A stretch of DNA of 64,000 nt. Origin: Terrabacter tumescens. GTDB taxonomy: Bacteria; Actinomycetota; Actinomycetes; Actinomycetales; Dermatophilaceae. A model generated the notes under the pieces. It saw nothing but the letters and a program-made list of their open reading frames with translations, was not told where the DNA came from and did not search any database. Of this stretch, positions 1-64,000 are shown in pieces. Positions within the stretch are counted from its first letter, which is position 1. Each line of letters opens with the position of its first letter. The position numbers were made by a program, and so were the translations under genes. The DNA lies in contig NZ_BMNZ01000006.1 of the NCBI RefSeq assembly GCF_014646815.1, positions 62,001 to 126,000 of the forward strand, given 5' to 3'.

Positions 1-302
1 CGCCCGGTCGACGACGCCGCGCGCCACCCGCCCGAAGGCGGTCTGGACGTCGTCGACGACGACGCACGGCACCCCGTCGACGGGACGGGAGGTCAGTGCC
101 GCCACCGCCCCGGCCTCGACGGCGGCTGCGACGAAGTCGTGACCGTCGGCGGTCTCGCCGACACGTGCGACGTAGAGGCTGCCCGGCCCGCACTCGCGCG
201 AGTCGGTGGTGACGGTGCCGTCGATGACGACGGTCTCGGGGCTCTGGGTGCCGTGCACCTCACCGCCGGTGAGGTCACGGATCTCGCTGAGCGACAAGGA
301 GA

Positions 303-306
<4 letters not shown>
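1..306 (-). CDS. murF: MurF, N-terminal part (cut by window edge)
   Basis: UDP-MurNAc-tripeptide:D-Ala-D-Ala ligase, a cytoplasmic enzyme adding the terminal dipeptide of the peptidoglycan precursor. Only the first 102 residues are present, open to the window edge. The reading begins with a GTG codon and gives MISLSEIRDLTGGEVHG, then a VTTDSRECGPGSLYVARVGE stretch and GHDFVAAAVEAGAVAALTSR. This is the typical Mur ligase N-terminal UDP-binding domain (DSR, PGxLYVA, HDFxxxAxxxGA). The GTG overlaps the murE stop (GTGA), so the two are translationally coupled, as usual in dcw clusters. The Mur ATPase domains lie outside the window, so the assignment rests on domain 1 plus gene order. Confidence 0.88.
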
Positions 307-1952
<1,646 letters not shown>

Positions 1953-1963
1953 GTCATCCCAAC

Positions 1964-4174
1964 TTACAGGCCATCCCGCTTGGCCCGCGCATTGCTGATG
2001 ACCGCAGGGTCGTCGGACGACAGCGGCTTGTCGGCCCAGACGTGGTAGTCCAGGTTCGACTTCGGGCTGGGCGGAGCGGCGGTGCGCTCGAGGAGGTAGG
2101 ACATCACCTGGTTGAAGACCGGGCCGGCGAGAGCGCCACCGAACATGCCGGCGCTCGGCTTCTGGATGAAGACGGCGACGACGTACTTGGGCGCCTCGGC
2201 CGGCGCGAAGCCGATGAAGGAGGCCGTGAAGCCGTTGTAGCGCTTGAGCTTGTCGTCGTAGCGGTCGGCGGTGCCCGTCTTGCCGGCGACGCGGTAGCCC
2301 TTGATGCGGGCCGCGCTCGCCGTGCCGTTCTCGCCCGTGACCTCCTCCATCATCCGCGACAGCTTGACCGCGGTGTCCTCGGTGACGACGCGCGAGGGCG
2401 TCGTCGCGGGCGACGGGATGAAGGTGCCGCTGTCGTTGACCGTGCCCTCGACGAGGGACGGCGGCACGCGTACGCCCTTGTTGGCGATGGCCTGGAAGAC
2501 ACCGGCCTGCTGGATGGCCGTCACGGCGTAGCCCTGGCCGAAGAGGATGGTGTAGCGGCGGGTCGAGACCCAGTCCTTGGCGCCGGCGAGCAGGCCGGCC
2601 GACTCGCCGGGGAAGCCGACGGGAGTCTTGGAGCCGATCCCGAACTTGCGGTAGTACGCCTCCATGATCGCCGGCGAGACGCGCTCGCCGATGAGCATGG
2701 TGCCCATGTTGGAGGACTTGGCGAGCACGCCGGTCGCGGTCATGTTCTCGACGCCGTGGGGCTCGTTGTCCTTGAAGTTCGTACCGGCCCGCGGCAGCCG
2801 CGGCGGGACGATGACGCCGGTGTCGGGGGTGATGACGCCCTGCTCGAGCGCAGCGGCCATCGTCATGAGCTTGCCGGTGGAGCCGGGCTCGAACGCGTCG
2901 TTGAAGGCGTAGTTGCCCAGGGCCGCGGACTTGGCGTCCGCGAGGTCGTTGGGGTCGAACGTCGGGTAGCTCGCGGCGGCCCTGACCTTGCCGGTGGCGA
3001 CCTCCAGCACGACGGCGGTGCCGGACTCGGCGCCGACGGCGGTGACCTGCTTGGCGAGGGCGTTCTGGGCGTACCACTGCAGGTCGGCGTCGATCGTCAG
3101 CTTGACGTCGCGCCCGTTGACGACGGGGGTGTCGACGCGCTGGGAGCCGGGGATGATGTAGCCGTCGCGGGCCCGCTCGGCGACGCTGCGCCCGGGGGTG
3201 CCCCGCAGCGCGGTGTCGAGCATCTGCTCGATTCCGCCGGCGCCGCTCTGGTCGTCGGGGCGGACGAAGCCGACGAGCTGACCGAGGGCCATGGAGGTCG
3301 GGTAGATCCGCTGCGCCGTGCGCTCACCGGTGATGCCGGGGATGCCGAGGGCCCGGATCTCGCGGTAGATCGCCGGGTTGACCTCCTTCTTGATCACGAC
3401 GTAGCGCGTCCCCGAGCGGGTGAAGAGCTTGGTCAGGGCGGTCGGCGTCATCTGGAGCAGCGGCGCGAGGTCCGCGGCGGCGCGGGTCACACCGACCTTG
3501 GTGCGCACGCCGTCGATCCGGACGACGTACTCGGGGATGATCGTCGGGTCCGCGGCGATGGTGAAGCGCTCGACGGAGTCGGCGAGGACCTGGCCGTTGG
3601 TGTCGAGGATCTGGCCGCGCATGGCCGGCGTGATGGTCTGGACCGAGCGCTTGAACAGCGCCGCCTCCTGCGTCGCCGACGCGTCGAACGCCTGGATGCG
3701 TAGCAGCTGGCCGGCGAAGATCGTGAAGACGAAGAGGATCGCGACGAAGATGACCCGCGCACGGCGGCGCGGGTTCGCGCGCGAGATCCGCAGCTGGCGG
3801 CGTGGTCGACGAGGGCCCCGAGGTCCACCCGGACCCGACGCGGCCCCGCGCTTCGGCGCCGGCCCGCGGCCCCGGGCAGCGGGCGCCGACCTGGCAGGTG
3901 CCGGCCGACGGGCCCCGGGCGCTCCGCTCCGGGTCGGCGCAGCACCCCGGCCGGCCGACGTCGCTCGCGCCGCGGTGCCCGCCTTGGGGTTGGTGGGACG
4001 GCCGCCAGCGCCCTGACGGACCTGGCCGGGCTGGGCGGCGCGGCCCTGGGTCGTGCGCCCCTGGCCGGTGCGTGCCTGGGTCGTGCGCCCCTGGGCAGAC
4101 CGTGGCTGGGTCGCTCGTGCAGGCGCAGCGCCCCGACCGGTCCTTCGTGGATCGGTCCCTCGGGTCTGCGTCAC
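1964..4174 (-). CDS. ftsI: FtsI / PBP3, septal peptidoglycan transpeptidase
   Basis: Class B penicillin-binding protein cross-linking septal peptidoglycan in the divisome; 736 residues. A long, very basic Pro/Ala/Arg/Gln-rich cytoplasmic tail (1-139) contains repeats of GRTTQ type. It is followed by one membrane segment (about 140-157), the PBP dimerisation domain and a transpeptidase domain with all three motifs: SxxK as STGK with Ser432, SSN at 487-489 and KTGT at 632-635. No PASTA domain follows. The gene starts four bases after ftsL ends. The tail is longer than the usual 20-60 residues of the family and resembles the extended tails of actinobacterial FtsI. No frameshift or motif loss is visible. 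Confidence 0.95.
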   Translation of the reverse strand: MTQTRGTDPRRTGRGAAPARATQPRSAQGRTTQARTGQGRTTQGRAAQPGQVRQGAGGRPTNPKAGTAARATSAGRGAAPTRSGAPGARRPAPARSAPAARGRGPAPKRGAASGPGGPRGPRRPRRQLRISRANPRRRARVIFVAILFVFTIFAGQLLRIQAFDASATQEAALFKRSVQTITPAMRGQILDTNGQVLADSVERFTIAADPTIIPEYVVRIDGVRTKVGVTRAAADLAPLLQMTPTALTKLFTRSGTRYVVIKKEVNPAIYREIRALGIPGITGERTAQRIYPTSMALGQLVGFVRPDDQSGAGGIEQMLDTALRGTPGRSVAERARDGYIIPGSQRVDTPVVNGRDVKLTIDADLQWYAQNALAKQVTAVGAESGTAVVLEVATGKVRAAASYPTFDPNDLADAKSAALGNYAFNDAFEPGSTGKLMTMAAALEQGVITPDTGVIVPPRLPRAGTNFKDNEPHGVENMTATGVLAKSSNMGTMLIGERVSPAIMEAYYRKFGIGSKTPVGFPGESAGLLAGAKDWVSTRRYTILFGQGYAVTAIQQAGVFQAIANKGVRVPPSLVEGTVNDSGTFIPSPATTPSRVVTEDTAVKLSRMMEEVTGENGTASAARIKGYRVAGKTGTADRYDDKLKRYNGFTASFIGFAPAEAPKYVVAVFIQKPSAGMFGGALAGPVFNQVMSYLLERTAAPPSPKSNLDYHVWADKPLSSDDPAVISNARAKRDGL

Positions 4175-4178
4175 GGGA

Positions 4179-4829
4179 TCACCTCACCGTCGTCTGCTGG
4201 GCCTGCCCGCTCGGGTCCGACGTGGCACCGCCCGTGGGCCGGCCCGTCGCCGCACCCGGCGTCGTGCCCAGTGTGGGTGCTGCGGTGGCCTGCGCCCCGG
4301 CACCCGGCGTCGTCGGCGTGGCGGCCGACGCCGCCGACGCGTTGGCTCCGACCTTGGTGGCGGAGGACAGGATCTTCTTCACCGAGGCGGTCACGGCCGG
4401 CGGCGTCGGGCTCGTGACGATCGGGAAGGCGTTGTTCTTCGTCGCCGCCTCGGGCTCGCCCGTGACGGTGCCCTTCGCCAGGTCTACGTAGCCACGGGTG
4501 TTCATCCGCACCATCCCGAGCTCGGCGGCGCTGCGCGCGAGCGCGCCGGTCGCGGACGCCCGGTCGATCTCCTCCTGGAGGTTGCCGGCGGTGTCGCTGA
4601 GGCGGGCGGACTCGCGCTGAAGGTCACCGAGGGCGAGCGAGCCCTGGGCCAGGGCGGTGTTGAGCAGCAGCAGGGCGATGAGGCCGGCGATGAGCAGCGC
4701 GATGCACGTCGTGGCGAAGGCGCCGTTGCCCGTGCGCGTGATGCTGCTCGGGATGACCCGGAGCGGAGTCGGGGCTGGCCCGCGCCGCGGCGCGCGGAGC
4801 GGCCGGGCCGTGGCGGTCATCTGGCTCAT
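4179..4829 (-). CDS. ftsL: FtsL-like bitopic division protein
   Basis: Short septal membrane protein expected to join FtsB/FtsQ in the divisome; 216 residues. A basic cytoplasmic tail (1-36) is followed by one membrane span (about 37-60) and a short heptad-like coiled coil (about 62-95, [21 protein letters not shown]). The Ala/Thr/Pro/Gly-rich extracytoplasmic tail of about 100 residues is low in complexity. FtsL sequences diverge strongly, so identity comes mainly from position between rsmH and ftsI and from this topology. The ATG overlaps the rsmH stop (ATGA). A second ATG at codon 4 is an alternative start. Confidence 0.85.
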
Positions 4830-5848
4830 CGGGTGGTTCCCTTCCTGGTCCTGCTGTCCGTGGTGCCGGCTGAGGTGCTCGTGGAGGTGTCGCGGATGCG
4901 TTCCGCGACGCGGAGTCGGGCCGACGCGGCCCGGGGGTTGGTGGTGACCTCCTCGTCCGACGGCGCCTCGGCGCCGCGCGTGACGAGGGAGAGGTATGCC
5001 GCGTGCTCGGGGAGCTCGACGGGCAGACCCGGCGGGGTGCTGGAGGTGGCACCCGCTGCGAACGCGCGCTTCGTCGCGCGGTCCTCGAGCGAGTGGTAGG
5101 ACAGCACCGCGATCCGGCCGCCGACGGCGAGGACGTCGATCGCCTCGTCGATGGCACGGCGCCAGACCTCGAGCTCGTCGTTGACCTCGATGCGCAGGGC
5201 CTGGAAGGTCCGCTTGGCCGGGTGCCCGCTCTGGCGCTGCGAGGCCGCCGGGATGACGCGCCGCAGCATCTCGACGAGGCGGCCCGAGGAGGTGTAGGGC
5301 TCGATCTCGCGGTCGTGGACGACCGCCTTGGCGATCTTGCGGGCGAAGCGCTCCTCGCCGTAGTCGCGCAGGATGCGGGTGAGGTCCTCGACCGAGTAGG
5401 TGTTGAGGACGTCCGCCGCGGTGATCCCGCTCGACTGGTCCATGCGCATGTCGAGCGGTGCGTCGACGCGGTAGGCGAAGCCGCGGTCGGCCTCGTCGAG
5501 CTGGAGCGAGCTGACACCGAGGTCGAAGAGGATGCCGTCGACGGCAGGCACGTCGAGGTCGGCGACGACCTGCTTGATGTCGTCGTAGACGGCGTGCACC
5601 GGCCGGAACCGGTCGCCGAAGCGTGCGAGGCGCTCCCCCGCGAGCGCCAGGGCCTCACGGTCGCGGTCGATGCCGACGACGGTGCACTCCGGGAAGCGCT
5701 CGAGCACGCCCTCGGCGTGGCCGCCCATGCCGAGCGTGCCGTCGACGTGCAGGGCGCCGGGACGCTCCAGGGCGGGCGCGAGCAGGTGGAGGATCCGGTC
5801 GCGCATGACGGGGACGTGGCGTCCCTGCGCCGGTCCTCGATCGCTCAT
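4826..5848 (-). CDS. rsmH: RsmH (MraW), 16S rRNA m4C1402 methyltransferase
   Basis: SAM-dependent N4-methylation of C1402 in the 16S rRNA decoding centre; 340 residues, slightly longer than the usual 310-320. It begins with the characteristic [18 protein letters not shown], then the SAM-binding [12 protein letters not shown] loop, [28 protein letters not shown] and LSYHSLEDR, all family hallmarks. The ATG at 5848 has a GAGAGGGA ribosome site 7-8 bases upstream. The stop overlaps the ftsL start. A 376 bp gap separates it from mraZ, so the distal genes may also have a local promoter. Confidence 0.96.
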
Positions 5849-6224
5849 GGTGCGTCCCTCTCACGGTGGTGCTGCGGATGCCCGGTCGGTCGTGCGCCTG
5901 TGGTGCACGGGGGCTGTGTGGCTGGTGTGGCTGGTGTGACCGAGACGCGGGTAGAGCCCTGCTCTCGGTGCGGGGTTGGGGTGGCCGGTCGGCCGGTGCT
6001 GGCGACGATCAGGTGGAGGGTGCTGATCGCTGCCGGATGGGGAGGTGGTCGTGCTGCTCGTGTCCACCTGGGGGCTGGTCCCCATCCGCTACCTCGCCCG
6101 GGACGGGGGAAGTCGTCCCGGGAGCGGAGCGGCTGGAGGCCGGCACTCAGGTGCAGTCGGTCGGGGTGTCGGTCGGAGGTGGTCGGGTGCGGTGGGTGGC
6201 TGGTCGGGGGCGGCGGTCCGGGGC
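5849..6224. other. Intergenic mraZ-rsmH region with short direct repeats
   Basis: 376 bp with no convincing gene; short frames in it lack family-like sequence and start sites. It contains tandem GTGTGGCTG units at 5916-5924 and 5925-5933 plus a degenerate third copy at 5934-5942. The stretch is rich in GTGG/GGTG on the plus strand. It may be a long leader of the rsmH message or hold a second promoter; neither can be shown here. Confidence 0.5.
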
Positions 6225-6656
6225 TCAGAAGAGCCCGGGGATCACCTCCTCCGCCGTGTCGGCGAAGCTCTGCTCGGTCTGCTCGAGGTAGGCGTTCCAG
6301 ACCGCGCTGTCCCAGACCTCGAGGCGGGAGCCGGCACCGATGACCGTGACCTCGCGGTCGAGGCCGGCGTACTGGCGCAGGTTGGCCGGGATGGTGAAGC
6401 GCCCCTGCTTGTCCGGGATCTCGTCGGAGGCACCGGAGAGGAAGACGCGCATGTAGTCGCGAGCGACCTTGCTCGTCGTCGGGGCCTGGCGCATCTGGTC
6501 GGCGACCCGGACGAACTCGTCCATCGGGTAGATGAACAGGCTGCGCTCCTGGCCGCGGGTGACGACGAGGCCACCGGCCATCCGCTCGCGGTACTTCGCG
6601 GGCAGGAACAGTCGGCCCTTCTCGTCGAGCCGGGGTGAGTGCGTCCCGAGAAACAT
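6225..6656 (-). CDS. mraZ: MraZ, dcw-cluster transcriptional regulator
   Basis: DNA-binding regulator of the division and cell wall cluster; 143 residues, standard length. It has two AbrB-like MraZ repeats, each with the DxKGR signature: [20 protein letters not shown] at 2-21 and [20 protein letters not shown] in the second half. MraZ forms rings that contact several equally spaced repeats before its own gene. Such repeats (GTGGAG, 10 bp apart) sit directly over the promoter predicted here, so autoregulation is likely. The ATG at 6656 follows an AGGGGAGG ribosome site. Confidence 0.96.
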
Positions 6657-6711
6657 GGACCGCCACCTCCCCTTTGTCGACCCTCAGGCGCACCCATTCA
6701 CTACCTTGATG

Positions 6712-6743
6712 CTCCACGATACTCCACTCTCCTCCACCGTCAA
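6712..6743 (-). promoter_or_regulatory. Predicted mraZ promoter overlapped by three MraZ-type boxes
   Basis: On the minus strand, TTGACG (6743-6738) and TATCGT (6721-6716) with a 16 bp spacer form a plausible -35/-10 pair about 60 bp before mraZ. Three direct GTGGAG repeats occur exactly 10 bp apart at 6737-6732, 6727-6722 and 6717-6712. They fill the spacer and overlap the -10. Known MraZ proteins bind sets of G-rich TGGG-type repeats about 10 bp apart before mraZ. The boxes are seen directly; binding and repression are inferred. Confidence 0.8.
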
Positions 6744-6798
6744 CGACGTTTTACCCAATTTGGTCCGGCGAGTTGCACGTTTGCGCAGGTCAGATGCG

Positions 6799-6814
6799 GT
6801 GGAGCGAAGTGGAG
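6799..6814 (+). promoter_or_regulatory. GTGGAG box pair facing moxR (distal)
   Basis: GTGGAGCGAAGTGGAG: two GTGGAG boxes spaced 10 bp on the plus strand, opposite in orientation to the mraZ set and about 310 bp before moxR. Same spacing and core as the mraZ operator; a second candidate MraZ site. Confidence 0.6.
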
Positions 6815-6936
6815 TGCTGCGAGCGCCACGCGTGACGCAGGCGACGCAGCCCCGCCGCCCGCTCCCCCGTGGCACGCGCACGAGCCACACGGCATACGCC
6901 CGGGAACGAACCGAACGCCTCCCCCGGACGTTGGAG

Positions 6937-6952
6937 GTGGAGGAAAGTGGAG
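6937..6952 (+). promoter_or_regulatory. GTGGAG box pair facing moxR (proximal)
   Basis: GTGGAGGAAAGTGGAG matches the core of the mraZ operator, GTGGAGGAGAGTGGAG, at 15 of 16 bases but in the opposite orientation. It lies about 170 bp before the moxR start and directly follows TTGGAG, a weak -35-like hexamer placed as TTGACG is at mraZ. No good -10 is evident. MraZ control of the moxR operon is inferred from the match. Confidence 0.65.
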
Positions 6953-7120
6953 ACAGGGTCGTCGGCCCTGTTCCCCCAGTCCCCTGCAGGTCTCCATCCG
7001 GTCACGACCGGGTCGGCCCTACCGGTGACGTGGGTCCATGGGAGAAGATCACCTGACGGGTGGCCAGCCCGCCACGAACGGCTCTGCGCCACGACATGGG
7101 GACGACAAGCGGAGGACAGT

Positions 7121-8143
7121 GTGACGACGACGGACACGGGGCTCGAGACCACGGCATCGGCCGGCTCGCCCGCGGGCGCCAGCGGTGACGGGGCCGACCT
7201 CGGCCTGATCCACGACGTGGCCGACCGCCTCATCGGTGCGATGACGAGCGTCATCGAGGGCAAGGCCGACGTCGTCCGCACCACCGTGACCGTGCTCTTC
7301 GCCGGTGGGCACCTGCTCATCGAGGACGTTCCCGGCGTCGGCAAGACGATGCTCGCCAAGACGCTGGCCCGTTCGATCGACGCCACGGTGCGCCGCATCC
7401 AGTTCACGCCGGACCTGCTGCCGAGCGACGTGACGGGCGTCAGCATCTTCAACCAGGACGCGCGCCGCTTCGAGTTCCGGCCGGGCGCCATCTTCGCCAA
7501 CGTCGTCGTCGGCGACGAGATCAACCGCGCCTCCCCCAAGACCCAGTCGGCGCTGCTCGAGTCGATGGAGGAGCGCCAGGTCACCGTCGACGGCACGACC
7601 TACACGCTGCAGGCCCCCTTCATCGTCATGGCCACCCAGAACCCCATCGAGATGGAGGGCACCTACCCCCTCCCCGAGGCCCAGCGCGACCGGTTCATGG
7701 CCCGCATCTCGATGGGCTACCCCTCCCCCCGCGCGGAGCTCGACCTGCTCGAGACCCACGGCTCGACCTCGCCGCTCGACGCGCTGACCCCGGTGACCGA
7801 CGCCGAGACGATCAACCGCGTCGTGCAGTCCGTCAGCCACGTCCACGCGAGCCCGGCGGTGCGCCAGTACATCGTCGACCTCGTCACCCGCTCTCGGTCC
7901 ACGACGGCGCTGCGGCTCGGCGCGTCCCCCCGCGCGGCCCTGCACCTGCTGCGTGCCTCGCGGGCGTACGCCGCGCTCGAGGGGCGCGACCACGTGATCC
8001 CCGACGACGTCCAGGTCCTGGCCGGTCCCGTGCTCGCGCACCGGCTCATGCCCTCGAGCGAGACCCAGCTCGCGCGCCGCACGACCGCCGAGGTGGTCAC
8101 CGACCTGCTCCGCCAGGTGCCGGTGCCGCCCACAGCCCGCTGA
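7121..8143 (+). CDS. MoxR-family AAA+ ATPase
   Basis: AAA+ chaperone-like ATPase of the MoxR family, probably acting on the product or substrate of its membrane-linked neighbours; 340 residues. Walker A is DVPGVGKT (about 77-84), Walker B is VVVGDEINRA and sensor 1 is FIVMATQNPIEMEGTYPLPE, followed by the C-terminal lid. The GTG at 7121 was chosen because GGAGGA lies at 7111-7116 and the conserved region begins soon after; the frame stays open upstream to 6869 without homology. DUF58 and transglutaminase genes follow, the classic MoxR-DUF58-TgpA order. Two GTGGAG box pairs lie in its leader. Confidence 0.93.
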   Translation: MTTTDTGLETTASAGSPAGASGDGADLGLIHDVADRLIGAMTSVIEGKADVVRTTVTVLFAGGHLLIEDVPGVGKTMLAKTLARSIDATVRRIQFTPDLLPSDVTGVSIFNQDARRFEFRPGAIFANVVVGDEINRASPKTQSALLESMEERQVTVDGTTYTLQAPFIVMATQNPIEMEGTYPLPEAQRDRFMARISMGYPSPRAELDLLETHGSTSPLDALTPVTDAETINRVVQSVSHVHASPAVRQYIVDLVTRSRSTTALRLGASPRAALHLLRASRAYAALEGRDHVIPDDVQVLAGPVLAHRLMPSSETQLARRTTAEVVTDLLRQVPVPPTAR

Positions 8144-8157
8144 GCGGGGACGCGAAC

Positions 8158-9402
8158 ATGCGCTCGCTGTGGAGCGTGCTGACGACGCGGGGCCGGGCCT
8201 TCATGGGCTCCGGCGCCGTCCTCGTGCTCGCCGGCGTCATCTTCGGCTTCCGTGACCTCACGCGCTTCGGGGTGCTCCTCGTCGCACTGCCCATCATCTC
8301 GGCGGTGCTCGTGCGCACGCGCAAGACGCGCATGCGCATCGAGCGGCACACCCACCCGGAACGGATCAGCGTCGGCCAGGACGCCCACGTCACCCTCTCC
8401 TTCGAGAACGTCTCGAGCGCCACGACCCCGATCTTCCTCGCGGAGGAGCGCCTCGACTACGTCCTCGGTGACCGGCCGCGCTTCGTCGTCGGCCGCATCC
8501 CGTCCGGACGGGTACGCGCCATCGACTATGCCGTCCGCTCCCACCTGCGCGGACGCCACCACCTCGGCCCCCTCGGCGTGCAGGTGCAGGACCCCTTCGG
8601 CCTCGCCAACCGCAACGCGGTGCTCGAGGGGACGGCGGACCTCATCGTGCTCCCCGCCGTGCACCCGCTCTCCTCCAACCGTCAGCCGAGCGCCGGAGTC
8701 GGCTCGGAGGGCGAGCAGGCACAGCTCATCTCCCTGCACGGCGAGGACGACGTCACCATCCGCGAGTACCGCGACGGCGACGACCTGCGTCGCATCCACT
8801 GGCCGGCGACGGCCCGCACGGGTGACCTCATGGTGCGCCAGGAGGACCGACCGGCCCAGCGTCGCGCCGTCGTCATCATCGACCCGCGCCCCTCCGCCCA
8901 CGGTGGCACTGGAGCGAGCAGCTCGTTCGAGTGGGCGGTGACGGCCGCGGCCTCCGTGGCGGTCCACCTGTGCGACTCGGGGTATGCCGTCCACCTCGTC
9001 TGCGCCGAGACGGTCGAGACGTCGCGGGCCGCCGAGACGATGACGCCCGACGAGATCCTCGACGTGCTGGCCGTGGCCACGACACGGGACGACACCGGTG
9101 AGGACGAGATCCTCCGCGCCGGGCAGGCCCTCGCCTCTGCGGGCGGCTTCCTCGTGGCCATCGTCGGCCCGTCCGGCCGGGACGTCACCTCGCGCGTGGC
9201 GAGCCTGCGCCAGCCCGGCACCACCGGGCTCGCTCTCGTCCTCGACGCGCGCAGCTTCGGCACCACCGATGCCGAGGAGGCCGAGCCGCACGTCGACGCG
9301 CTGCGACTCGCCGGCTGGCGAGCCGTCGCCGTCCAGCGCGACGAGGACGTCGCGCACGCCTGGGCCGTGCTGACGGCCGCGACCGTGGGAGGCAGCCGAT
9401 GA
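8158..9402 (+). CDS. DUF58 family membrane-associated protein
   Basis: Member of the DUF58 family, whose vWA-like C-terminal part is thought to be served by the MoxR ATPase; 414 residues. Two close hydrophobic segments near the N-terminus (about 17-30 and 37-51) anchor it. The conserved DUF58 core follows around 195-230 (TIREYRDGDDLRRIHWPATA). The start has GGGGA upstream and lies 14 bp after moxR. The stop overlaps the next ATG, so all three genes are probably co-translated. The biochemical function of the family is not settled. Confidence 0.9.
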   Translation: MRSLWSVLTTRGRAFMGSGAVLVLAGVIFGFRDLTRFGVLLVALPIISAVLVRTRKTRMRIERHTHPERISVGQDAHVTLSFENVSSATTPIFLAEERLDYVLGDRPRFVVGRIPSGRVRAIDYAVRSHLRGRHHLGPLGVQVQDPFGLANRNAVLEGTADLIVLPAVHPLSSNRQPSAGVGSEGEQAQLISLHGEDDVTIREYRDGDDLRRIHWPATARTGDLMVRQEDRPAQRRAVVIIDPRPSAHGGTGASSSFEWAVTAAASVAVHLCDSGYAVHLVCAETVETSRAAETMTPDEILDVLAVATTRDDTGEDEILRAGQALASAGGFLVAIVGPSGRDVTSRVASLRQPGTTGLALVLDARSFGTTDAEEAEPHVDALRLAGWRAVAVQRDEDVAHAWAVLTAATVGGSR

Positions 9403-11708
9403 CCCGTCGTCGCTGGAGGATCACCGTGCTCGCCGCACTCGCGACGCTCGGCGCGGTCTACCCCATCACCAGCCTCTTCGTCGAGACGACGTGGGTGCCG
9501 CAGGCTGTCTTCGTCATCGCGCTCGTGGCCGGGCTCGGCCTCGTCGGCCGGGGACTGACCCGGTCACGGGTGCTCGTCGTGCTCGCGCAGGTGCTCGTCA
9601 CCGGCTACGTCATCCTCGCCCGTTGGACCGGGGAGACGTTCGTGCTGCTCGTGCCCACGCCCGCGACCCTCGAGGCTGCCAACTCCCTCGCGCTGCAGGC
9701 CCTCGAGACGATCAACCGCTACTCCGCGCCCGCACCGCTCAACGACGGCATCACCTTCTGCCTCGTCGTCGCCGTCGCCCTCGTCGCGATCGCGGTCGAC
9801 GCGATGGCGGCGACGTGGCGCAGTCCCGCGGCCGCAGGGCTCCCGCTGCTCACGGCCTACCTCATCACGGCCGCCAACGGCGAGGCCGCGCTCGCCCTGC
9901 GCTTCTTCCTCGTCCCCGTGGGCCTGTGGCTCGTCATGCTGCACACGACGGCACGCGCGCAGTTCGGCCGCTGGGGCACGGCCAGCGCCGCGGGGCACAG
10001 CGAGATCGACGAGGCGGCCCACGACCGGGACGCCCTGCGCTCCTTCACTGCCGGCGCGCTCAAGCTCGGCGCCGCCGGGGTCGTCATCGCGCTGCTCGTC
10101 CCGGCGGTCGTGCCGCACTTCCCGCCCCGCTACCTCACCGAGGGCCTCGGGCGCAGCGGCGACGGTGGCGGCGAGGGTTCCGTCGGCTTCAACGACACCC
10201 TCGACCTGTCCCGCAGCCTCAACAACCAGGACCAGTCACCCGTCCTGACCTACACGACGACCGCGTTCACCCGGGCCCCGCTGCGCGTGCTCGCCACGTC
10301 GTACTACTCCCGCGGCGAGTGGAGCGTCGTCGGCGCGACCGGTGCGCGCCCCGAGAGCCCGACACCCCTGCCGCCGCAGGACAAGCGACGCGACTACGTC
10401 ATCACCGTCTCGGACAACACCCTCGCGGCACCGCGGATCGCCGCCCCCTACCCGGTCGTGGCCGTGGCCATGGAGGGCACGCCGTGGACCATCGACCCGG
10501 TCACCCGCGACGTGCGGGTGGGCCGGGCGGTCAGCAGCTACCGCGTCACCTACGCCGACCTCGCCCCCACACCACCCCAGCTGCGCGAGGCGGGCTCGCC
10601 GGACTCCCCCGACATCACCGAGGACGACCTCAACGTCCCCGAGCGCTCGCGCGACCTCGTGCAGCGCTGGTCCGACGAGGTGACCCGCGGCAAGGACAAC
10701 GCGCTCGACAAGGCCATCGCGATCCAGAACCACCTGCGCGACACGAGCCGCTACACCTACTCGCTCGACCTCGGCGAGCAGCTCCGCGACAGCGAGGGCC
10801 GTCCGCTCGAGCCGATCCAGAGCTTCTACCAGACCCGGCGCGGCTACTGCGTCCAGTTCGCGACGGCGATGATCATGATGGCCCGGGCCCAGGGCATCCC
10901 CGCGCGCATGGCCATCGGCTTCCTGCCTGGCCAGCTGTCCGACGAGCACTACGTCGTCCGGGCCAGCGACGCCCACGCGTGGCCCGAGCTGTACTTCCAG
11001 GGCTACGGCTGGCTGCGCTTCGAGCCGACGCCGGGCGCCCGCGCCGGGACCCCGCCCCCGTATGCCGTGGTCGGTTCGGACTCGGGCGCGACGGGCGGCG
11101 GCCGCGAGGTCAGCGAGTCGGCCTCGCGCAGCGCCTCGAACACCGTGCCCACCACGAGCACCCAGGCCACGGCCGCCCCGGTCCAGCAGCAGCGGGGCCT
11201 GCTCGACACCATCGGCGCCGCGTTCACCGTGCGCAACCTCCTGATCCTCGTCGCCGTGCTCGTGGGACTGCTCGCAGCCTTCGCCATGCCCATCACGGCG
11301 TGGCTGCTCCGGCTGCGACGGCGACGAGCCGCCGTCACCCAGCAACAGCTCATCGAGGCCGAGTGGGACGACCTCACCTCGCACCTCGGCGACCTCGGCA
11401 TCGACGCTCCCGAGGGGGTCACGCTGCGACAGCTGCGCGAGCGCTACGTCACCGACGGACACCTCGACGAGGAGAACGCCACCGCGATGCGACGCGTCAC
11501 GGCGACGCTGGAGAAGTCCCGCTACGACCGCCCCGAGCGGACGACGCCGCAGGAGGCGGTCCGGTTGCACGACGACATCCGCTCGATCCGGCGCCAGGTG
11601 GGCCGCACCCGGGCGTGGCAGGCCAGGGCCAGGTCGTTCTTCTGGCCGGCGGTCGGCGTGTCGTTCTGGCGGTCCCTGCCCGAACGCCTGCTGGCCCGGC
11701 GCCGCTGA
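9399..11708 (+). CDS. Transglutaminase-like membrane protein (TgpA type)
   Basis: Large membrane protein with an extracytoplasmic transglutaminase/protease-like domain; 769 residues. Several N-terminal membrane spans within about 1-240 precede a soluble domain. That domain has the transglutaminase core RRGYCVQFATAM with nucleophile Cys484 and SDAHAWPELY with His526; WLRFEPTPG supplies the acidic third position as Glu. A Ser/Thr-rich linker, one further span (about 610-637) and a basic cytoplasmic tail with a DUF4129-like acidic/helical stretch follow. It ends the MoxR-DUF58-TGase operon. The family is known in bacteria (TgpA is essential in Pseudomonas), but the actinobacterial substrate is unknown. 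Confidence 0.9.
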   Translation: MTRRRWRITVLAALATLGAVYPITSLFVETTWVPQAVFVIALVAGLGLVGRGLTRSRVLVVLAQVLVTGYVILARWTGETFVLLVPTPATLEAANSLALQALETINRYSAPAPLNDGITFCLVVAVALVAIAVDAMAATWRSPAAAGLPLLTAYLITAANGEAALALRFFLVPVGLWLVMLHTTARAQFGRWGTASAAGHSEIDEAAHDRDALRSFTAGALKLGAAGVVIALLVPAVVPHFPPRYLTEGLGRSGDGGGEGSVGFNDTLDLSRSLNNQDQSPVLTYTTTAFTRAPLRVLATSYYSRGEWSVVGATGARPESPTPLPPQDKRRDYVITVSDNTLAAPRIAAPYPVVAVAMEGTPWTIDPVTRDVRVGRAVSSYRVTYADLAPTPPQLREAGSPDSPDITEDDLNVPERSRDLVQRWSDEVTRGKDNALDKAIAIQNHLRDTSRYTYSLDLGEQLRDSEGRPLEPIQSFYQTRRGYCVQFATAMIMMARAQGIPARMAIGFLPGQLSDEHYVVRASDAHAWPELYFQGYGWLRFEPTPGARAGTPPPYAVVGSDSGATGGGREVSESASRSASNTVPTTSTQATAAPVQQQRGLLDTIGAAFTVRNLLILVAVLVGLLAAFAMPITAWLLRLRRRRAAVTQQQLIEAEWDDLTSHLGDLGIDAPEGVTLRQLRERYVTDGHLDEENATAMRRVTATLEKSRYDRPERTTPQEAVRLHDDIRSIRRQVGRTRAWQARARSFFWPAVGVSFWRSLPERLLARRR

Positions 11709-11754
11709 CCGCGGCTCACGGCATACGGCACATGGCGGCGTCGCACGGCAGACG

Positions 11755-11791
11755 CGAAGGAGCCCACGACGGTCTGTCGTGGGCTCCTTCG
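11755..11791. terminator. Bidirectional hairpin between convergent genes
   Basis: Perfect 16-bp arms (11755-11770 and 11776-11791) around a 5-base loop, between the convergent transglutaminase gene and sigA. It lacks a clear T-run, common for terminators of high-GC actinobacteria. Confidence 0.8.
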
Positions 11792-11834
11792 TCGTGTCCG
11801 GACCTGTACGCACCTGTCCGGTGCGCGACCTCTC

Positions 11835-13511
11835 TCAGTCGAGGTAGTCGCGCAGGACCTGGCTCCGGCTCGGGTGACGCAGCTTGCTCATCGTCTTGGA
11901 CTCGATCTGGCGGATGCGCTCACGCGTCACGCCGTAGACCTTGCCGATCTCGTCGAGCGTCTTCGGCTGGCCGTCGGTCAGGCCGAAACGCATCGACACG
12001 ACGCCCGCCTCGCGCTCGGAGAGCGTGTCGAGGACCGAGTGCAGCTGCTCCTGCAGGAGCGTGAAGCTCACGGCGTCGGCCGGGACGACGGCCTCGGAGT
12101 CCTCGATGAGGTCACCGAACTCGCTGTCGCCGTCCTCGCCGAGCGGGGTGTGCAGAGAGATCGGCTCACGGCCGTACTTCTGGACCTCGACGACCTTCTC
12201 GGGCGTCATGTCGAGCTCCTTGGCGAGCTCCTCCGGGGTGGGCTCGCGGCCCAGGTCCTGGAGCATCTGGCGCTGCACGCGGGCGAGCTTGTTGATGACC
12301 TCGACCATGTGGACCGGGATGCGGATGGTGCGCGCCTGGTCGGCCATGGCGCGGGTGATGGCCTGACGGATCCACCACGTCGCGTAGGTCGAGAACTTGT
12401 AGCCCTTGGTGTAGTCGAACTTCTCGACCGCACGGATGAGGCCGAGGTTGCCCTCCTGGATGAGGTCGAGGAAGAGCATGCCGCGACCGGTGTAGCGCTT
12501 GGCCAGCGACACGACGAGTCGCAGGTTGGCCTCGAGCAGGTGGTTCTTGGCCTTCTTGCCGTCCTGGGCGATCCACCACAGCTCGCGCTTGAGCTTCATG
12601 TCGATCTTGTCGCCGGAGTTGAGCTTCTCCTCGGCGAACAGGCCAGCCTCGATGCGCTTGGCGAGCTCGACCTCCTGCTCGGCGTTGAGGAGGGCGACCT
12701 TGCCGATCTGCTTGAGGTAGTCCTTGACCGGGTCGGCCGTGGCACCCGCGGTGACGACCTGCTGGGCGGGGGCGTCGTCCTCGTCGTCGTCACGGATGAC
12801 GAAGCCGGACTCCTCGGTCTCCTCGGTCTTGGCGGCAGCGGCCGGGGCGGCGCCGTCCTCGGCGTCCTCGTCGGCGTCCTCGACACCCTCGACGGGCTCG
12901 ACGACGACGTCCTCGAGCTCACCGACGGGGGCGTCGTCGGGCTCGGCCTCGTCGCCCTCGTCACCGCCGGCGGTGACGCCGTCGGCCGAGGTCGTGGCCT
13001 TCTTGGCCGCGGTCTTGCGGGCAGCCGTCTTCTTCGCGGCCACCGGCTTGGCCGCTGCCTTGGCGACGCCGGCGTTGGTCGCAGCCTTCTTGGCGGTGCG
13101 CGGCGCGGCGGTCGTGGCGGCCTCGTCCTCGGTGGTCGCGGCCGTCTTGGTCGTCGCCCTCTTGGCGGCGGTCTTGGTCGTCGCGGTCGTGGTGCGCGTC
13201 GCGGACTTCGTCGCGGCGGCGGTGCTCGTGCGTGCGGTGGCCACATTGCCTCCCTTGGTCCCTGTTCGGGTCTTCTTCGTCGTGGTGACGTGCGGAGCGT
13301 CGACGACGATCTCGATGTCGTGGGCCTCGAGGGTCACGAGGACCGGCTTCATCTGCTTCAGGTCGAGTCCGGCGTCGACCTGGGCTCGAGCGATCTCCGT
13401 TCCCGTGATGGTGCCACTACTGCTGCCCTTGACCAGGAGCTGCATGATCGCCTCGTGCTGGAACACCTTGGGCAGGGTTTTGGGAGCTCCAGCGGTTGTT
13501 GCCTTGGGCAC
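11835..13511 (-). CDS. sigA: Primary sigma factor (SigA/HrdB/RpoD)
   Basis: Housekeeping RNA polymerase sigma factor; 558 residues. A short region 1.1-like segment (about 1-70) is followed by a long Lys/Ala/Thr-rich, histone-like stretch (about 75-180) and an acidic stretch (about 185-250). The standard regions 1.2 to 4.2 run from about 256 to the end: [50 protein letters not shown] (region 2.4) and the helix-turn-helix [11 protein letters not shown] in region 4.2. The GTG start gives [20 protein letters not shown]. It is transcribed alone, with a consensus -10 about 165 bp upstream and a strong hairpin downstream. Confidence 0.95.
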
Positions 13512-13676
13512 GGATGCAGTCGCCTTTCGTCGCAGGTCTCGTCATGATCGACCCGGTTCCGGGCATGCATCATCACAACGAACGAGAATGGGGGTTGGTG
13601 CCGGAAAGGCTTGGCCAGTTGGAGTCGATCCCTGTTTCGAGCTCTCGGTGCGCCTTGTGCGATCCCGTACTCCGAC

Positions 13677-13682
13677 ATTATA
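13677..13682 (-). promoter_or_regulatory. Consensus -10 (TATAAT) upstream of sigA
   Basis: A perfect TATAAT on the minus strand, within TTTTATAATGTCGG, stands out in 70% GC DNA. It would start a transcript with a leader of roughly 155 bases before the sigA GTG. No good -35 is seen (TTCGCT at a long 19 bp spacing is the nearest). Confidence 0.65.
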
Positions 13683-13794
13683 AAACGGCACACGCCTCCG
13701 GAGCGAACGCACGCGGAACACGCGCATGGCGCGAGCACGTCGAGGGGCCCTGCGAGACCCGTCGTGAGGTGCCGGTCGAGCTGGCCGTGAGGCG

Positions 13795-14193
13795 TCAGTC
13801 GCCCTTGACCGCGAGCACGGGACAGCTCGCGTCGAGCAGGATGCGCTGCGCGTTGGACCCGAGGATGAGCTTGCCCACCGGGCTGCGACGACGGAGACCG
13901 ATGACGATGAAGTCGGCGTTCTCCTCCTCGGCGACCGAGATGAGGTCCTCGGCGGGGTCGTTGCCCCGGACGAGCTGACGCACCTCGTGCTCCAGACCCT
14001 TCTCCTCGAGAACGGCCTGCACGCGGGACAGCTCGGTCTCGAACTGCCTGGCCTCGTCCGCGTCAAAGTCCTTGCCCCCTCGGTGGGAGCTGATGACGAC
14101 GAGCTTCGCACCGCGCAGGACGCATTCCTCGGCAGCTCTCTTGAGCGCCGCACGACCTTCCTTGGTGGCGACATAACCAACGACGATGGCCAC
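13795..14193 (-). CDS. Universal stress protein, single domain
   Basis: Small cytoplasmic UspA-fold protein; 132 residues. Starts VAIVVGYVATKEGRAALKRA, has the HRGG and DFIVIGLRRRSPVGKLILGS region and ends CPVLAVKGD. The ATP-binding signature is G-x2-R-x9-G-S instead of G-x2-G-x9-G-S, so nucleotide binding may be altered. The GTG at 14193 was chosen for an ideal AAGGAGG eight bases upstream and because homology starts there; the frame stays open about 30 codons further up. It stands alone between metX and sigA, on the same strand as both. Confidence 0.9.
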   Translation of the reverse strand: MAIVVGYVATKEGRAALKRAAEECVLRGAKLVVISSHRGGKDFDADEARQFETELSRVQAVLEEKGLEHEVRQLVRGNDPAEDLISVAEEENADFIVIGLRRRSPVGKLILGSNAQRILLDASCPVLAVKGD

Positions 14194-14304
14194 TTTCCCG
14201 GACCTCCTTGGGACGGAAACAACCAGTGCTCGCACCGTACCCGATATCGAGTCACCGGGCGCGTCCCCCGCGCGCACTGCCGACACGCCTTCGTCACATC
14301 CTGT

Positions 14305-14322
14305 CGGCCGGTCTGCCGGCCG
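14305..14322 (-). terminator. Hairpin after metX
   Basis: CGGCCGG/CCGGCCG arms with a 4-base loop about 40 bp past the metX stop and before the universal stress gene. Short but perfect; probable metX terminator. Confidence 0.55.
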
Positions 14323-14360
14323 GCGTCCGAGAGGCGAACCGGCCCGTCGCGCAGCAGGGT

Positions 14361-15635
14361 TCAGTCGCGACGCCGGTCGAGCGCGTCGCGGATGATGCGC
14401 CCCACCTGGTCCTCCTCGATGAGGAAGCCGTCGTGGCCGAAGTCGGAGACGATGTGCGCCCGACGCGAGACGGGAAGCGCGTCATGCATGTCATCGGACA
14501 GACGCGGCGGGTAGAGACGGTCGGTGTCCACCGAGACGATGGTGCAGTCGGCACTGACGCGTCCGAGCGCCGCCTGCACGCCGCCGCGGTCGCGACCCAC
14601 GTCGTGGGAGTTCATCGCCTCGGTCAGCACGAGGTAGGAGTTGGCGTCGAACCGGCGGGCCAGCTTGCCGGCGTGGTGGTCGAGGTAGGACTCGACGGCG
14701 AACCGGCCGCGCTCCCCCGCCTGCAGTGGGTCCTCGCCGAGCTGGTGCGAGCGGCCGAAGCGCTCGTCGAGCTCGCTCTCGGTGCGGTAGGTGATGTGGG
14801 CGATGCGCCGGGCGAGACCGAGTCCGGTGTCGGGGCGGCGGCCGGTCGAGTAGTAGTCACCGCCCGCGAAGTCCGGGTCGTGCCGGATGGCCAGCAGCTG
14901 GGGCTGGCACCAGGCGATCTGGTCGGCCGTGGCCCGGGGCGTCGAGGCGAGGACGATGCAGCGGTCGACGTCGTCCGGGTGCGTGACGGCCCACTCGATG
15001 GCTCGCATGCCACCCATGGACCCGCCCACCACCGCAGCGACCCGGCGGATGCCGAGGTGGTCGAGCAGCAGCCGCTCGGCGGCGACCTGGTCGCGGACCG
15101 TGACGTAGGGGAAGCGGCTCCCCCAGGGCTGCCCGTCCGGCGCCGGGCTCGCCGGCCCGGTGCTGCCCTGGCAGCCGCCGAGGACGTTGGACGCGATGAC
15201 GAACCACTCGTCGGGGTCGACGGGACCGCCGGCACCGATGAGGGAGTTCCACCAGCCGGGTGAGGCGTGTCCGGGTCCGGCCTCTCCGACGACGTGGCTG
15301 TCGCCGGTCAGGGCGTGCTCGACGAGGACGACGTTGTCGCCGGCCTCGTTGAGCCGGCCCCAGGTCTCGTAGGCGATGCGGACGTCAGGTAGCACGCCGC
15401 CGCGCTCGAGCTCGACGTCGCCGACATGGGCGAACTGCCTCCGGCCAACCGGGTCCCCGATCCGCCAGGCACCGTCGGGAGCCGACGGTCGGGACGTCGG
15501 AGCCGAGTCGACCGCGTCGTGCTCACGATCGCGCGTCGCCTGACCGGGCACCGTGGGGCCGTCGGTCGAGGCGCTGCCAACGGTCGCGTGCCGCGCGGGA
15601 CGGCGCGTGCTCTGCTTCCGGTGGGTGACGGTCAT
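14361..15635 (-). CDS. metX: Homoserine O-acetyltransferase MetX
   Basis: Acyltransferase activating L-homoserine for methionine synthesis; alpha/beta hydrolase fold, 424 residues. The nucleophile elbow VGGSMGGM carries Ser206. Other family motifs are ETWGRLN, HALTGDSH, NVLGGCQGSTGP (substrate pocket) and the C-terminal FGHDGFLIE with the catalytic His. About 45 low-complexity residues precede the conserved part. The ATG at 15635 was preferred over a GTG 30 bases upstream because GAGGAG lies eight bases before it. A SAM-IV riboswitch sits directly upstream, so expression should fall when S-adenosylmethionine is abundant. No metY neighbour is present. Acetyl versus succinyl donor cannot be read with certainty. 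Confidence 0.95.
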   Translation of the reverse strand: MTVTHRKQSTRRPARHATVGSASTDGPTVPGQATRDREHDAVDSAPTSRPSAPDGAWRIGDPVGRRQFAHVGDVELERGGVLPDVRIAYETWGRLNEAGDNVVLVEHALTGDSHVVGEAGPGHASPGWWNSLIGAGGPVDPDEWFVIASNVLGGCQGSTGPASPAPDGQPWGSRFPYVTVRDQVAAERLLLDHLGIRRVAAVVGGSMGGMRAIEWAVTHPDDVDRCIVLASTPRATADQIAWCQPQLLAIRHDPDFAGGDYYSTGRRPDTGLGLARRIAHITYRTESELDERFGRSHQLGEDPLQAGERGRFAVESYLDHHAGKLARRFDANSYLVLTEAMNSHDVGRDRGGVQAALGRVSADCTIVSVDTDRLYPPRLSDDMHDALPVSRRAHIVSDFGHDGFLIEEDQVGRIIRDALDRRRD

Positions 15636-15687
15636 CGGGGTACTCCTCGGTCCTCGCGCTTGCACGCAACCGGGACGGGTGCGGCCA

Positions 15688-15765
15688 GGTCCTCACCCGG
15701 GGCACCCCACCGCGAAGGAGGGTTGCCGACCAGCGAGCCGGGGCTTGTCGCTGGTACTCGTGACC
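15688..15765 (-). ncRNA. SAM-IV riboswitch upstream of metX
   Basis: On the minus strand the sequence runs GGTCACGAGTACCAGCG, then CAAGCCCCGGCTCGCTGG, CGGCAACCCTCC, GCGGTGGGGTGCCCCGGGTG and ends AGGACC. This matches the conserved core of the actinobacterial SAM-IV class: the outer GGTC...GACC stem, the CAAGCCCCGGC pseudoknot loop and the GCGGTGGGGTGCCCCGGGTGA segment. It ends about 50 bases before the metX ATG, leaving room to affect translation or termination. Class and ligand come from sequence recognition. Confidence 0.9.
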
Positions 15766-15886
15766 TGCCCCAACCATACGCGAGGGCGCCCCGGCACGAG
15801 ATCCGCCGTTCCACGACATGGACGCGCGCGTCCCCGTGCCGGGCCTGTACCGGCCCGGATGGCCCGGCACGGCCACGGTCCGGCGC

Positions 15887-17362
15887 TCAGGCGCAGCGGG
15901 ACGGCCGGATGCCGTGGTCGAGCGACTGACGCACGAGGAGGCTGAGCCGGTGGTCCGGCTCGAGGTCGAGCGCCTGGTCGACGGCCACCCCGGCCCGGGC
16001 GCCGTCACCGCACCACCACGCGAGCGACGCGACGACGGACAGCAGCGGCGCCGCGTGCGCTGCAGGGGTGAGCCGGCACACGTGCTCGAGACGTCCGAGC
16101 AGCAGGCGCGGCAGGGTCGCCTCGTCCCAGTCCTCCCAGCTGTCGCCCGTCACCTCGTCGGTCATGTCGTCGGTCATGTCGTCGGTCACATCGCCGGGCA
16201 GGTCGGTCAGATCGGTCGGGTCGGTCAGGCTGGAGCCGGCCGGTGCCCCGCCGGGAGTGGCCGTGGACGACTCGAGGTCGAGCAAGGCGTGGAGGGCCCG
16301 CAGCGCCTCGACGTCCGACGCCGCCAGTCTCGAGATGACGTCATCGCCCGTGCCGATGGCGTCCCAGTCGGGCCCACCGGCGAGCTCCTCGTCCCACTCC
16401 CCCTCAGGCTCCCCCTCACAGCCCAGACCGCGGTCACCGTCACGGCCCGCGTCGCCGCCCGCGGGGACGAGACGCAGCTCCGGCCCGAGCAGGACGTCGA
16501 GCATCACGACGAGGTCGGCGGGGACGTTCTCCAGGGGCACCGTGCCCGGGCAGAGCCACCCGATGAGGGCGTCCCGGAGCTCGACGTCGCGCAGCGGTCC
16601 CACGAGGGACGGCAGCCAGTGCTCGAGGCCGTAGCCCTCGATGTCACCGCGCAGCGCCCCTCCCCACGCGACGAGGAAGTCGTTGACGAGGAACTGGCGG
16701 GCGGTGAGCTCTCCGCCGTCGAGGAGCCCGACCCCCTCGGCGGCCGGCCACGCCCGTCTCGCGGACCGGCGCCGCTGCGCGGGCTGTTGCAGGTCGCTCA
16801 GAGAGCCGCCGGCGGCGCAGTAGCGGCGCTGCCAGTCCTCGATGGCCGTGCGCGTCAGCTCGTGCCGCAGGTCCGTCGCCGGTAGCGGCTCGACCAGGCG
16901 GGCGAGCTCGTCGCGGTCCGGCAGCACCGCGTGGCCGAGCGCGACGTAGCTCGCCACCGCCGGCACGTCGGACGTCTCCGGCAGGAGCCATCCCTCGTCG
17001 GGGCAGCAGTCGCAGCCGACGGAGTGCCAGCGACCGCCGCGCAGGACGAGACGCTCGCGGACCACGACACGCTCCGCCTCGACGCCGGAGGCGAGGGCCT
17101 CGAGCAGCGGCAGGGACTCGTCGGGGATGTCCTCGAAGCCCACGAGCGCGACGGACGACGGCTCGCCCTGGAGCAGCGTCGGCAACGTCTGGGCGGCGGC
17201 CTCGGCCGCCAGGCCGGCATCGACGACGTCGAGTCGCGCCATCAGCCCGAGGCGCTTGCCGTGGAAGCAGACCACGACGACGCTGCGCACCGGCTGGAAG
17301 CCCAGGTGGAAGGGGATGATGGTCAGCAGCTCGGCCGGCCCGGACAGTGAGATCTTCGGCAT
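15887..17362 (-). CDS. DUF4192 family protein
   Basis: Actinobacterial protein of unknown function in the DUF4192 family; 491 residues, predicted cytoplasmic. The conserved N-terminal start LSGPAELLTIIPFHLGFQPV and the central GCDCCPDEGWLLPE with clustered cysteines fit the family; the CDCCP motif could bind a metal. An acidic low-complexity stretch (about 375-410) contains near-perfect TDDM repeats, encoded by 12-bp units at 16156-16190. C-terminal helices (LLGRLEHVCRLTPAAHAAPL, ALDLEPDHRLSLL) look TPR-like. It is probably its own unit, separated from metX by about 120 bp plus the riboswitch. Confidence 0.8.
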   Translation of the reverse strand: MPKISLSGPAELLTIIPFHLGFQPVRSVVVVCFHGKRLGLMARLDVVDAGLAAEAAAQTLPTLLQGEPSSVALVGFEDIPDESLPLLEALASGVEAERVVVRERLVLRGGRWHSVGCDCCPDEGWLLPETSDVPAVASYVALGHAVLPDRDELARLVEPLPATDLRHELTRTAIEDWQRRYCAAGGSLSDLQQPAQRRRSARRAWPAAEGVGLLDGGELTARQFLVNDFLVAWGGALRGDIEGYGLEHWLPSLVGPLRDVELRDALIGWLCPGTVPLENVPADLVVMLDVLLGPELRLVPAGGDAGRDGDRGLGCEGEPEGEWDEELAGGPDWDAIGTGDDVISRLAASDVEALRALHALLDLESSTATPGGAPAGSSLTDPTDLTDLPGDVTDDMTDDMTDEVTGDSWEDWDEATLPRLLLGRLEHVCRLTPAAHAAPLLSVVASLAWWCGDGARAGVAVDQALDLEPDHRLSLLVRQSLDHGIRPSRCA

Positions 17363-17494
17363 GCGCCGAGCCTCGCCGCCCCGGGCATCCCTGGGCAGAG
17401 TCAGGAATCCGCCTGTGGACGAACGGCCGTCGGCCCGAGGGGATGTGGACCGAGCCGCCAGGTCGGGCCGTCGACCCGTGCCCGCAGGCCGGTC

Positions 17495-18178
17495 TCAGCG
17501 CTCGAGGCGCTTGCGCACCGACTCGAGCACGTAGTCGGTCGCCGCCTGGCGCGTGCCCTCCGGCAGTCCGACGTGCTCGTCCCCGCCGGGGCGCGCTCCC
17601 CCGGCTCGCACGCGCGAGAGACCAGGGAGGCGGCGCGGGGCCGCCGCACCGGTCCTGTCACGGTCACGGCGCAGGTGCGCATCCTGGCCCTCGACCCGCA
17701 CCACCCCGAGCGACCCGTCCGAGGCGCCCGCCGAGGCTCCCAGCGGGGCGACCGGCGCGGTACCCGTCGGGCGCGCTGCGTCCGACGGCGCACTCGTCCA
17801 CGTGGACCGTCCACCGCGGTCGGCCGACGGACGTGCACCGCGCCCACCCCGGCCCGCCTCCCACGCGAGGAACCGGTCGGTCTCCTCGAAGAAGGCCCGG
17901 ACCGCCCACGTGACGACGACGGCGTCGTCGGCCGCCCCGACGACAGGCATGAAGGCGTCGGGCACCAGGTCGACCGGCGACGCGACGTAGGCCACCGCCC
18001 CGGCGACGAGCCCGAGCCGCTTGAGGGTCGTGCCGGCATACGTCCGGTCGAGCGTGCAGCGCACGAGGCGCGGTACGGCCTGCACCCGCTCCGGCAGGCT
18101 CGGGGCGCCGGGACGCGTGGCAGCGCGCACGACCGACGCGACGGTCGCGGCCATCTTGATGCGGGACGCGGTCTTCAT
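17495..18178 (-). CDS. YkvA / DUF1232 family membrane protein
   Basis: 227 residues. The N-terminal part holds the DUF1232 core YVASPVDLVPDAFMPVVGAADDAVV (about 63-87), inside a hydrophobic segment followed by WAVRAFFEETDRFLAWE. The C-terminal half is Arg/Gly/Ala-rich and weakly conserved, ending TDYVLESVRKRLER. Function of the family is unknown; it is thought to be membrane-associated. The ATG at 18178 lacks a strong ribosome site and an ATG 24 bases later is possible. It follows the EcsC-like gene on the same strand with a 108 bp gap. Confidence 0.75.
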   Translation of the reverse strand: MKTASRIKMAATVASVVRAATRPGAPSLPERVQAVPRLVRCTLDRTYAGTTLKRLGLVAGAVAYVASPVDLVPDAFMPVVGAADDAVVVTWAVRAFFEETDRFLAWEAGRGGRGARPSADRGGRSTWTSAPSDAARPTGTAPVAPLGASAGASDGSLGVVRVEGQDAHLRRDRDRTGAAAPRRLPGLSRVRAGGARPGGDEHVGLPEGTRQAATDYVLESVRKRLER

Positions 18179-18286
18179 GCCCGGCCCAACGAGCAGGCGA
18201 CCGGCGCCATTCCCTGCTGGTGTCGGCGATGCGAAACGGTGATCTGCGGGCTCCTCACGAGCAGGGTCCGGCGCTGGGGCGCTGGA

Positions 18287-19042
18287 TCAGCGGCCGAAGG
18301 TCTCGACCGGCGGGAACTCCTTGGCGGCCTGCTTGCCGATGCGGTTCAGCATGTAGACGTCGACGCCCGCGCCGATGAGGCCACCGACGAGCGGCACCGC
18401 GCGACCGAGCCTGGCGAACGTCCCCTGGCCGATGCGGCCGAGCAGGCGGAAGCCCACGGCCTTGTTGAGGACCATGAGGGCCGGCGCGGGCAGCCGGTCG
18501 AACGCCACCGAGGAAAGCTTGCCGCCGGCGGCCGCGAGCCCGGCCTTCTTGAGCAGGTCGTCGCTGTCGGCGCCGGCGAGGGTCAGCAGGATGGCCGAGC
18601 GGATCTCAGGCTGGTCGATGTCGTAGCCGCGCACCTTGGCCGTGGCCGCCGTCATGCGCGTCGCGAGGAGGTAGAACTCGAGCACGTTGGCCGGGAGCGA
18701 CACCGGCATCGTGAAGAACCCGCCGAGCCCCGTCGCGAAGCCGCCCACCGCGCCGAGCTGGCGGTGGTCGCGCACGATGACGCGCAAGGCCTGGTCGGCG
18801 TCGGAACGGGCGTGCTTGAGGGCGCTGGCGGCGACCTCGTGGGCGGAGTCGAAGGGGCCCTTGCCGTCGATGCCGACGTCGAGGAGGCGCTCGACGAGCC
18901 GCGTCGCGGCCCCGGACAGGCCTCCCTCAGCGGGCAACGCGGCGCGCTCGAGCGCACCGGCGTCCTTCGATCGCCGCAGCTTCGCGGCGGTCGCGTCCGA
19001 TGCCGCGACCGTCTCGTCCCTGCTCCAGCCCAAGATGCCCAC
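18287..19042 (-). CDS. EcsC-like protein
   Basis: 251 residues, resembling the EcsC family named after the third gene of the Bacillus ecs locus; molecular role unknown. Features are the FDSAHEVAASALKHARSDAD segment, a Gly-rich hydrophobic stretch GAVGGFATGLGGFFTMPVSL that may insert into the membrane, RGYDIDQPEIRSAILLTLAG, and a C-terminal hydrophobic hairpin AVPLVGGLIGAGVDVYML. The frame is open far upstream, but that part is a shadow of the polymerase gene; the GTG at 19042 gives the family-like start. Convergence or promoter sharing with the plus-strand lyase gene is not evident. Confidence 0.8.
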   Translation of the reverse strand: MGILGWSRDETVAASDATAAKLRRSKDAGALERAALPAEGGLSGAATRLVERLLDVGIDGKGPFDSAHEVAASALKHARSDADQALRVIVRDHRQLGAVGGFATGLGGFFTMPVSLPANVLEFYLLATRMTAATAKVRGYDIDQPEIRSAILLTLAGADSDDLLKKAGLAAAGGKLSSVAFDRLPAPALMVLNKAVGFRLLGRIGQGTFARLGRAVPLVGGLIGAGVDVYMLNRIGKQAAKEFPPVETFGR

Positions 19043-19204
19043 CAGTTCCCACCCTCTTCGTCCGACGTCGTGTGTGTTTCCGGCTCCTACTTGCCGCCGA
19101 CGACACCGTATGCCGCAGCGGTCGCCCGTGGCAGCCTCGTACCCACTCGCCCCCGCGGCGGGACCGCGCGAGACGTCGTCGGTCGGCTCTCGTAGGGTCG
19201 CCCC

Positions 19205-20368
19205 ATGGGTGAGACGACAGCGCAGCCACCGATCCTCGGCGTGCCGTTGGCCGACCTCCGTCGTGACCGCACGTCCGTCAAGTGGGGCGTGCACGGCCCC
19301 GGCGTCATCCCGATGTGGATCGCCGAGATGGACTGCGCCCCGTGCCCGGCCGTCGTCGACGCGGTGAGCGCCGCCGTGGCGCGGGGAGACACGGGCTACG
19401 CGCTCACGGAGGAGTATGCCGCCGCGGCCGCCGCGTTCGCCGAGGCCGAGTGGGCGTGGGGCTTCGACCCGCGCACGACGACGCGCGTGGCCGACGTGCT
19501 GACCGGCGTGACGCACCTGCTCGGGCTCTTCACCGACCCCGGTGGCCCGGTGGTCGTGAGCCCGCCGGTCTACAACGCCTTCTACGAGGTGATCGAGGCC
19601 TGCGGCCGACGCGTCCTCGAGGCGCCGCTCGGGCCGGACCACCGGCTCGACGTCGAAGGTCTCGCCGAGGTCTTCGCCCGCGTGACCGCCGATGGTTCGC
19701 GGACGGCATACCTCCTGTCCAACCCGCACAACCCGACGGGCACCGTACACACGCCGGTCGAGCTCGCGGCGCTCGCCCGCGTGGCCGACGAGCACGGCGT
19801 GCGCGTCGTGTCCGACGAGATCCACGGACCCCTGGTGCTGCCGACGAGCACGTTCACGCCCTACCTGACGGTGCCGGGCACCGAGCGCGGCGTCACGGTG
19901 ACGTCGGCTTCCAAGGCGTGGAACCTCGCCGGGCTCAAGGCCGCGATCATCGTGCCCGGCGACGACGCCGTCGACGACGTGCGTCGGCTGCACCCCTACG
20001 TCACGTTCGGGGCGAGCCACATCGGCGTCATCGCGCAGACGGCCGCCTACCGCGACGGGCGCGACTGGTGCCACCGCCTCGTCGGCGAGCTGGACGCCAA
20101 CCGTCACCTGCTCGCCGAGCTCGTCGCCGGCCACCTTCCCGGCGCCAGTCTCGTCGTGCCCGAGGCCACCTACCTCGCGTGGCTCGACCTCTCCGGGCTG
20201 GGACTCGGCGACGACCCCGCCGGTGAGGTGCTGCGCCGCGCCCGAGTAGCGCTCTCCCCCGGCCCCATCTTCGGCTCGGGCGGTCAGGGGCACGCGCGCG
20301 TCAACTACGCCACCTCGCCGGAGATCCTGCGCGAAGCCGTGGGCCGGATCGCGAGCATCGTTGCCTGA
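19205..20368 (+). CDS. patB: MalY/PatB-type PLP-dependent C-S lyase
   Basis: Class I/II aminotransferase-fold enzyme of the MalY/PatB group, which cleave cystathionine-like C-S bonds; 387 residues. Hallmarks are VIPMWIAEMDC near the N-terminus, SNPHNPTGTV, VVSDEIHGPLVL and the PLP lysine in TSASKAWNLAGLK. Together with metX it suggests methionine or sulfur metabolism nearby, although they are not in one operon. The ATG at 19205 is preceded by AGGG. The stop lies inside the next gene's start region (8 bp overlap). Cystathionine lyase versus other C-S lyase activity cannot be separated from sequence. Confidence 0.88.
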   Translation: MGETTAQPPILGVPLADLRRDRTSVKWGVHGPGVIPMWIAEMDCAPCPAVVDAVSAAVARGDTGYALTEEYAAAAAAFAEAEWAWGFDPRTTTRVADVLTGVTHLLGLFTDPGGPVVVSPPVYNAFYEVIEACGRRVLEAPLGPDHRLDVEGLAEVFARVTADGSRTAYLLSNPHNPTGTVHTPVELAALARVADEHGVRVVSDEIHGPLVLPTSTFTPYLTVPGTERGVTVTSASKAWNLAGLKAAIIVPGDDAVDDVRRLHPYVTFGASHIGVIAQTAAYRDGRDWCHRLVGELDANRHLLAELVAGHLPGASLVVPEATYLAWLDLSGLGLGDDPAGEVLRRARVALSPGPIFGSGGQGHARVNYATSPEILREAVGRIASIVA

Positions 20369-22112
20369 CAAGGATTCCGGGCCGCCGCTCGTCGCGCTCG
20401 TGGTCGGGCCACGGGGGGCGTATGCCGTGGGGCCGGGCCTCGACGACCCGTGGCCGCTCGACGACGTCGTGGCACGCTTCAGGCAGGCCACCGAGGAGCT
20501 GGGCCCGCGATGGGTCGTGTGGTCCGCTGCGTCGACGCTGCGCGGGGTGGTCGGCGCAGGCATCGACGTCCCGCGCACGTGGGACCTCGCGGAGGCGCAC
20601 CGCATCGTCCACGGCGGCTGGTGGGCGACGCCGGGCCACGTCGTCGCGGGGTGCCGCGGTCTCGACGAGGCGACGGTTCCGGCACCACGCGCACCGCGCC
20701 TCAGCGGCTTCGACGGTGACCTCTTCGACGTGGCGGCCGGCGACGACGTCGCGCTCCTCACCGCCGACGGACACCTGCGCGCCGACGCCCTCGGCTGGGC
20801 GACGGACGACACGCGGCTGCGCGAGCTCGCGGTGCTGGCGCTGGAGTGCCAGCAGGCGCAGCGCGAGGCGCTGGGCCGCATCGGCGGCTCGCACCTCCCG
20901 CGCCTCGAGCGCACCGTCTGGTCCGAGTCCGCGGCCGCCGTGCTGTGTCTCGAGCTCGAGCGCGACGGGCTGCCCGTCGACCGGGCAGCGGCCGAGGACC
21001 TCATCGCCGCCTCCGCCGGAGCCCGACCGGTCGACGACGCGGACGCCGCACGCATCCGCGCCGAGCGCGACGCCCTCGTCCTGCGGCACGCGCCCGGCCG
21101 CGAGCGCACCGACCTGCGCAACCCCACGCAGGTGCGCGAGCTGCTGCTCTCCGCCGGGGTCGGCGTGCCCAACACCCGGGCCTGGGTGCTCGAGCCCTAC
21201 CGGCACACCCACCCGCTCGTCGACGCCCTGCTGCGGTGGCGCAAGGACGAGCGGATCGCGACCACCTACGGCTACCGCTGGCTCGACGACCACGTCGGCG
21301 CCGACGACCGGCTCCGCGGTGGCTGGACCGCCTGCGACGGTGCCGCCGGGCGCATGACGGCCCAGAACGGCCTGCACAACCTGCCCGCCCCGCTGCGTCC
21401 GGCCATCTGCGCGGCGCCCGGGCACATCTTCGTCCGCGCCGACCTCGGCCAGATCGAGCCCCGGGTGCTCGCCGTCGTCAGCGCCGACCGGGCCTTCGCC
21501 GAGGCGACCCGCGCCGACGACCTCTACGCCCCGGTCGCGGCCAAGCTCGGCGCCGACCGGCCCAAGGCGAAGATCGCGGTGCTCGCCGCGATGTACGGCC
21601 AACGCTCCGGCGCGGCGGGCGAGGCCCTCAAGGACCTCGAGCGCGCCTACCCCGTGGCCATGGGACTGCTCGACCGGGCCTACGCCGACGGGGTCGCCCG
21701 CCGACCCGTGCGCACGTGGGGTGGGCGGCTCATCCGTTTCGGCGGGGTGCCCGTGCCGCCACTGGAGCCGGGCGCGCCGGAGCCGTCGGGCAGCGCCGAG
21801 TTCTCGGCCACCGGCGCCGACGGCGCGCGCGGGCGCTATGCGCGCAACGCGATCATCCAGGGATCCGCCGCCGAGCTGTTCAAGGCCTGGGCGGCGACGG
21901 TGCGACACGCGGTGCGCCCGCTCGGCGGTCAGATCGTGCTGTGCCTGCACGACGAGCTGCTCGTCCACGTCCCCGAGCAGCACGCTCCGGAGGCGGCGGC
22001 GGCGGTCGAGCACACCCTGACGAGCGCCGCCCGCACCTGGGCCGGCACCGACGAGGTCCGCTTCATCGCGGACACCTCGATCGTCCGGCGCTGGAGCGAA
22101 GCCAAACCCTGA
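20361..22112 (+). CDS. PolA-family DNA polymerase with degenerate exonuclease-like N-terminus
   Basis: Family A DNA polymerase of the short actinobacterial type often annotated as bifunctional 3'-5' exonuclease/DNA polymerase; 583 residues, without the 5' nuclease domain of true PolA. All polymerase motifs are present: A as VRADLGQIEPR (about 358-368), B as KIAVLAAMYG (about 404-413) and C as CLHDELL with Asp531 and Glu532. The first 180 residues align in position with an exonuclease domain, but the usual DxE and DEDD acids are not visible. The TTG start overlaps the lyase gene by 8 bp and has no clear ribosome site, so translation may be coupled. Likely role: DNA repair synthesis. Confidence 0.88.
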   Translation: MPDKDSGPPLVALVVGPRGAYAVGPGLDDPWPLDDVVARFRQATEELGPRWVVWSAASTLRGVVGAGIDVPRTWDLAEAHRIVHGGWWATPGHVVAGCRGLDEATVPAPRAPRLSGFDGDLFDVAAGDDVALLTADGHLRADALGWATDDTRLRELAVLALECQQAQREALGRIGGSHLPRLERTVWSESAAAVLCLELERDGLPVDRAAAEDLIAASAGARPVDDADAARIRAERDALVLRHAPGRERTDLRNPTQVRELLLSAGVGVPNTRAWVLEPYRHTHPLVDALLRWRKDERIATTYGYRWLDDHVGADDRLRGGWTACDGAAGRMTAQNGLHNLPAPLRPAICAAPGHIFVRADLGQIEPRVLAVVSADRAFAEATRADDLYAPVAAKLGADRPKAKIAVLAAMYGQRSGAAGEALKDLERAYPVAMGLLDRAYADGVARRPVRTWGGRLIRFGGVPVPPLEPGAPEPSGSAEFSATGADGARGRYARNAIIQGSAAELFKAWAATVRHAVRPLGGQIVLCLHDELLVHVPEQHAPEAAAAVEHTLTSAARTWAGTDEVRFIADTSIVRRWSEAKP

Positions 22113-22308
22113 CGGGCCTCTCGACGTTTGATGCCCGGAGCCCTCCCCTACGAGAGCGAGCGGGACGCGGCGGCGGGAGCGGCATCGGAGGCGGCCCACG
22201 GCATACGAGAGGCGAGGCCGCGCTGGAAGCAGGCCGCCGACGCTCCACGCCGCGAGCGCCGTCGCGCCCCGGGAGCGCACCAGGCCCGAGCGCCGGGGAT
22301 ACGACGAA

Positions 22309-22336
22309 GCGGGCCCGACCGTGAGGTCGGACCCGC
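22309..22336. terminator. Hairpin between convergent polymerase and PAC2 genes
   Basis: 12-bp arms (22309-22320, 22325-22336) with a 4-base loop. They pair fully, including one G-U, in the minus-strand transcript and with one mismatch in the plus-strand transcript. It lies 16 bp past the PAC2 stop, so it mainly serves the minus strand. Confidence 0.7.
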
Positions 22337-22351
22337 CGTTGTCAGAGTGGC

Positions 22352-23305
22352 TCAGTCGCGGTCGTCGCCGCGCTCGTTCCCGTGTTCGTCGTCCTCGGTG
22401 ACGTCCTTGAGGAACGCCTCGAACTCCGCGCCGATCTCGTCGGCCGTCGGGAGGTCGGACAGGTCGGTGGCGAGCAGGTTGCGCTGCTGGCGCCCCTCGA
22501 GGAAGGTGTCGTACTGCTGCTCGAGGGCCCGGACCACCGCAGAGATCTCGTCGGACTCCTCCATCTGGCGGCTGATCTCGGCCCGGTTGAGGCCGGCGGT
22601 TGCGGCGAGCTCGCGCAGGTCGAGGTCGAGCCCGGTCGCGGCACGCACCCGCTCGAGCCCGAGCACGGCGGCGTCGGCGAACTCGCTCTGGCCGAGGTAG
22701 TGCGGCACGTGGACGGCGAAGCCGATGGCGTCGAGCCCGGCCTCACCGAGGCGGAACTCGAGCAGCGACGAGAAGCTGGCCGGCACCTGGACGGTGCCGA
22801 ACGCCGGGTCGTTGCCGGTGACGAGCCGCGGGTTGGTGCCGTGGGCGGTCACGCCGAGCGGGCGCGTGTGCGGCACGGCCATGGGGATGCCGTGGACGCT
22901 GACGGTCAGGTCGACGCCGAACGTCTTGATGAGCGTCGAGGTGGCCTCGACCATGCGGTTCCACTGGTAGTCCGGCTCGGAGCCGACGAGGAGCAGGAAG
23001 GGCACGCCCTCCTTGTCCACGACGCGGTGGAGCAGCAGGCTCGGGTCGTCGTAGCTGCTCCAGTGGTCGCGGTCGAAGACCATGACGGGACGGCGGCCGC
23101 GGTAGTCGAGCAGCTGGTCGACGTCGAAGGAGGCGATGACGCGCGACTCGTGCGTCTCGAGGATGTGGTCGGCCATGAGTCGCTGGGTGTGGCCGGCGTC
23201 GATGAATCCGCCGAGGGCGACGACGAGCACCGAGGCCTGCAGCTCCTGGAGCTGGCTGGGCGAGGTGTCGCTCTCGAACTGGAAGAGCTCGGTCGGGTCC
23301 TGCAC
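22352..23305 (-). CDS. PAC2 family protein
   Basis: PAC2-fold protein related to archaeal/eukaryotic proteasome assembly chaperones; 317 residues. The family start is SQLQELQASVLVVALGGFID, followed by DVDQLLDYRGRRPVMVFDRD, LLLVGSEPDYQWNRM and GFAVHVPHYLGQSEFADAA. The C-terminus is helical and acidic (EFEAFLKDVTEDDEHGNERG). Actinobacteria carry proteasomes, so a link is conceivable but unproven. The GTG at 23305 was chosen because GAAAGG lies nine bases upstream and homology begins at once; the frame continues 17 codons up. It follows hrpA on the same strand by 85 bp and may be co-transcribed. Confidence 0.85.
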   Translation of the reverse strand: MQDPTELFQFESDTSPSQLQELQASVLVVALGGFIDAGHTQRLMADHILETHESRVIASFDVDQLLDYRGRRPVMVFDRDHWSSYDDPSLLLHRVVDKEGVPFLLLVGSEPDYQWNRMVEATSTLIKTFGVDLTVSVHGIPMAVPHTRPLGVTAHGTNPRLVTGNDPAFGTVQVPASFSSLLEFRLGEAGLDAIGFAVHVPHYLGQSEFADAAVLGLERVRAATGLDLDLRELAATAGLNRAEISRQMEESDEISAVVRALEQQYDTFLEGRQQRNLLATDLSDLPTADEIGAEFEAFLKDVTEDDEHGNERGDDRD

Positions 23306-23390
23306 GGGTCTGGCCTTTCGTCGAACGGGGTCGAAGGGTGCAACGCCCCGCTCCATCCCATGATTCCCTGCCGACGGACGGGCGGACAGG

Positions 23391-26300
23391 TCAGGCGGCG
23401 ACCTTGGCGATGGCCTTGAGGATGCGCTGCGGGGAGACGCTGTATGCCGTGCCCACCGTCTGCGCGAAGAGCGAGACCCGCAGCTCCTCGATCATCCAGC
23501 CGATGTCGACGATCTCGGCCGCGCCGCGCTGGGCGGGGCGGAGGGAGTCGAGCAGGTCGGCGTAGCGGCCCTCGACGAGGTCGACCTGGTCGAGGGCCTG
23601 CGCGTCGCGGGACAGGTTGGCCGGCGCCTTGTCGAGCCGGTGGGCGATGGCGCGCAGGTAGCGGTCGAGGTCGGGCAGGCGGCGCAGGCCGGTGTCGGCG
23701 ACGAAGCCGGGCCGGACGAGCTCACGAAGCTGCGCGCGCACATCGGCGAGCATCGGCCGGATCGCGGGGCTGCTCGAGCGGTCCAGCTCGGCGAGCCGGT
23801 TGGTCAGCGCCAGGTGCTTGGCGAGGATCGGCTCGACGAGGCCGACGACCTGCACGACCTTGGCCGTCGTGTGGGTGCGCACGGCGGACAGCGCCCACTC
23901 GAAGTCCTCGCGACTGCGCACCGCGTGGTCCTCGCGGTCCGTCACCGCGTCGTCGCGGATCGCGTCGACCGCGGCGGCCAGGCAGTCGTCGAGCAGGGCG
24001 GGGACGCTGCCGTGCGGGTTGTGGCCGAGGGCGAGCTTCTGGGTGTTCGTGAGGCGGGCGAGGATCTGCTTCCACGGCGGGGTGATGCCGAGCAGCAGCA
24101 GCCGCCGCACGCCGAGGCGGTGCTCGGCGTCGGCCTCGGCCCGGGTCGGCAGCACCCGGAGGTCGACGGCCGACCCGGTGTCGACGAGGGCCGGGAAGCC
24201 CTGGATGCCCTGGGCGCTCTCGAAGGTCTCGGGCACGCCCGCGTCGGGGAACGACGTGAGCCCTGCCTGCTCGACGCGCGAACCGGCCCGGCTGACCTGG
24301 CGGCGCAGCTGGGGCGTGGCGCTGTCGCGCACGGCCTCGAGGTCCTTGCCGGTCGCGACGGCGCGGCCGTCGGACCCGTCGACCTGGAAGGTGACGGTCA
24401 GGTGCGCGGGCACCCGCTCGAGGTCGAAGTCGGCCGGGGTGACGGCCACGCCGGCGCGCCGCCGCAGCACCGTGGCGAGCGCCACGAGCAGCGGCCCCGA
24501 CGTCGGGTCGAGCTCCGGCAGGACGGCACGAGCATGGTCGGGTGCGGGGACGAGGTTGCGGCGGATCCCCTTGGGGAGACTGCGGATCAGGGCGGTGACG
24601 AGCTCCTCGCGGAAGCCGGGGACCTGCCAGTCGAAGCCGTCCGGCGTCACCTGGTTGAGGCGCTCGACGGGGATGTGGACGGTCACGCCGTCCTGTGCCG
24701 ATCCGGGCTCGAACTGGTAGGTCACGGGCAGGACGTTCTCGCCCTGCGTCCACGTCGTCGGGTGGTCCTCGTCGGCGAGGCTGCCCGCGCTCTCGCGCAG
24801 CAGCAGCTCCTCGGTGAAGGTGAGCAGCTCGGGGGTCTGGCGCCGCGTCTTCTTCCACCACGAGTCGAAGTGGCGCCCCGACACGACGTCAGCGGGGATC
24901 CGCTTGTCGTAGAAGGCGATCAGGGTGCTGTCGTCGACGACGATGTCGCGCCGCCGGGTGCGGGCCTCGAGCTCGCCGAGGCGCTCGACGAGGGCGGCGT
25001 TGTCACGCAGGAACGCGTGCTCGGTGTGCCAGTCGCCCTCGACGAGGGCGTGCCGGACGAAGAGGTCGCGGGCGAGCTCGGGATCGACGCGGCCCAGGCC
25101 GACGACGCGGCCGACGACGAGCGGCACGCCGTAGAGCGTGACCCGCTCGGTCGCGACTGCCGACCCGCGCTTGCCCGACCAGCGGGGCTCTGAGTACTGC
25201 CGCTTCACGAGGTGCTCGCCGAGCTGCTCGGCCCACACCGGGTCGATGCGCGCGTTGACCCGGGCCCAGAGGCGACTCGTCTCGACGAGCTCCTCGGCCA
25301 TGACGAACTGGGGCTGCTTGCGGAAGAGCGCCGACCCGGGACTGATGCCGAAGCGCGTGCCGCGGGCGCCGGCATACTCCCGCTTCTGCTCGTCCCGGAC
25401 ACCGACGTGCGAGAGGAGCCCGGCGAGCAGCGACTGGTGGATGGCGTCCGCGTCGATCTCACCCTCGCCGACGTGGACGGTGCCGCGACTGACGTCGAGA
25501 CCGGCCTGCTTGGCGGCCTGCTTGACCTGGCTGTGGAGGTCCTGCCACTCGCGGATGCGCAGGTAGTGCAGGAACTCGGCCTTGCACATCCGGCGGAAGG
25601 CGCTGCTGCTCAGCTCCTTCTGCTGCTCCTTGAGGTAGGCCCAGAGGTTCAGCCACGTGACGAAGTCGCTCGTCTCGTCGGCGAAGCGCTTGTGCGAGGC
25701 GCCCGCGAGCTCCTGCTTGTCCTGCGGCCGCTCGCGCGGGTCCTGGATCGACAGCGCCGCGACGATGACGAGCACCTCGCGCAGCACGCCGCGCTTGTCG
25801 GCCTCGATGACCATGCGGGCGTGGCGCGGGTCGATCGGCAGCGTCGCGATGGTGCGGCCGTATGCCGTGAGGCGGCGTCCCGGACGTCGCCTCCCTCGCC
25901 CGGTGGCGGGCTCGTCGTCCTCGGGAGCGAAGGCCTGCAGCTCCTCGAGCAGGCGCACGCCGTCGGCGATCTGGCGGCTGTCCGGCGGGTCGACGAACGG
26001 GAAGCGCGCGATGTCACCGAGGCCGAGGCTCGTCATCTGGAGGATGACCGAGGCGAGGTTGGTGCGCAGGATCTCGGGGTCGGTGAACTCGGGGCGGTTG
26101 TCGTAGTCGTCCTCGGAGTAGAGCCGGATCGCGATGCCGTCGGCGACGCGGCCACAGCGGCCCGAGCGCTGGTTGGCCGACGCCTGGCTGACCGGCTCGA
26201 TGGGCAGGCGCTGGACCTTGGTGCGCTGGCTGTAGCGGCTGATGCGCGCCGTGCCGGTGTCGATGACGTAGCGGATGCCCGGCACGGTGAGCGAGGTCTC

Positions 26301-27326
26301 GGCGACGTTGGTGGCCAGGACGATGCGTCGACCGGTGTGCCTCGAGAAGACGCGGTGCTGCTCCGCGGCGGACAGCCGCCCGTAGAGCGGGACGACCTCC
26401 GTGACGGGCAGCTTCATCCCGTTGAGCGCGTCCGCGGCGTCACGGATCTCCCGCTCGCCGGAGAAGAAGACGAGGATGTCGCTGCTCGTGCCGGAGTGCC
26501 GCTCGGTCCACAGCTCCTCGACGGCCTCGCAGACACCCGTCACCATGTCGCGCTCCTCCGCCTCGGGGCGGTCGGGGTCGACGAGCGGGCGGTAGCGGAT
26601 CTCGACGGGGAAGGTGCGGCCGGAGACCTCGATGATCGGGGCCGGCTCGCCCGTGGCCGGGTCGGCGAAGTGCTCGGCGAAGCGCTGCGGGTCGATCGTC
26701 GCCGAGGTGATGATCACCTTGAGGTCGGGCCGGCGCGGCAGCAGCTGCTTGAGGTAGCCGAGGATGAAGTCGATGTTGAGGCTGCGCTCGTGGGCCTCGT
26801 CGATGATGATCGTGTCGTAGCGCCGCAGCTCGCGGTCACGCTGCATCTCGGCGAGCAGGATGCCGTCGGTCATGACCTTGACGAGGGTGTCCCGGCTGCT
26901 CTGGTCGGTGAAGCGGACCTGGTAGCCGACGGCGCTGCCGAGCTCGACGGCCAGCTCCTCGGAGAGGCGCTCGGCGACGGCACGCGCTGCGATGCGGCGC
27001 GGCTGGGTGTGCCCGATGACGCCGTCGAGCCCGCGGCCGAGCTCGAGGCAGATCTTGGGGATCTGGGTCGTCTTGCCCGACCCGGTCTCGCCGGCGATGA
27101 CGACGACCTGGTGGTCGCGGATCGCGGCGGCGATGTCGTCGCGGCGCTCGACGACCGGCAGGTGCTCCGGATAGGTGATCGGCGGGACCGTGGCGGCGCG
27201 CGCGGCGCGACGGGCCTGCTGCTGCTCGGTCGACGGGGCGCCCCCACCCTGCGGGGTCGGCCGACGGCGGCCGCGACGCCGCGGTGGCCGCGAACGTGCA
27301 GGGGCGTTCGCGGGCTGGTCGGACAT
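23391..27326 (-). CDS. hrpA: HrpA, ATP-dependent DEAH-box RNA helicase
   Basis: Full-length HrpA-type helicase acting on RNA/ribosomes; 1311 residues, the normal size. A basic Pro/Arg-rich N-terminus is followed by Walker A GETGSGKT (78-85), DEAH at 175-178 and SAT. C-terminal RecA-like motifs include LVFFSGEREI-like ILVFFSGEREIRD, ATNVAETSLTVPGIRYVIDTG and NQRSGRCGRVADG (motif VI). The HA2/OB region and the long C-terminal DUF3418-like domain (VTYQFEPGSAQDGVTVHIP onward) complete it. In E. coli HrpA resolves stalled or collided ribosomes. It is divergent from the MmpS-like cluster across a 188 bp gap. Confidence 0.95.
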   Translation of the reverse strand: MSDQPANAPARSRPPRRRGRRRPTPQGGGAPSTEQQQARRAARAATVPPITYPEHLPVVERRDDIAAAIRDHQVVVIAGETGSGKTTQIPKICLELGRGLDGVIGHTQPRRIAARAVAERLSEELAVELGSAVGYQVRFTDQSSRDTLVKVMTDGILLAEMQRDRELRRYDTIIIDEAHERSLNIDFILGYLKQLLPRRPDLKVIITSATIDPQRFAEHFADPATGEPAPIIEVSGRTFPVEIRYRPLVDPDRPEAEERDMVTGVCEAVEELWTERHSGTSSDILVFFSGEREIRDAADALNGMKLPVTEVVPLYGRLSAAEQHRVFSRHTGRRIVLATNVAETSLTVPGIRYVIDTGTARISRYSQRTKVQRLPIEPVSQASANQRSGRCGRVADGIAIRLYSEDDYDNRPEFTDPEILRTNLASVILQMTSLGLGDIARFPFVDPPDSRQIADGVRLLEELQAFAPEDDEPATGRGRRRPGRRLTAYGRTIATLPIDPRHARMVIEADKRGVLREVLVIVAALSIQDPRERPQDKQELAGASHKRFADETSDFVTWLNLWAYLKEQQKELSSSAFRRMCKAEFLHYLRIREWQDLHSQVKQAAKQAGLDVSRGTVHVGEGEIDADAIHQSLLAGLLSHVGVRDEQKREYAGARGTRFGISPGSALFRKQPQFVMAEELVETSRLWARVNARIDPVWAEQLGEHLVKRQYSEPRWSGKRGSAVATERVTLYGVPLVVGRVVGLGRVDPELARDLFVRHALVEGDWHTEHAFLRDNAALVERLGELEARTRRRDIVVDDSTLIAFYDKRIPADVVSGRHFDSWWKKTRRQTPELLTFTEELLLRESAGSLADEDHPTTWTQGENVLPVTYQFEPGSAQDGVTVHIPVERLNQVTPDGFDWQVPGFREELVTALIRSLPKGIRRNLVPAPDHARAVLPELDPTSGPLLVALATVLRRRAGVAVTPADFDLERVPAHLTVTFQVDGSDGRAVATGKDLEAVRDSATPQLRRQVSRAGSRVEQAGLTSFPDAGVPETFESAQGIQGFPALVDTGSAVDLRVLPTRAEADAEHRLGVRRLLLLGITPPWKQILARLTNTQKLALGHNPHGSVPALLDDCLAAAVDAIRDDAVTDREDHAVRSREDFEWALSAVRTHTTAKVVQVVGLVEPILAKHLALTNRLAELDRSSSPAIRPMLADVRAQLRELVRPGFVADTGLRRLPDLDRYLRAIAHRLDKAPANLSRDAQALDQVDLVEGRYADLLDSLRPAQRGAAEIVDIGWMIEELRVSLFAQTVGTAYSVSPQRILKAIAKVAA

Positions 27327-27514
27327 GGTGGACAGGATAGGCGCGGGAGGCCGGTGGCTCCGAACGGATATCCCGGCAGCGGGTGCGCGTCCGGGTGCGT
27401 CCGGTGACCGCGGGTCGCACCTGGCGCGTCCGGCTCGCCGGGCTCACCACTGCGGCCGTGCCGGGGCGGGCGATGGTTGGATGGGCGGACCGTCACCACA
27501 ACCAGGGGATTGCC

Positions 27515-28396
27515 GTGACCGACCAGACCGTGCCCGAACCGCCGTCGACCGCCGACCCGCTGAGCTCCGACCCGCTCGCGGACGACTACGGCACCGTGGT
27601 GCCTCCACCTCCGATCGGCTCCGCGATCCCGCCCGCGCCTCGGACGCCGCCGCGCCCCCTGCCCGACCCGACCACCGACCGGTTCTCGGCGTTCGACGAC
27701 CCAGCGGCGGCGCCTGCGAGCGCCTCCGGTTCCGGTGCCGCGAAGCCTGCGGGGCCGCCTGCCGGTGGCAGCAAGCCGAAGCGGCGGAGGAAGCGTAGTG
27801 GGGCTTCCCGACCCGGCCCCGCGGCGACGCCGCAGCGTGGCACGTCCGGACCCGTGAACACGCCTGTCACGCAAAAGGGTTCGCCCTCCACAGTCAGCGG
27901 CACCAAGAAGACGAAGTCGCGACTCGGCCGCGTGGTCCTGGTCGTCGTCGGAGCCCTCGTCCTGCTTCCCGTGGTCGTGGGCGTCCTGCTGAGCCGCTTC
28001 GTCGGCGACAGCGACACGAAGCGCTCCCCCGACCCGGCCGAGCGTTCGCTCGTCGCCACCGAGGTGGCCGCGTCACCCTCCACCGTGGCGGAGCTGCCCG
28101 CGACCGTCAGGACCCTGCGGGTCGAGTTCCAGGGGCTCGGGCGCACGGCCGACGTCCGCCTCTACACCCCGGAGGGCTCGAGCAACCTCGCCAACCGGAC
28201 GCTGCCGTATGCCGTCGACCTGCCCGTGAGGTCGGACGACGCCTACGTCTCGGTGTCGGCCGACGACTACGGCTACCGCGGGAGCCAGCCCATGCGTTGC
28301 ACCATCTCGGTCGGGGACACCGTGCTGGCGACGGCGGTGGGGACCAAGAGCGTCGACTGCAAGGTGACGGACGGGACCTGGCGCCGCGACCGCTGA
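27515..28396 (+). CDS. Membrane-anchored MmpS-like protein 1
   Basis: 293 residues, function unknown. An acidic then Pro/Ala-rich and finally very basic cytoplasmic tail (1-138, KPKRRRKRS) precedes one membrane span (139-163). A linker and an extracytoplasmic beta-rich domain (about 197-290) follow, starting RTLRVEFQGLGRTADVRLYT. That domain ends with Cys262 and Cys282 (RCTISVGDT...SVDCKV), exactly 20 residues apart, as in the two genes that follow. The domain resembles the MmpS fold of mycobacterial transport-accessory proteins; no MmpL partner is nearby. The GTG at 27515 has AGGGGA five bases before it. First gene of a tandem trio. Confidence 0.75.
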   Translation: MTDQTVPEPPSTADPLSSDPLADDYGTVVPPPPIGSAIPPAPRTPPRPLPDPTTDRFSAFDDPAAAPASASGSGAAKPAGPPAGGSKPKRRRKRSGASRPGPAATPQRGTSGPVNTPVTQKGSPSTVSGTKKTKSRLGRVVLVVVGALVLLPVVVGVLLSRFVGDSDTKRSPDPAERSLVATEVAASPSTVAELPATVRTLRVEFQGLGRTADVRLYTPEGSSNLANRTLPYAVDLPVRSDDAYVSVSADDYGYRGSQPMRCTISVGDTVLATAVGTKSVDCKVTDGTWRRDR

Positions 28397-28458
28397 GGGA
28401 ACGGTGTGCGGACCGGCATGGTCTGAGATGCGACGACACCAGCACCTGAGGACCTACC

Positions 28459-29406
28459 GTGGTCCCCACCCGTCGAAGCGAGGCACCGTTGTCCGACCCC
28501 GACCAGAGCCGTCCCAGCCTGCCGGACCCCCAGCGGGACCGGCACGTCGCCTTCGCCGGCGACGGCCCGGACAGCGGCCCGGACAGCGGTACGGACAGCG
28601 GTACGGACAGCGGCCCGGCCGGGCAGGACTCGCACGAGGCCGCGACGACGTCGACGCCCTCGACATGGGCCACCGCGCTCCCCGTCGCCACCACGCTGCC
28701 GCCCGAGGCGTGGGCGCCGCGATCGTCCACCCGCGAGTCCTCGTCCAGCACTCCCTCGTGGAGCCGGGACCCCGGACCCGCGCCCTCGGTCCTCACCACG
28801 CCCCCGGTCCGGCCGGAGACCGGCCGTCGCCGACCGCGCTGGCTGGCGTTCCTGATCGTGCCACCGCTGCTCATCGGCCTCGCCAACGCCCAGGACGACG
28901 GCAGCCAGACTGACGGCTGCACGATCTCCGACGAGACGGGGACCTACGACTGCGCCTCCTACGACGGGCCGGCCGGCGGCGCGAGCGGCATGGGAGCGGA
29001 GCAGGGCGTCGTCGGGGTCTGGGCCGACGACGTCACCGAGTCGACCAAGCCGCTGGCGCCGCTGCTCCAGGGCTCACCGAAGGTCTCCCCCGTGCCTGCC
29101 GACGCCACGGTCCTGCGCGTCGAGATCGTCTCGAGCACGGACGCCGTGGCGTCGCGTGGCGACTCTCCATCAGCTCCCCTGCAGACGCAGGTCGACACGA
29201 GCGCCGGCGGCATGCCGATCGACGCGTGGGACCAGGGCACCCCTCATGCGCTCGACGTGCACCTCGACGAGCGACCCACCGACCTGCAGGTCTCCGTGAC
29301 GGTCACGGCAGGATCGGGCACCGTGCAGTGCCGGGTCTATGCCGGCAGCACGCTCGTGGCCGTCGACACCTCCACCGCGACCGCCATGTGCACGCCCGAG
29401 CTCTGA
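28459..29406 (+). CDS. Membrane-anchored MmpS-like protein 2
   Basis: 315 residues, unknown function. The low-complexity Ser/Pro/Thr-rich cytoplasmic tail holds a PDSG/TDSG repeat (about 36-52). One membrane segment (about 128-144) follows. The extracytoplasmic part has an extra Cys pair (154, 165) and a C-terminal domain TVLRVEIVSSTDAV ... TVQCRVYAGSTLVAVD with Cys291 and Cys311, again 20 apart. The GTG start has GAGGA seven bases upstream; a TTG 30 bases later (LSDPDQ, resembling the start of the third copy) is an alternative. It lies 62 bp after copy 1. Homology with copies 1 and 3 is judged from topology and the Cys frame. Confidence 0.72.
   Translation: MVPTRRSEAPLSDPDQSRPSLPDPQRDRHVAFAGDGPDSGPDSGTDSGTDSGPAGQDSHEAATTSTPSTWATALPVATTLPPEAWAPRSSTRESSSSTPSWSRDPGPAPSVLTTPPVRPETGRRRPRWLAFLIVPPLLIGLANAQDDGSQTDGCTISDETGTYDCASYDGPAGGASGMGAEQGVVGVWADDVTESTKPLAPLLQGSPKVSPVPADATVLRVEIVSSTDAVASRGDSPSAPLQTQVDTSAGGMPIDAWDQGTPHALDVHLDERPTDLQVSVTVTAGSGTVQCRVYAGSTLVAVDTSTATAMCTPEL
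28564..28611 (+). repeat. Four tandem 12-bp units within MmpS-like gene 2
   Basis: GGCCCGGACAGC twice then GGTACGGACAGC twice, encoding GPDSGPDSGTDSGTDS. In frame, so copy-number change would alter tail length without frameshift. Confidence 0.85.
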
Positions 29407-29460
29407 CCACCGCGACCCTGCGACCAACCCAGCCAACGATGCACGAGACAAGGGGACCCC

Positions 29461-30474
29461 GTGTCAGACATCCCGCCGTACCAGCCGGACCCCACACGCG
29501 ACGTGACCGGCGACGCGATCGTTGACACGACCGGCGGCGCGATCGGCGACACGATGGATGGCCTTGGTGAGGTCGTCGAGGACACCACCGCGGTCGCGCC
29601 AGTCCACAGCGACGGTGCCGCGGACCCCGCCGACCTGCCCACCGCGACGTCGGCACCCGAGGGGGTGACGGCATACGACACGACGTTCGGTCTGCAGCAG
29701 GCACCGTCGCCCAGCTGGCTGCCGCAACGCGCCGGGGGCCAGGCCCCACCGCCGGGGCCGAACGTCACCGCCGCCCCCACCGTGCCGACCTCTGCCGCAG
29801 CGCGCACCGTCACGCTGCCCAGTGCGGCGAGCCGCCTGCTCGGGGGCAGGCTCCAGGCGTGGCACGTCGTCGCGGTCGTCGTCGGGCTGCTCGTGCCGAT
29901 CGGCTTCTGGGCCGCGACGGGTCTTAACGACCTCGACCCGGTGGCACGGCCCGTCGTCAGCGTCACCCGGCACCGTCCGCTCGTGACGCCGACGATCCCC
30001 CTGCCGACGATCAGCCCGGTGGTCCCGGGGCAGGGGCTCCCCCGTCCGGGCGCCACGAAGTCCCTGACCGTGCCGCCCCGCCCGTCGACGCCGGCCATGC
30101 CCCTGCAACCCACGCTGGTCACGGTCCCCGGCATCCCCGTCACGCCCGTCCCCACCAACGCCCGCAGGATCCGCTTCGAGACGTATGCCGAGAACGGCGC
30201 CCGCATCGAGGTGTCCCTCGCCAACGCCAGGCACCAGCGCGTCGACTTCCCGGTGCAGGCGGCCCCGCTCGCCTTCGAGACGCCCGTCGACCCGGGGGCG
30301 AGTAGCAGTGACTACTACAGCCTGCGGGTCCGCATCAGCGACCCGACCGGGTCTGGTGTCCGCGGAGCGGTGTCGTGCCGCGTCCTCGTCGACGGGATCG
30401 TCATCAGGACCGAGCAGGGGCAGGGCTACGCGACGTGCTCGATCAGCCCCTACTTCGACATCCGGCGACGCTGA
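29461..30474 (+). CDS. Membrane-anchored MmpS-like protein 3
   Basis: 337 residues, unknown function. The acidic cytoplasmic tail (DAIVDTTGGAIGDTMDGLGE) and Pro/Ala linker lead to one membrane span (about 133-154). A Pro/Thr-rich extracytoplasmic stalk (about 155-230) carries the C-terminal beta domain RRIRFETYAENGARIEVSLA ... GAVSCRVLVDGIVI. Cys306 and Cys326 are 20 apart, matching copies 1 and 2, and CRVLVDGIVI is the most MmpS-like stretch of the three. The GTG has AAGGGGA upstream; it lies 54 bp after copy 2. A hairpin overlapping its stop ends the cluster. Confidence 0.75.
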   Translation: MSDIPPYQPDPTRDVTGDAIVDTTGGAIGDTMDGLGEVVEDTTAVAPVHSDGAADPADLPTATSAPEGVTAYDTTFGLQQAPSPSWLPQRAGGQAPPPGPNVTAAPTVPTSAAARTVTLPSAASRLLGGRLQAWHVVAVVVGLLVPIGFWAATGLNDLDPVARPVVSVTRHRPLVTPTIPLPTISPVVPGQGLPRPGATKSLTVPPRPSTPAMPLQPTLVTVPGIPVTPVPTNARRIRFETYAENGARIEVSLANARHQRVDFPVQAAPLAFETPVDPGASSSDYYSLRVRISDPTGSGVRGAVSCRVLVDGIVIRTEQGQGYATCSISPYFDIRRR

Positions 30475-30502
30475 GGCGCCGCCCGGTCGGACGCCGCCTC
30501 AG
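30471..30502. terminator. Hairpin ending the MmpS-like cluster
   Basis: CTGAGGCG (30471-30478) and CGCCTCAG (30495-30502) around a 16-base loop, overlapping the last stop codon and facing the convergent femX gene 9 bp away. Could serve both strands. Confidence 0.6.
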
Positions 30503-30510
30503 ATGTCAGG

Positions 30511-31767
30511 TCAGATGTCGGCGGAGTCGGCGGAGGCGCGAGCAGCCTTGCGGCGCTTGTTGATCGCGATGCGTGCCGCCATCGCCCGCTCGAAGGCGAG
30601 GTGCCAGAACCGGCTGATGACGAGCTCCCGCTCGCCCACCATCTCGACGACGTCGGCGCCGGCGCCGAGCTTGAACAGGAGGAGCCCCGTCAGCGGGCTC
30701 GTGGCACCGAGCGAGGTGTTGAAGCCGCGGAAGTCGTAGGCCTCGCAGCCGGCGGCCGCAGCGTCGCGCATCGCCTGCCACTGCAGCGCGTTGGAGGCGC
30801 GCGCGTCGCGGTTGCGCTCGGTGGAGCCGCCGTAGAGGTAGGAGAACGTGCGGCCGAAACGGATCATCAGGGCCGACGCGAGCACGTCGCCGTCGACGTG
30901 GGCCTCGTAGAAGCGGGCCGACACGGCGCCGCCACCGCCGCTGCCGCCCTCGCCCCGCTCGGAGTCGAACGAGCGGGCCATGACGTCGAAGTAGGACTTG
31001 GGGCGGGGCAGGAAGTTGTCGCGCTCGGCCGACTCGACGTAGAGCGCGTGGAAGGTGTCGAGGCCCTCGGGACCGACCGTGCGCACCTGCACCCCGGCCT
31101 TCTCCGACTTCTTGACGTTGCGGCGCCACTGCTGGTTCATGCCCTTGAGCAGCTCGGCGTCGGTGCGGCCCCTCAGGTCGACGACGCAGAGCAGTCGGGG
31201 CTGGCCGACCGCGACGCCGTCGGCGCCCAGCGGGAGCCAGTGGTTGGCGTCCAGCCAGGCCTCGAGGCGGCGGGCGGCGGGGTTGTCGACGGCGGTCGGC
31301 AGGCTCGTGAAGCTGAGCAGGCCGTTCTCGACGACCTGCTTCTTGACCGGCTCACGGTCCCAGATGCGCGAGACGACGGGGTAGCCGAGACGGAGCGCGA
31401 ACGCCTTGTTGGCCTTGGCCCAGTCGACGAGCGGGTCGATCCAGGCGGCCGGGTCGGTCGACACGACGTCCCACGGCAGACCCGGGCCCTCGGGCAGGTA
31501 GGCGTAGGAGCGGGACAGGCGCGGGATGGTGCGCGAGAGCACGAGACCGGCACCGACCCGGAGGCCGGAGGCGTCGAACCAGCCGAGGTGCGTGCGACGC
31601 CACCCCGCCTTGGCGCGGCCCCAGGCCGGGGTCTGGAGGAAGCTGCCCCCGAGCGCGAGGAGCGTCTCGACGGCCTCGTCGGCGCTGATCTCGCGAACCG
31701 TCAGCGGGCCGGCGACGGGCGCGGGCGAGTCGGTCGTCGACACAGGGGCAGGGCTCTGCTCGGTCAT
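30511..31767 (-). CDS. FemX-like peptidoglycan interpeptide-bridge aminoacyltransferase
   Basis: Fem/FemX family transferase (tandem GNAT folds) that adds an amino acid from aminoacyl-tRNA to a lipid-linked peptidoglycan precursor; 418 residues. Seen motifs: FLQTPAWGRAKAGW, YAYLPEGPGLPWD, MNQQWRRNVKKSEKAGV, YVESAERDNFLPRP and the C-terminal SYLYGGSTERNRDARASNAL and YDFRGFNT, all typical. The ATG at 31767 was preferred over a GTG 9 bases upstream. With the DAP-type MurE in this window it could attach glycine to the DAP amino group, as FemX does in Streptomyces; the amino acid is an inference. Convergent with the MmpS-like cluster. Confidence 0.88.
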   Translation of the reverse strand: MTEQSPAPVSTTDSPAPVAGPLTVREISADEAVETLLALGGSFLQTPAWGRAKAGWRRTHLGWFDASGLRVGAGLVLSRTIPRLSRSYAYLPEGPGLPWDVVSTDPAAWIDPLVDWAKANKAFALRLGYPVVSRIWDREPVKKQVVENGLLSFTSLPTAVDNPAARRLEAWLDANHWLPLGADGVAVGQPRLLCVVDLRGRTDAELLKGMNQQWRRNVKKSEKAGVQVRTVGPEGLDTFHALYVESAERDNFLPRPKSYFDVMARSFDSERGEGGSGGGGAVSARFYEAHVDGDVLASALMIRFGRTFSYLYGGSTERNRDARASNALQWQAMRDAAAAGCEAYDFRGFNTSLGATSPLTGLLLFKLGAGADVVEMVGERELVISRFWHLAFERAMAARIAINKRRKAARASADSADI

Positions 31768-31791
31768 GGCGGACACCCTATCGGCGTGGGC

Positions 31792-32289
31792 TCAGTGCGC
31801 TGACCGCGCCACGTCGGCATCCGCGGCGGCGCCCGCGCGGGCCGTGCGGCGGATCCACCAGAGGCCGACGAGCGGGAGCACGAGGGGCACGTAGCCGTAG
31901 CCCTGACCGAAGTGCGACCACACGGTCTTCTCGGGGAAGGCTGCCTTGTCGGCGAGGCTCCAGGCCCCGACCGTGAGCACCCCGACGAGCTCGACCGTGA
32001 GCGCGATGGTCGCGAGGCGCACCGAGGCGCGGTCGCCGCGGGCCAGCCCGATGGTGGCCACGAGGTAGATGACGGCTGCCAGGGCCGACAGCAGGAACGG
32101 GACGGGCGCCCGGTCGAAGTACTCGACGATCTGCAGGATCGAGCGGCCGGTCGCCGCGAGCGCCAGCAGGCCGTAGACGGCCACGAGCAGGCGTCCGAAG
32201 CCGTGCCCGGTGTGCGGGCGCTCCGGGACGGCCTCCGGCGACGAGGACGAGGACGAGGACGGGGACGGGGACGGGGTCGGTTCAGGCAT
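31792..32289 (-). CDS. Small integral membrane protein
   Basis: 165 residues. A Pro/Ser-rich N-terminus (SPSPSSSSSSSPE) is followed by four predicted membrane spans (LLVAVYGLLALAATG, VPFLLSALAAVIYLVATIGL, LATIALTVELVGVLTVG, YVPLVLPLVGLWWI). SHFGQGYGYVP is a well-defined loop. No enzymatic motif is visible. The gene overlaps the preceding membrane-protein gene by 8 bp, so both are translated together and may form a pair. It is not assigned to a named family. Confidence 0.7.
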   Translation of the reverse strand: MPEPTPSPSPSSSSSSSPEAVPERPHTGHGFGRLLVAVYGLLALAATGRSILQIVEYFDRAPVPFLLSALAAVIYLVATIGLARGDRASVRLATIALTVELVGVLTVGAWSLADKAAFPEKTVWSHFGQGYGYVPLVLPLVGLWWIRRTARAGAAADADVARSAH

Positions 32290-32644
32290 TGAGGCTCCAG
32301 ACCTGTTGCAGGCGAGCGACGAGGATCGCCACGACGAGCGCGCCGCCGAGCACGACCGCCATGGCCCACTGCGTCTTCTCCTTGACGGCGATGACGACGC
32401 TGGCGGGGATGACGAGCAGCACGGTGAAGAGGTAGGCGATGAAGGTCGCCCGCTCGGCGCCGTCGGCGATGGCCGAGGCCTTGGTCAGGCCCACGACGAG
32501 CTGGACGAGCAGGGCCAGCTCGATGACGGCGCCGACGATGATGAGCGGGTCGTCGACGAGACGGCCCCGCAGGAGGTGGTGGGCGGCCAGCACGCCGAGC
32601 ACGCCGCTGGCCACGAGGAGCACGACGGTCAGGGGTTGGAGCAC
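32282..32644 (-). CDS. Small integral membrane protein, four spans
   Basis: 120 residues, almost entirely hydrophobic: LTVVLLVASGVLGVLAAHHL, LIIVGAVIELALLVQLVVGL, ATFIAYLFTVLLVIPASVVI and MAVVLGGALVVAILVA. The charged loop KASAIADGAERATF and the KEKTQWAM motif are the only distinctive parts. The start is GTG at 32644 without a strong ribosome site. Overlap with the following membrane gene suggests a two-subunit unit. Function unknown. Confidence 0.7.
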   Translation of the reverse strand: MLQPLTVVLLVASGVLGVLAAHHLLRGRLVDDPLIIVGAVIELALLVQLVVGLTKASAIADGAERATFIAYLFTVLLVIPASVVIAVKEKTQWAMAVVLGGALVVAILVARLQQVWSLNA

Positions 32645-32770
32645 GCGAGAAGCCTACGGCGTCAGCGCCGCCGTCCAGCACGCGCGTCGAGGGTCGGACC
32701 GCCCGGGCCGAGGGCGGACGTGGACGGTAGTTTCATCCGGACCACCAGCCGCCGTGCCAGAGGAGCAGCC

Positions 32771-34216
32771 GTGCCGAACCGCCCCATCGCTGTCGACCGC
32801 GCGGCCGGGGTCCTCGTGGGCGAGGCCTGCGGCGACGCCCTCGGCGTCCCCTACGAGATGGCGGCCCCACCCGTCGGCGAGGCCGTCATGAAGGGTGGCG
32901 GGCTCGGCCCGTACGACCCGGGTGAGTGGAGCGACGACACGCAGATGACCCTGTGCATCGCCCGGGTGGCGGCCCAGGGCGTCGACCTCGCCTCCGCCGA
33001 GGGGCTGGACGCCGTCGCCGAGGCGTTCACGGCGTGGCTCGACGGGGGCGCCACCGATGTCGGGACCCAGACGCGGCACGTCCTGACCGAGGCGAAGCAG
33101 CTCCCGGGCGCTCCGCACGAGCGCCTCACCCGCGCGAGCGAGGCCCTGCACGAGCGCACCGGGCTGACGGCCGGCAACGGCGCGCTCATGCGTACCTCCA
33201 TCGTCGGCATCTCGGCTCTCGGGGACCGGGAGGCCACCGCGCGGGCTGCCCGAGCCATCGCCCTGCTCACCCACGCCGACCCGCTGGCCGGCGACTCGGC
33301 CGTGCTGTGGTCCGAGGCGATCAGGGTCGCGGTCACGGAGGGCCGTCTCGACCTGGCCGCGGGCCTCGACCTCGTCAGTCCCGCCCACGTCGGCCACTGG
33401 GGTGACTGGATCGAGGCGGCGACGGGTGCCGAGCCCGGCGGGTTCGGCGACAACGGCTTCACCGTGACGGCGCTGCAGGACGCCTGGGCCGCCATCACGA
33501 CGACCGATCGTGGCGACGGCTCTGCCATGCACCTGCAGCGCGGCCTGCAGGCGGCCGTGCGCGCCGGCCACGACACCGACACCGTCGCGGCCATCGCCGG
33601 CTCGCTGCTCGGGGCGCGCTACGGCGTCTCGGCCGTGCCCACGCAGTGGCGTCGGATGGTGCACGGGTGGCCGGGGCTGCGCGCCCACGACCTCGTCGAG
33701 CTCGCGGTGTCGACATCCGGGGGCGGGCGACGGCACGGCGAGTGGCCGTCGGTCGCTTCCATGGGTGACCCGCAGATCCCCACCCTGGGCATCGCGCACC
33801 CCATCGACCCCGACATCGTGCTCGGCACCATCTCGGACCTCGGCCGGGTCCGCGAGCTCGACGTGCAGGCCATCGTCTCCCTCTGCGCGCTGGGCCTCGA
33901 CGACATCCCGGCCGCGGGCATGACCGCGCGTGACCACATCGAGTTCTGGATCAACGACGAGAGCCAGGAGGAGACGAACCCCCACCTCGACTTCGTCCTC
34001 GACGACGTGTCGTCCGCGCTACGGCAGTTCCGGGCCGAGGGCAAGCGGGTCCTCGCGCACTGCCGACACGGTGTTCAGCGCACTCCCGCCGTGGCGCTTC
34101 GGTATGCCGTCGATCTCGGTGTCGCTCCCGAGCTCGCCGAGCGCTCGATCCGGGCCGCCCTGCCGGCCATCCGCGGTGAGGGCCGCCTGTGGGAGGTCGC
34201 GGCCCACGGGGCCTGA
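32771..34216 (+). CDS. ADP-ribosylglycohydrolase fused to dual-specificity phosphatase
   Basis: 481 residues with two catalytic domains. The N-terminal part (about 5-310) is an ADP-ribosylglycohydrolase (DraG/ARH): GEACGDALGVPYE, WSDDTQMT with metal-binding Asp55-Asp56, GNGALMRTS and GHDTDTVAAIAGSLLG with Asp268 and Asp270. The C-terminal part (about 335-481) is a cysteine phosphatase with HCRHGVQRT, nucleophile Cys431 and Arg437. Such a fusion could remove ADP-ribose from proteins, nucleic acids or small molecules and also dephosphorylate the same target; neither substrate can be read. The GTG at 32771 follows GAGGAG. All key residues look intact. Confidence 0.9.
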   Translation: MPNRPIAVDRAAGVLVGEACGDALGVPYEMAAPPVGEAVMKGGGLGPYDPGEWSDDTQMTLCIARVAAQGVDLASAEGLDAVAEAFTAWLDGGATDVGTQTRHVLTEAKQLPGAPHERLTRASEALHERTGLTAGNGALMRTSIVGISALGDREATARAARAIALLTHADPLAGDSAVLWSEAIRVAVTEGRLDLAAGLDLVSPAHVGHWGDWIEAATGAEPGGFGDNGFTVTALQDAWAAITTTDRGDGSAMHLQRGLQAAVRAGHDTDTVAAIAGSLLGARYGVSAVPTQWRRMVHGWPGLRAHDLVELAVSTSGGGRRHGEWPSVASMGDPQIPTLGIAHPIDPDIVLGTISDLGRVRELDVQAIVSLCALGLDDIPAAGMTARDHIEFWINDESQEETNPHLDFVLDDVSSALRQFRAEGKRVLAHCRHGVQRTPAVALRYAVDLGVAPELAERSIRAALPAIRGEGRLWEVAAHGA

Positions 34217-34275
34217 CCGTCTCCGACGGCGCGCGCGGCCTTCTCCACGCCGGGTCGTCGCGCTAGGTTCCGGGC

Positions 34276-34749
34276 ATGGGCGATCTCGACCACCGGCAGC
34301 TCGGTGTGGACCTCTACAACGCGACGTGGGACCTGTTGGGGCGTGATGACCGGTCGGCCGAGGAGGACGACGCGATGCTCGCCCGGGCCTACGCGTCCTT
34401 CCACCACTGGGGCCAGGTCGCGGGCGTGCGCCCGGAGAACGTCGGCCGCGGCCACTGGCTGTGCTCCCGCGTGCACGCGGTGCTCGGCCACGCGGACGCG
34501 GCCGCTCACCATGCCGCGCGCTACGTCGCGATCGCGCGCGCCGGGGACGTCGCCGACTGGGACCTCGCCGCGGCCCTCGAGGCCTCCGCCCGCGCCGCTG
34601 GGGTGGGCGGGGACTTCGACGCGGCGGAGCGCTTCGAGGCGGAGGAGCGCTTCGAGGCGGAGGCCCGGCAGGTCTGCGCTGATGTCAGCGACGCCGAGGA
34701 CCGCGAGGTGGTCGAGGCCGACCTCGCCACCCTCCCCCGCCGTCCCTGA
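34276..34749 (+). CDS. Hypothetical helical protein
   Basis: 157 residues, soluble and helix-rich, not assigned to a family. It begins DLDHRQLGVDLYNATWDLLG, then YASFHHWGQVAGVRPENVGRG and AAAHHAARYVAIARAGDVAD, which together look like two or three TPR-like helical hairpins. A short duplication AERFEAEERFEAEAR lies near the C-terminus. No catalytic motif is visible. It sits between the glycohydrolase-phosphatase and the nuclease-helicase gene, convergent with the latter (21 bp gap). Confidence 0.7.
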   Translation: MGDLDHRQLGVDLYNATWDLLGRDDRSAEEDDAMLARAYASFHHWGQVAGVRPENVGRGHWLCSRVHAVLGHADAAAHHAARYVAIARAGDVADWDLAAALEASARAAGVGGDFDAAERFEAEERFEAEARQVCADVSDAEDREVVEADLATLPRRP

Positions 34750-34770
34750 TCGCGGCTGGGTCGAGCTTCA

Positions 34771-37700
34771 TCAGACGGTCTTGGCCTCGTCGACGTAGCG
34801 GCACAGCGCGTTGACGGCGCGCAGCTCCTCCGGCGTGTGGACCTCGGCGTCGGTGAGCAACGGGCTGCCGACGATGACCGCCATGACCCTGGCCCGTGAG
34901 ATGGCGACGTTGAGACGGTGCAGGTCGTAGAGGAACGAGACCCCGCGCGGGGCGAGCGCCGCCGTGGTGCTCGCCATCGAGTAGATGACCACCGCGCCCT
35001 GCTGGCCCTGGAACTTGTCGACCGTGCCGACCCGCGCACCGACCGGCAGCTCGGCGGCCAGGGTCGCGACGTGCGCGTTGTAGGGAGCCACGACGAGGAT
35101 CTCGTCGAGGCCGATCTGCCGCGAGTCCCCTTCTGCCGTGGTCCAGCTGCCCCTCAGCAGGTCGTCGACGAGGTCGCGCACGACGAGTGCCTCCTGGCGG
35201 CTCGACTGCTCGCTCAGCACCTCGTGCTCGACCGGAACCCAGCGCAGGCCGTCGCCCGACAGCGCGCCCGGCGCCTCGACCGAGAGCCGCTCGCGCCCCG
35301 GCGCCGACTCGAGGCGGCCCTCGTAGGCGAGCTGCGAGACGAACGCCGTCAGGCTCGGGTGCATGCGATGCGTGCGGTCGAGGAAGACGCCCCGGTCGTC
35401 GGGGATGACGTCGTGGACGATCTCGTCGTCGGTGGTGCGGAGGTGGTCGAGCGCGGACACGCCTGACCCGTAGGGGTGGACCGCCTTGGTCGGCTGGGTC
35501 AGCTGCTGAGGGTCACCGAGCAGGACGAGCGAGCGCGCAGCCGGTGCAACGGCGACGGCGTTGGCGAGGGAGAACTGCCCGGCCTCGTCGATGACGAGCA
35601 CGTCCACCGCGTCGACCATGTCGTCCCGCGACCAGAGCCAGGCCGTGCCGCCGACGAGGTTGGCCTCGCCGCTCGCGAGAGCGGCCGCGATGGCGCCGTT
35701 GTCGGAGGTGTGTCGGATCTGGGAGCCGGTGTCGTCCGGCTCGTCGCCCTCCTCGGCGTTGGTGCCGTCCTTGTGCCACGCGGGCCGAGCCACCTCGCCC
35801 AGCAGGTTGAGCACGACGGCGTGCGACTGCGCGGTGACCCCGATCCGCAGTCCCGAGTCGAGCAGCTCGCGGATGAGGGCCGAGCCGGCATACGTCTTGC
35901 CGGTGCCGGGCGGACCCTGGACCGCGAGCACCTCACCGTCCAGCGAGCGCCCGACCCGGACGACGACGTCCTTGGGCGTCTCCCCCTCCCGCGCGGCTAG
36001 CACGTCGCCGGCGGGCACGACACGCTCGATGAGCCGCGTCGCGAGGTTGGTGCCTCCGCCGAGCGCGAGCTCACCGGTGCGGGCGATGCTGGCCCGCAGC
36101 ACCCCGTCCATGACCGGTCCCGGGCCGCCCAGCCCGCGCGGTCGCGGCGGGTCGAGCGACTTCTTCATCGACAGCTCGACCCAGCCCTCGACCGGGTCGA
36201 GGGCGACGACCTTGCCCACCGGGGCGTGGGTGTCGACGTCGGGGACGTACTTGCCGACCGACACCTTGCAGTCCTGCGGTGGGAACGGGTAGCGCCAGAC
36301 CTTCGAGAGCTTGACGACCCTCATCTCCTCCGGCTCTCCGAGGTCACCGATCGCGGTGCCGTCCTCGACGAGCTCGGGCGTCTCGAGCTCCTTGTAACGG
36401 AAGAAGTCCCACCACTCGGGGCGCTTCTCGCGCCGGTGCCACCCGACGAGTCCGGCGAGCAGGTCGTGCCCCTCGTCGACGAGTCGCTCGGCGAGCGCGA
36501 TCTCGGCGCGCTCCTCGTCGGAGATCTCGCGCAGCTGCTCCGGGACCGGACGCGACAGCGTGTGGCCGGACCGCTGGAGCTCGCCTCGCCGATGCTCGAG
36601 CCACTCGTGCAGGGCCAGCGTCGACCGGACGTCCTCCTCGTTGTAGCGACGGATGTCGTCGAGGATCGTCTGGTCGGCGGAGCCGTCGTCGCGGCCGGCC
36701 AGCCAGCGTTCGTACTCGACGACCGACGACAGGCCGTCGGCCACGCCCGCCCCGTCGGCGGATCGCGTGTGGCCCCAGTAGAACTCCTCGAGCTTCTTGA
36801 TCGAGTAGGAGCCCTTGCTGATGCGCACCCCCTGGCGCACCACCGCGTAGAGGTCGACGAACACCTCGTGTCGCAGCAGCTGGTCGAGCTCGGCCTCGCG
36901 GGTGGCGTGCTGCCCGACGAGCCGCTTGAGCGCAGTGGTCTCGTACGGCGCGTAGTGGTAGACGTGCAGGCCGGGGTGCCGGCGCCACCGGTCGGTCAGC
37001 CAGTCGAGCAGGTCGGAGGTCAGGCGGCCCTCCTCGGCGAAGTCGTGGGCCCAGAACTCGACGAACTCGCCCTGGCGGGTCCAGATGCCGGCGAGGTACT
37101 CGCGCCCGGCACCGCCCTCGGCCCACGGGTCTCCCTCGAAGTCGAGGTAGACGTCACCCTCGTCGGGCTCGGGCAGCATCTGCAGGCCACGGCCCGGCTC
37201 GGGGTCGAGCAGCTCGTACTGCGCCTGACCCGTCTCGCGCTCGGCGAGCTGGAGGCGGGCCTGCTGGAGCAGCCGCCGGCGCGTCACGGTCGACAGGGCA
37301 GGCGCCAGCTGCTCCTCGCTGGAGTGCGCGAGCGACCGCAGGGTCGGGATGCCGAGGTCGACGAGGGCCGCGCGGTGGTCGGCGCGCATGCCCGCGACCT
37401 GGATGAGGTCGTCACGGTCGAGCCACTCCTGGGCGCACCGCTCCTTCCAGCGGCACTGCCCGCAGTGCTGCACCCGGGCCGACTCGGTCTCGCGCGGGCT
37501 CGCGATCGCGTCGAGCAGCTCGGCGCGGCGCCGGCGCGCGTAGGGCGCGACGTCGACGAGCCGCCACGGGTGTGACTCGGCGTCACCCGTGACGACGGTC
37601 AACCACTGCGGAGGGACGCCCTGGAGCAGCTCGAGGCGGGCGGCATACGTCGCCATCTGGAGCAGGGCCGGGACCTTGAGCCGACGGGCGAGTTTGGTGT

Positions 37701-38124
37701 CGGCGATGTCGTAGTGCCACGGACCCAGGTCGCTCGGCTCGTCAACGCGCAGCAGGAAGTCCGCGAGCCCGACCCAGTGACCGTCGTAGAACGTCGCTTG
37801 GTAGATGACGTCGACGCCGCGCCGCATGGCATCGACGGTGGCCGCCTCGGCCTCGGCGCCCCGCAGCCCGAGCGCCGCGAGGTCCTCGACGACGCGTCCT
37901 TCGGCGCGGAGCCGCTCGAGGTAGGCGCGCTCGTGCTCGAGCCCCTTGGCGAAGACGAGGTTGAGCGAGTCGTCGGTGCCGCTCGCACCGACGTCGGAAC
38001 GACGCGCAGAACCGACGGCTGAGGCGTCGAGCGCCTCGAGGTCGAGGGTCGTGATGTGCGCGCACGCGACGTGCTTCGTCAGGTCCGTGGGACTCAGGAC
38101 GAGGTGACCGTCGATGCGCTGCAT
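34771..38124 (-). CDS. TM0106-type RecB-like nuclease fused to UPF1/Dna2-like helicase
   Basis: 1117-residue nuclease-helicase. The N-terminal part (about 1-275) is a RecB/Cas4-like nuclease with DFLLRVDEPSDLGPWHYDIA, DTKLARRLKVPALLQMATYA and a Cys cluster HCGQCRWKERC that, with an N-terminal Cys (HVACAH), could hold an Fe-S cluster. A middle RNase H-like module (about 320-450) has DVYLDFEGDPW and LHVYHYAPYE. The C-terminal superfamily 1 helicase has GPPGTGKT (about 735), VLVIDEAGQF, LLGDPQQLTQP, VDKFQGQQ and NVAISRAR. The fusion fits DNA-end processing in repair or defence. An ATG at 38124 is taken; a GTG 24 bases upstream is possible. Confidence 0.88.
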   Translation of the reverse strand: MQRIDGHLVLSPTDLTKHVACAHITTLDLEALDASAVGSARRSDVGASGTDDSLNLVFAKGLEHERAYLERLRAEGRVVEDLAALGLRGAEAEAATVDAMRRGVDVIYQATFYDGHWVGLADFLLRVDEPSDLGPWHYDIADTKLARRLKVPALLQMATYAARLELLQGVPPQWLTVVTGDAESHPWRLVDVAPYARRRRAELLDAIASPRETESARVQHCGQCRWKERCAQEWLDRDDLIQVAGMRADHRAALVDLGIPTLRSLAHSSEEQLAPALSTVTRRRLLQQARLQLAERETGQAQYELLDPEPGRGLQMLPEPDEGDVYLDFEGDPWAEGGAGREYLAGIWTRQGEFVEFWAHDFAEEGRLTSDLLDWLTDRWRRHPGLHVYHYAPYETTALKRLVGQHATREAELDQLLRHEVFVDLYAVVRQGVRISKGSYSIKKLEEFYWGHTRSADGAGVADGLSSVVEYERWLAGRDDGSADQTILDDIRRYNEEDVRSTLALHEWLEHRRGELQRSGHTLSRPVPEQLREISDEERAEIALAERLVDEGHDLLAGLVGWHRREKRPEWWDFFRYKELETPELVEDGTAIGDLGEPEEMRVVKLSKVWRYPFPPQDCKVSVGKYVPDVDTHAPVGKVVALDPVEGWVELSMKKSLDPPRPRGLGGPGPVMDGVLRASIARTGELALGGGTNLATRLIERVVPAGDVLAAREGETPKDVVVRVGRSLDGEVLAVQGPPGTGKTYAGSALIRELLDSGLRIGVTAQSHAVVLNLLGEVARPAWHKDGTNAEEGDEPDDTGSQIRHTSDNGAIAAALASGEANLVGGTAWLWSRDDMVDAVDVLVIDEAGQFSLANAVAVAPAARSLVLLGDPQQLTQPTKAVHPYGSGVSALDHLRTTDDEIVHDVIPDDRGVFLDRTHRMHPSLTAFVSQLAYEGRLESAPGRERLSVEAPGALSGDGLRWVPVEHEVLSEQSSRQEALVVRDLVDDLLRGSWTTAEGDSRQIGLDEILVVAPYNAHVATLAAELPVGARVGTVDKFQGQQGAVVIYSMASTTAALAPRGVSFLYDLHRLNVAISRARVMAVIVGSPLLTDAEVHTPEELRAVNALCRYVDEAKTV

Positions 38125-38357
38125 GGAGCCGAGTATGCCGTCCGGCACCGACAGGGCCCTCGGCCGCCGTCCGCCTTCGCAGACCTCCAGACCGCCCTAC
38201 GGTCCGGGCCCCGGGACGGGTTCTGCGAGTCGCCGCGCGGGACCGCCCCGGCGGGGATAGGTTGCACCCTGCGTGGCAGGCAAGTTCGGGGGCGAGCGTC
38301 CCTGCGCACGCGGTGCCTCGGCGTCGCGTGCGATCGGAGCTGCGCGAGGAGGATCTG

Positions 38358-41300
38358 TTGTCCGACAACACTCGGGGACCGCGGCGCTCGCGCCGTGGCG
38401 TGATGTGCACGGTGAGCGCCGGTGCCATCGCGGCGCTGGCAGCCACCAGCGTCGGGGCCACGCCGGTGTCGGCGAGCCCTGACCCGTCCGTCCGGCACCG
38501 CAGCGACCGCAGCGTGCCCGACCGCGTGACGGGAGCCGGCTCCCTCGGCCTCGGCACCCAGCGCATCTCCGCCGGCGACGTCGACCAGACGCTGCGCGCG
38601 GCCAAGGGGCCCGTCGACGTCATGATCGAGCTCGACGCCGCACCGGCGACCACGGCCTTCGGCCAGGCCCGTCCCCGAGGCCTCACCGCCGCGCGGGTGG
38701 CCGGCCGCGCGCAGACCTCCGCCGTCAAGAGCGCCCAGCGGTCGGTCGAGTCCCGTTTCGGCGCCGCCGCGACGAAGGCGCGCACGCTCTACCGCCTCCA
38801 CACGGCATACGCAGGCATCGCCGTCCGCACGGACGCCTCCCACCTCGCGTCGCTCGCAGCGATCCCCGGTGTCAAGGCGATCCACCGGCTCACGCCCAAG
38901 CAGCCGACCAACAGCTCCTCCGTGCCCCTCATCGGCGCCCCCAAGGTGTGGCAGGCCCTGTCCCAGACCGGCAAGGGCGTGCGTGTCGGCATCATCGACA
39001 CCGGCATCGACTACACCCACGCCGACTTCGGCGGTCCGGGGACCGTCGAGGCCTTCAAGGCGGCGGGCGCGTCCAACACCTTCACGCCGACCGCCAAGGT
39101 CGTCGGCGGCTACGACTTCGCGGGCGACGACTACAACGCCGACCCGAGCTCCGACACGTTCGACCCCGTGCCCCAGCCCGACGCCAACCCGCTCGACTGC
39201 AACGGGCACGGCTCGCACGTCGCCGGCACGACCGCCGGTCTGGGCGTCGCCTCCGACGGCAGCACGTGGACCGGCGGCTACGACAAGGACATCGACCCGG
39301 CGAGCCTCGAGATCGGCCCCGGCGTCGCGCCGGAGGCCAGCCTCTACGCCCTCAAGGTCTTCGGCTGCGACGGCTCGACCAACGTCGTCGGGCAGGCGCT
39401 CGACTGGGCGGCCGACCCGAACGGCGACGGCGACCTGTCCGACCACCTCGACGTCGTCAACATGTCGCTCGGCAGCTCGTACGGTTCGCCCCAGGACCCC
39501 GACGCCGTCGCCGCGAACAACCTCGCCGCGCTCGGCACCGTCGTCGTCGCCTCGATGGGCAACTCCGGCGACGTCTACGAGGTCGGCGGCTCCCCCGGCA
39601 ACGCGCCGCGCGTGCTCGCCGTGGCCGCGTCCGACGACGGCAACGACGTCGTCGACGGCATCAGGGTCGACGCGCCCCCCGACATCGAGCCGGCCGACAC
39701 CGTGGACGGCAAGCAGGACAACGTCTTCGGGGCGCTCAAGTCCGTCGACTACGACTGGGTGGGCAAGCCCGGCGTGAGCGACACCGCGGTGGCAGCCGTG
39801 GGCGACTGGTCCGCCGCGTCGTCCGCCACCAACAACACCGACGGCTGCGACCCCTACTCGGACGCCGACGCCGCCCGGATCGCCGGCAAGGTCGTCCTGC
39901 AGATGTGGCTCGACGGCAACGGCCGCCGCTGCGGCTCGATCGCCCGCGGCGCCAACGCCGAGGCGGCGGGCGCCGCCGGCATCATCTACGGCAGCGACGT
40001 GAACGCCTTCTCCGCCGGGGTCACCGGAAGCAAGGTCCTCCCGGCCATGCTCGTCGTCGACCAGGCCACCAAGGCGATCAAGGCCCAGCTCGACGCCTCC
40101 GCCGAGGTGCGCGTCACGATGACCAACGAGCTCCGCAACGCCGTCACCATCCGCAACCCCCGGGCGATCGACCAGCTGGCGGGCTTCTCCTCGCGGGGTG
40201 TCGGCGTGGCCGGCGGCGTCAAGCCAGACGTCACCGCCCCCGGTGTCACGACGTTCTCCGTGGCCGTCGGCACGGGCAACGAGGGCGTCGCCGAGAGCGG
40301 CACCTCGATGGCCTCGCCGCACGTGGCCGGTGAGGCCGCCCTCGTGCGCGGGTCGCACCCGTCGTGGACGGTCGAGGAGGTCAAGGCCTCGATCATGAAC
40401 ACCGCTACCCAGGACGTCTTCGTCGGTCCCGACCACACGGGCGACGTCTACGGGCCCGAGCGCGTGGGTGCCGGGCGGGTCGTTGCGGACGCCGCCGTGG
40501 ACACCGGCACGCTCGCCTACGTGACCGAGGACAAGGGCGCCGTCAGCGTGTCCTTCGGTCCGGTCGCGGTGACCGCCCCGAGGCAGACCAGGACCAAGAC
40601 GGTGCGCATCGTCAACAAACGTCCCCTGCAGCCGGCGTCGTACGTCCTGACCTACGACGCCGCGCACCCGACACCGGGCGTGACGTACACCTTCAACCCG
40701 TCCCAGATGCGCGTACCGGCGGGCGGTTCCGTCGACGTCCACATCACCGCGACCTTCACGCGGTCGGCCCTGCGGGCCGTCCCCGACCCGACGTCGGACC
40801 CCGACCCGATGGGGATCGACCTGGTGCGCAGCTACCGCGCCGACGCGAGCGGCCGCATGGTCCTCGAGCCCGTCCAGGGCACGCCGGGCGGCGAGCTGCG
40901 CGTGCCGGTGTGGTCGGCGCCGCGCGCGGCGTCCCGCATGTCGTCGCCCACGAGCACGACCGTCACGCACCAGGCCGGTATGCCGTCCGGCGTGGCCACC
41001 TCGACGCTGCCCCTCGTGGGCGTCGGCGTCGACCAGGGCGACGGCACGACGTCCTACGTCTCGTCGGTCTCGACGTTCCAGCTCCAGGGCACGAGCCCGC
41101 GCAAGGCGGCCTGCTCGCCCACCCGCGTGGTCGACTGCATCGGCACGCCCGACGACCTGGGGGCCGACCTGCGCTACGTCGGGGCCGCGTCGGACGCGCC
41201 GCTCGTCTCCGGGCTGGACCAGGCGACGCTGACCTTCGGCATCAACACCCACGGCCCGTGGCGCACGCCGGCGACCTCCACCGAGTTCGACGTCTTCCTC

Positions 41301-42374
41301 GACACGGACGCCGACGGCACCGCCGACGCCGCGGTCTACAACACCCGCCTGAGCCAGTCGGACGACTTCGACTACTTCGTGGCCGAGCTCGTCGACCTGC
41401 GACCGGGCGCCGGCCACGGCGACGTGCTCGACGACGCCCTCATCAACGGCATCGACGGGTCGTTCGACACGAACGTCTTCAACAGCGACTCGCTCGTCAT
41501 GCCGGTCTCGGTCAAGGCGCTCCAGCAGGCCGGGCTCGTGACCGGGAGCGCGCCCAGGGTGCGCTACTGGGTCAGCTCGCTCGCGCAGGGCGTGGCGGTC
41601 GACACCGTCGGCTCGGCGGCGCGCCCGATGACGGTCAGCATCGCCTCCCCCGGTCTGATGGCCTACGGCGACTTCGGCACGCTGACGAGCACCGACCTGC
41701 CGGGCGAGAGGCTCGAGGTCCGGCGCGACGACGCCGCTGCCAGGGTCGACCGGCCGCAGGGTCTGCTCCTGCTGCACCACCTCAACAGCGACGGCTCCCG
41801 CGCCGTGGTCGTCACGGTGCGCACGACGTCGACGACGAAGCTCACGGCCAGCCCGACGAGCTTCACCCAGGGGGGCCGCACGGTCCTCACCGCGACGGTC
41901 TCGCCGTCGAGCGCCACCGGCAGCGTGACGTTCCGCAAGAACGGCGCCGTCCTCCGGACAGTCGCCCTCTCGGGTGGTAAGGCCCTCACGACCGTCACCG
42001 GACTCCCCCGGGGCACAGCGACATTCACCGCCACCTACAGCGGTGACAGCGGCGCAGCCGGCAGCACGTCGAGCGCGGTCAAGGTCACCGTCAGGGGCGT
42101 GGCGTCCGCCACGTCGCTGCGAGCCAGCAGTACGACCTACCGCTACGGCGGCCGGCCGACGCTGACCGCGACGGTCGCGCCGTCGACGGCCACCGGCACC
42201 GTCACCTTCCGTGACGGCTCACGGGTCATCGGCACGTCGACCCTCTCCAAGGGACGGGCCACCCTGCACGTCCCGGTCCTCTCGCGCGGCACGCACACCG
42301 TGACCGCGACCTACAACGGCTCGACGCGCTACGACCCGTCGGCCTCCTCGCGGGTGACGCTCCGCGTGAGCTGA
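38358..42374 (+). CDS. Secreted multidomain subtilisin-like protease (S8)
   Basis: 1338-residue extracellular serine protease. The signal peptide has a twin-arginine-like start (SRRGVMC) and ends near SVGATPVSASP. A propeptide (about 50-180) precedes the S8 domain with Asp214 (IIDTGIDYTH), His284 (NGHGSHVAGT) and Ser650 (GTSMASPHVAG). A PA insert (about 477-587) sits before the Ser. Fn3/beta regions follow, then two C-terminal bacterial Ig-like repeats (from about 1156, LTASPTSFTQGG and LRASSTTYRYGG). No cell-wall sorting signal or C-terminal membrane span is seen. The TTG at 38358 is chosen for AGGAGG eight bases upstream; the frame opens 32 codons earlier without signal-like sequence. Confidence 0.9.
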   Translation: MSDNTRGPRRSRRGVMCTVSAGAIAALAATSVGATPVSASPDPSVRHRSDRSVPDRVTGAGSLGLGTQRISAGDVDQTLRAAKGPVDVMIELDAAPATTAFGQARPRGLTAARVAGRAQTSAVKSAQRSVESRFGAAATKARTLYRLHTAYAGIAVRTDASHLASLAAIPGVKAIHRLTPKQPTNSSSVPLIGAPKVWQALSQTGKGVRVGIIDTGIDYTHADFGGPGTVEAFKAAGASNTFTPTAKVVGGYDFAGDDYNADPSSDTFDPVPQPDANPLDCNGHGSHVAGTTAGLGVASDGSTWTGGYDKDIDPASLEIGPGVAPEASLYALKVFGCDGSTNVVGQALDWAADPNGDGDLSDHLDVVNMSLGSSYGSPQDPDAVAANNLAALGTVVVASMGNSGDVYEVGGSPGNAPRVLAVAASDDGNDVVDGIRVDAPPDIEPADTVDGKQDNVFGALKSVDYDWVGKPGVSDTAVAAVGDWSAASSATNNTDGCDPYSDADAARIAGKVVLQMWLDGNGRRCGSIARGANAEAAGAAGIIYGSDVNAFSAGVTGSKVLPAMLVVDQATKAIKAQLDASAEVRVTMTNELRNAVTIRNPRAIDQLAGFSSRGVGVAGGVKPDVTAPGVTTFSVAVGTGNEGVAESGTSMASPHVAGEAALVRGSHPSWTVEEVKASIMNTATQDVFVGPDHTGDVYGPERVGAGRVVADAAVDTGTLAYVTEDKGAVSVSFGPVAVTAPRQTRTKTVRIVNKRPLQPASYVLTYDAAHPTPGVTYTFNPSQMRVPAGGSVDVHITATFTRSALRAVPDPTSDPDPMGIDLVRSYRADASGRMVLEPVQGTPGGELRVPVWSAPRAASRMSSPTSTTVTHQAGMPSGVATSTLPLVGVGVDQGDGTTSYVSSVSTFQLQGTSPRKAACSPTRVVDCIGTPDDLGADLRYVGAASDAPLVSGLDQATLTFGINTHGPWRTPATSTEFDVFLDTDADGTADAAVYNTRLSQSDDFDYFVAELVDLRPGAGHGDVLDDALINGIDGSFDTNVFNSDSLVMPVSVKALQQAGLVTGSAPRVRYWVSSLAQGVAVDTVGSAARPMTVSIASPGLMAYGDFGTLTSTDLPGERLEVRRDDAAARVDRPQGLLLLHHLNSDGSRAVVVTVRTTSTTKLTASPTSFTQGGRTVLTATVSPSSATGSVTFRKNGAVLRTVALSGGKALTTVTGLPRGTATFTATYSGDSGAAGSTSSAVKVTVRGVASATSLRASSTTYRYGGRPTLTATVAPSTATGTVTFRDGSRVIGTSTLSKGRATLHVPVLSRGTHTVTATYNGSTRYDPSASSRVTLRVS

Positions 42375-42393
42375 GCGACCGCCCGCACCATCC

Positions 42394-42442
42394 CGACGAC
42401 GTATGCCGTCCGGCCGACCTGGCCGGACGGCATACGTCGTCG
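42394..42442. terminator. Long perfect hairpin after the S8 protease gene
   Basis: 22-bp perfect arms (42394-42415, 42421-42442) with a 5-base loop, 20 bp past the protease stop. Each arm contains GTATGCCG, so the dispersed octamer occurs here as an inverted pair. Confidence 0.75.
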
Positions 42443-42473
42443 TGGGGTGGGCGGTTCGGGCGGGGGCAGCAGG

Positions 42474-42501
42474 AAGGCGGCCCTCCGAGGAGGACCGCCT
42501 T
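42474..42501. terminator. Second hairpin before the convergent doxX end
   Basis: AAGGCGGCCCTCC and GGAGGACCGCCTT pair with one mismatch around a 2-base centre, about 60 bp past the DoxX stop on the minus strand. Likely doxX terminator. Confidence 0.6.
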
Positions 42502-42562
42502 GCTGCTCGGACCCGGGGGCCCGTGCTGGTGACCACGTCAGGGACGGTGGCCACCGACCCAC

Positions 42563-43150
42563 TCACCGCAGGAGGCCGTTACCGACGTGGCGGCCCCACC
42601 ACTTGCCAAGGCCCCAGGTGTCCCCGGCGAGCGTCGTGGCGAGAACCGCGATGCCCAGTGCCTCGATCCAGTGGCTGTCGAAGAGCGGGTTGGTGTAGGC
42701 GCCGGTGGTGCCGAGGGGGAACTCGGCGAGGTACATCAGCGCGAGGAGGACGGCACCTGCCATGGCGGCGAGCTTGAGGCCTGCGCCGGCGAGGAGGGCG
42801 ATGCCGATGCCGAGGAGCCCGGCCATGAACAGCCAGTCGGCCCACGGGCCGGCGATGCTCTTGAAGAAGCCGGCGAAGGGGCCTTCGGCGTTCTTCATGA
42901 AGCCTTGGGCGGGCGTGCCGCCGTGGATCCAGGCCCTGGCCGACGGAGTCATGTAGCCGAGGCCGAACATCTTGTCGATGAAGGGCCAGAGGAAGGTGAA
43001 GCCGAGCACGATGCGGAGACCAGCGAGGAACTTACGAGCAACGGCCGAACGGACCACCTCCTCCTGGAAGGTGACGACGCCCCTGGTGGGGTCGTGCGGG
43101 CTGACTGGCGCCGTGGTTTGCGCGTGCGTGCCGCGAGGGATGGTGCTCAT
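42563..43150 (-). CDS. DoxX family membrane protein
   Basis: 195-residue integral membrane protein of the DoxX group (quinone-linked oxidoreductase-like subunits). Four spans are visible: LAGLRIVLGFTFLWPFID with the family motif, WLFMAGLLGIGIALLAGAG, MAGAVLLALMYLAEF and HWIEALGIAVLATTLAG. The N-terminus is soluble (TQTTAPVSPHDPTRGVVTFQ region). The FMKNAEGPFAGFF and GPWADWLF loops match thiosulfate:quinone-type DoxX relatives, but no partner subunit gene is adjacent. The ATG at 43150 is taken. A 17-bp dyad 50-66 bp upstream suggests control by a dimeric repressor. Confidence 0.82.
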   Translation of the reverse strand: MSTIPRGTHAQTTAPVSPHDPTRGVVTFQEEVVRSAVARKFLAGLRIVLGFTFLWPFIDKMFGLGYMTPSARAWIHGGTPAQGFMKNAEGPFAGFFKSIAGPWADWLFMAGLLGIGIALLAGAGLKLAAMAGAVLLALMYLAEFPLGTTGAYTNPLFDSHWIEALGIAVLATTLAGDTWGLGKWWGRHVGNGLLR

Positions 43151-43199
43151 TGATCTCAACTCCAGAACTCGGTGTGTGTTCCGGCAGCTTCTCTGTCGG

Positions 43200-43216
43200 T
43201 ACTACAAAGCGTAGTA
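43200..43216. promoter_or_regulatory. Operator-like dyad before doxX
   Basis: TACTAC-N5-GTAGTA perfect inverted repeat, AT-richer than its surroundings, 50 bp before the DoxX start. It resembles operators of winged-helix repressors such as the HxlR/DUF24 group. The regulator gene is not in the adjacent sequence, so the type is a guess. Confidence 0.5.
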
Positions 43217-43366
43217 GTGGGTTCCTGACAGGCGCTACACAATCGCGTGTGATCTAGGGGACAACCGTTCGCGGGGGGCGCGGCTGGGCCCGGAGAGCGC
43301 GAGTGAGCGCATCAGGGCGCGCGGCTCATCGCAGCCGGACGCATGGCCCGGGCGCCTCCCCTCCCG

Positions 43367-44599
43367 TCAGCGGCGGGCGCGGATGAGGGTCGGGACCTCG
43401 AACTCCCCTGGCGCGTCGGCGAGCTCGCGCACCAGCTCGGCGAGCGAGTCGAGCGACTTGCACACGGCGGCATACGACCCGTCGAGACGGATGGGGCGGC
43501 AGAGGATGCGGGTGCCGGCGTTGCGGATGACGATCTCGGTCTCCGGGGCGCGGTCGCTGTTGCAGTGCACGAGCAGGCCCGTCGGCAGGCCCATGGCGCT
43601 CGTGTAGGCCACGAGCTCCAGGTAGTCCCGCGAGGCGACGTAGCCGTCGGCGCCCATGGAGTACTTCGCGTCCCCGACGAGGACCACCTCGCTGCCGCGG
43701 CGCACGACGAGGTCCGGGGCCATGGTGAGCGCGCGCCCCTCGTCGAGCCAGACGTCCTCGTCGCGCTCGATGCGCATCTCGGGCGCGAGGCGCAGGTCGA
43801 GCTCCTGGGCGATCCAGCGCTGGAAGAGGTCGTCCATGTCGACCATGAGGCTGTTGGCCTGCTGGTCGCCCGCCTCGTGGCTCAGCGACATGGCCTGCAG
43901 CACGAGGCGACCGAGACGCATCGCGTCCTCGTAGTGCTCGTTGAGGCGCGTGATCGGAAGTGGCGCAGCGTGTTTCGTCGCCGGAGTGTCGGAGACGCCG
44001 TCGAAGCGCCCGAGGACCCGGAGCGCCTCGCGGCGCACGTGCGGGGCGAGCTGGGGCCAGCTGAGCATGGCCTGCAGGGTGCAGCGGAAGAGCTGGTTCT
44101 CGACGATGTCGGCGGTGAAGTCGTCGAAGCGGCACTGAGGCTCGGCCGCGCTCCAGGGGCGGCGGGCGAACTCCTCGACGAGGAGGCGGCCGCGGATGGT
44201 GCGCATGCGCTCCTCGCGCGGGACGTAGCCGTGCACGAGGCCGCGCATCGTCGCCGAGTCGATGAGCCGGATCGCGAAGTAGGCGACGCCGTCGATGAGC
44301 TCGTCGGTGTCGCTCCACGTGACGTGCTCATGGTCGAAGGCGTCCGGCGAGACGCCCGCGCCGAGCATCGCGAAGAAGTTGGTGACCGAGACCTTCGGCA
44401 TGACGCGCACGACGAGGCCGGGGACGGCGAGCGCGCCGACCCAGCTCGTCGCACCGATGGTGACGACGTCGGGGTCGGCCGTCGCGTGGATGACGAGCCG
44501 CTCCCCCGCAGCCGCGACGAGGGCCGCGCGCGTCTCCCGGGTGAGCCGGACGGGCCCCGAACGTCCGTGCTCGGGGATCGGGGCGAGCTCGATCGTCAT
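43367..44599 (-). CDS. mcrC: McrC-like nuclease subunit of a type IV restriction system
   Basis: 410 residues. The N-terminal domain includes LAVPGLVVRVMPKVSVTNFF and LRRTIRGRLL-like MRTIRGRLLVEEFARRP, typical of McrC. The C-terminal PD-(D/E)xK nuclease shows MAPDLVVRRGSEVVLVGDAKY, where the Asp, Asp310 and Lys312 form the active site. McrC cuts DNA when assembled with the McrB GTPase, encoded 19 bp upstream on the same strand. Modified-cytosine DNA is the known target of E. coli McrBC; the target here depends on the unusual McrB N-terminus. The GC content matches the rest of the window, so there is no sign of recent arrival. Confidence 0.88.
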   Translation of the reverse strand: MTIELAPIPEHGRSGPVRLTRETRAALVAAAGERLVIHATADPDVVTIGATSWVGALAVPGLVVRVMPKVSVTNFFAMLGAGVSPDAFDHEHVTWSDTDELIDGVAYFAIRLIDSATMRGLVHGYVPREERMRTIRGRLLVEEFARRPWSAAEPQCRFDDFTADIVENQLFRCTLQAMLSWPQLAPHVRREALRVLGRFDGVSDTPATKHAAPLPITRLNEHYEDAMRLGRLVLQAMSLSHEAGDQQANSLMVDMDDLFQRWIAQELDLRLAPEMRIERDEDVWLDEGRALTMAPDLVVRRGSEVVLVGDAKYSMGADGYVASRDYLELVAYTSAMGLPTGLLVHCNSDRAPETEIVIRNAGTRILCRPIRLDGSYAAVCKSLDSLAELVRELADAPGEFEVPTLIRARR

Positions 44600-44618
44600 C
44601 GGAGGGTCAGCTCCACGG

Positions 44619-47435
44619 TCACGGCCTCGTGAGGTCGAACTGGCCGTAGCGTGCCCGGACGTTCTCCCAACGGAACTGGGCCAGCTCGTGCTCGCGGCCG
44701 TAGAGCTGGTCCTCGATGAAGGGGTAGACGTTGTAGTCCCAGATGCGGCGCAGGGTCGCCTCGTCGCCGTCGAGACCCGGGCGCATGAAGTAGCTGTGCC
44801 CGATCTGTAGGTGCGGCCCCCGGAGGGCGCGGCGCAGGTCCTCGTTGACGCGGTCGACGAGCTCGGCGACCCAGACCGGGCCGTCGTGCGCCTCGAGCCA
44901 GCGGCGCAGCAGGCCCTCCATGGGGCCGTCGTGCGGCATGAACGGCACGAAGTCGAAGCGTCGGCGCAGGGCGGCGTCGACGAGCGCGATCGAGCGGTCG
45001 GCGGTGTTCATCGTGCCGATGAAGTAGAGGTTCGGCGGCAGCTCGAAGCCCTCGTCGGGCCGGTAGCTCGTCTTGACCGAGTGCGAGCGGTACTCGAGGA
45101 GGAAGAGCAGCTCACCGAAGACGCGCGGGAGGTTCGCGCGGTTGATCTCGTCGATGATCATGATGTGCGGCGTCAGCGGGTCGGCCTCGGCCGCCTCGGC
45201 GAGGAGGGCGAGAGGTCCCTTGCGCAGCTCGTAGACCATCTGGCCCTGGTGGTCGATCTGCGGGCGGAAGCCCTCGAAGAAGTCCTCGTAGCTGCTGCTC
45301 GGGTGGAATTGGACGATGTCGCGCTTGGCCGGGTCGGGCTGCAGGGCGGCCGCGAAGCGCTGCGCGAGGTAGGTCTTGCCGGTGCCGGGAGGGCCGTAGA
45401 AGATGACCTGCTTCTTCTCCTCGAGCAGGCCTTGGATCTCGCGGAGGAAGTCCTCCTCGATGAGCAGCTCCTGGGCGGCCTCGCCGAGCGCGTCGTGGTC
45501 GGGCATGAGCGCCTTGTCGGAGCGGCGCATGAGCCAGTAGGCGAGTTGCGCCTGACCCCACGGGTCGTCCGGGAGCAGCGGGTCGAGGGTCTGCTTGAGC
45601 AGGGCGTTGGTCTCGACGTGCGTGCGGCCACGGGACTTACCGTCGGTCCAGCGCGCCGGGCCGCCGAGGCGGCCGAGCATGGCGATCTTGCCCGAGTCGC
45701 CGCTGAGGGCGAAGAGCGGCAGCCAGTGCTCCGGGTGGGCGATCGCGAAGAGCTTGAGCACGACGCTCTCGCCGAAGCCCTGGACGGGCACGTCGTCGGA
45801 GCCGAGGACGCGGTTGATCCGCTCCTCGTCACGGCCCTCGCCCCACAGGAGGTCGCGGACCATGACGCGCAGCTCGTCGATGCCGCCGGCGTCGAGGGCG
45901 TTGATGCTGCTGATGAGCACGGACTGGGCGCCGATGTCGCCGTAGCCCCGCGTCGACACGATCCGCTTGAAGGTCGGCAGGTCGAAGTCCTCGAGCCCCT
46001 CGCGGGAGAGGCAGGCTGCGAAGACGCGACGCTGCTCCTGGTGCCACGCGTCGCGCTCGCTCGGGTAGGGGCGCTCCGTCTTGAAGATCTCGACCTCGGT
46101 GTCGAGGTCGACCATGGCGGCGAGCTCGAGGCTCGGGTCGTCGAGCGGACCGCGTTGGCTCGAGGTCATGAATCGCAGCAGCGGCGTCAGCGCGCGGGCG
46201 GTCGTGATGATGTCGTCGGCGAAGTCGGCGCGGCCTACGGCCTCCTCGCCCTTCCACCAGCGACCGACGAACGTCTCGCCCCCGGGGTACTCGCGGCCGA
46301 CCGGCTCGAGCCGGTCGGTGCGGCCGTCCTCGTGCACGCGCAGGAAGCTGAGGCCGCGGGGCAGGTGCTCCTGGACGATGGTGCCGACCTCGCGGTGCTG
46401 CTGGTCGGACTCGCCCTCCCAGCCGCCGTGCAGGCCGAACGCGACACCGGCCGCGGTGACCCAGAGGCGGAAGCCCGGGGCGCCGGCGCCGCCGACGAGG
46501 ATCCACGCGGCATACAGGTCGGAGCGGTAGGCGGCGTCCTCGCCCGCGTGCTGCTGCAGCGCGAGCGTGGGCGCCTCGAGGTAGAGGCCGGTCTCGGCGG
46601 AGAGCCGCTCGATGAGGCTGTCGGAGATGTGGTCGGCCTCGCCGCGCAGCTGGCGGGCGAGGTCGGCGGCGCGCTCCTCGCGCCTGGCGTCGCCGTAGCC
46701 CGTCGACGCGCGGAAGTCCGCCGCGATCTCGGCGGCCTCGACGCACACGTCGAGCGCCTTGGGGGCGATACCGACGAACGCCTCGGTCTCCTTGAGGTAC
46801 CAGAGGATGCGCGCGGCGTACTTCGGGTCCTCGGGGCGCAGGGCCGCACAGAGGTCGGCGAAGGCGACGTAGCGCTCCGCATGGCTGAGGCCGCGCTCGA
46901 GCCAGCCGAGGCGCTGGAGCATGTGCGGAGCGTTCTCCCACATGAGCGGCCACTCGCCGCCGTCGTCGGTCGACCAGAAGAGCGAGAGCACGTATGCCGT
47001 GTGGCCCGGTCCCGGGGCGCGCTGGCCACGCGAGCCGCCGCGGGCCAGGAAGGCCTCCATGGCCTGGAGCTTGTCGGCGGCGTCCTGGGGGGACGCAGGG
47101 GTCTGGAGGGCGAGCTTGAGCAGGCCGACGACCTCGGCGTACTCCTCCTCGGCCCGGCGCACGAGCGCCGCGAGCCACGGGCCGCCCACGGGACCGAACC
47201 CGACGTAGGGGCCGTCCTTGCGCGTCCACTGGTTCATCGCCTCCTTGAAGGCGACGAGGTCGCTGGAGGCCACGAGGTCCGCGAGGATCTCGCGCAGCTC
47301 GCCGTTTCGGGCGCTCCGCTCGGAGTCGAGCTCGGCGAAGAGGGCCTGCGCGTCCTTGTCCGCCTCCGCAGCCCGCTCGATGAGGGCGTACTTGGCGCGC
47401 CAACGCTTGACGTCGACGGTGTCAGTGCGAGACAT
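44619..47435 (-). CDS. mcrB: McrB-like AAA+ GTPase with unusual N-terminal region
   Basis: 938 residues, about twice E. coli McrB. The C-terminal AAA+ motor has Walker A YGPPGTGKT (about 680), Walker B MIIDEINRANLPRVFGELL (about 758) and the McrB GTPase signature NTADRS (about 809). The first 660 residues replace the usual small DNA-recognition domain: a helical segment (1-260) and a central beta/alpha part (LYAAWILVGGAGAPGFRLWV, VGRWWKGEEAVG) vaguely like MrcB/DUF3578. A third segment (about 420-650) has FKRIVSTRGYGDIG and AYWLMRR. The target specificity is presumably encoded there. The ATG follows AAGGAG by four bases. mcrC follows it. Confidence 0.87.
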   Translation of the reverse strand: MSRTDTVDVKRWRAKYALIERAAEADKDAQALFAELDSERSARNGELREILADLVASSDLVAFKEAMNQWTRKDGPYVGFGPVGGPWLAALVRRAEEEYAEVVGLLKLALQTPASPQDAADKLQAMEAFLARGGSRGQRAPGPGHTAYVLSLFWSTDDGGEWPLMWENAPHMLQRLGWLERGLSHAERYVAFADLCAALRPEDPKYAARILWYLKETEAFVGIAPKALDVCVEAAEIAADFRASTGYGDARREERAADLARQLRGEADHISDSLIERLSAETGLYLEAPTLALQQHAGEDAAYRSDLYAAWILVGGAGAPGFRLWVTAAGVAFGLHGGWEGESDQQHREVGTIVQEHLPRGLSFLRVHEDGRTDRLEPVGREYPGGETFVGRWWKGEEAVGRADFADDIITTARALTPLLRFMTSSQRGPLDDPSLELAAMVDLDTEVEIFKTERPYPSERDAWHQEQRRVFAACLSREGLEDFDLPTFKRIVSTRGYGDIGAQSVLISSINALDAGGIDELRVMVRDLLWGEGRDEERINRVLGSDDVPVQGFGESVVLKLFAIAHPEHWLPLFALSGDSGKIAMLGRLGGPARWTDGKSRGRTHVETNALLKQTLDPLLPDDPWGQAQLAYWLMRRSDKALMPDHDALGEAAQELLIEEDFLREIQGLLEEKKQVIFYGPPGTGKTYLAQRFAAALQPDPAKRDIVQFHPSSSYEDFFEGFRPQIDHQGQMVYELRKGPLALLAEAAEADPLTPHIMIIDEINRANLPRVFGELLFLLEYRSHSVKTSYRPDEGFELPPNLYFIGTMNTADRSIALVDAALRRRFDFVPFMPHDGPMEGLLRRWLEAHDGPVWVAELVDRVNEDLRRALRGPHLQIGHSYFMRPGLDGDEATLRRIWDYNVYPFIEDQLYGREHELAQFRWENVRARYGQFDLTRP

Positions 47436-47784
47436 GAGGCTCCTTGCACGCCCACTTCTAGGGCGCATAGCTACTGCGCGCGTGGAGGTGCGAGCAGGAC
47501 CGCGAGAAGGTTACCTGCCAGTCGCCCATGCTTCGAAACTCATGGAGGTGGCGCCATCGACCCCCAGGAATCGCAGCGTCGAACGGCCCCTGACGGCAGC
47601 GAATCGCCACCATTGTCACCCACGATCCTCAACGTTCGGTGCCCGGGGTGCCTGTGGATGACCGGCCACGCTCGGGATGCGGGTGCTGGAGGATGCCCGT
47701 AGGTTTCCAACGGGGAACGAAGGGCACGAAACGCTCTTGAGACCATGCAACCGCACGATGATCGACGATCGACAGGGGACGCCG
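47436..47784. other. Divergent intergenic region between mcrB and the lipoprotein gene
   Basis: 349 bp without a convincing gene. It should contain both promoters, but no good -35/-10 pair was found. An AGGGGA ribosome site belongs to the lipoprotein gene. Confidence 0.5.
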
Positions 47785-48408
47785 ATGACCGCCGCCGCAC
47801 GCCCACACCGACCACTTCTTGCGTATGCCGCTGCCTCCGTCGCGCTCGCGACGCTCGGCGCGTGCTCGGGCGGGGACCCCGGCCCCGCGGACACGACCGC
47901 TCCCCCGGCGAGCTCCTCGGCCAGCAGCTCATCGATCCCACCCACGACGACCACCTCGGCCGCCCCAAGCCCCACGCCGTCCGTCGATCCCATGATCGCC
48001 AAGATCCCGGCCGCAGCCCGCCCCCAGACACAAGCAGGAGCTGAAGCGTTCTCGCGCTTCTACATGGAGCAGGTCAACCGTTCATTCGTTCAGGGGGACC
48101 CAGCGCCGCTGAACGGACTTGCGTCCGGTTCGTGCTCAGTCTGCGGAGAACTGAGCAGTTCCGCCAAGGAGTTGCGAGATAAGGGCCGTCACCACCAAGG
48201 ACTCTCGATCGAAGTGACGTCTGCGTCGGCGAACAGGTATGACAAAGAGGTTCGGTCTGTTCTGGTTTCGATCGAGCAACACCGAGTCCCCATAGTTGAC
48301 ATGGATGGTGTGACCGTTGATCACACCAGCGCAGACAAGGGAGCCTTTTTGGCTACCTTAAAATTCGATGGTCGTTGGCAGATCGCTCGCTTGCAGGTCG
48401 CCAAATGA
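47785..48408 (+). CDS. DUF6318-like lipoprotein
   Basis: 207-residue secreted lipoprotein of unknown function. A signal peptide ends in lipobox LGAC with Cys27, followed by a Ser/Thr/Pro-rich linker (about 33-75). The globular domain RPQTQAGAEAFSRFYMEQVN ... SCSVCGELSSSAKELRDKG with a CxxC motif looks like the actinobacterial DUF6318 family. Base composition changes inside the gene: the signal and linker are high-GC, while the domain is about 52% GC with codons rare elsewhere here. The stop overlaps the next start (ATGA), so the pair is one unit. Family call is moderately sure. Confidence 0.78.
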   Translation: MTAAARPHRPLLAYAAASVALATLGACSGGDPGPADTTAPPASSSASSSSIPPTTTTSAAPSPTPSVDPMIAKIPAAARPQTQAGAEAFSRFYMEQVNRSFVQGDPAPLNGLASGSCSVCGELSSSAKELRDKGRHHQGLSIEVTSASANRYDKEVRSVLVSIEQHRVPIVDMDGVTVDHTSADKGAFLATLKFDGRWQIARLQVAK

Positions 48409-49310
48409 AGGTGATCGCCCGGGCTGTCGTGGCCATTCTGGGCTGCGCCACGATAGGAATTTTGACGCCCCTTGCAGCCCAGGCTGGATGTGACAAATCA
48501 GTACTTAAGACCTGCGCGACCAATGAGCAGGCGGCGACGCTCCTGACGCGAGAACAAGTCCTCGCGCTAGAGAAGTTTCCGGGCGACACCGGCGGACAGA
48601 TAGTTGAGGTTCGACCAAAGGAAGCCCCTGTATACCAATACATGTCTTTGAACGATTGCCTGCCCGCCCGGCCAGGCACTGCGTCGGAGCAAGTCACTTG
48701 CACGCATGCCCTCAGGGATTGTCCGCCTGAGGAACTCGGACCACTTCTCCGGATCTGGCGGCGGACGATGGAGGCTGGCGTTGAGATCGAACCCTGGAGC
48801 CCCCGGGGCTTAACTTGCGCATCCGATGTCGCGCCTGGAGCGAGACCGACACTCACCATGGCCGACCTCAAAGGTCAGTTCATGCGCACACCGTGGTCAA
48901 AGCCGCAGATCTCGAGCCAGCCGGCCGGGAACACCACCCTCGTGAACCTGCGCACCTTCTACAAGGTCAACTGGTCGGGCGCGGGTTTCCAGCCGGGCGA
49001 GGTCGACAGGTCCGTGCTTCGGGGAATCCCGGTGCAGATCCGTCCCAAGCTGATCGGGTTCACCTATCTGTTCGGGGACGGATCGACCGTTGGGCCGACG
49101 ACCTCCACCGGCGGCGTCTACCCCGACGGCGACATCACGCACGTCTACCGGTCCAAGGGAGAGTTCCCCGTGCGGGTCGACACGACGTTCGGAGCCGACT
49201 ACAGCCTCGACGGCTCGACCTGGGACGAGATTCCCTCCACCGTCACCGTGCCGGGCCCGTCGACGACGGTGACGGTGCGTGAGGCGAAGGGCGTGCTCGT
49301 CAACCACTGA
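48405..49310 (+). CDS. Secreted protein with PKD-like C-terminal domain
   Basis: 301 residues with a cleavable signal peptide (MKVIARAVVAILGCATIGIL ... AAQAG). A Cys-rich first half (CDKSVLKTCATNEQ, NDCLPARPGTASEQVTC, LRDCPPEEL) leads to a C-terminal beta domain. There LIGFTYLFGDGST and GGVYPDGDITHVYRSKGEFP form a PKD-like fold (FGDG, HVYRSKGEFPVRV). The first 150 or so codons are low-GC like the preceding lipoprotein domain; from about 48890 the sequence is again high-GC. It could act at the cell surface with the lipoprotein. ATG chosen because it overlaps the upstream stop. Function unknown. Confidence 0.75.
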   Translation: MKVIARAVVAILGCATIGILTPLAAQAGCDKSVLKTCATNEQAATLLTREQVLALEKFPGDTGGQIVEVRPKEAPVYQYMSLNDCLPARPGTASEQVTCTHALRDCPPEELGPLLRIWRRTMEAGVEIEPWSPRGLTCASDVAPGARPTLTMADLKGQFMRTPWSKPQISSQPAGNTTLVNLRTFYKVNWSGAGFQPGEVDRSVLRGIPVQIRPKLIGFTYLFGDGSTVGPTTSTGGVYPDGDITHVYRSKGEFPVRVDTTFGADYSLDGSTWDEIPSTVTVPGPSTTVTVREAKGVLVNH

Positions 49311-49347
49311 CGCCGACGCCCACGAGGCGGCAGGTAGGCGACGCCGC

Positions 49348-50076
49348 TCAGACGGCGGTGCCGCCCCGCTCCTTCTTCGGCTTCTTGGGCGGCTCGGGTT
49401 CGTCGTCGAAGGTCAGCTCGCCCTGCTCGTGTCGTGCCGCTGACTGACTGACGCCCGCGACGTCTCCCGTAGAGGACGAGTCGCTGGCTTGGCCCGCAGC
49501 CGCGGACTGCTGCGCCTCGACGTGCCCGTCGACCTCGGCGACCTCGGCGGGGTTGCCGACTCCGGCCAGGTCACCGTTCGGAGTGGCATCGACGACCGGC
49601 GGGACGTCCTCCTCGGACTCGGCACCAGGATCCGACGCCTCCACCGCAGATGCTGGCATGAGGGCGTCCTCGTCCTGCGCGTCCCGGTCCCACTCCTCCG
49701 CAGCGCCCGGCGCCTCCGAGGGCTCGGTGTGCGACCCGCCGAAGCGGCTCGCGTTGTCCGCGTCGTCCTCGCCTTCCTCGCCGTCCTCGTCGTCCACGGC
49801 CGAGTCGGCAGCCTCGGAGGTCTGCGAGATCTCGGGAGCCTCGGCCGCCAGGACACCAGCCCCAGCCGCGGCGGCCAGGTCCGCGCCACCGGCGACGCCG
49901 ACCGCTCCCGCGACGGGCTCCCCCGGTGAGACCACCGGGGTGAGGTCGGGCTCGGCCGCTTCCACATCGGCCGCGCCGTCGTCCACGGACACGGTCCGGG
50001 TGACGCGCTTGACGGTGAGGAACCACGTGATCGCGGCGCCGAGGACGAACGCGAGGAGCATCAGCAGCCACTTCAT
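49348..50076 (-). CDS. Single-span membrane protein with long acidic tail
   Basis: 242 residues. An N-terminal span (MKWLLMLLAFVLGAAITWFL) is followed by TVKRVTRTV and about 200 acidic, Ala/Ser/Glu/Asp-rich low-complexity residues (DEDGEEGEDDADNASRFGGS). The C-terminus is basic (PEPPKKPKKERGG). The start, a short span followed by an xKRxTR motif, recalls mycobacterial ArfB/ArfC accessory proteins, though without a firm domain match. The ATG overlaps the stop of the upstream small membrane gene, so they form a pair. The frame stays open upstream, but that part is a shadow. Confidence 0.7.
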   Translation of the reverse strand: MKWLLMLLAFVLGAAITWFLTVKRVTRTVSVDDGAADVEAAEPDLTPVVSPGEPVAGAVGVAGGADLAAAAGAGVLAAEAPEISQTSEAADSAVDDEDGEEGEDDADNASRFGGSHTEPSEAPGAAEEWDRDAQDEDALMPASAVEASDPGAESEEDVPPVVDATPNGDLAGVGNPAEVAEVDGHVEAQQSAAAGQASDSSSTGDVAGVSQSAARHEQGELTFDDEPEPPKKPKKERGGTAV

Positions 50077-50354
50077 CGCGCGCCCCCTGCACCGTCGACA
50101 CGCACGAGACCGGCGAAGGCCTCGTCCTCGGACCTCGCCGGCACGAGACGACCAGCCAGCGCGATCGCCACGAGCGAGCCCACGACGAAACCGACGATGC
50201 TCCACAGGAAGACGCTCCAGAAGCCGCTGTCGCTGCGCCCGACGAAACCGAGCAGAACGGTCACGACGAGGAGGGCCGTCCACCAGGCACCGCCGATGCC
50301 CTGCCGGTACGAGCGCGTCACGGGCTGCCCACTGCTGGGGGCGTGCTGGGCCAT
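50073..50354 (-). CDS. Small two-span membrane protein
   Basis: 93 residues. Two hydrophobic segments, WWTALLVVTVLLGFVGRS and FWSVFLWSIVGFVVGSLVAI, are joined by a short loop; the C-terminus is soluble and acidic then basic. Its stop overlaps the start of the acidic-tail membrane protein, suggesting joint translation and perhaps one complex. It resembles no named family with certainty. Confidence 0.7.
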   Translation of the reverse strand: MAQHAPSSGQPVTRSYRQGIGGAWWTALLVVTVLLGFVGRSDSGFWSVFLWSIVGFVVGSLVAIALAGRLVPARSEDEAFAGLVRVDGAGGAR

Positions 50355-50442
50355 CGGTCCTCCGAGGGGTCAGGACGACGTCGCCGCGGTCGCGACCACG
50401 GCTTGGACGCTACCCCGACCACCCCTGCGGAGCGAGGGAACG

Positions 50443-50467
50443 CCACGGCATCTTCCCCACGCCGTGG
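50443..50467. terminator. Weak hairpin between the two minus-strand genes
   Basis: CCACGGC (50443-50449) and GCCGTGG (50461-50467) with an 11-base loop, 19 bp past the stop of the upstream 144-residue gene. Possible terminator. Confidence 0.4.
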
Positions 50468-50485
50468 CCTTCTCCTCGCCCCACC

Positions 50486-50920
50486 TCAGGCCGCCGCGCA
50501 GTCCCCCTCTGCCGGCAGCACGGCCACGTCGTCCAGTGCCGCGATCGCCACGGCGTGCAGCGTGAATCCAGCACCGCGACAGGCTCCTTCGAACGCCGCT
50601 CGCAGATCGCGGTCACGCGGCGTGGGGGTCACCCGTCCGGGCCGCGCGATGACCATGACGACGTCGCGCACGTCGTGGCGCGAGACCTCCGTCAGCAGCA
50701 GGCGGACACCGTCGAGCACCTCGCCGACATCCATGCGGCGCGGCTCGTCGGGCAGGCAGATCGGCTGGAGCAGGTGCCGGTTGGGGTGACACAGCAGCAG
50801 GTAGATGGCCCCGTCTGATCGCGACTGCTCCGTCACGATGAGGTCGACCACCCCCTCGAAGACGTCGGGGTCGGTGATCGGTCGTTGGGCCCAGTCCCGG
50901 GGCAGCTCGTCGAAGCGCAT
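50486..50920 (-). CDS. Conserved hypothetical protein
   Basis: 144 residues, soluble, unknown function. It starts MRFDELPRDWAQRPITDPDV, then VVDLIVTEQSRSDGAIYLLL, followed by CHPNRHLLQPICLPDEPRR and VVMVIARPGRVTPTPRDRDL. This layout is like small actinobacterial proteins that lack an assigned activity. The frame is open about 100 codons upstream, but without homology-like sequence and over the amidase leader. Divergent from the amidase gene across 112 bp. Confidence 0.7.
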   Translation of the reverse strand: MRFDELPRDWAQRPITDPDVFEGVVDLIVTEQSRSDGAIYLLLCHPNRHLLQPICLPDEPRRMDVGEVLDGVRLLLTEVSRHDVRDVVMVIARPGRVTPTPRDRDLRAAFEGACRGAGFTLHAVAIAALDDVAVLPAEGDCAAA

Positions 50921-51032
50921 GCCACGAGGATGGCTGCGACCGGTGACAGTGGGTGCGCGTTGTCCACACGCGTTAGCGTGGACGCCTGCCCGGGTCGTGG
51001 AGGCCGCGGGCACGCGAGAGGAGGCCGTCGTC

Positions 51033-52427
51033 ATGGAGCGTCCTGCCGCCCGGACCGCCACCGACCTCCTCCTCGCGTATGCCGCGGGCTCCCTCTCGCC
51101 CGTCGACGTCGTCCGCGACGTGGCCGAGGTCGTCGCTTCGCGCGAGCCGACCCTCAACGCCTTCCACGTCCACGACCTCGACGCCGCCCACGAAGAGGCC
51201 GAGGCCAGTGAGCGCCGCTGGCGGGACGGCATACCTCAGGGTCCCCTCGACGGCATCCCGGCCACTGTCAAGGAGAACCTCGGCCGCGCGGGCGTCCCGA
51301 TGCCCCTCGGCAATGCCGGGGTGACCCCGGTGGTGCCGGTGCGCAGCTGTCCCGTCGTCGAGCGCCTCGAGGAAGCGGGGGCGATCCTGCTCGGCTCGAC
51401 GGTGATGCCGGACTGGGGCATGCTCAGCTCCGGCGTCTCCAGCCTGCACGGGATCACGCGCTCCCCGTGGGACGAGTCCCTGACGACCGGCGGCTCCAGC
51501 TCCGGCGCCGGCGCTGCTGCCGCGGCCGGCTACGGACCGCTCCACGTCGGCACCGACATCGGCGGCTCGATCCGCCTCCCGGGCACGTGGCTCGGCCTCA
51601 CCACGCTCAAGCCCAGCGCCGGACGGGTCCCGCTCGACGTGCCCTACCTAGGTCGCGTGGCCGGGCCGATCACGCGCAGCGCCGACGACGCAGCACTGCT
51701 CCTCTCGGTCATCAGCCGCCCCGACGCCCGGGACTGGACGAGCCTGCCGCCCGAGGTCCTGCCCTCCACCCCAGACGTACTCGACCCAGTAGGCCTGCGC
51801 GTCGGACTCCACCTGGACGCGGGCTGCGGCCTCCCCGTCGATCCGGACGTCCGGACGGCCGTGGAGGAGGCTGCCGCCGTCTTCGCGGACGCCGGCGCCG
51901 TGGTGACGCCGCTCGAGCCCTTCCTGCGCCAGTCCTGGCTCGAGGACCTCGACCAGTTCTGGCGGGTCCGCTCCCTCGTGGACCTCGACGCACTGCCCGC
52001 CGCGGCTCAGGAGCGCGTGCTGCCCTTCATCCGCCGCTGGGCCGAGGGCGCTCGCAAGGTCGACGGCGTCGACGTGCTGCGCGACTACACGAGCATCATG
52101 GCGATCCAGCAGGCCACGGTCGCGGCGACCGAGCGCTACGACCTCGTGCTCTCACCCGTCGCCCCGATGCCGGCCTTCCCGGCCGAGTGGCCGATGCCGT
52201 GGGGTGACGGCGATGCGGCCATGCCCCACATCGGCTTCACCGCCCCCTACAACCTGTCGGGGCAGCCGGCGGGCACGACGAACTGCGGCTTCACCGCCGA
52301 CGGCCGCACGATCGGCGTCCAGGTGTCGGGTCGCCGCTTCGACGACGTCGGCGTGCTCGCCGCCCTCGCCTGGTTCGAGGCGCACCGGTCCGAGGCCATG
52401 CTCCCCAGGTGGCCGATCCGATCCTGA
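51033..52427 (+). CDS. Amidase signature family hydrolase
   Basis: 464-residue amidase of the Ser-cisSer-Lys class. The catalytic Lys80 is in ATVKENL, the Gly/Ser loop TTGGSSSGAGAA (151-162) supplies the cis-Ser and the nucleophile is Ser179 in VGTDIGGSIRLP. The rest follows the family (PITRSADDAALLLSVI, PYNLSGQPAGTTNCG). It looks like a stand-alone amidase rather than GatA because no gatB/gatC genes lie nearby and its length and C-terminal PYNLSGQPA region fit general amidases. Substrate unknown. The ATG has AGGAGG upstream. Confidence 0.9.
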   Translation: MERPAARTATDLLLAYAAGSLSPVDVVRDVAEVVASREPTLNAFHVHDLDAAHEEAEASERRWRDGIPQGPLDGIPATVKENLGRAGVPMPLGNAGVTPVVPVRSCPVVERLEEAGAILLGSTVMPDWGMLSSGVSSLHGITRSPWDESLTTGGSSSGAGAAAAAGYGPLHVGTDIGGSIRLPGTWLGLTTLKPSAGRVPLDVPYLGRVAGPITRSADDAALLLSVISRPDARDWTSLPPEVLPSTPDVLDPVGLRVGLHLDAGCGLPVDPDVRTAVEEAAAVFADAGAVVTPLEPFLRQSWLEDLDQFWRVRSLVDLDALPAAAQERVLPFIRRWAEGARKVDGVDVLRDYTSIMAIQQATVAATERYDLVLSPVAPMPAFPAEWPMPWGDGDAAMPHIGFTAPYNLSGQPAGTTNCGFTADGRTIGVQVSGRRFDDVGVLAALAWFEAHRSEAMLPRWPIRS

Positions 52428-52521
52428 CCGCCCCGTCCGCGTGCCCCGCGCGCGGCTCGCCGCCGGTGCACGGCAGAATGCGTGGCTCGGTGTGTCGTCG
52501 ACCAGCAGGAGAACAGCCGCA

Positions 52522-54927
52522 GTGAACGTGCAGGTGAAGGTGCCGTCGATCGAGCGTCGAATCGCGGAGGAGCTCGGCGTCCGCGACGGACAGGTGACCG
52601 CGGCCGTGGGCCTGCTCGACGGTGGCTCGACCGTCCCGTTCGTGGCGCGCTACCGCAAGGAGGTCACCGGCGGGCTCGACGACGCCCAGCTGCGCACGCT
52701 CGAGGAGCGGCTCGGCTACCTCCGTGAGCTCGAGGAGCGGCGCGCTGCCGTGCTCGCATCCGTCGAGGAGCAGGGCAAGCTCGACGACGCCCTCCGCGGC
52801 CAGATCATGGCCGCCGAGACCAAGGCGCGCCTCGAGGACATCTACCTCCCGTTCAAACCCAAGCGCCGGACCAAGGCCCAGATCGCCCGCGAGGCGGGAC
52901 TCGAGCCGCTCGCCGAGCTGCTGCTCAGCTCCCCCGACACCGAGCCCACCGCTGCTGCAGCGGGATTCGTCGACTCCGACCGCGAGGTGGCCGACGCTGC
53001 CGCTGCCCTCGAGGGCGCCCGGGCCATCCTCGTCGAGCGCTTCGCCGAGGACGCCGACCTCATCGGCGACCTGCGCGACCGCGTCTGGAAGCAGGGCCAC
53101 GTCGGTTCCCGCGTGCGCTCGGGCAAGGAGGAGGAGGGCGCGAAGTTCTCCGACTACTTCGACTTCTCCGAGCCCCTCTCCAAGCTGCCGTCCCACCGCA
53201 TCCTCGCCCTGTTCCGCGGCGAGAAGGAGGACGTCCTCTCCGTCGAGATCCACCCCGACGACCCCGCGGCCGAGCAGCAGCCCGGCCCCACGGCATACGA
53301 ACGCGCCATCGCGCGGCGCTTCGGCATCGAGAACCACGACCGGCCGGCCGACGAGTGGCTCGCCGGGACCGTGCGCTGGGCGTGGCGCACGAAGATCCTC
53401 GTCCACCTCGGGATCGACGCCCGGATGCAGCTGCGCCGGGCGGCCGAGGAGGAGGCCGTACGCGTCTTCGCCGCCAACCTGCGCGACCTGCTGCTCGCGG
53501 CCCCGGCGGGGGCGCGCGCCACGATGGGCCTCGACCCGGGCTTCCGCACCGGCGTCAAGGTCGCCGTCGTCGACGGCACCGGCCGCGTCGTCGCCACCGA
53601 GGTGATCTACCCGCACGTCCCCCAGAACCAGTGGGACCGCTCGCTCGCGACCCTCGCGCGGCTCGCCAAGGAGCACTCCGTCGACCTCATCGCCATCGGC
53701 AACGGCACGGCGTCACGTGAGACGGACCGCCTGGTGGCCGACCTCATCAAGGCGCACCCGGAGCTGAAGCTGACGTCGGCCGTCGTGTCCGAGGCCGGCG
53801 CCTCGGTCTACTCCGCGTCGGCGTTCGCGTCGCAGGAGCTGCCGGGCATGGACGTGTCGCTGCGCGGGGCCGTCTCGATCGCCCGCCGCCTGCAGGACCC
53901 GCTCGCCGAGCTCGTCAAGATCGACCCGAAGTCGATCGGCGTCGGGCAGTACCAGCACGACATCAGCCAGACCGCGCTCTCCCGCTCCCTCGACGCCGTC
54001 GTCGAGGACTGCGTCAACGCTGTCGGCGTCGACGTCAACACGGCCTCGGCTCCCCTGCTGACGCGTGTCTCGGGCATCACCCCCGGGCTCGCCGACAGCA
54101 TCGTCGCCCACCGTGACGCCGCCGGCCCGTTCCGCACGCGCAAGGCCCTCAAGGACGTGCCGCGGCTCGGGCCCAAGGCCTTCGAGCAGGCCGCCGGCTT
54201 CCTCCGCATCCCCGGAGGTGACGACCCGCTCGACGCGTCCGCCGTGCACCCGGAGGCCTACCCGGTCGTGCGCCGCATGCTCGAGTCGACCGGACAGAAG
54301 CTGACGACCCTCATCGGCAACACCACTGCGCTGCAGTCGATCCGGCCCGCCGACTACGTCGACGAGACGTTCGGACTGCCGACCGTCACCGACATCATCA
54401 GCGAGCTCGACAAGCCGGGTCGCGACCCGCGACCGACGTTCAAGACGGCGACCTTCAAGGAGGGTGTCGAGGAGATCAAGCACCTCAAGCCGGGGATGAC
54501 GCTCGAGGGAGTCGTCACCAACGTCGCAGCTTTCGGGGCCTTCATCGACATCGGTGTGCACCAGGACGGCCTCGCCCACGTCTCCGCCCTGTCGAAGAAC
54601 TTCGTCCGCGACCCGCGCGAGGTCGTGAAGCCCGGTGACGTCGTCATGGTGAAGGTCCTCGACGTCGACGTCCCGCGCAAGCGCATCTCGCTCACCCTCC
54701 GCCTCGACGACGAGGTGACGCCCGGCGGCTCCAAGGAGCGCGGCCAGGGCGCAGCCGGGCAGGCGCGTGGCGGCCGTGAGGGTCAGTCACGTGGCGGTCA
54801 GTCGCGGGGCGGTCAGCAGCGTGGCAACCAGGGCTCGTCGGGGCAGGGCAACCGGCCCCGTCGGGACGAGGCACCGGCCAACAGCGCCATGGCTGACGCG
54901 CTGCGCCGGGCGGGCTTCACCGGCTGA
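52522..54927 (+). CDS. tex: Tex, S1-domain RNA-binding transcription accessory protein
   Basis: 801 residues, full-length Tex. An N-terminal helical region with YRKEVTGGLDDAQLRTLEER, the YqgF-like domain ATMGLDPGFRTGVKVAVVDG, helix-hairpin-helix units (ISGITPGLADSIV, DVPRLGPKAFEQAAGFL) and an S1 domain LEGVVTNVAAFGAFIDIGVH complete the family order. A Gly/Gln/Arg-rich tail (ARGGREGQSRGGQSRGGQQR) is added at the C-terminus and could help RNA binding. Tex affects transcription and RNA metabolism in several bacteria. The GTG at 52522 follows AGGAG; the open upstream part overlaps the amidase gene and is rejected. Confidence 0.95.
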   Translation: MNVQVKVPSIERRIAEELGVRDGQVTAAVGLLDGGSTVPFVARYRKEVTGGLDDAQLRTLEERLGYLRELEERRAAVLASVEEQGKLDDALRGQIMAAETKARLEDIYLPFKPKRRTKAQIAREAGLEPLAELLLSSPDTEPTAAAAGFVDSDREVADAAAALEGARAILVERFAEDADLIGDLRDRVWKQGHVGSRVRSGKEEEGAKFSDYFDFSEPLSKLPSHRILALFRGEKEDVLSVEIHPDDPAAEQQPGPTAYERAIARRFGIENHDRPADEWLAGTVRWAWRTKILVHLGIDARMQLRRAAEEEAVRVFAANLRDLLLAAPAGARATMGLDPGFRTGVKVAVVDGTGRVVATEVIYPHVPQNQWDRSLATLARLAKEHSVDLIAIGNGTASRETDRLVADLIKAHPELKLTSAVVSEAGASVYSASAFASQELPGMDVSLRGAVSIARRLQDPLAELVKIDPKSIGVGQYQHDISQTALSRSLDAVVEDCVNAVGVDVNTASAPLLTRVSGITPGLADSIVAHRDAAGPFRTRKALKDVPRLGPKAFEQAAGFLRIPGGDDPLDASAVHPEAYPVVRRMLESTGQKLTTLIGNTTALQSIRPADYVDETFGLPTVTDIISELDKPGRDPRPTFKTATFKEGVEEIKHLKPGMTLEGVVTNVAAFGAFIDIGVHQDGLAHVSALSKNFVRDPREVVKPGDVVMVKVLDVDVPRKRISLTLRLDDEVTPGGSKERGQGAAGQARGGREGQSRGGQSRGGQQRGNQGSSGQGNRPRRDEAPANSAMADALRRAGFTG

Positions 54928-54953
54928 GGTCCGGGCCGGAGGCCGCGACCTCA

Positions 54954-54984
54954 CCCGCCGGCAGCCCATCGGGTCTCCGGCGGG
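54954..54984. terminator. Hairpin between convergent tex and VOC genes
   Basis: CCCGCCGG (54954-54961) and CCGGCGGG (54977-54984), with an inner CCC-ATC-GGG stem in the loop, lie between the tex stop and the VOC stop. Confidence 0.6.
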
Positions 54985-54987
54985 CTC

Positions 54988-55368
54988 TCAGGCCTCCGGC
55001 GGGGCGCGGTGGAAGACGGCCTCGACGTTGTTGCCGTCGGGGTCGCGCACGAACGCGCCGAAGTAGCCGGGGTGGTACTCCGGCCACAGGCGGGGCTCGT
55101 GCAGCGACTCCCCGCCGAGCTCGACGGCCGTGGCGTGGAAGGCGCGCACCGACTCGACGCCGTCGGCCTGGAAGGCGCAGTGCATCTCCCGGTTGGGCTC
55201 GTGCCCCTGCCACCGCGTGATCCAGAAGTCGGGGTGTCCTTCGGTCCCGTAGCCGATGGCAACACCGACGTCCATCTGGCGGCTGTAGCCGAGGACGCCG
55301 AGCACCGCGTCGTAGAAGCGCGCGCTCGCGTCGAAGTCCGAGCAGTTGATGCCGAAGTGGTCGATCAT
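54988..55368 (-). CDS. VOC (glyoxalase/bleomycin-resistance fold) protein
   Basis: 126 residues. Start IDHFGINCSDFDASARFYDA, then the VLGVLGYSRQMD and FGAFVRDPDGNNVEAVFH elements. These supply the metal-site pattern of vicinal-oxygen-chelate proteins: an early His and a C-terminal Glu in NNVEAVF. Substrate not readable. The ATG at 55368 gives the standard length; an upstream ATG (55413) would add 15 residues. Divergent from the SRPBCC gene. Confidence 0.85.
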   Translation of the reverse strand: MIDHFGINCSDFDASARFYDAVLGVLGYSRQMDVGVAIGYGTEGHPDFWITRWQGHEPNREMHCAFQADGVESVRAFHATAVELGGESLHEPRLWPEYHPGYFGAFVRDPDGNNVEAVFHRAPPEA

Positions 55369-55489
55369 CTCCCTGAGACTAGGGCCGAAGTGGTCCAGCC
55401 GAGCCATTGTCATCCGGCCCAGTCTTTGGTCGACTGTCTGTGGTGGGTCCGGCCCATCAGGGGCCGGTCCGAGCGACCCGGAGGTGCCC

Positions 55490-55927
55490 ATGAGCAGTTC
55501 AACGCAGTCGATCCCCGAGAACTCCGCGGAGGCGGACGCCGAACTCGAGGGGTCTACCGCCGGCGTGCACTCGAGCCTGACCGTGGGTGCCCCGGTCGAG
55601 CAGGTGTGGCAGCACCTCATCAGTGCCCGCGGCACGGAGGCCCTGCTCGGCCCCGGCGTCACCCTGGGCAGCAAGGGCGAGTCATGGCACAGCACGGACG
55701 GGCCGCACGGGGTCGTGCGCAGCTACCACCCGATGGAGCAGGTGCGCGTGTCGTGGCACCGCGACGAGGACGGCCCGCTCAGCATCGTCGACCTCCAGCT
55801 GAAGCCGGACGGCGAGGGCACGCGCGTCGACCTCTACCACGAGGGTGAGGGCATCGCCGAGGACGGCGCGGGCGACAAGTCCCACTGGGACGCCGCGTTG
55901 GGTCGCTTCGCGGAGGCGCTCGGCTGA
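55490..55927 (+). CDS. SRPBCC/AHSA1-like protein
   Basis: 145 residues. After an acidic start (PENSAEADAELEGST) the START-like domain follows: SSLTVGAPVEQVWQHLISAR, ALLGPGVTLGSKGESW, VVRSYHPMEQVRVSWHRDED and the C-terminal helix SHWDAALGRFAEAL, as in AHSA1-type proteins. These bind hydrophobic ligands or act as Hsp90-activator-like folds; no ligand can be named. GGAGG lies four bases before the ATG. Confidence 0.85.
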   Translation: MSSSTQSIPENSAEADAELEGSTAGVHSSLTVGAPVEQVWQHLISARGTEALLGPGVTLGSKGESWHSTDGPHGVVRSYHPMEQVRVSWHRDEDGPLSIVDLQLKPDGEGTRVDLYHEGEGIAEDGAGDKSHWDAALGRFAEALG

Positions 55928-55993
55928 GCGCCCGCCGGCGACACGCGGGCCCCGGGGCGTTGTCTGAAAGCGCCTCTGCCCGAACGGATCTCG

Positions 55994-56917
55994 TCAGCGC
56001 ACGACCATGACCGGGCAGGTCGCGTCATGGATGACGCGGTGGCTGACCGACCCGAGGAGCATGCCGGTGAAGCCGCCGTGCCCACGCGACCCGACGACGA
56101 TCAGCCCTGCCGTCGCGCCGAGGTCGGCGAGCGACTGGCCGGGATCGCCGTAGAGCACCTCGGTCGTGACGATGACCTTCGGGTGCAGCGCCCTGACCCG
56201 GTTGGCCGCCCGCGTCACGGACTCCTCGGCGTGGTCGCGGATCGCGTGGGTCTCCTCCGTGCCTCCCTTGGCGGTCTCGGCGTAGGTCCAGGCCTCCATC
56301 GACGGCGAGTGTGCGACGCGGACGATGTGCAGCACTGCGTCCTCGCGCTCGGCGACCTCGACGGCGGCGTTGACGGCCCGCACCGCGGCGTCCGAGTCGT
56401 CAATCCCGACGACGACGTCGTGGCCACGGCCCGGCCGCGCCGGCATCGGCACGTCGTCGGGCGTCTTGCCCTCAGGGCCGCGCACGACGACCACGGGGCA
56501 CTGCGAATGGGCGGTGACGGCATACGACGTCGATCCGAGCAGACCGGCCAGCAGGCGCCCGCGCCCACGGCTGCCGACGACGATCAGCTCGGCGTCACGG
56601 GAGGCGTCGATGAGCTGCGCGGCCGGGCTCCCCAGCCAGTACTGCGTCTCGATCTGCGACGCGTCCAGGGTCGCGCCGGCCCGCTCGGCGCCCTCGTCGA
56701 CGAGTGCCTTGGCGGCGTGCTCGAGCGTGGGCTCCATCTGCGAGAGGTCCATGGCCGGGAAGGCGGGCACGCTGGCCAGGTTGACGCTGTGCACCAGGGT
56801 CAGGTGCTTGCCCTGCTGGCGAGCCGTCTCTGCGGCCCACTCGAGCGCGAGCTGTGATGCTGCCGAACCGTCGTAGCCGACGACGATGCCGTACGTGGTC
56901 CGTACCTGGCCGTTCAT
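55994..56917 (-). CDS. Tandem-domain universal stress protein
   Basis: 307 residues, two complete UspA domains. Each carries the ATP-binding signature G-x2-G-x9-G-(S/T): GSRGRGRLLAGLLGST in domain 1 and GSRGHGGFTGMLLGS in domain 2. Each domain begins GYDGS or GIDDS and ends CPVVVV or CPVMVV. Tandem ATP-binding Usp proteins are typical in actinobacteria and often respond to hypoxia or dormancy. The ATG at 56917 (NGQVRTTYGIVVGYDGS) has AGGGG upstream; the frame extends 32 codons further without homology. Transcribed alone. Confidence 0.92.
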   Translation of the reverse strand: MNGQVRTTYGIVVGYDGSAASQLALEWAAETARQQGKHLTLVHSVNLASVPAFPAMDLSQMEPTLEHAAKALVDEGAERAGATLDASQIETQYWLGSPAAQLIDASRDAELIVVGSRGRGRLLAGLLGSTSYAVTAHSQCPVVVVRGPEGKTPDDVPMPARPGRGHDVVVGIDDSDAAVRAVNAAVEVAEREDAVLHIVRVAHSPSMEAWTYAETAKGGTEETHAIRDHAEESVTRAANRVRALHPKVIVTTEVLYGDPGQSLADLGATAGLIVVGSRGHGGFTGMLLGSVSHRVIHDATCPVMVVR

Positions 56918-57044
56918 CGTGCACCCCTTCCCTGGGTCCCGGGACCGGGCCACTCGCTCCGGCCACCTCCATCCTCCCGCGGAGGACCACGTGGCCGGGG
57001 CCTTTGTGACCACTCAGACAGGCGAGACGGGGACGACGGGGTAT

Positions 57045-57080
57045 GCCGCCGGGCCGGGTCGGGTGCCCCGGCCCGGCGGC
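57045..57080 (-). terminator. Strong hairpin after the second S8 protease gene
   Basis: Perfect 14-bp G+C-only arms (57045-57058, 57067-57080) with an 8-base loop, 14 bp past the protease stop on the minus strand. Confidence 0.75.
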
Positions 57081-57093
57081 ACACGTGGTGTGC

Positions 57094-58650
57094 TCAGCCG
57101 ACCGCCTTGAGGGCGTCGATCTCCCCCGCCCCGAACCAGCTGTTCTGGGTGAGGGTGCCCTCGCAGGTCTGCGCCGCTCCGCCGTCGAGGGCCGGGAAGA
57201 ACGCGTAGGCCGAGACGTCGGTCGGGCACGGGATCGGGTTGACCGCGTCCTGCAGGGCGGCGGACAGCGCGCCGCCGGTCTTGCCGGTGACGCTGGCGAT
57301 GAGAGCCGCGACACCCGCTGCGTGCGGCGAGGCCATCGACGTCCCTTGCTGGTAGCAGTACGCGGCTCCGCTCGCATCGATGACGCGGCGCGCCGGGAGG
57401 CACGTCGAGGTCAGCAGGGAGGCGGGCCAGGTCGACAGGACCCGGCCGTTGGGTGCGGCCGCGGTCTGCTGGAGGATCGAGTCGCCTCCAGGAGCTGCGA
57501 CGTCGACCTCGGAGATGCCGTAGGAGGAGTAGAACGACTTCATCTGCTTGTTGCCCGTCGCGCTGACGCCGACGACGCCCGGCACCTCGGTCGGGACGAC
57601 GGCGCACGCGTTGGAGATGTCCCGCGTCACGGGCGTGGTGTCGTCCGGGCTCGTGGCGTCGACGGTCGGGTGCGACAGGTCGTCGGCCTGGTTGCCCTCG
57701 GCCGCGACGACGAGGACGCCCTTGGACTGGGCGTACTTGATGGCGCGCCGCTCGGCGGTCCAGATCGCCCGCTGCTCGGCGTCGTTGCGGCAGTTGAAGA
57801 GCCACGGGTCGGCGAAGTAGCTGTTGTTGGTCACGTCGACGCCGTGGTCGGCCGCCCACATGAACGAGCAGACGACGGCCTCGGGGAAGAAGAAGCCGGC
57901 AGCGTTGCCCGCCTTGATGCCGGCGATCTTGACGCTCGGCGCCACCCCGACCATGCCGATGCCGTTCGCCGCGGCCGCGATCGTGCCGGCCGTGTGGGTG
58001 CCGTGGCCGTTGTCGTCCATGGCGGCCACCACCCCGGCCACCGGGACACCGCTGACGCAGTTGACGCTCGCGGCCGCATCGACGTTCGGCGCGAGATCGG
58101 GGTGGGTGTAGTCGAGGCCGGTGTCGATGTCACCGACGAGGACCGTCGGTGAGCCGGTGCTGACGGCGTGCGCCTCGCCCACCTTGATCTGCGTCATGTC
58201 CCACTGCAGGCCCGACAGCGAGTCATTCAGTCCTGCAACGCCGTTGGCCGGCACGGACGGCGCGTCCGTCGTCGTGTCCCCCGTCGCCGACGCATCCGCC
58301 CCGACGGCTCCGCCGTCGACGGCGCTGGCGAACCTCGTCGTGGCGACGGCGCCCTCGACGCCCTTGACCGCACGCATCCTGACCGCGAAGTCGGCGCTCG
58401 CCGAGCGGGCGACGACGACACTGATGGGCGCATACGTCGCGACGAGCTGCCCACCGGCCGCCGACACCGCCTTGCCGGCACCGCTCGTCGACGTCTTGTC
58501 CTTGTAGACCACCAGATAGGTGGACGTGGCACCGGCCGCCGAGGCGTCGCTGGACGCCACCGCCGTCGCCAACGCGGCAGCCGCGACGACCGCGACCGCT
58601 CCGAGCACTGCAGTTCCCCGAGACCCACCCCGACTTCGTGACACGGACAT
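57094..58650 (-). CDS. Secreted subtilisin-like protease (S8), compact form
   Basis: 518 residues. Signal peptide (TAVLGAVAVVAAAALATAVASS, cleavage near SDASAAGA), I9-like propeptide (about 43-110, TYLVVYKDKTSTS), then an S8 catalytic domain with Asp176 (GDIDTGLDYTHPD), His216 (DNGHGTHTAGT) and Ser438 (GTSMASPHAAG). Several Cys pairs in the mature domain (198, 261, 287, 349, 417, 432) suggest disulfides for an extracellular enzyme. The end lacks an anchor, so release to the medium is expected. It differs from the large subtilase at 38358 by having no PA or Ig domains. Confidence 0.92.
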   Translation of the reverse strand: MSVSRSRGGSRGTAVLGAVAVVAAAALATAVASSDASAAGATSTYLVVYKDKTSTSGAGKAVSAAGGQLVATYAPISVVVARSASADFAVRMRAVKGVEGAVATTRFASAVDGGAVGADASATGDTTTDAPSVPANGVAGLNDSLSGLQWDMTQIKVGEAHAVSTGSPTVLVGDIDTGLDYTHPDLAPNVDAAASVNCVSGVPVAGVVAAMDDNGHGTHTAGTIAAAANGIGMVGVAPSVKIAGIKAGNAAGFFFPEAVVCSFMWAADHGVDVTNNSYFADPWLFNCRNDAEQRAIWTAERRAIKYAQSKGVLVVAAEGNQADDLSHPTVDATSPDDTTPVTRDISNACAVVPTEVPGVVGVSATGNKQMKSFYSSYGISEVDVAAPGGDSILQQTAAAPNGRVLSTWPASLLTSTCLPARRVIDASGAAYCYQQGTSMASPHAAGVAALIASVTGKTGGALSAALQDAVNPIPCPTDVSAYAFFPALDGGAAQTCEGTLTQNSWFGAGEIDALKAVG

Positions 58651-58851
58651 GGTTGTCTCCTTCGCGGCGGCGGCATGAGCGTCCCGCCGCTGGGCCGACT
58701 CCTGTGGCGGCCCAGCTCACCACGTTAGGACGTCGAGCCCGTCCGTAGAACCGACTCCGACGAACCTGAGTGCCCGTGTGCCCGAGGTCCGGTGCGGTTC
58801 ATCCCCTTCGACCCTTTGGGGATGAGAACGTCAGGACGGCAGAGGGATTCG

Positions 58852-59298
58852 TCAGCTCGACTTCTTGCGCGCCGCAGCGGTGGCACGGTCGTTGGCCCTC
58901 TGGATCGCCTCGACGAGCTCGTCCTTGTTCATGCGGGTCCGGCCACGCACGTCCAGCCGTTTCGCGACGTCGAGCAGGTGGCTCTTCGTCGCGTTGGCGT
59001 TGACGCCGCCTGCCGAGTCGCCGTCGTTGCGGTGGGTCCGGGCCTCGGCTCCCCGGCGCTCTGCCTGGACGTCGCTCGGGCCCTTCTCGTCCTTGGGCTC
59101 CCAGTGGTCGCCCACCTTCTCGAAGGAGTGCTTGAGCGAGGCGAACGCGGTCCGGTGGGCGCGCTCGCCCTCGCCGTACTCCTCGACCGCGGCGTCGTGC
59201 GTCGCCAGCCACGTCTCCTGCGCCTTCTTCGGCGACCGCTCGAGCGTGGACGGCAGGTCGGTGTCCGACCTTGTGGTCGAGCGCTTCTTCGCAGGCAT
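58852..59298 (-). CDS. ChaB/Rho_N domain protein
   Basis: 148 residues. A ChaB-like N-terminal domain (STLERSPKKAQETWLATHDA, followed by VEEYGEGERAHRTAFASLKH) is joined to a C-terminal Rho_N/SAP-like helix-extended-loop-helix (SHLLDVAKRLDVRGRTRMNK, then DELVEAIQRAN). Rho_N modules bind RNA or DNA; ChaB proteins are often annotated as cation-transport regulators, although that link is weak. The ATG at 59298 has AAGGAGG upstream. Monocistronic. Role unknown, nucleic acid binding plausible. Confidence 0.88.
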   Translation of the reverse strand: MPAKKRSTTRSDTDLPSTLERSPKKAQETWLATHDAAVEEYGEGERAHRTAFASLKHSFEKVGDHWEPKDEKGPSDVQAERRGAEARTHRNDGDSAGGVNANATKSHLLDVAKRLDVRGRTRMNKDELVEAIQRANDRATAAARKKSS

Positions 59299-59424
59299 GT
59301 CCGGACCTCCTTGATCGGTGTTCACCCGGAACGTACCCACGACGCGTGGGCAGTCGCACGCGCGAGTCCGTGACGGCATACGCCATCGCCGTTCGGCTCG
59401 CCCGCGGTCGGGTACGGGTGGCGC

Positions 59425-59676
59425 ATGGACACCTCACGCGCGGCCGACTCGAGCACCCCGGACCCCAGCGAGTTCGACGGCGGCCAGCCCGAGAGCACCG
59501 ACGCGGAAGAGCTCGCGACGGGCCGTCCCGACACGGACGGCCCCGACGTGCTCTTCCCGGACACCCTCCGTCCGAGCGCCACGGAGGGCGCACTCCCCGC
59601 CGCGGACGAGGGCGACCTCGTCGAGCAGCAGGTCGACGTCCCGGAGGACGACGACGAGGACGAGCGCCGCGACTGA
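59425..59676 (+). CDS. Small acidic conserved protein
   Basis: 83 residues, disordered and acidic. The end ADEGDLVEQQVDVPEDDDED matches a widespread actinobacterial small protein pattern (DxxEQxxxVPxDDExD), which supports a real gene despite low complexity. No ribosome site is strong. Function unknown. Confidence 0.6.
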   Translation: MDTSRAADSSTPDPSEFDGGQPESTDAEELATGRPDTDGPDVLFPDTLRPSATEGALPAADEGDLVEQQVDVPEDDDEDERRD

Positions 59677-59826
59677 GCGTCCCCGCGGCACTGGCGGGCG
59701 AAAGACTCCGGTTGTCCGGAATGTGTTGCGGCGCGTACCCGAGGGGGTACGAGTCCCCGCGGTGAGGACGCGGCGCCGCGCGCCCTGACCCGACGGTTCA
59801 CAGCGATTCGGATCGAAGGAGATGGG

Positions 59827-61290
59827 ATGAGCGAAGCTGTCGCACAACGCATGGACGGGGCCGTCAGGAGTCTGGTGCCCGCCCGCATGGACCGACTTCC
59901 GTGGACGAAGTTCCACTGGTCGGTCGTCTTCGGGCTCGGGATCTCGTGGATCCTCGACGGCCTCGAGATCCAGATCGTGTCCGAGTCGGGCTTCCAGAAG
60001 ACGCTCGGCATGTCGGCCGCCCAGGTCGGTCTGACCGGCACGGTCTACCTCGTCGGCCAGGTCGTCGGAGCGCTGACGTTCGGTCGGATGACCGACCGGC
60101 TCGGGCGCCGCAAGCTCTTCATCATGACGCTCGTCATATACCTCGTCGGCTCGGGCCTCGCCGGCCTGTCGCCGAACATGTGGTTCCTCTGGGTCTGCCG
60201 GTTCATCGCCGGCATGGGCATCGGCGGCGAGTACACCGCGATCAACTCGGCGATCGACGAGCTCATCCCCTCGCGCTTCCGCGGCCGCGTCGACATCGCG
60301 ATCAACGGGACGTACTGGTTCGGCGCCTTCTTCGGCGCCCTCGCCAACCTCTACCTGCTCAACCCGGACAACGTCGCCGAGAACATCGGCTGGCGCCTGG
60401 CCTTCTTCATCGGCCCGATCCTCGGCCTGTCGATCATCTGGCTGCGCCGGCACATCCCGGAGAGCCCGCGGTGGCTGCTCACCCACGGGCGCGCCGAGGA
60501 GGCGGAGCGCACCGTCGACGAGATCGAGGAGCGCGTGCGTCGCGAGGGCGGGGAGATCCCCGAGGTCGACGAGAGCAAGGCGATCCTCGTCAAGGCCGAG
60601 GACCGCATGGGCTTCAAGGTGCTGTGGGACGTCTTCATCCATCGCTACGGGCGCCGCACGATGCTGGGCCTGACGATGATGGTGACGCAGTCGTTCCTCT
60701 ACAACGCGATCTTCTTCACCTACGCACTCGTGCTCACGAACTTCTACGGCATCAGCAAGGCCGACACCTCGCTGTACTTCCTGCCGTTCGCCGCCGGCAA
60801 CCTGCTCGGCCCGCTGCTGCTCGGCCACTTCTTCGACACCGTCGGCCGCCGCAAGATGATCTTCGGGACCTACACGGTCGCGGGCATCGTGCTGCTGGCG
60901 TCGGCGTGGGCCTTCCACGCCGAGCTGCTCAACGCGACGACGCACACGATCTTCTGGTGCGTGGCGTTCTTCTTCGCGTCCGCCGGCGCATCGGCCGCCT
61001 ACCTCACCGTGAGCGAGATCTTCCCGCTCGAGGTGCGTGGCCAGGCGATCAGCTACTTCTTCGTCGTGGCTCAGTGCGCGGGCGCCGTCGCGCCCGTGCT
61101 CTACGGCGCGCTCATTGGTGAGGGCAAGGACCGCATGCCGCTCACGTGGGGCTACGTCGCCGGTGCCGTGATCATGATCTTCGGCGGCATCGTCGCCCTC
61201 GTGATCGGCATCGACGCGGAGCAGAAGTCGCTCGAGGACGTCGCCGACCCGCTGAGCAAGGTCTCGGAGGAGTCGGGGGCCACCGCATGA
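59827..61290 (+). CDS. MFS sugar-porter-type transporter
   Basis: 487-residue transporter with 12 predicted spans. Family signatures: GRMTDRLGRRKLFIMTLVIY (loop 2-3), RFIAGMGIGGEYTAINSAID (TM4), PESPRWLLTHGRAEEAER at the central loop, DTVGRRKMIFGTYTVAG (loop 8-9) and SEIFPLEVRGQAISYFF (TM10-11). The GIGGEYTAINSAIDELIP motif is common in the SP/AAHS branches carrying sugars or aromatic/organic acids; the substrate is not readable. The ATG has AAGGAGATG upstream. Its stop overlaps the following universal stress gene (ATGA), so they are one unit. Confidence 0.88.
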   Translation: MSEAVAQRMDGAVRSLVPARMDRLPWTKFHWSVVFGLGISWILDGLEIQIVSESGFQKTLGMSAAQVGLTGTVYLVGQVVGALTFGRMTDRLGRRKLFIMTLVIYLVGSGLAGLSPNMWFLWVCRFIAGMGIGGEYTAINSAIDELIPSRFRGRVDIAINGTYWFGAFFGALANLYLLNPDNVAENIGWRLAFFIGPILGLSIIWLRRHIPESPRWLLTHGRAEEAERTVDEIEERVRREGGEIPEVDESKAILVKAEDRMGFKVLWDVFIHRYGRRTMLGLTMMVTQSFLYNAIFFTYALVLTNFYGISKADTSLYFLPFAAGNLLGPLLLGHFFDTVGRRKMIFGTYTVAGIVLLASAWAFHAELLNATTHTIFWCVAFFFASAGASAAYLTVSEIFPLEVRGQAISYFFVVAQCAGAVAPVLYGALIGEGKDRMPLTWGYVAGAVIMIFGGIVALVIGIDAEQKSLEDVADPLSKVSEESGATA

Positions 61291-61841
61291 ACGTCGCTGA
61301 CCTCGGGCGCGTCCACACCATCGTCGTCGGGGTGAGCCCCACCAGCGGCTCCCCCGGCGCGTTGCGGTGGGCGGTCGAGGAGGCCTCGCTGCGCGGCGGC
61401 CGGGTCGTGGCCGTGCGGGCCTGGCGCCCGCACGCACCGGAGACGGCGACCGGCGGCCGCGTGCCGTCGGTCGTCTCCGACGACGGCGCCCGCGCCGTCG
61501 AGGCAGCGCGCCTGGCCGAGGACGTCGCGCGCGTCCTCGGACACGACCACGTCGTGGAGACGAGGGTCGTGGCGGGCAAGCGGCGCGCGGTCCTCGTCGA
61601 GGAGAGCCGCAACGCCGACCTCGTCGTCATCGACGCCGGCCAGTCCACCGAGGTCGGTGCGCGCTGGCTGGGCAGCAGGCTCGTGCGGGCCTCGCACTGC
61701 CCCGTCGTCGTCGTGCCGCCGGCGCTCGGCGGCCGTGGGGTGAGCGCCTTCAGCGCCGCCGCCGGTCGGCTGGGTCGGTCGGTCGAACGCGCCGCCGGCA
61801 CCGCCGGGCGGCCGGGCTTCCAGCACCCGCCCACGTCCTGA
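61287..61841 (+). CDS. Universal stress protein, single domain, coupled to the transporter
   Basis: 184 residues with one UspA domain (TIVVGVSPTSGSPGALRWAV start, ADLVVIDAGQSTEVGARWLG, CPVVVVPPAL end) and about 45 extra C-terminal residues. The nucleotide-binding signature is lost (DAGQSTEVGARWLGS instead of GxxGxGxxxxxxLGS), so ATP binding is unlikely. Translation is coupled to the MFS gene by a 4-base overlap, which suggests transporter-linked regulation. Confidence 0.83.
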   Translation: MNVADLGRVHTIVVGVSPTSGSPGALRWAVEEASLRGGRVVAVRAWRPHAPETATGGRVPSVVSDDGARAVEAARLAEDVARVLGHDHVVETRVVAGKRRAVLVEESRNADLVVIDAGQSTEVGARWLGSRLVRASHCPVVVVPPALGGRGVSAFSAAAGRLGRSVERAAGTAGRPGFQHPPTS

Positions 61842-61983
61842 CGTCTCCCCTCCTGCCCTGCGGCCGTATGCCGTGTGGCCCGGTCCCGGGACCCGAATCC
61901 CTTGCGAGTTGCACCGATTCGGGCCCGGGACCCACGCCTCCCTGCCTAGAGTCTCCGCCTACAGGGATCACAGGGGGCTGTGG

Positions 61984-63312
61984 ATGGCGGCAGGTGGTTC
62001 GGCGCAGGCACGCGCCGAGGAGCTCATGGCTCAGGCAGCGCAGGCACGCGCTGCGGCGGACGCCTTGGAGACGGAAGCCGGCGCCTGGACGGCCGGCGCC
62101 GACGGCGAGCGCCGCGTCGCAGACTCCTTGGCACAGCTGCCTCCGGGTTGGCACGTGCACCATGACCGGCTGCTGAGGCCCGGGCGTGCTCAGACGAACC
62201 TCGACCACGTGGTCGTCGGGCCATCCGGCGTCTATCTCGTGGACACGAAGAACTGGGCGGGTGGGACCAGCGTCCACGACGGCAACCTGTGGCAGCACAC
62301 GCAGAGCAGCTCGCCCAAGGGACGCGAGCTCGACAACGTCAGCCGGTTCGCGGCAGAGATGGAGCGGGGTCTGGGCCTGCCGGTCGTCCCGGTGATCGCG
62401 CTCGCCGGCAGCAGGGCATCGTCCTTTCCCCGCCAGCGGGTGCGCGGCGTCGAGATCATCCCTCGGGACGAGCTCGTCGGCTGGCTCGTGGCGCAACCGG
62501 CAGCCTCGAGCGACGACGGGGTAGAGCTCCTCGCACGACGCGTGGCCCATGCCCACCCCCCAGCATCGCTCGACGAGACCAACAGAGCGGACTCGAGCCC
62601 CTTGACCGTGGCCGACGTCCTCGGCGCCGACCCGGTGCGACGTGCGCCCGCAGGACGATCGAGTGGGCGCGGTGTCGATCGAACGCCGAACGGGACACCC
62701 CGCCGCCGTCAACGGCCTCGCCGCGGTTCGATGGCCTCGGCGCTCTTCGGCCTCGTTGTCCTGATGGCCGCCAGTCAGCTCGGGCCGGGGATCGTCCCGC
62801 ACCTGCTGGGCCTGGCCCCCGGCCCTTCCCTGTCGTCGACACCGGGTTCAAGCTCGACCCCACCGGTGACGGACGCGAAGCAGTGTCATGCGCTGTCGAG
62901 AGCGACCATCGTCCGGGTGAGCGGATCCAGGACGGTTCTGGAGAAGCCACAGCCCGACGTCGACACGTGCACGTGGTGGCTGATGAAGCCTCGCTTCGCG
63001 ACCCAGACGCCAGACGTGTGGGTGCAGACCGGAGCGGCCGCACGGCGTCGCTTCGCAGCGAGCGGCACCACGGGGTCGCGGGTCGACATGCTGCCCGGCG
63101 AGGTCTCCGCGTGGCTGCCCGAGAACACGGCGCTGGCGGGTTGGGCGTCCAAGGCTCGGACGTCGCAACCCTTCCTCATCACCCTCAGGTTCCGGTATCC
63201 GGAGGGGGCGAACCAGAAGACCGCTCTCGCCGCCGAGGCTGCCGCGGAGAAGAAGGTGAGCCGTCTGGCGGAGGAGCTGGCCATCGCGCTCGCCCGCCGC
63301 GGGCGCAGTTGA
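61984..63312 (+). CDS. NERD-domain membrane protein
   Basis: 442 residues. An Ala-rich coiled N-terminal helix (about 6-33, QARAEELMAQAAQARAAADA) precedes a NERD nuclease-related domain (about 38-150): ADGERRVADSLAQLP, TNLDHVVVGPSGVYLVDTKN. It contains the D-x(n)-D-T-K arrangement of restriction-endonuclease-like folds. A basic linker (RRRQRPRRGS) leads to one membrane span (ASALFGLVVLMAASQLG) and a Ser/Pro stalk. An extracytoplasmic domain of about 150 residues with paired cysteines (QCHALSRATIV, DTCTWWLM) follows. The nuclease-like part would be cytoplasmic. Function unknown. ATG chosen at the start of the conserved helix; no strong ribosome site. Confidence 0.85.
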   Translation: MAAGGSAQARAEELMAQAAQARAAADALETEAGAWTAGADGERRVADSLAQLPPGWHVHHDRLLRPGRAQTNLDHVVVGPSGVYLVDTKNWAGGTSVHDGNLWQHTQSSSPKGRELDNVSRFAAEMERGLGLPVVPVIALAGSRASSFPRQRVRGVEIIPRDELVGWLVAQPAASSDDGVELLARRVAHAHPPASLDETNRADSSPLTVADVLGADPVRRAPAGRSSGRGVDRTPNGTPRRRQRPRRGSMASALFGLVVLMAASQLGPGIVPHLLGLAPGPSLSSTPGSSSTPPVTDAKQCHALSRATIVRVSGSRTVLEKPQPDVDTCTWWLMKPRFATQTPDVWVQTGAAARRRFAASGTTGSRVDMLPGEVSAWLPENTALAGWASKARTSQPFLITLRFRYPEGANQKTALAAEAAAEKKVSRLAEELAIALARRGRS

Positions 63313-63336
63313 GCAGCTGCCGGCGGCGCGGCCGGC

Positions 63337-64000
63337 TCAGTGGACGAGCATCACCGGACAGGTGGCGTCGTGGATGATGCGGTACGCCGGGGTGCCGGCG
63401 AGCACCGCTGCCACGCCACCGGTGTGCGGCGCACCGATGACGAGGAGACCTGCGTCCCGGCTCGTGCGCGTGAGAGCCTCAACCGGGTCACCGAGCAGGG
63501 TCTGGGACCTCACCTCGAGACCCGAGTGGCAGCGCACCAGTCCGTCGGTGTCGTAGGGAACCGGGCGTGGTCCGGCACGTCCGGGACGTCCGGGACGTCC
63601 GGAGGGACCGGACGCCGTCGACGGGAGCACGGTGACGAGGCGCAGCGGCGCCGCGCACCCCACCGCGACCCCGGCTGCAGCAGAGACCAGTCGCTCGACC
63701 CGACCCTCGTGCGCGATGTCGGCGGCTGGGGTCACGGCGCAGACGACCTCGCAGCCCGGACCGGGCACCGCGACGTCGCGACGGGCCCCCCGGGCCGGGT
63801 GCGCGAGGTCGTGCAGGACGACGACCGGGCAGTAGGCGCGGGCCGCCACGGCGCTCGAGACCGAGCCGATGAGCGCGCTGCGGGCCCGCCCGCGACCACG
63901 CGTGCCCAGCACCACGAGGTCGGCCGTCATCGAGGCGTCGACGAGCTCCCCCGCAGGCCCGCCGAAGGCGTGCACGGCTCGCACGCGCGAACGCGCCAGC
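63337..64000 (-). CDS. Universal stress protein, tandem type, 5' end cut by window edge
   Basis: C-terminal 220 or so residues of a two-domain UspA protein; the frame is open through the window end, so its start is missing. The end of domain 1 has GTRGRGRARSALIGS, an intact ATP signature, and CPVVVLHD. Domain 2 has GAPHTGGVAAVLAGT, a degenerate signature, and ends ATCPVMLVH. A PSGRPGRPGRAGPRP linker inside domain 2 is unusually Gly/Arg-rich. Fourth universal stress gene of the window and convergent with the NERD gene (24 bp gap). Confidence 0.85.
   Translation of the reverse strand, partial: LARSRVRAVHAFGGPAGELVDASMTADLVVLGTRGRGRARSALIGSVSSAVAARAYCPVVVLHDLAHPARGARRDVAVPGPGCEVVCAVTPAADIAHEGRVERLVSAAAGVAVGCAAPLRLVTVLPSTASGPSGRPGRPGRAGPRPVPYDTDGLVRCHSGLEVRSQTLLGDPVEALTRTSRDAGLLVIGAPHTGGVAAVLAGTPAYRIIHDATCPVMLVH

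Follow-up and report, generated by a model that had tools for sequence, protein, structure and literature searches.

The region between mraZ and the divergently transcribed moxR carries G-rich repeats on both of its sides, which raises the question of which gene the repeats that face moxR serve. An earlier note on this DNA had seen three GTGGAG boxes with a 10-bp period over the predicted mraZ promoter and two pairs with the same spacing facing moxR, and had proposed that MraZ thereby also controls the transglutaminase operon that moxR heads. Here, we analysed the window, that is, the whole stretch of 64,000 nucleotides from Terrabacter tumescens, together with related loci. We propose, with a probability of roughly two in three, that the moxR-facing pairs (R1 and R2) are auxiliary MraZ operators that act with the array at the mraZ promoter (F), via a phased loop or wrap, in the autoregulation of mraZ and the division genes. 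The features are listed in Table 1.

The product of mraZ matches PF02381 over two stretches (131 bits against a cut-off of 23) and has relatives of solved structure (1n0e, 9qlr, 9qlg and 9sx6); in a protein search its best named matches, from Terrabacter and close relatives, were 96-99% identical. The gene heads a division and cell-wall cluster, being followed downstream by rsmH (PF01795), a transpeptidase PBP and a Mur ligase, with a frame lacking a Pfam match between rsmH and the PBP. The mraW RNA motif was also found in eight of 14 related loci in an Rfam scan.

Table 1. Features of the mraZ-moxR region, in positions of the window
Feature	Position	Strand	Remarks
mraW RNA motif (known family), gap between mraZ and rsmH	6056..6158	-	RF01746, 55 bits, gathering score 50
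mraZ, transcription regulator MraZ, 143 aa	6225..6656	-	PF02381, 131 bits
Promoter operator F (putative), three GTGGAG boxes, 10-bp period	6712..6737	-	
Predicted -10 of the mraZ promoter, TATCGT	6716..6721	-	read from sequence; overlaps third box
Predicted -35 of the mraZ promoter, TTGACG	6738..6743	-	read from sequence
Conserved element between R1 and F, CTGACCTGCGCAAACG	6778..6793	-	core TRACCWG
Auxiliary operator R1 (putative), GTGGAGCGAAGTGGAG	6799..6814	+	87 bp from TA-spacer F pair; conserved, helically phased
Auxiliary operator R2 (putative), GTGGAGGAAAGTGGAG	6937..6952	+	138 bp past R1; ~170 bp 5' of moxR start
moxR, MoxR-type AAA ATPase (AAA_3), divergent to mraZ	7121..8143	+	PF07726 + PF17863
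DUF58 protein	8158..9402	+	PF01882
TgpA-type membrane transglutaminase	9399..11708	+	PF11992 + PF01841

Exact GTGGAGN4GTGGAG pairs are present at 6712-6727(-) and 6722-6737(-), which together form the three boxes of F, and at 6799-6814(+) and 6937-6952(+), and the moxR-proximal pair GTGGAGGAAAGTGGAG and the mraZ core GTGGAGGAGAGTGGAG are identical except for one base, all as the earlier note had read them. Its judgement that several such pairs are improbable by chance is borne out by the 4.7-Mb genome, which contains five exact pairs in total, four of them inside 241 bp of the window, and two matches to the reversed pattern used as a control. With one exact pair elsewhere in the genome, a chance origin of the boxes was rejected. 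A genome-wide search with two pair patterns for a wider MraZ regulon gave no second cluster of pairs.

For the comparison with relatives, a named set was taken from a search with the MraZ protein (the best 80 of 363 loci, 68 with and 12 without a divergent moxR), an order set consisted of 78 loci from 159 sampled genomes of the same order, and a class set of 59 loci from 118 genomes. It must be kept in mind that the order and class loci are automatic returns and picks made for family spread, not a random draw, that three loci of the order set come from the family of the window and are shared with the named set, that one class locus was dropped for having no upstream DNA, and that shared descent inflates all locus counts. 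The strict pair pattern was GTGG.G....GTGG.G.

Boxes one and two of F occupy the 16 bp separating TTGACG from TATCGT, and box three overlaps TATCGT. Since the boxes fill the -35/-10 spacing, F lies over a plausible sigma-70-type promoter, which is thus the site of at least two GTG-type repeats with a period of ~10 bp. In 150 of the 158 loci of the named (best 80 of 363) and order sets, a strict pair begins no more than 130 bp away from where mraZ starts. F arrays are tied to the promoter: a TAnnnT-type hexamer stands at one of two fixed places in 150/150 loci, and TTG[AC] directly precedes the array in 84/150.

The moxR-facing boxes are strongly kept as well. Among the 68 named loci with moxR (best 80 of 363), we counted 92 moxR-facing GTGGNG pairs with a 10-bp period at more than 110 bp from the mraZ start, distributed over 58 loci. 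Pairs on the opposite strand were present in three of these 68 loci (best 80 of 363), and other spacings, from 7 to 30, gave 0 to 11 pairs in the same 68; in mononucleotide shuffles of these named loci (best 80 of 363) pairs appeared in a mean of 0.08 loci. The contrasts in strand, spacing and shuffling therefore indicate that the boxes are real sites. Hence, the conservation that the earlier note had suggested checking was found, and its view of the boxes as putative MraZ-type operators is supported by their position, form and linkage. One locus, L179, has an unusually long MraZ-type array of eight moxR-facing pairs 5' of mraZ, several of them 35 bp apart.

Several observations would be in line with R1 and R2 being operators of the moxR-DUF58-transglutaminase operon, through which MraZ would co-regulate this envelope system with the division genes. 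The pairs face moxR; R2 is ~170 bp away from moxR in the window, and the distance is shorter in many relatives, six of seven Knoellia loci having a pair 53-55 bp ahead of the approximate start of moxR; and strict R pairs are present in 36/39 order loci with moxR versus 27/39 without it. The last figure, the retention of R in loci that lack moxR, also speaks against this explanation. In the named loci (best 80 of 363), strict R pairs occur in 58/68 with moxR and 9/12 without, and in other orders in as few as 6/30 loci with moxR and in 11/28 without. As a control, mraZ-facing pairs were counted over this same distal stretch; they were found in 1/39 order loci with moxR and 0/39 without, in 1/68 and 0/12 named loci (best 80 of 363), and in 1/30 and 0/28 loci of other orders, respectively. 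Strict R pairs are missing from 12/39 same-order loci without moxR and from 41/58 other-order loci; therefore, R is not essential to MraZ autoregulation.

In the absence of moxR, the gene upstream of mraZ points, where it was identified, in the same direction as mraZ. Among the 79 loci without moxR, 61 have an upstream DUF3040-like gene in that orientation (the query was confirmed as PF11239), one has a dinB match alone and 17 have neither; in none of the 79 is the best match to DUF3040 or dinB divergent. All 27 order loci that have R pairs without moxR contain the DUF3040-like gene. In 26 of them, the R pair closest to mraZ is located in the gap that separates this gene from mraZ, and in the remaining one (L118) it falls within the DUF3040 match. 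The same-direction DUF3040-mraZ order, often with dinB before it, is conserved in L066-L084 and other loci without moxR.

Nor do the boxes accompany moxR when it is located away from mraZ. Of the 39 order genomes that lack a divergent moxR, 33 were searched; 31 have a MoxR relative, and 30 loci were examined. Strict box pairs were found in 0/30 of them within 600 bp on either strand. The relocated MoxR is at least 50% identical to that of the window in 26/30 loci, while four fall below 50% and may be paralogues; a DUF58 match lies downstream in 29/30, and the loci are too short to show any transglutaminase gene. The opposite situation is given by a family (f34) in which MraZ is absent in 9/9 sampled genomes of 7-10 Mb. 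Here rsmH and moxR keep a divergent arrangement at a distance of 1.0-1.2 kb, and strict F and R pairs are both absent between them in 9/9 genomes; it is the missing F that is informative, since R pairs are in any case uncommon in other orders. Together, the retention without moxR, the relocated loci and this family indicate that R pairs follow mraZ in this order, not moxR. Given the retention, the mraZ-directed upstream gene and the relocated loci, we do not regard control of moxR as what these boxes are conserved for.

If R served the mraZ promoter from a distance, its position relative to F should be informative. Distances were taken from the TA-spacer F pair to the R pairs (199 from 123 loci). 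An open scan of periods from 6 to 18 bp gave a best period of 10.55 bp (phasing strength R=0.54, n=149 genus- or family-distinct distances) and, for distinct values (n=79-80), 10.50 bp (R=0.40). A null in which each value was jittered by at most 10 bp reached the observed value in 1/5000 trials for all distances, in 5/5000 for distances up to 130 bp and in 27/5000 beyond 130 bp. The first R pair alone is phased to F at 10.5 bp with R=0.60 (n=43). Controls at this period gave 0.02 for R pairs to the mraZ ATG and 0.09 for unpaired boxes, whether facing moxR or mraZ. Beyond 130 bp, in the loci without moxR alone, a period of 11.65 bp (R=0.52) beats 10.5 bp (R=0.40; n=29). R1 and R2 are clearly phased to each other in close relatives and in the family of the window itself (at 10.5 bp, R=0.70, n=23). 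Over the wide set, phasing among R pairs is weak (n=48, R=0.27), and we dropped it as a general rule.

A scan of 396 genomes of the order with a gapped pattern, an R pair 73-132 bp before an F pair, gave 168 matches in 167 genomes, and none with the reversed pattern. The distances fall in the bands 75-78, 85-89, 96-100, 107-111, 117-121 and 128-132 bp in 166/168 cases, the two outside being 84 and 95; these whole-turn bands make up 48% of the 73-132 range and were defined after the first distance set was known. When the window's family and the genomes of the fetched loci were held out, 103/104 distances were in the bands, many of them still from relatives of the earlier genomes. Seven of 14 families occupy more than one band (family f18, for example, has 97-99, 109, 119-120 and 130 bp), and therefore the spacing has changed repeatedly by approximately whole turns. 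Counting each family-distance value once, R=0.68 at 10.5 bp (n=49); the best period in the 73-132 range is 11.15 bp (10.85 on 21 distinct distances), not 10.5. Thus, the distal site keeps a conserved helical phase to the promoter site, more weakly beyond 130 bp.

The phase to the moxR start is weak (0.17 at 10.5 bp, nominal p 0.04), and what fixes the position of R is the box array at the mraZ promoter rather than the start of moxR. Taken together with the promoter elements missing at the first R arrays, this makes it unlikely that R1 and R2 are moxR operators, and the claim that MraZ controls the transglutaminase operon through them could not be upheld, given also their retention without moxR, their absence at relocated moxR and their scarcity at moxR in other orders. 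Direct control of moxR may occur in this lineage as a side effect. The comparisons suggest instead that the moxR-facing copies belong to mraZ itself.

The phasing also bears on two readings in which R has no contact with the promoter array. R arrays might serve for titration or storage, binding MraZ and leaving the promoter complex untouched, as the many copies in some loci, for example the eight R pairs of L179, would allow. Such sites would not need a fixed rotational position, yet R is phased to F and unpaired boxes are not, which leaves this role very improbable indeed. Hardly credible is the reading in which the boxes act as DNA or RNA G-quadruplexes and not as protein sites: they are G-rich, and the available part of PMC11796246 reports G4 motifs at several bacterial mraZ promoters, including that of S. 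aureus, but a strict 10-bp array period and a phase between distant arrays are unexpected for such structures. If a quadruplex of the S. aureus type were formed, a helical relation of remote arrays to each other would not follow from this alone.

Because the boxes point away from mraZ in both arrangements, with and without moxR, R arrays could be thought to control a divergent non-coding or antisense transcript from the gap. At the places tested in the first R arrays, a TAnnnT-type hexamer is present in 1/130 loci and TTG[AC] in 11/130, and a comparison of 14 loci with Rfam at gathering scores returned mraW RNA only; such a transcript is therefore very improbable as the target of R.

We return to R1 and R2 as auxiliary operators of mraZ. 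According to this model, most of the gap would be a single control region that responds to MraZ and has the mraZ promoter at its centre. The three boxes of F would be the promoter operator, and the inverted R1 and R2 would be auxiliary operators to which the same ring-shaped oligomer of MraZ binds. As far as the accessible text of PMC7761207 goes, four 7-nt repeats with 3-nt spacers are probably recognised by MraZ as an octameric ring, and an MraZ octamer is cited there as reported in Mollicutes. A ring with spare binding heads could hold the promoter array and an inverted upstream array together, and the contact between F and R would close a loop or wrap of ~8 helical turns in the case of R1 and 21 in the case of R2, whose geometry would select for helical phase. 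As R, and R1 above all, has a fixed rotational position relative to F, MraZ most likely touches both at once. From this arrangement we infer binding of MraZ to R, a single complex bridging the two sites, and repression as the outcome; the phasing could also be due to another protein instead of MraZ. The model predicts that the loop tightens the repression that MraZ exerts on its own gene and on the division and cell-wall genes that follow.

A second conserved element lies between R1 and F. On the mraZ strand its consensus is CTGACCTGCG, followed by a weaker nrA(C/T)(G/A). The TRACCWG core is present 60-85 bp 5' of the F pair in 74/144 loci, and in 3/144 in reverse orientation; it occurs in 62/101 loci with moxR, in 12/43 without moxR and in 10/23 without R pairs, and in other orders in 10/46 loci. 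As CTGACCTGCG is found without R and R without CTGACCTGCG, it is a separate element. Its positions 5' of the F pair cluster at 54-55 (8 matches), 64-67 (71) and 77 (3), so that it too shifts by about one helical turn. The exact CTGACCTGCGCAAACG 16-mer has two copies in the genome; the second (C6:158795-158810; L292 2296-2311) lies ~280 bp before the point at which an NrdR gene (PF22811 and PF03477) begins, and might mark a shared regulator or be due to chance. A possible extension of the looping model, which we put forward tentatively, is an order-wide looped two-factor switch in which the MraZ ring bridges the phased arrays and a protein at CTGACCTGCG bends the loop or activates from one helix face.

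These results weaken the case, attractive in itself, for coupling the moxR-transglutaminase system to MraZ, and CTGACCTGCG points to a second factor at the same promoter. MraZ is widely conserved, yet the use of DNA by its ring is known mainly from single promoter arrays; in the accessible parts of the open-licence literature, including PMC7761207, PMC5138195, PMC9602371 and PMC11796246, we found no distal or looped MraZ sites. The phased distal arrays lead to a concrete prediction, namely looped autorepression of the cell-division cluster.

According to the available parts of the reports, MraZ sites at the dcw promoters of E. coli, Mollicutes and Burkholderia cenocepacia resemble those described here in being direct GTG-containing repeats with a 10-bp period at the mraZ promoter. 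They differ in that their array lies downstream of the -10, over the transcription start, whereas the array here fills the -35/-10 spacer, and in that conserved inverted distal arrays, phased to F, are present further upstream here. A candidate second regulator at the mraZ promoter region would have a parallel in the actinobacterium Dietzia, where MtrA binds this region and controls mraZ, as stated in the accessible part of PMC9602371. The likeness that bears most directly on the looping model lies outside the MraZ family. In the lac, gal and ara systems, a promoter operator is combined with distal operators, and helical phase is kept as the distance between them changes by whole turns. The mraZ region differs from these in having a ring-shaped protein and inverted box arrays, and looping here is what we infer from the phasing; it resembles them in combining a main operator at the promoter with distal operators that keep their phase while the distance changes by whole turns.
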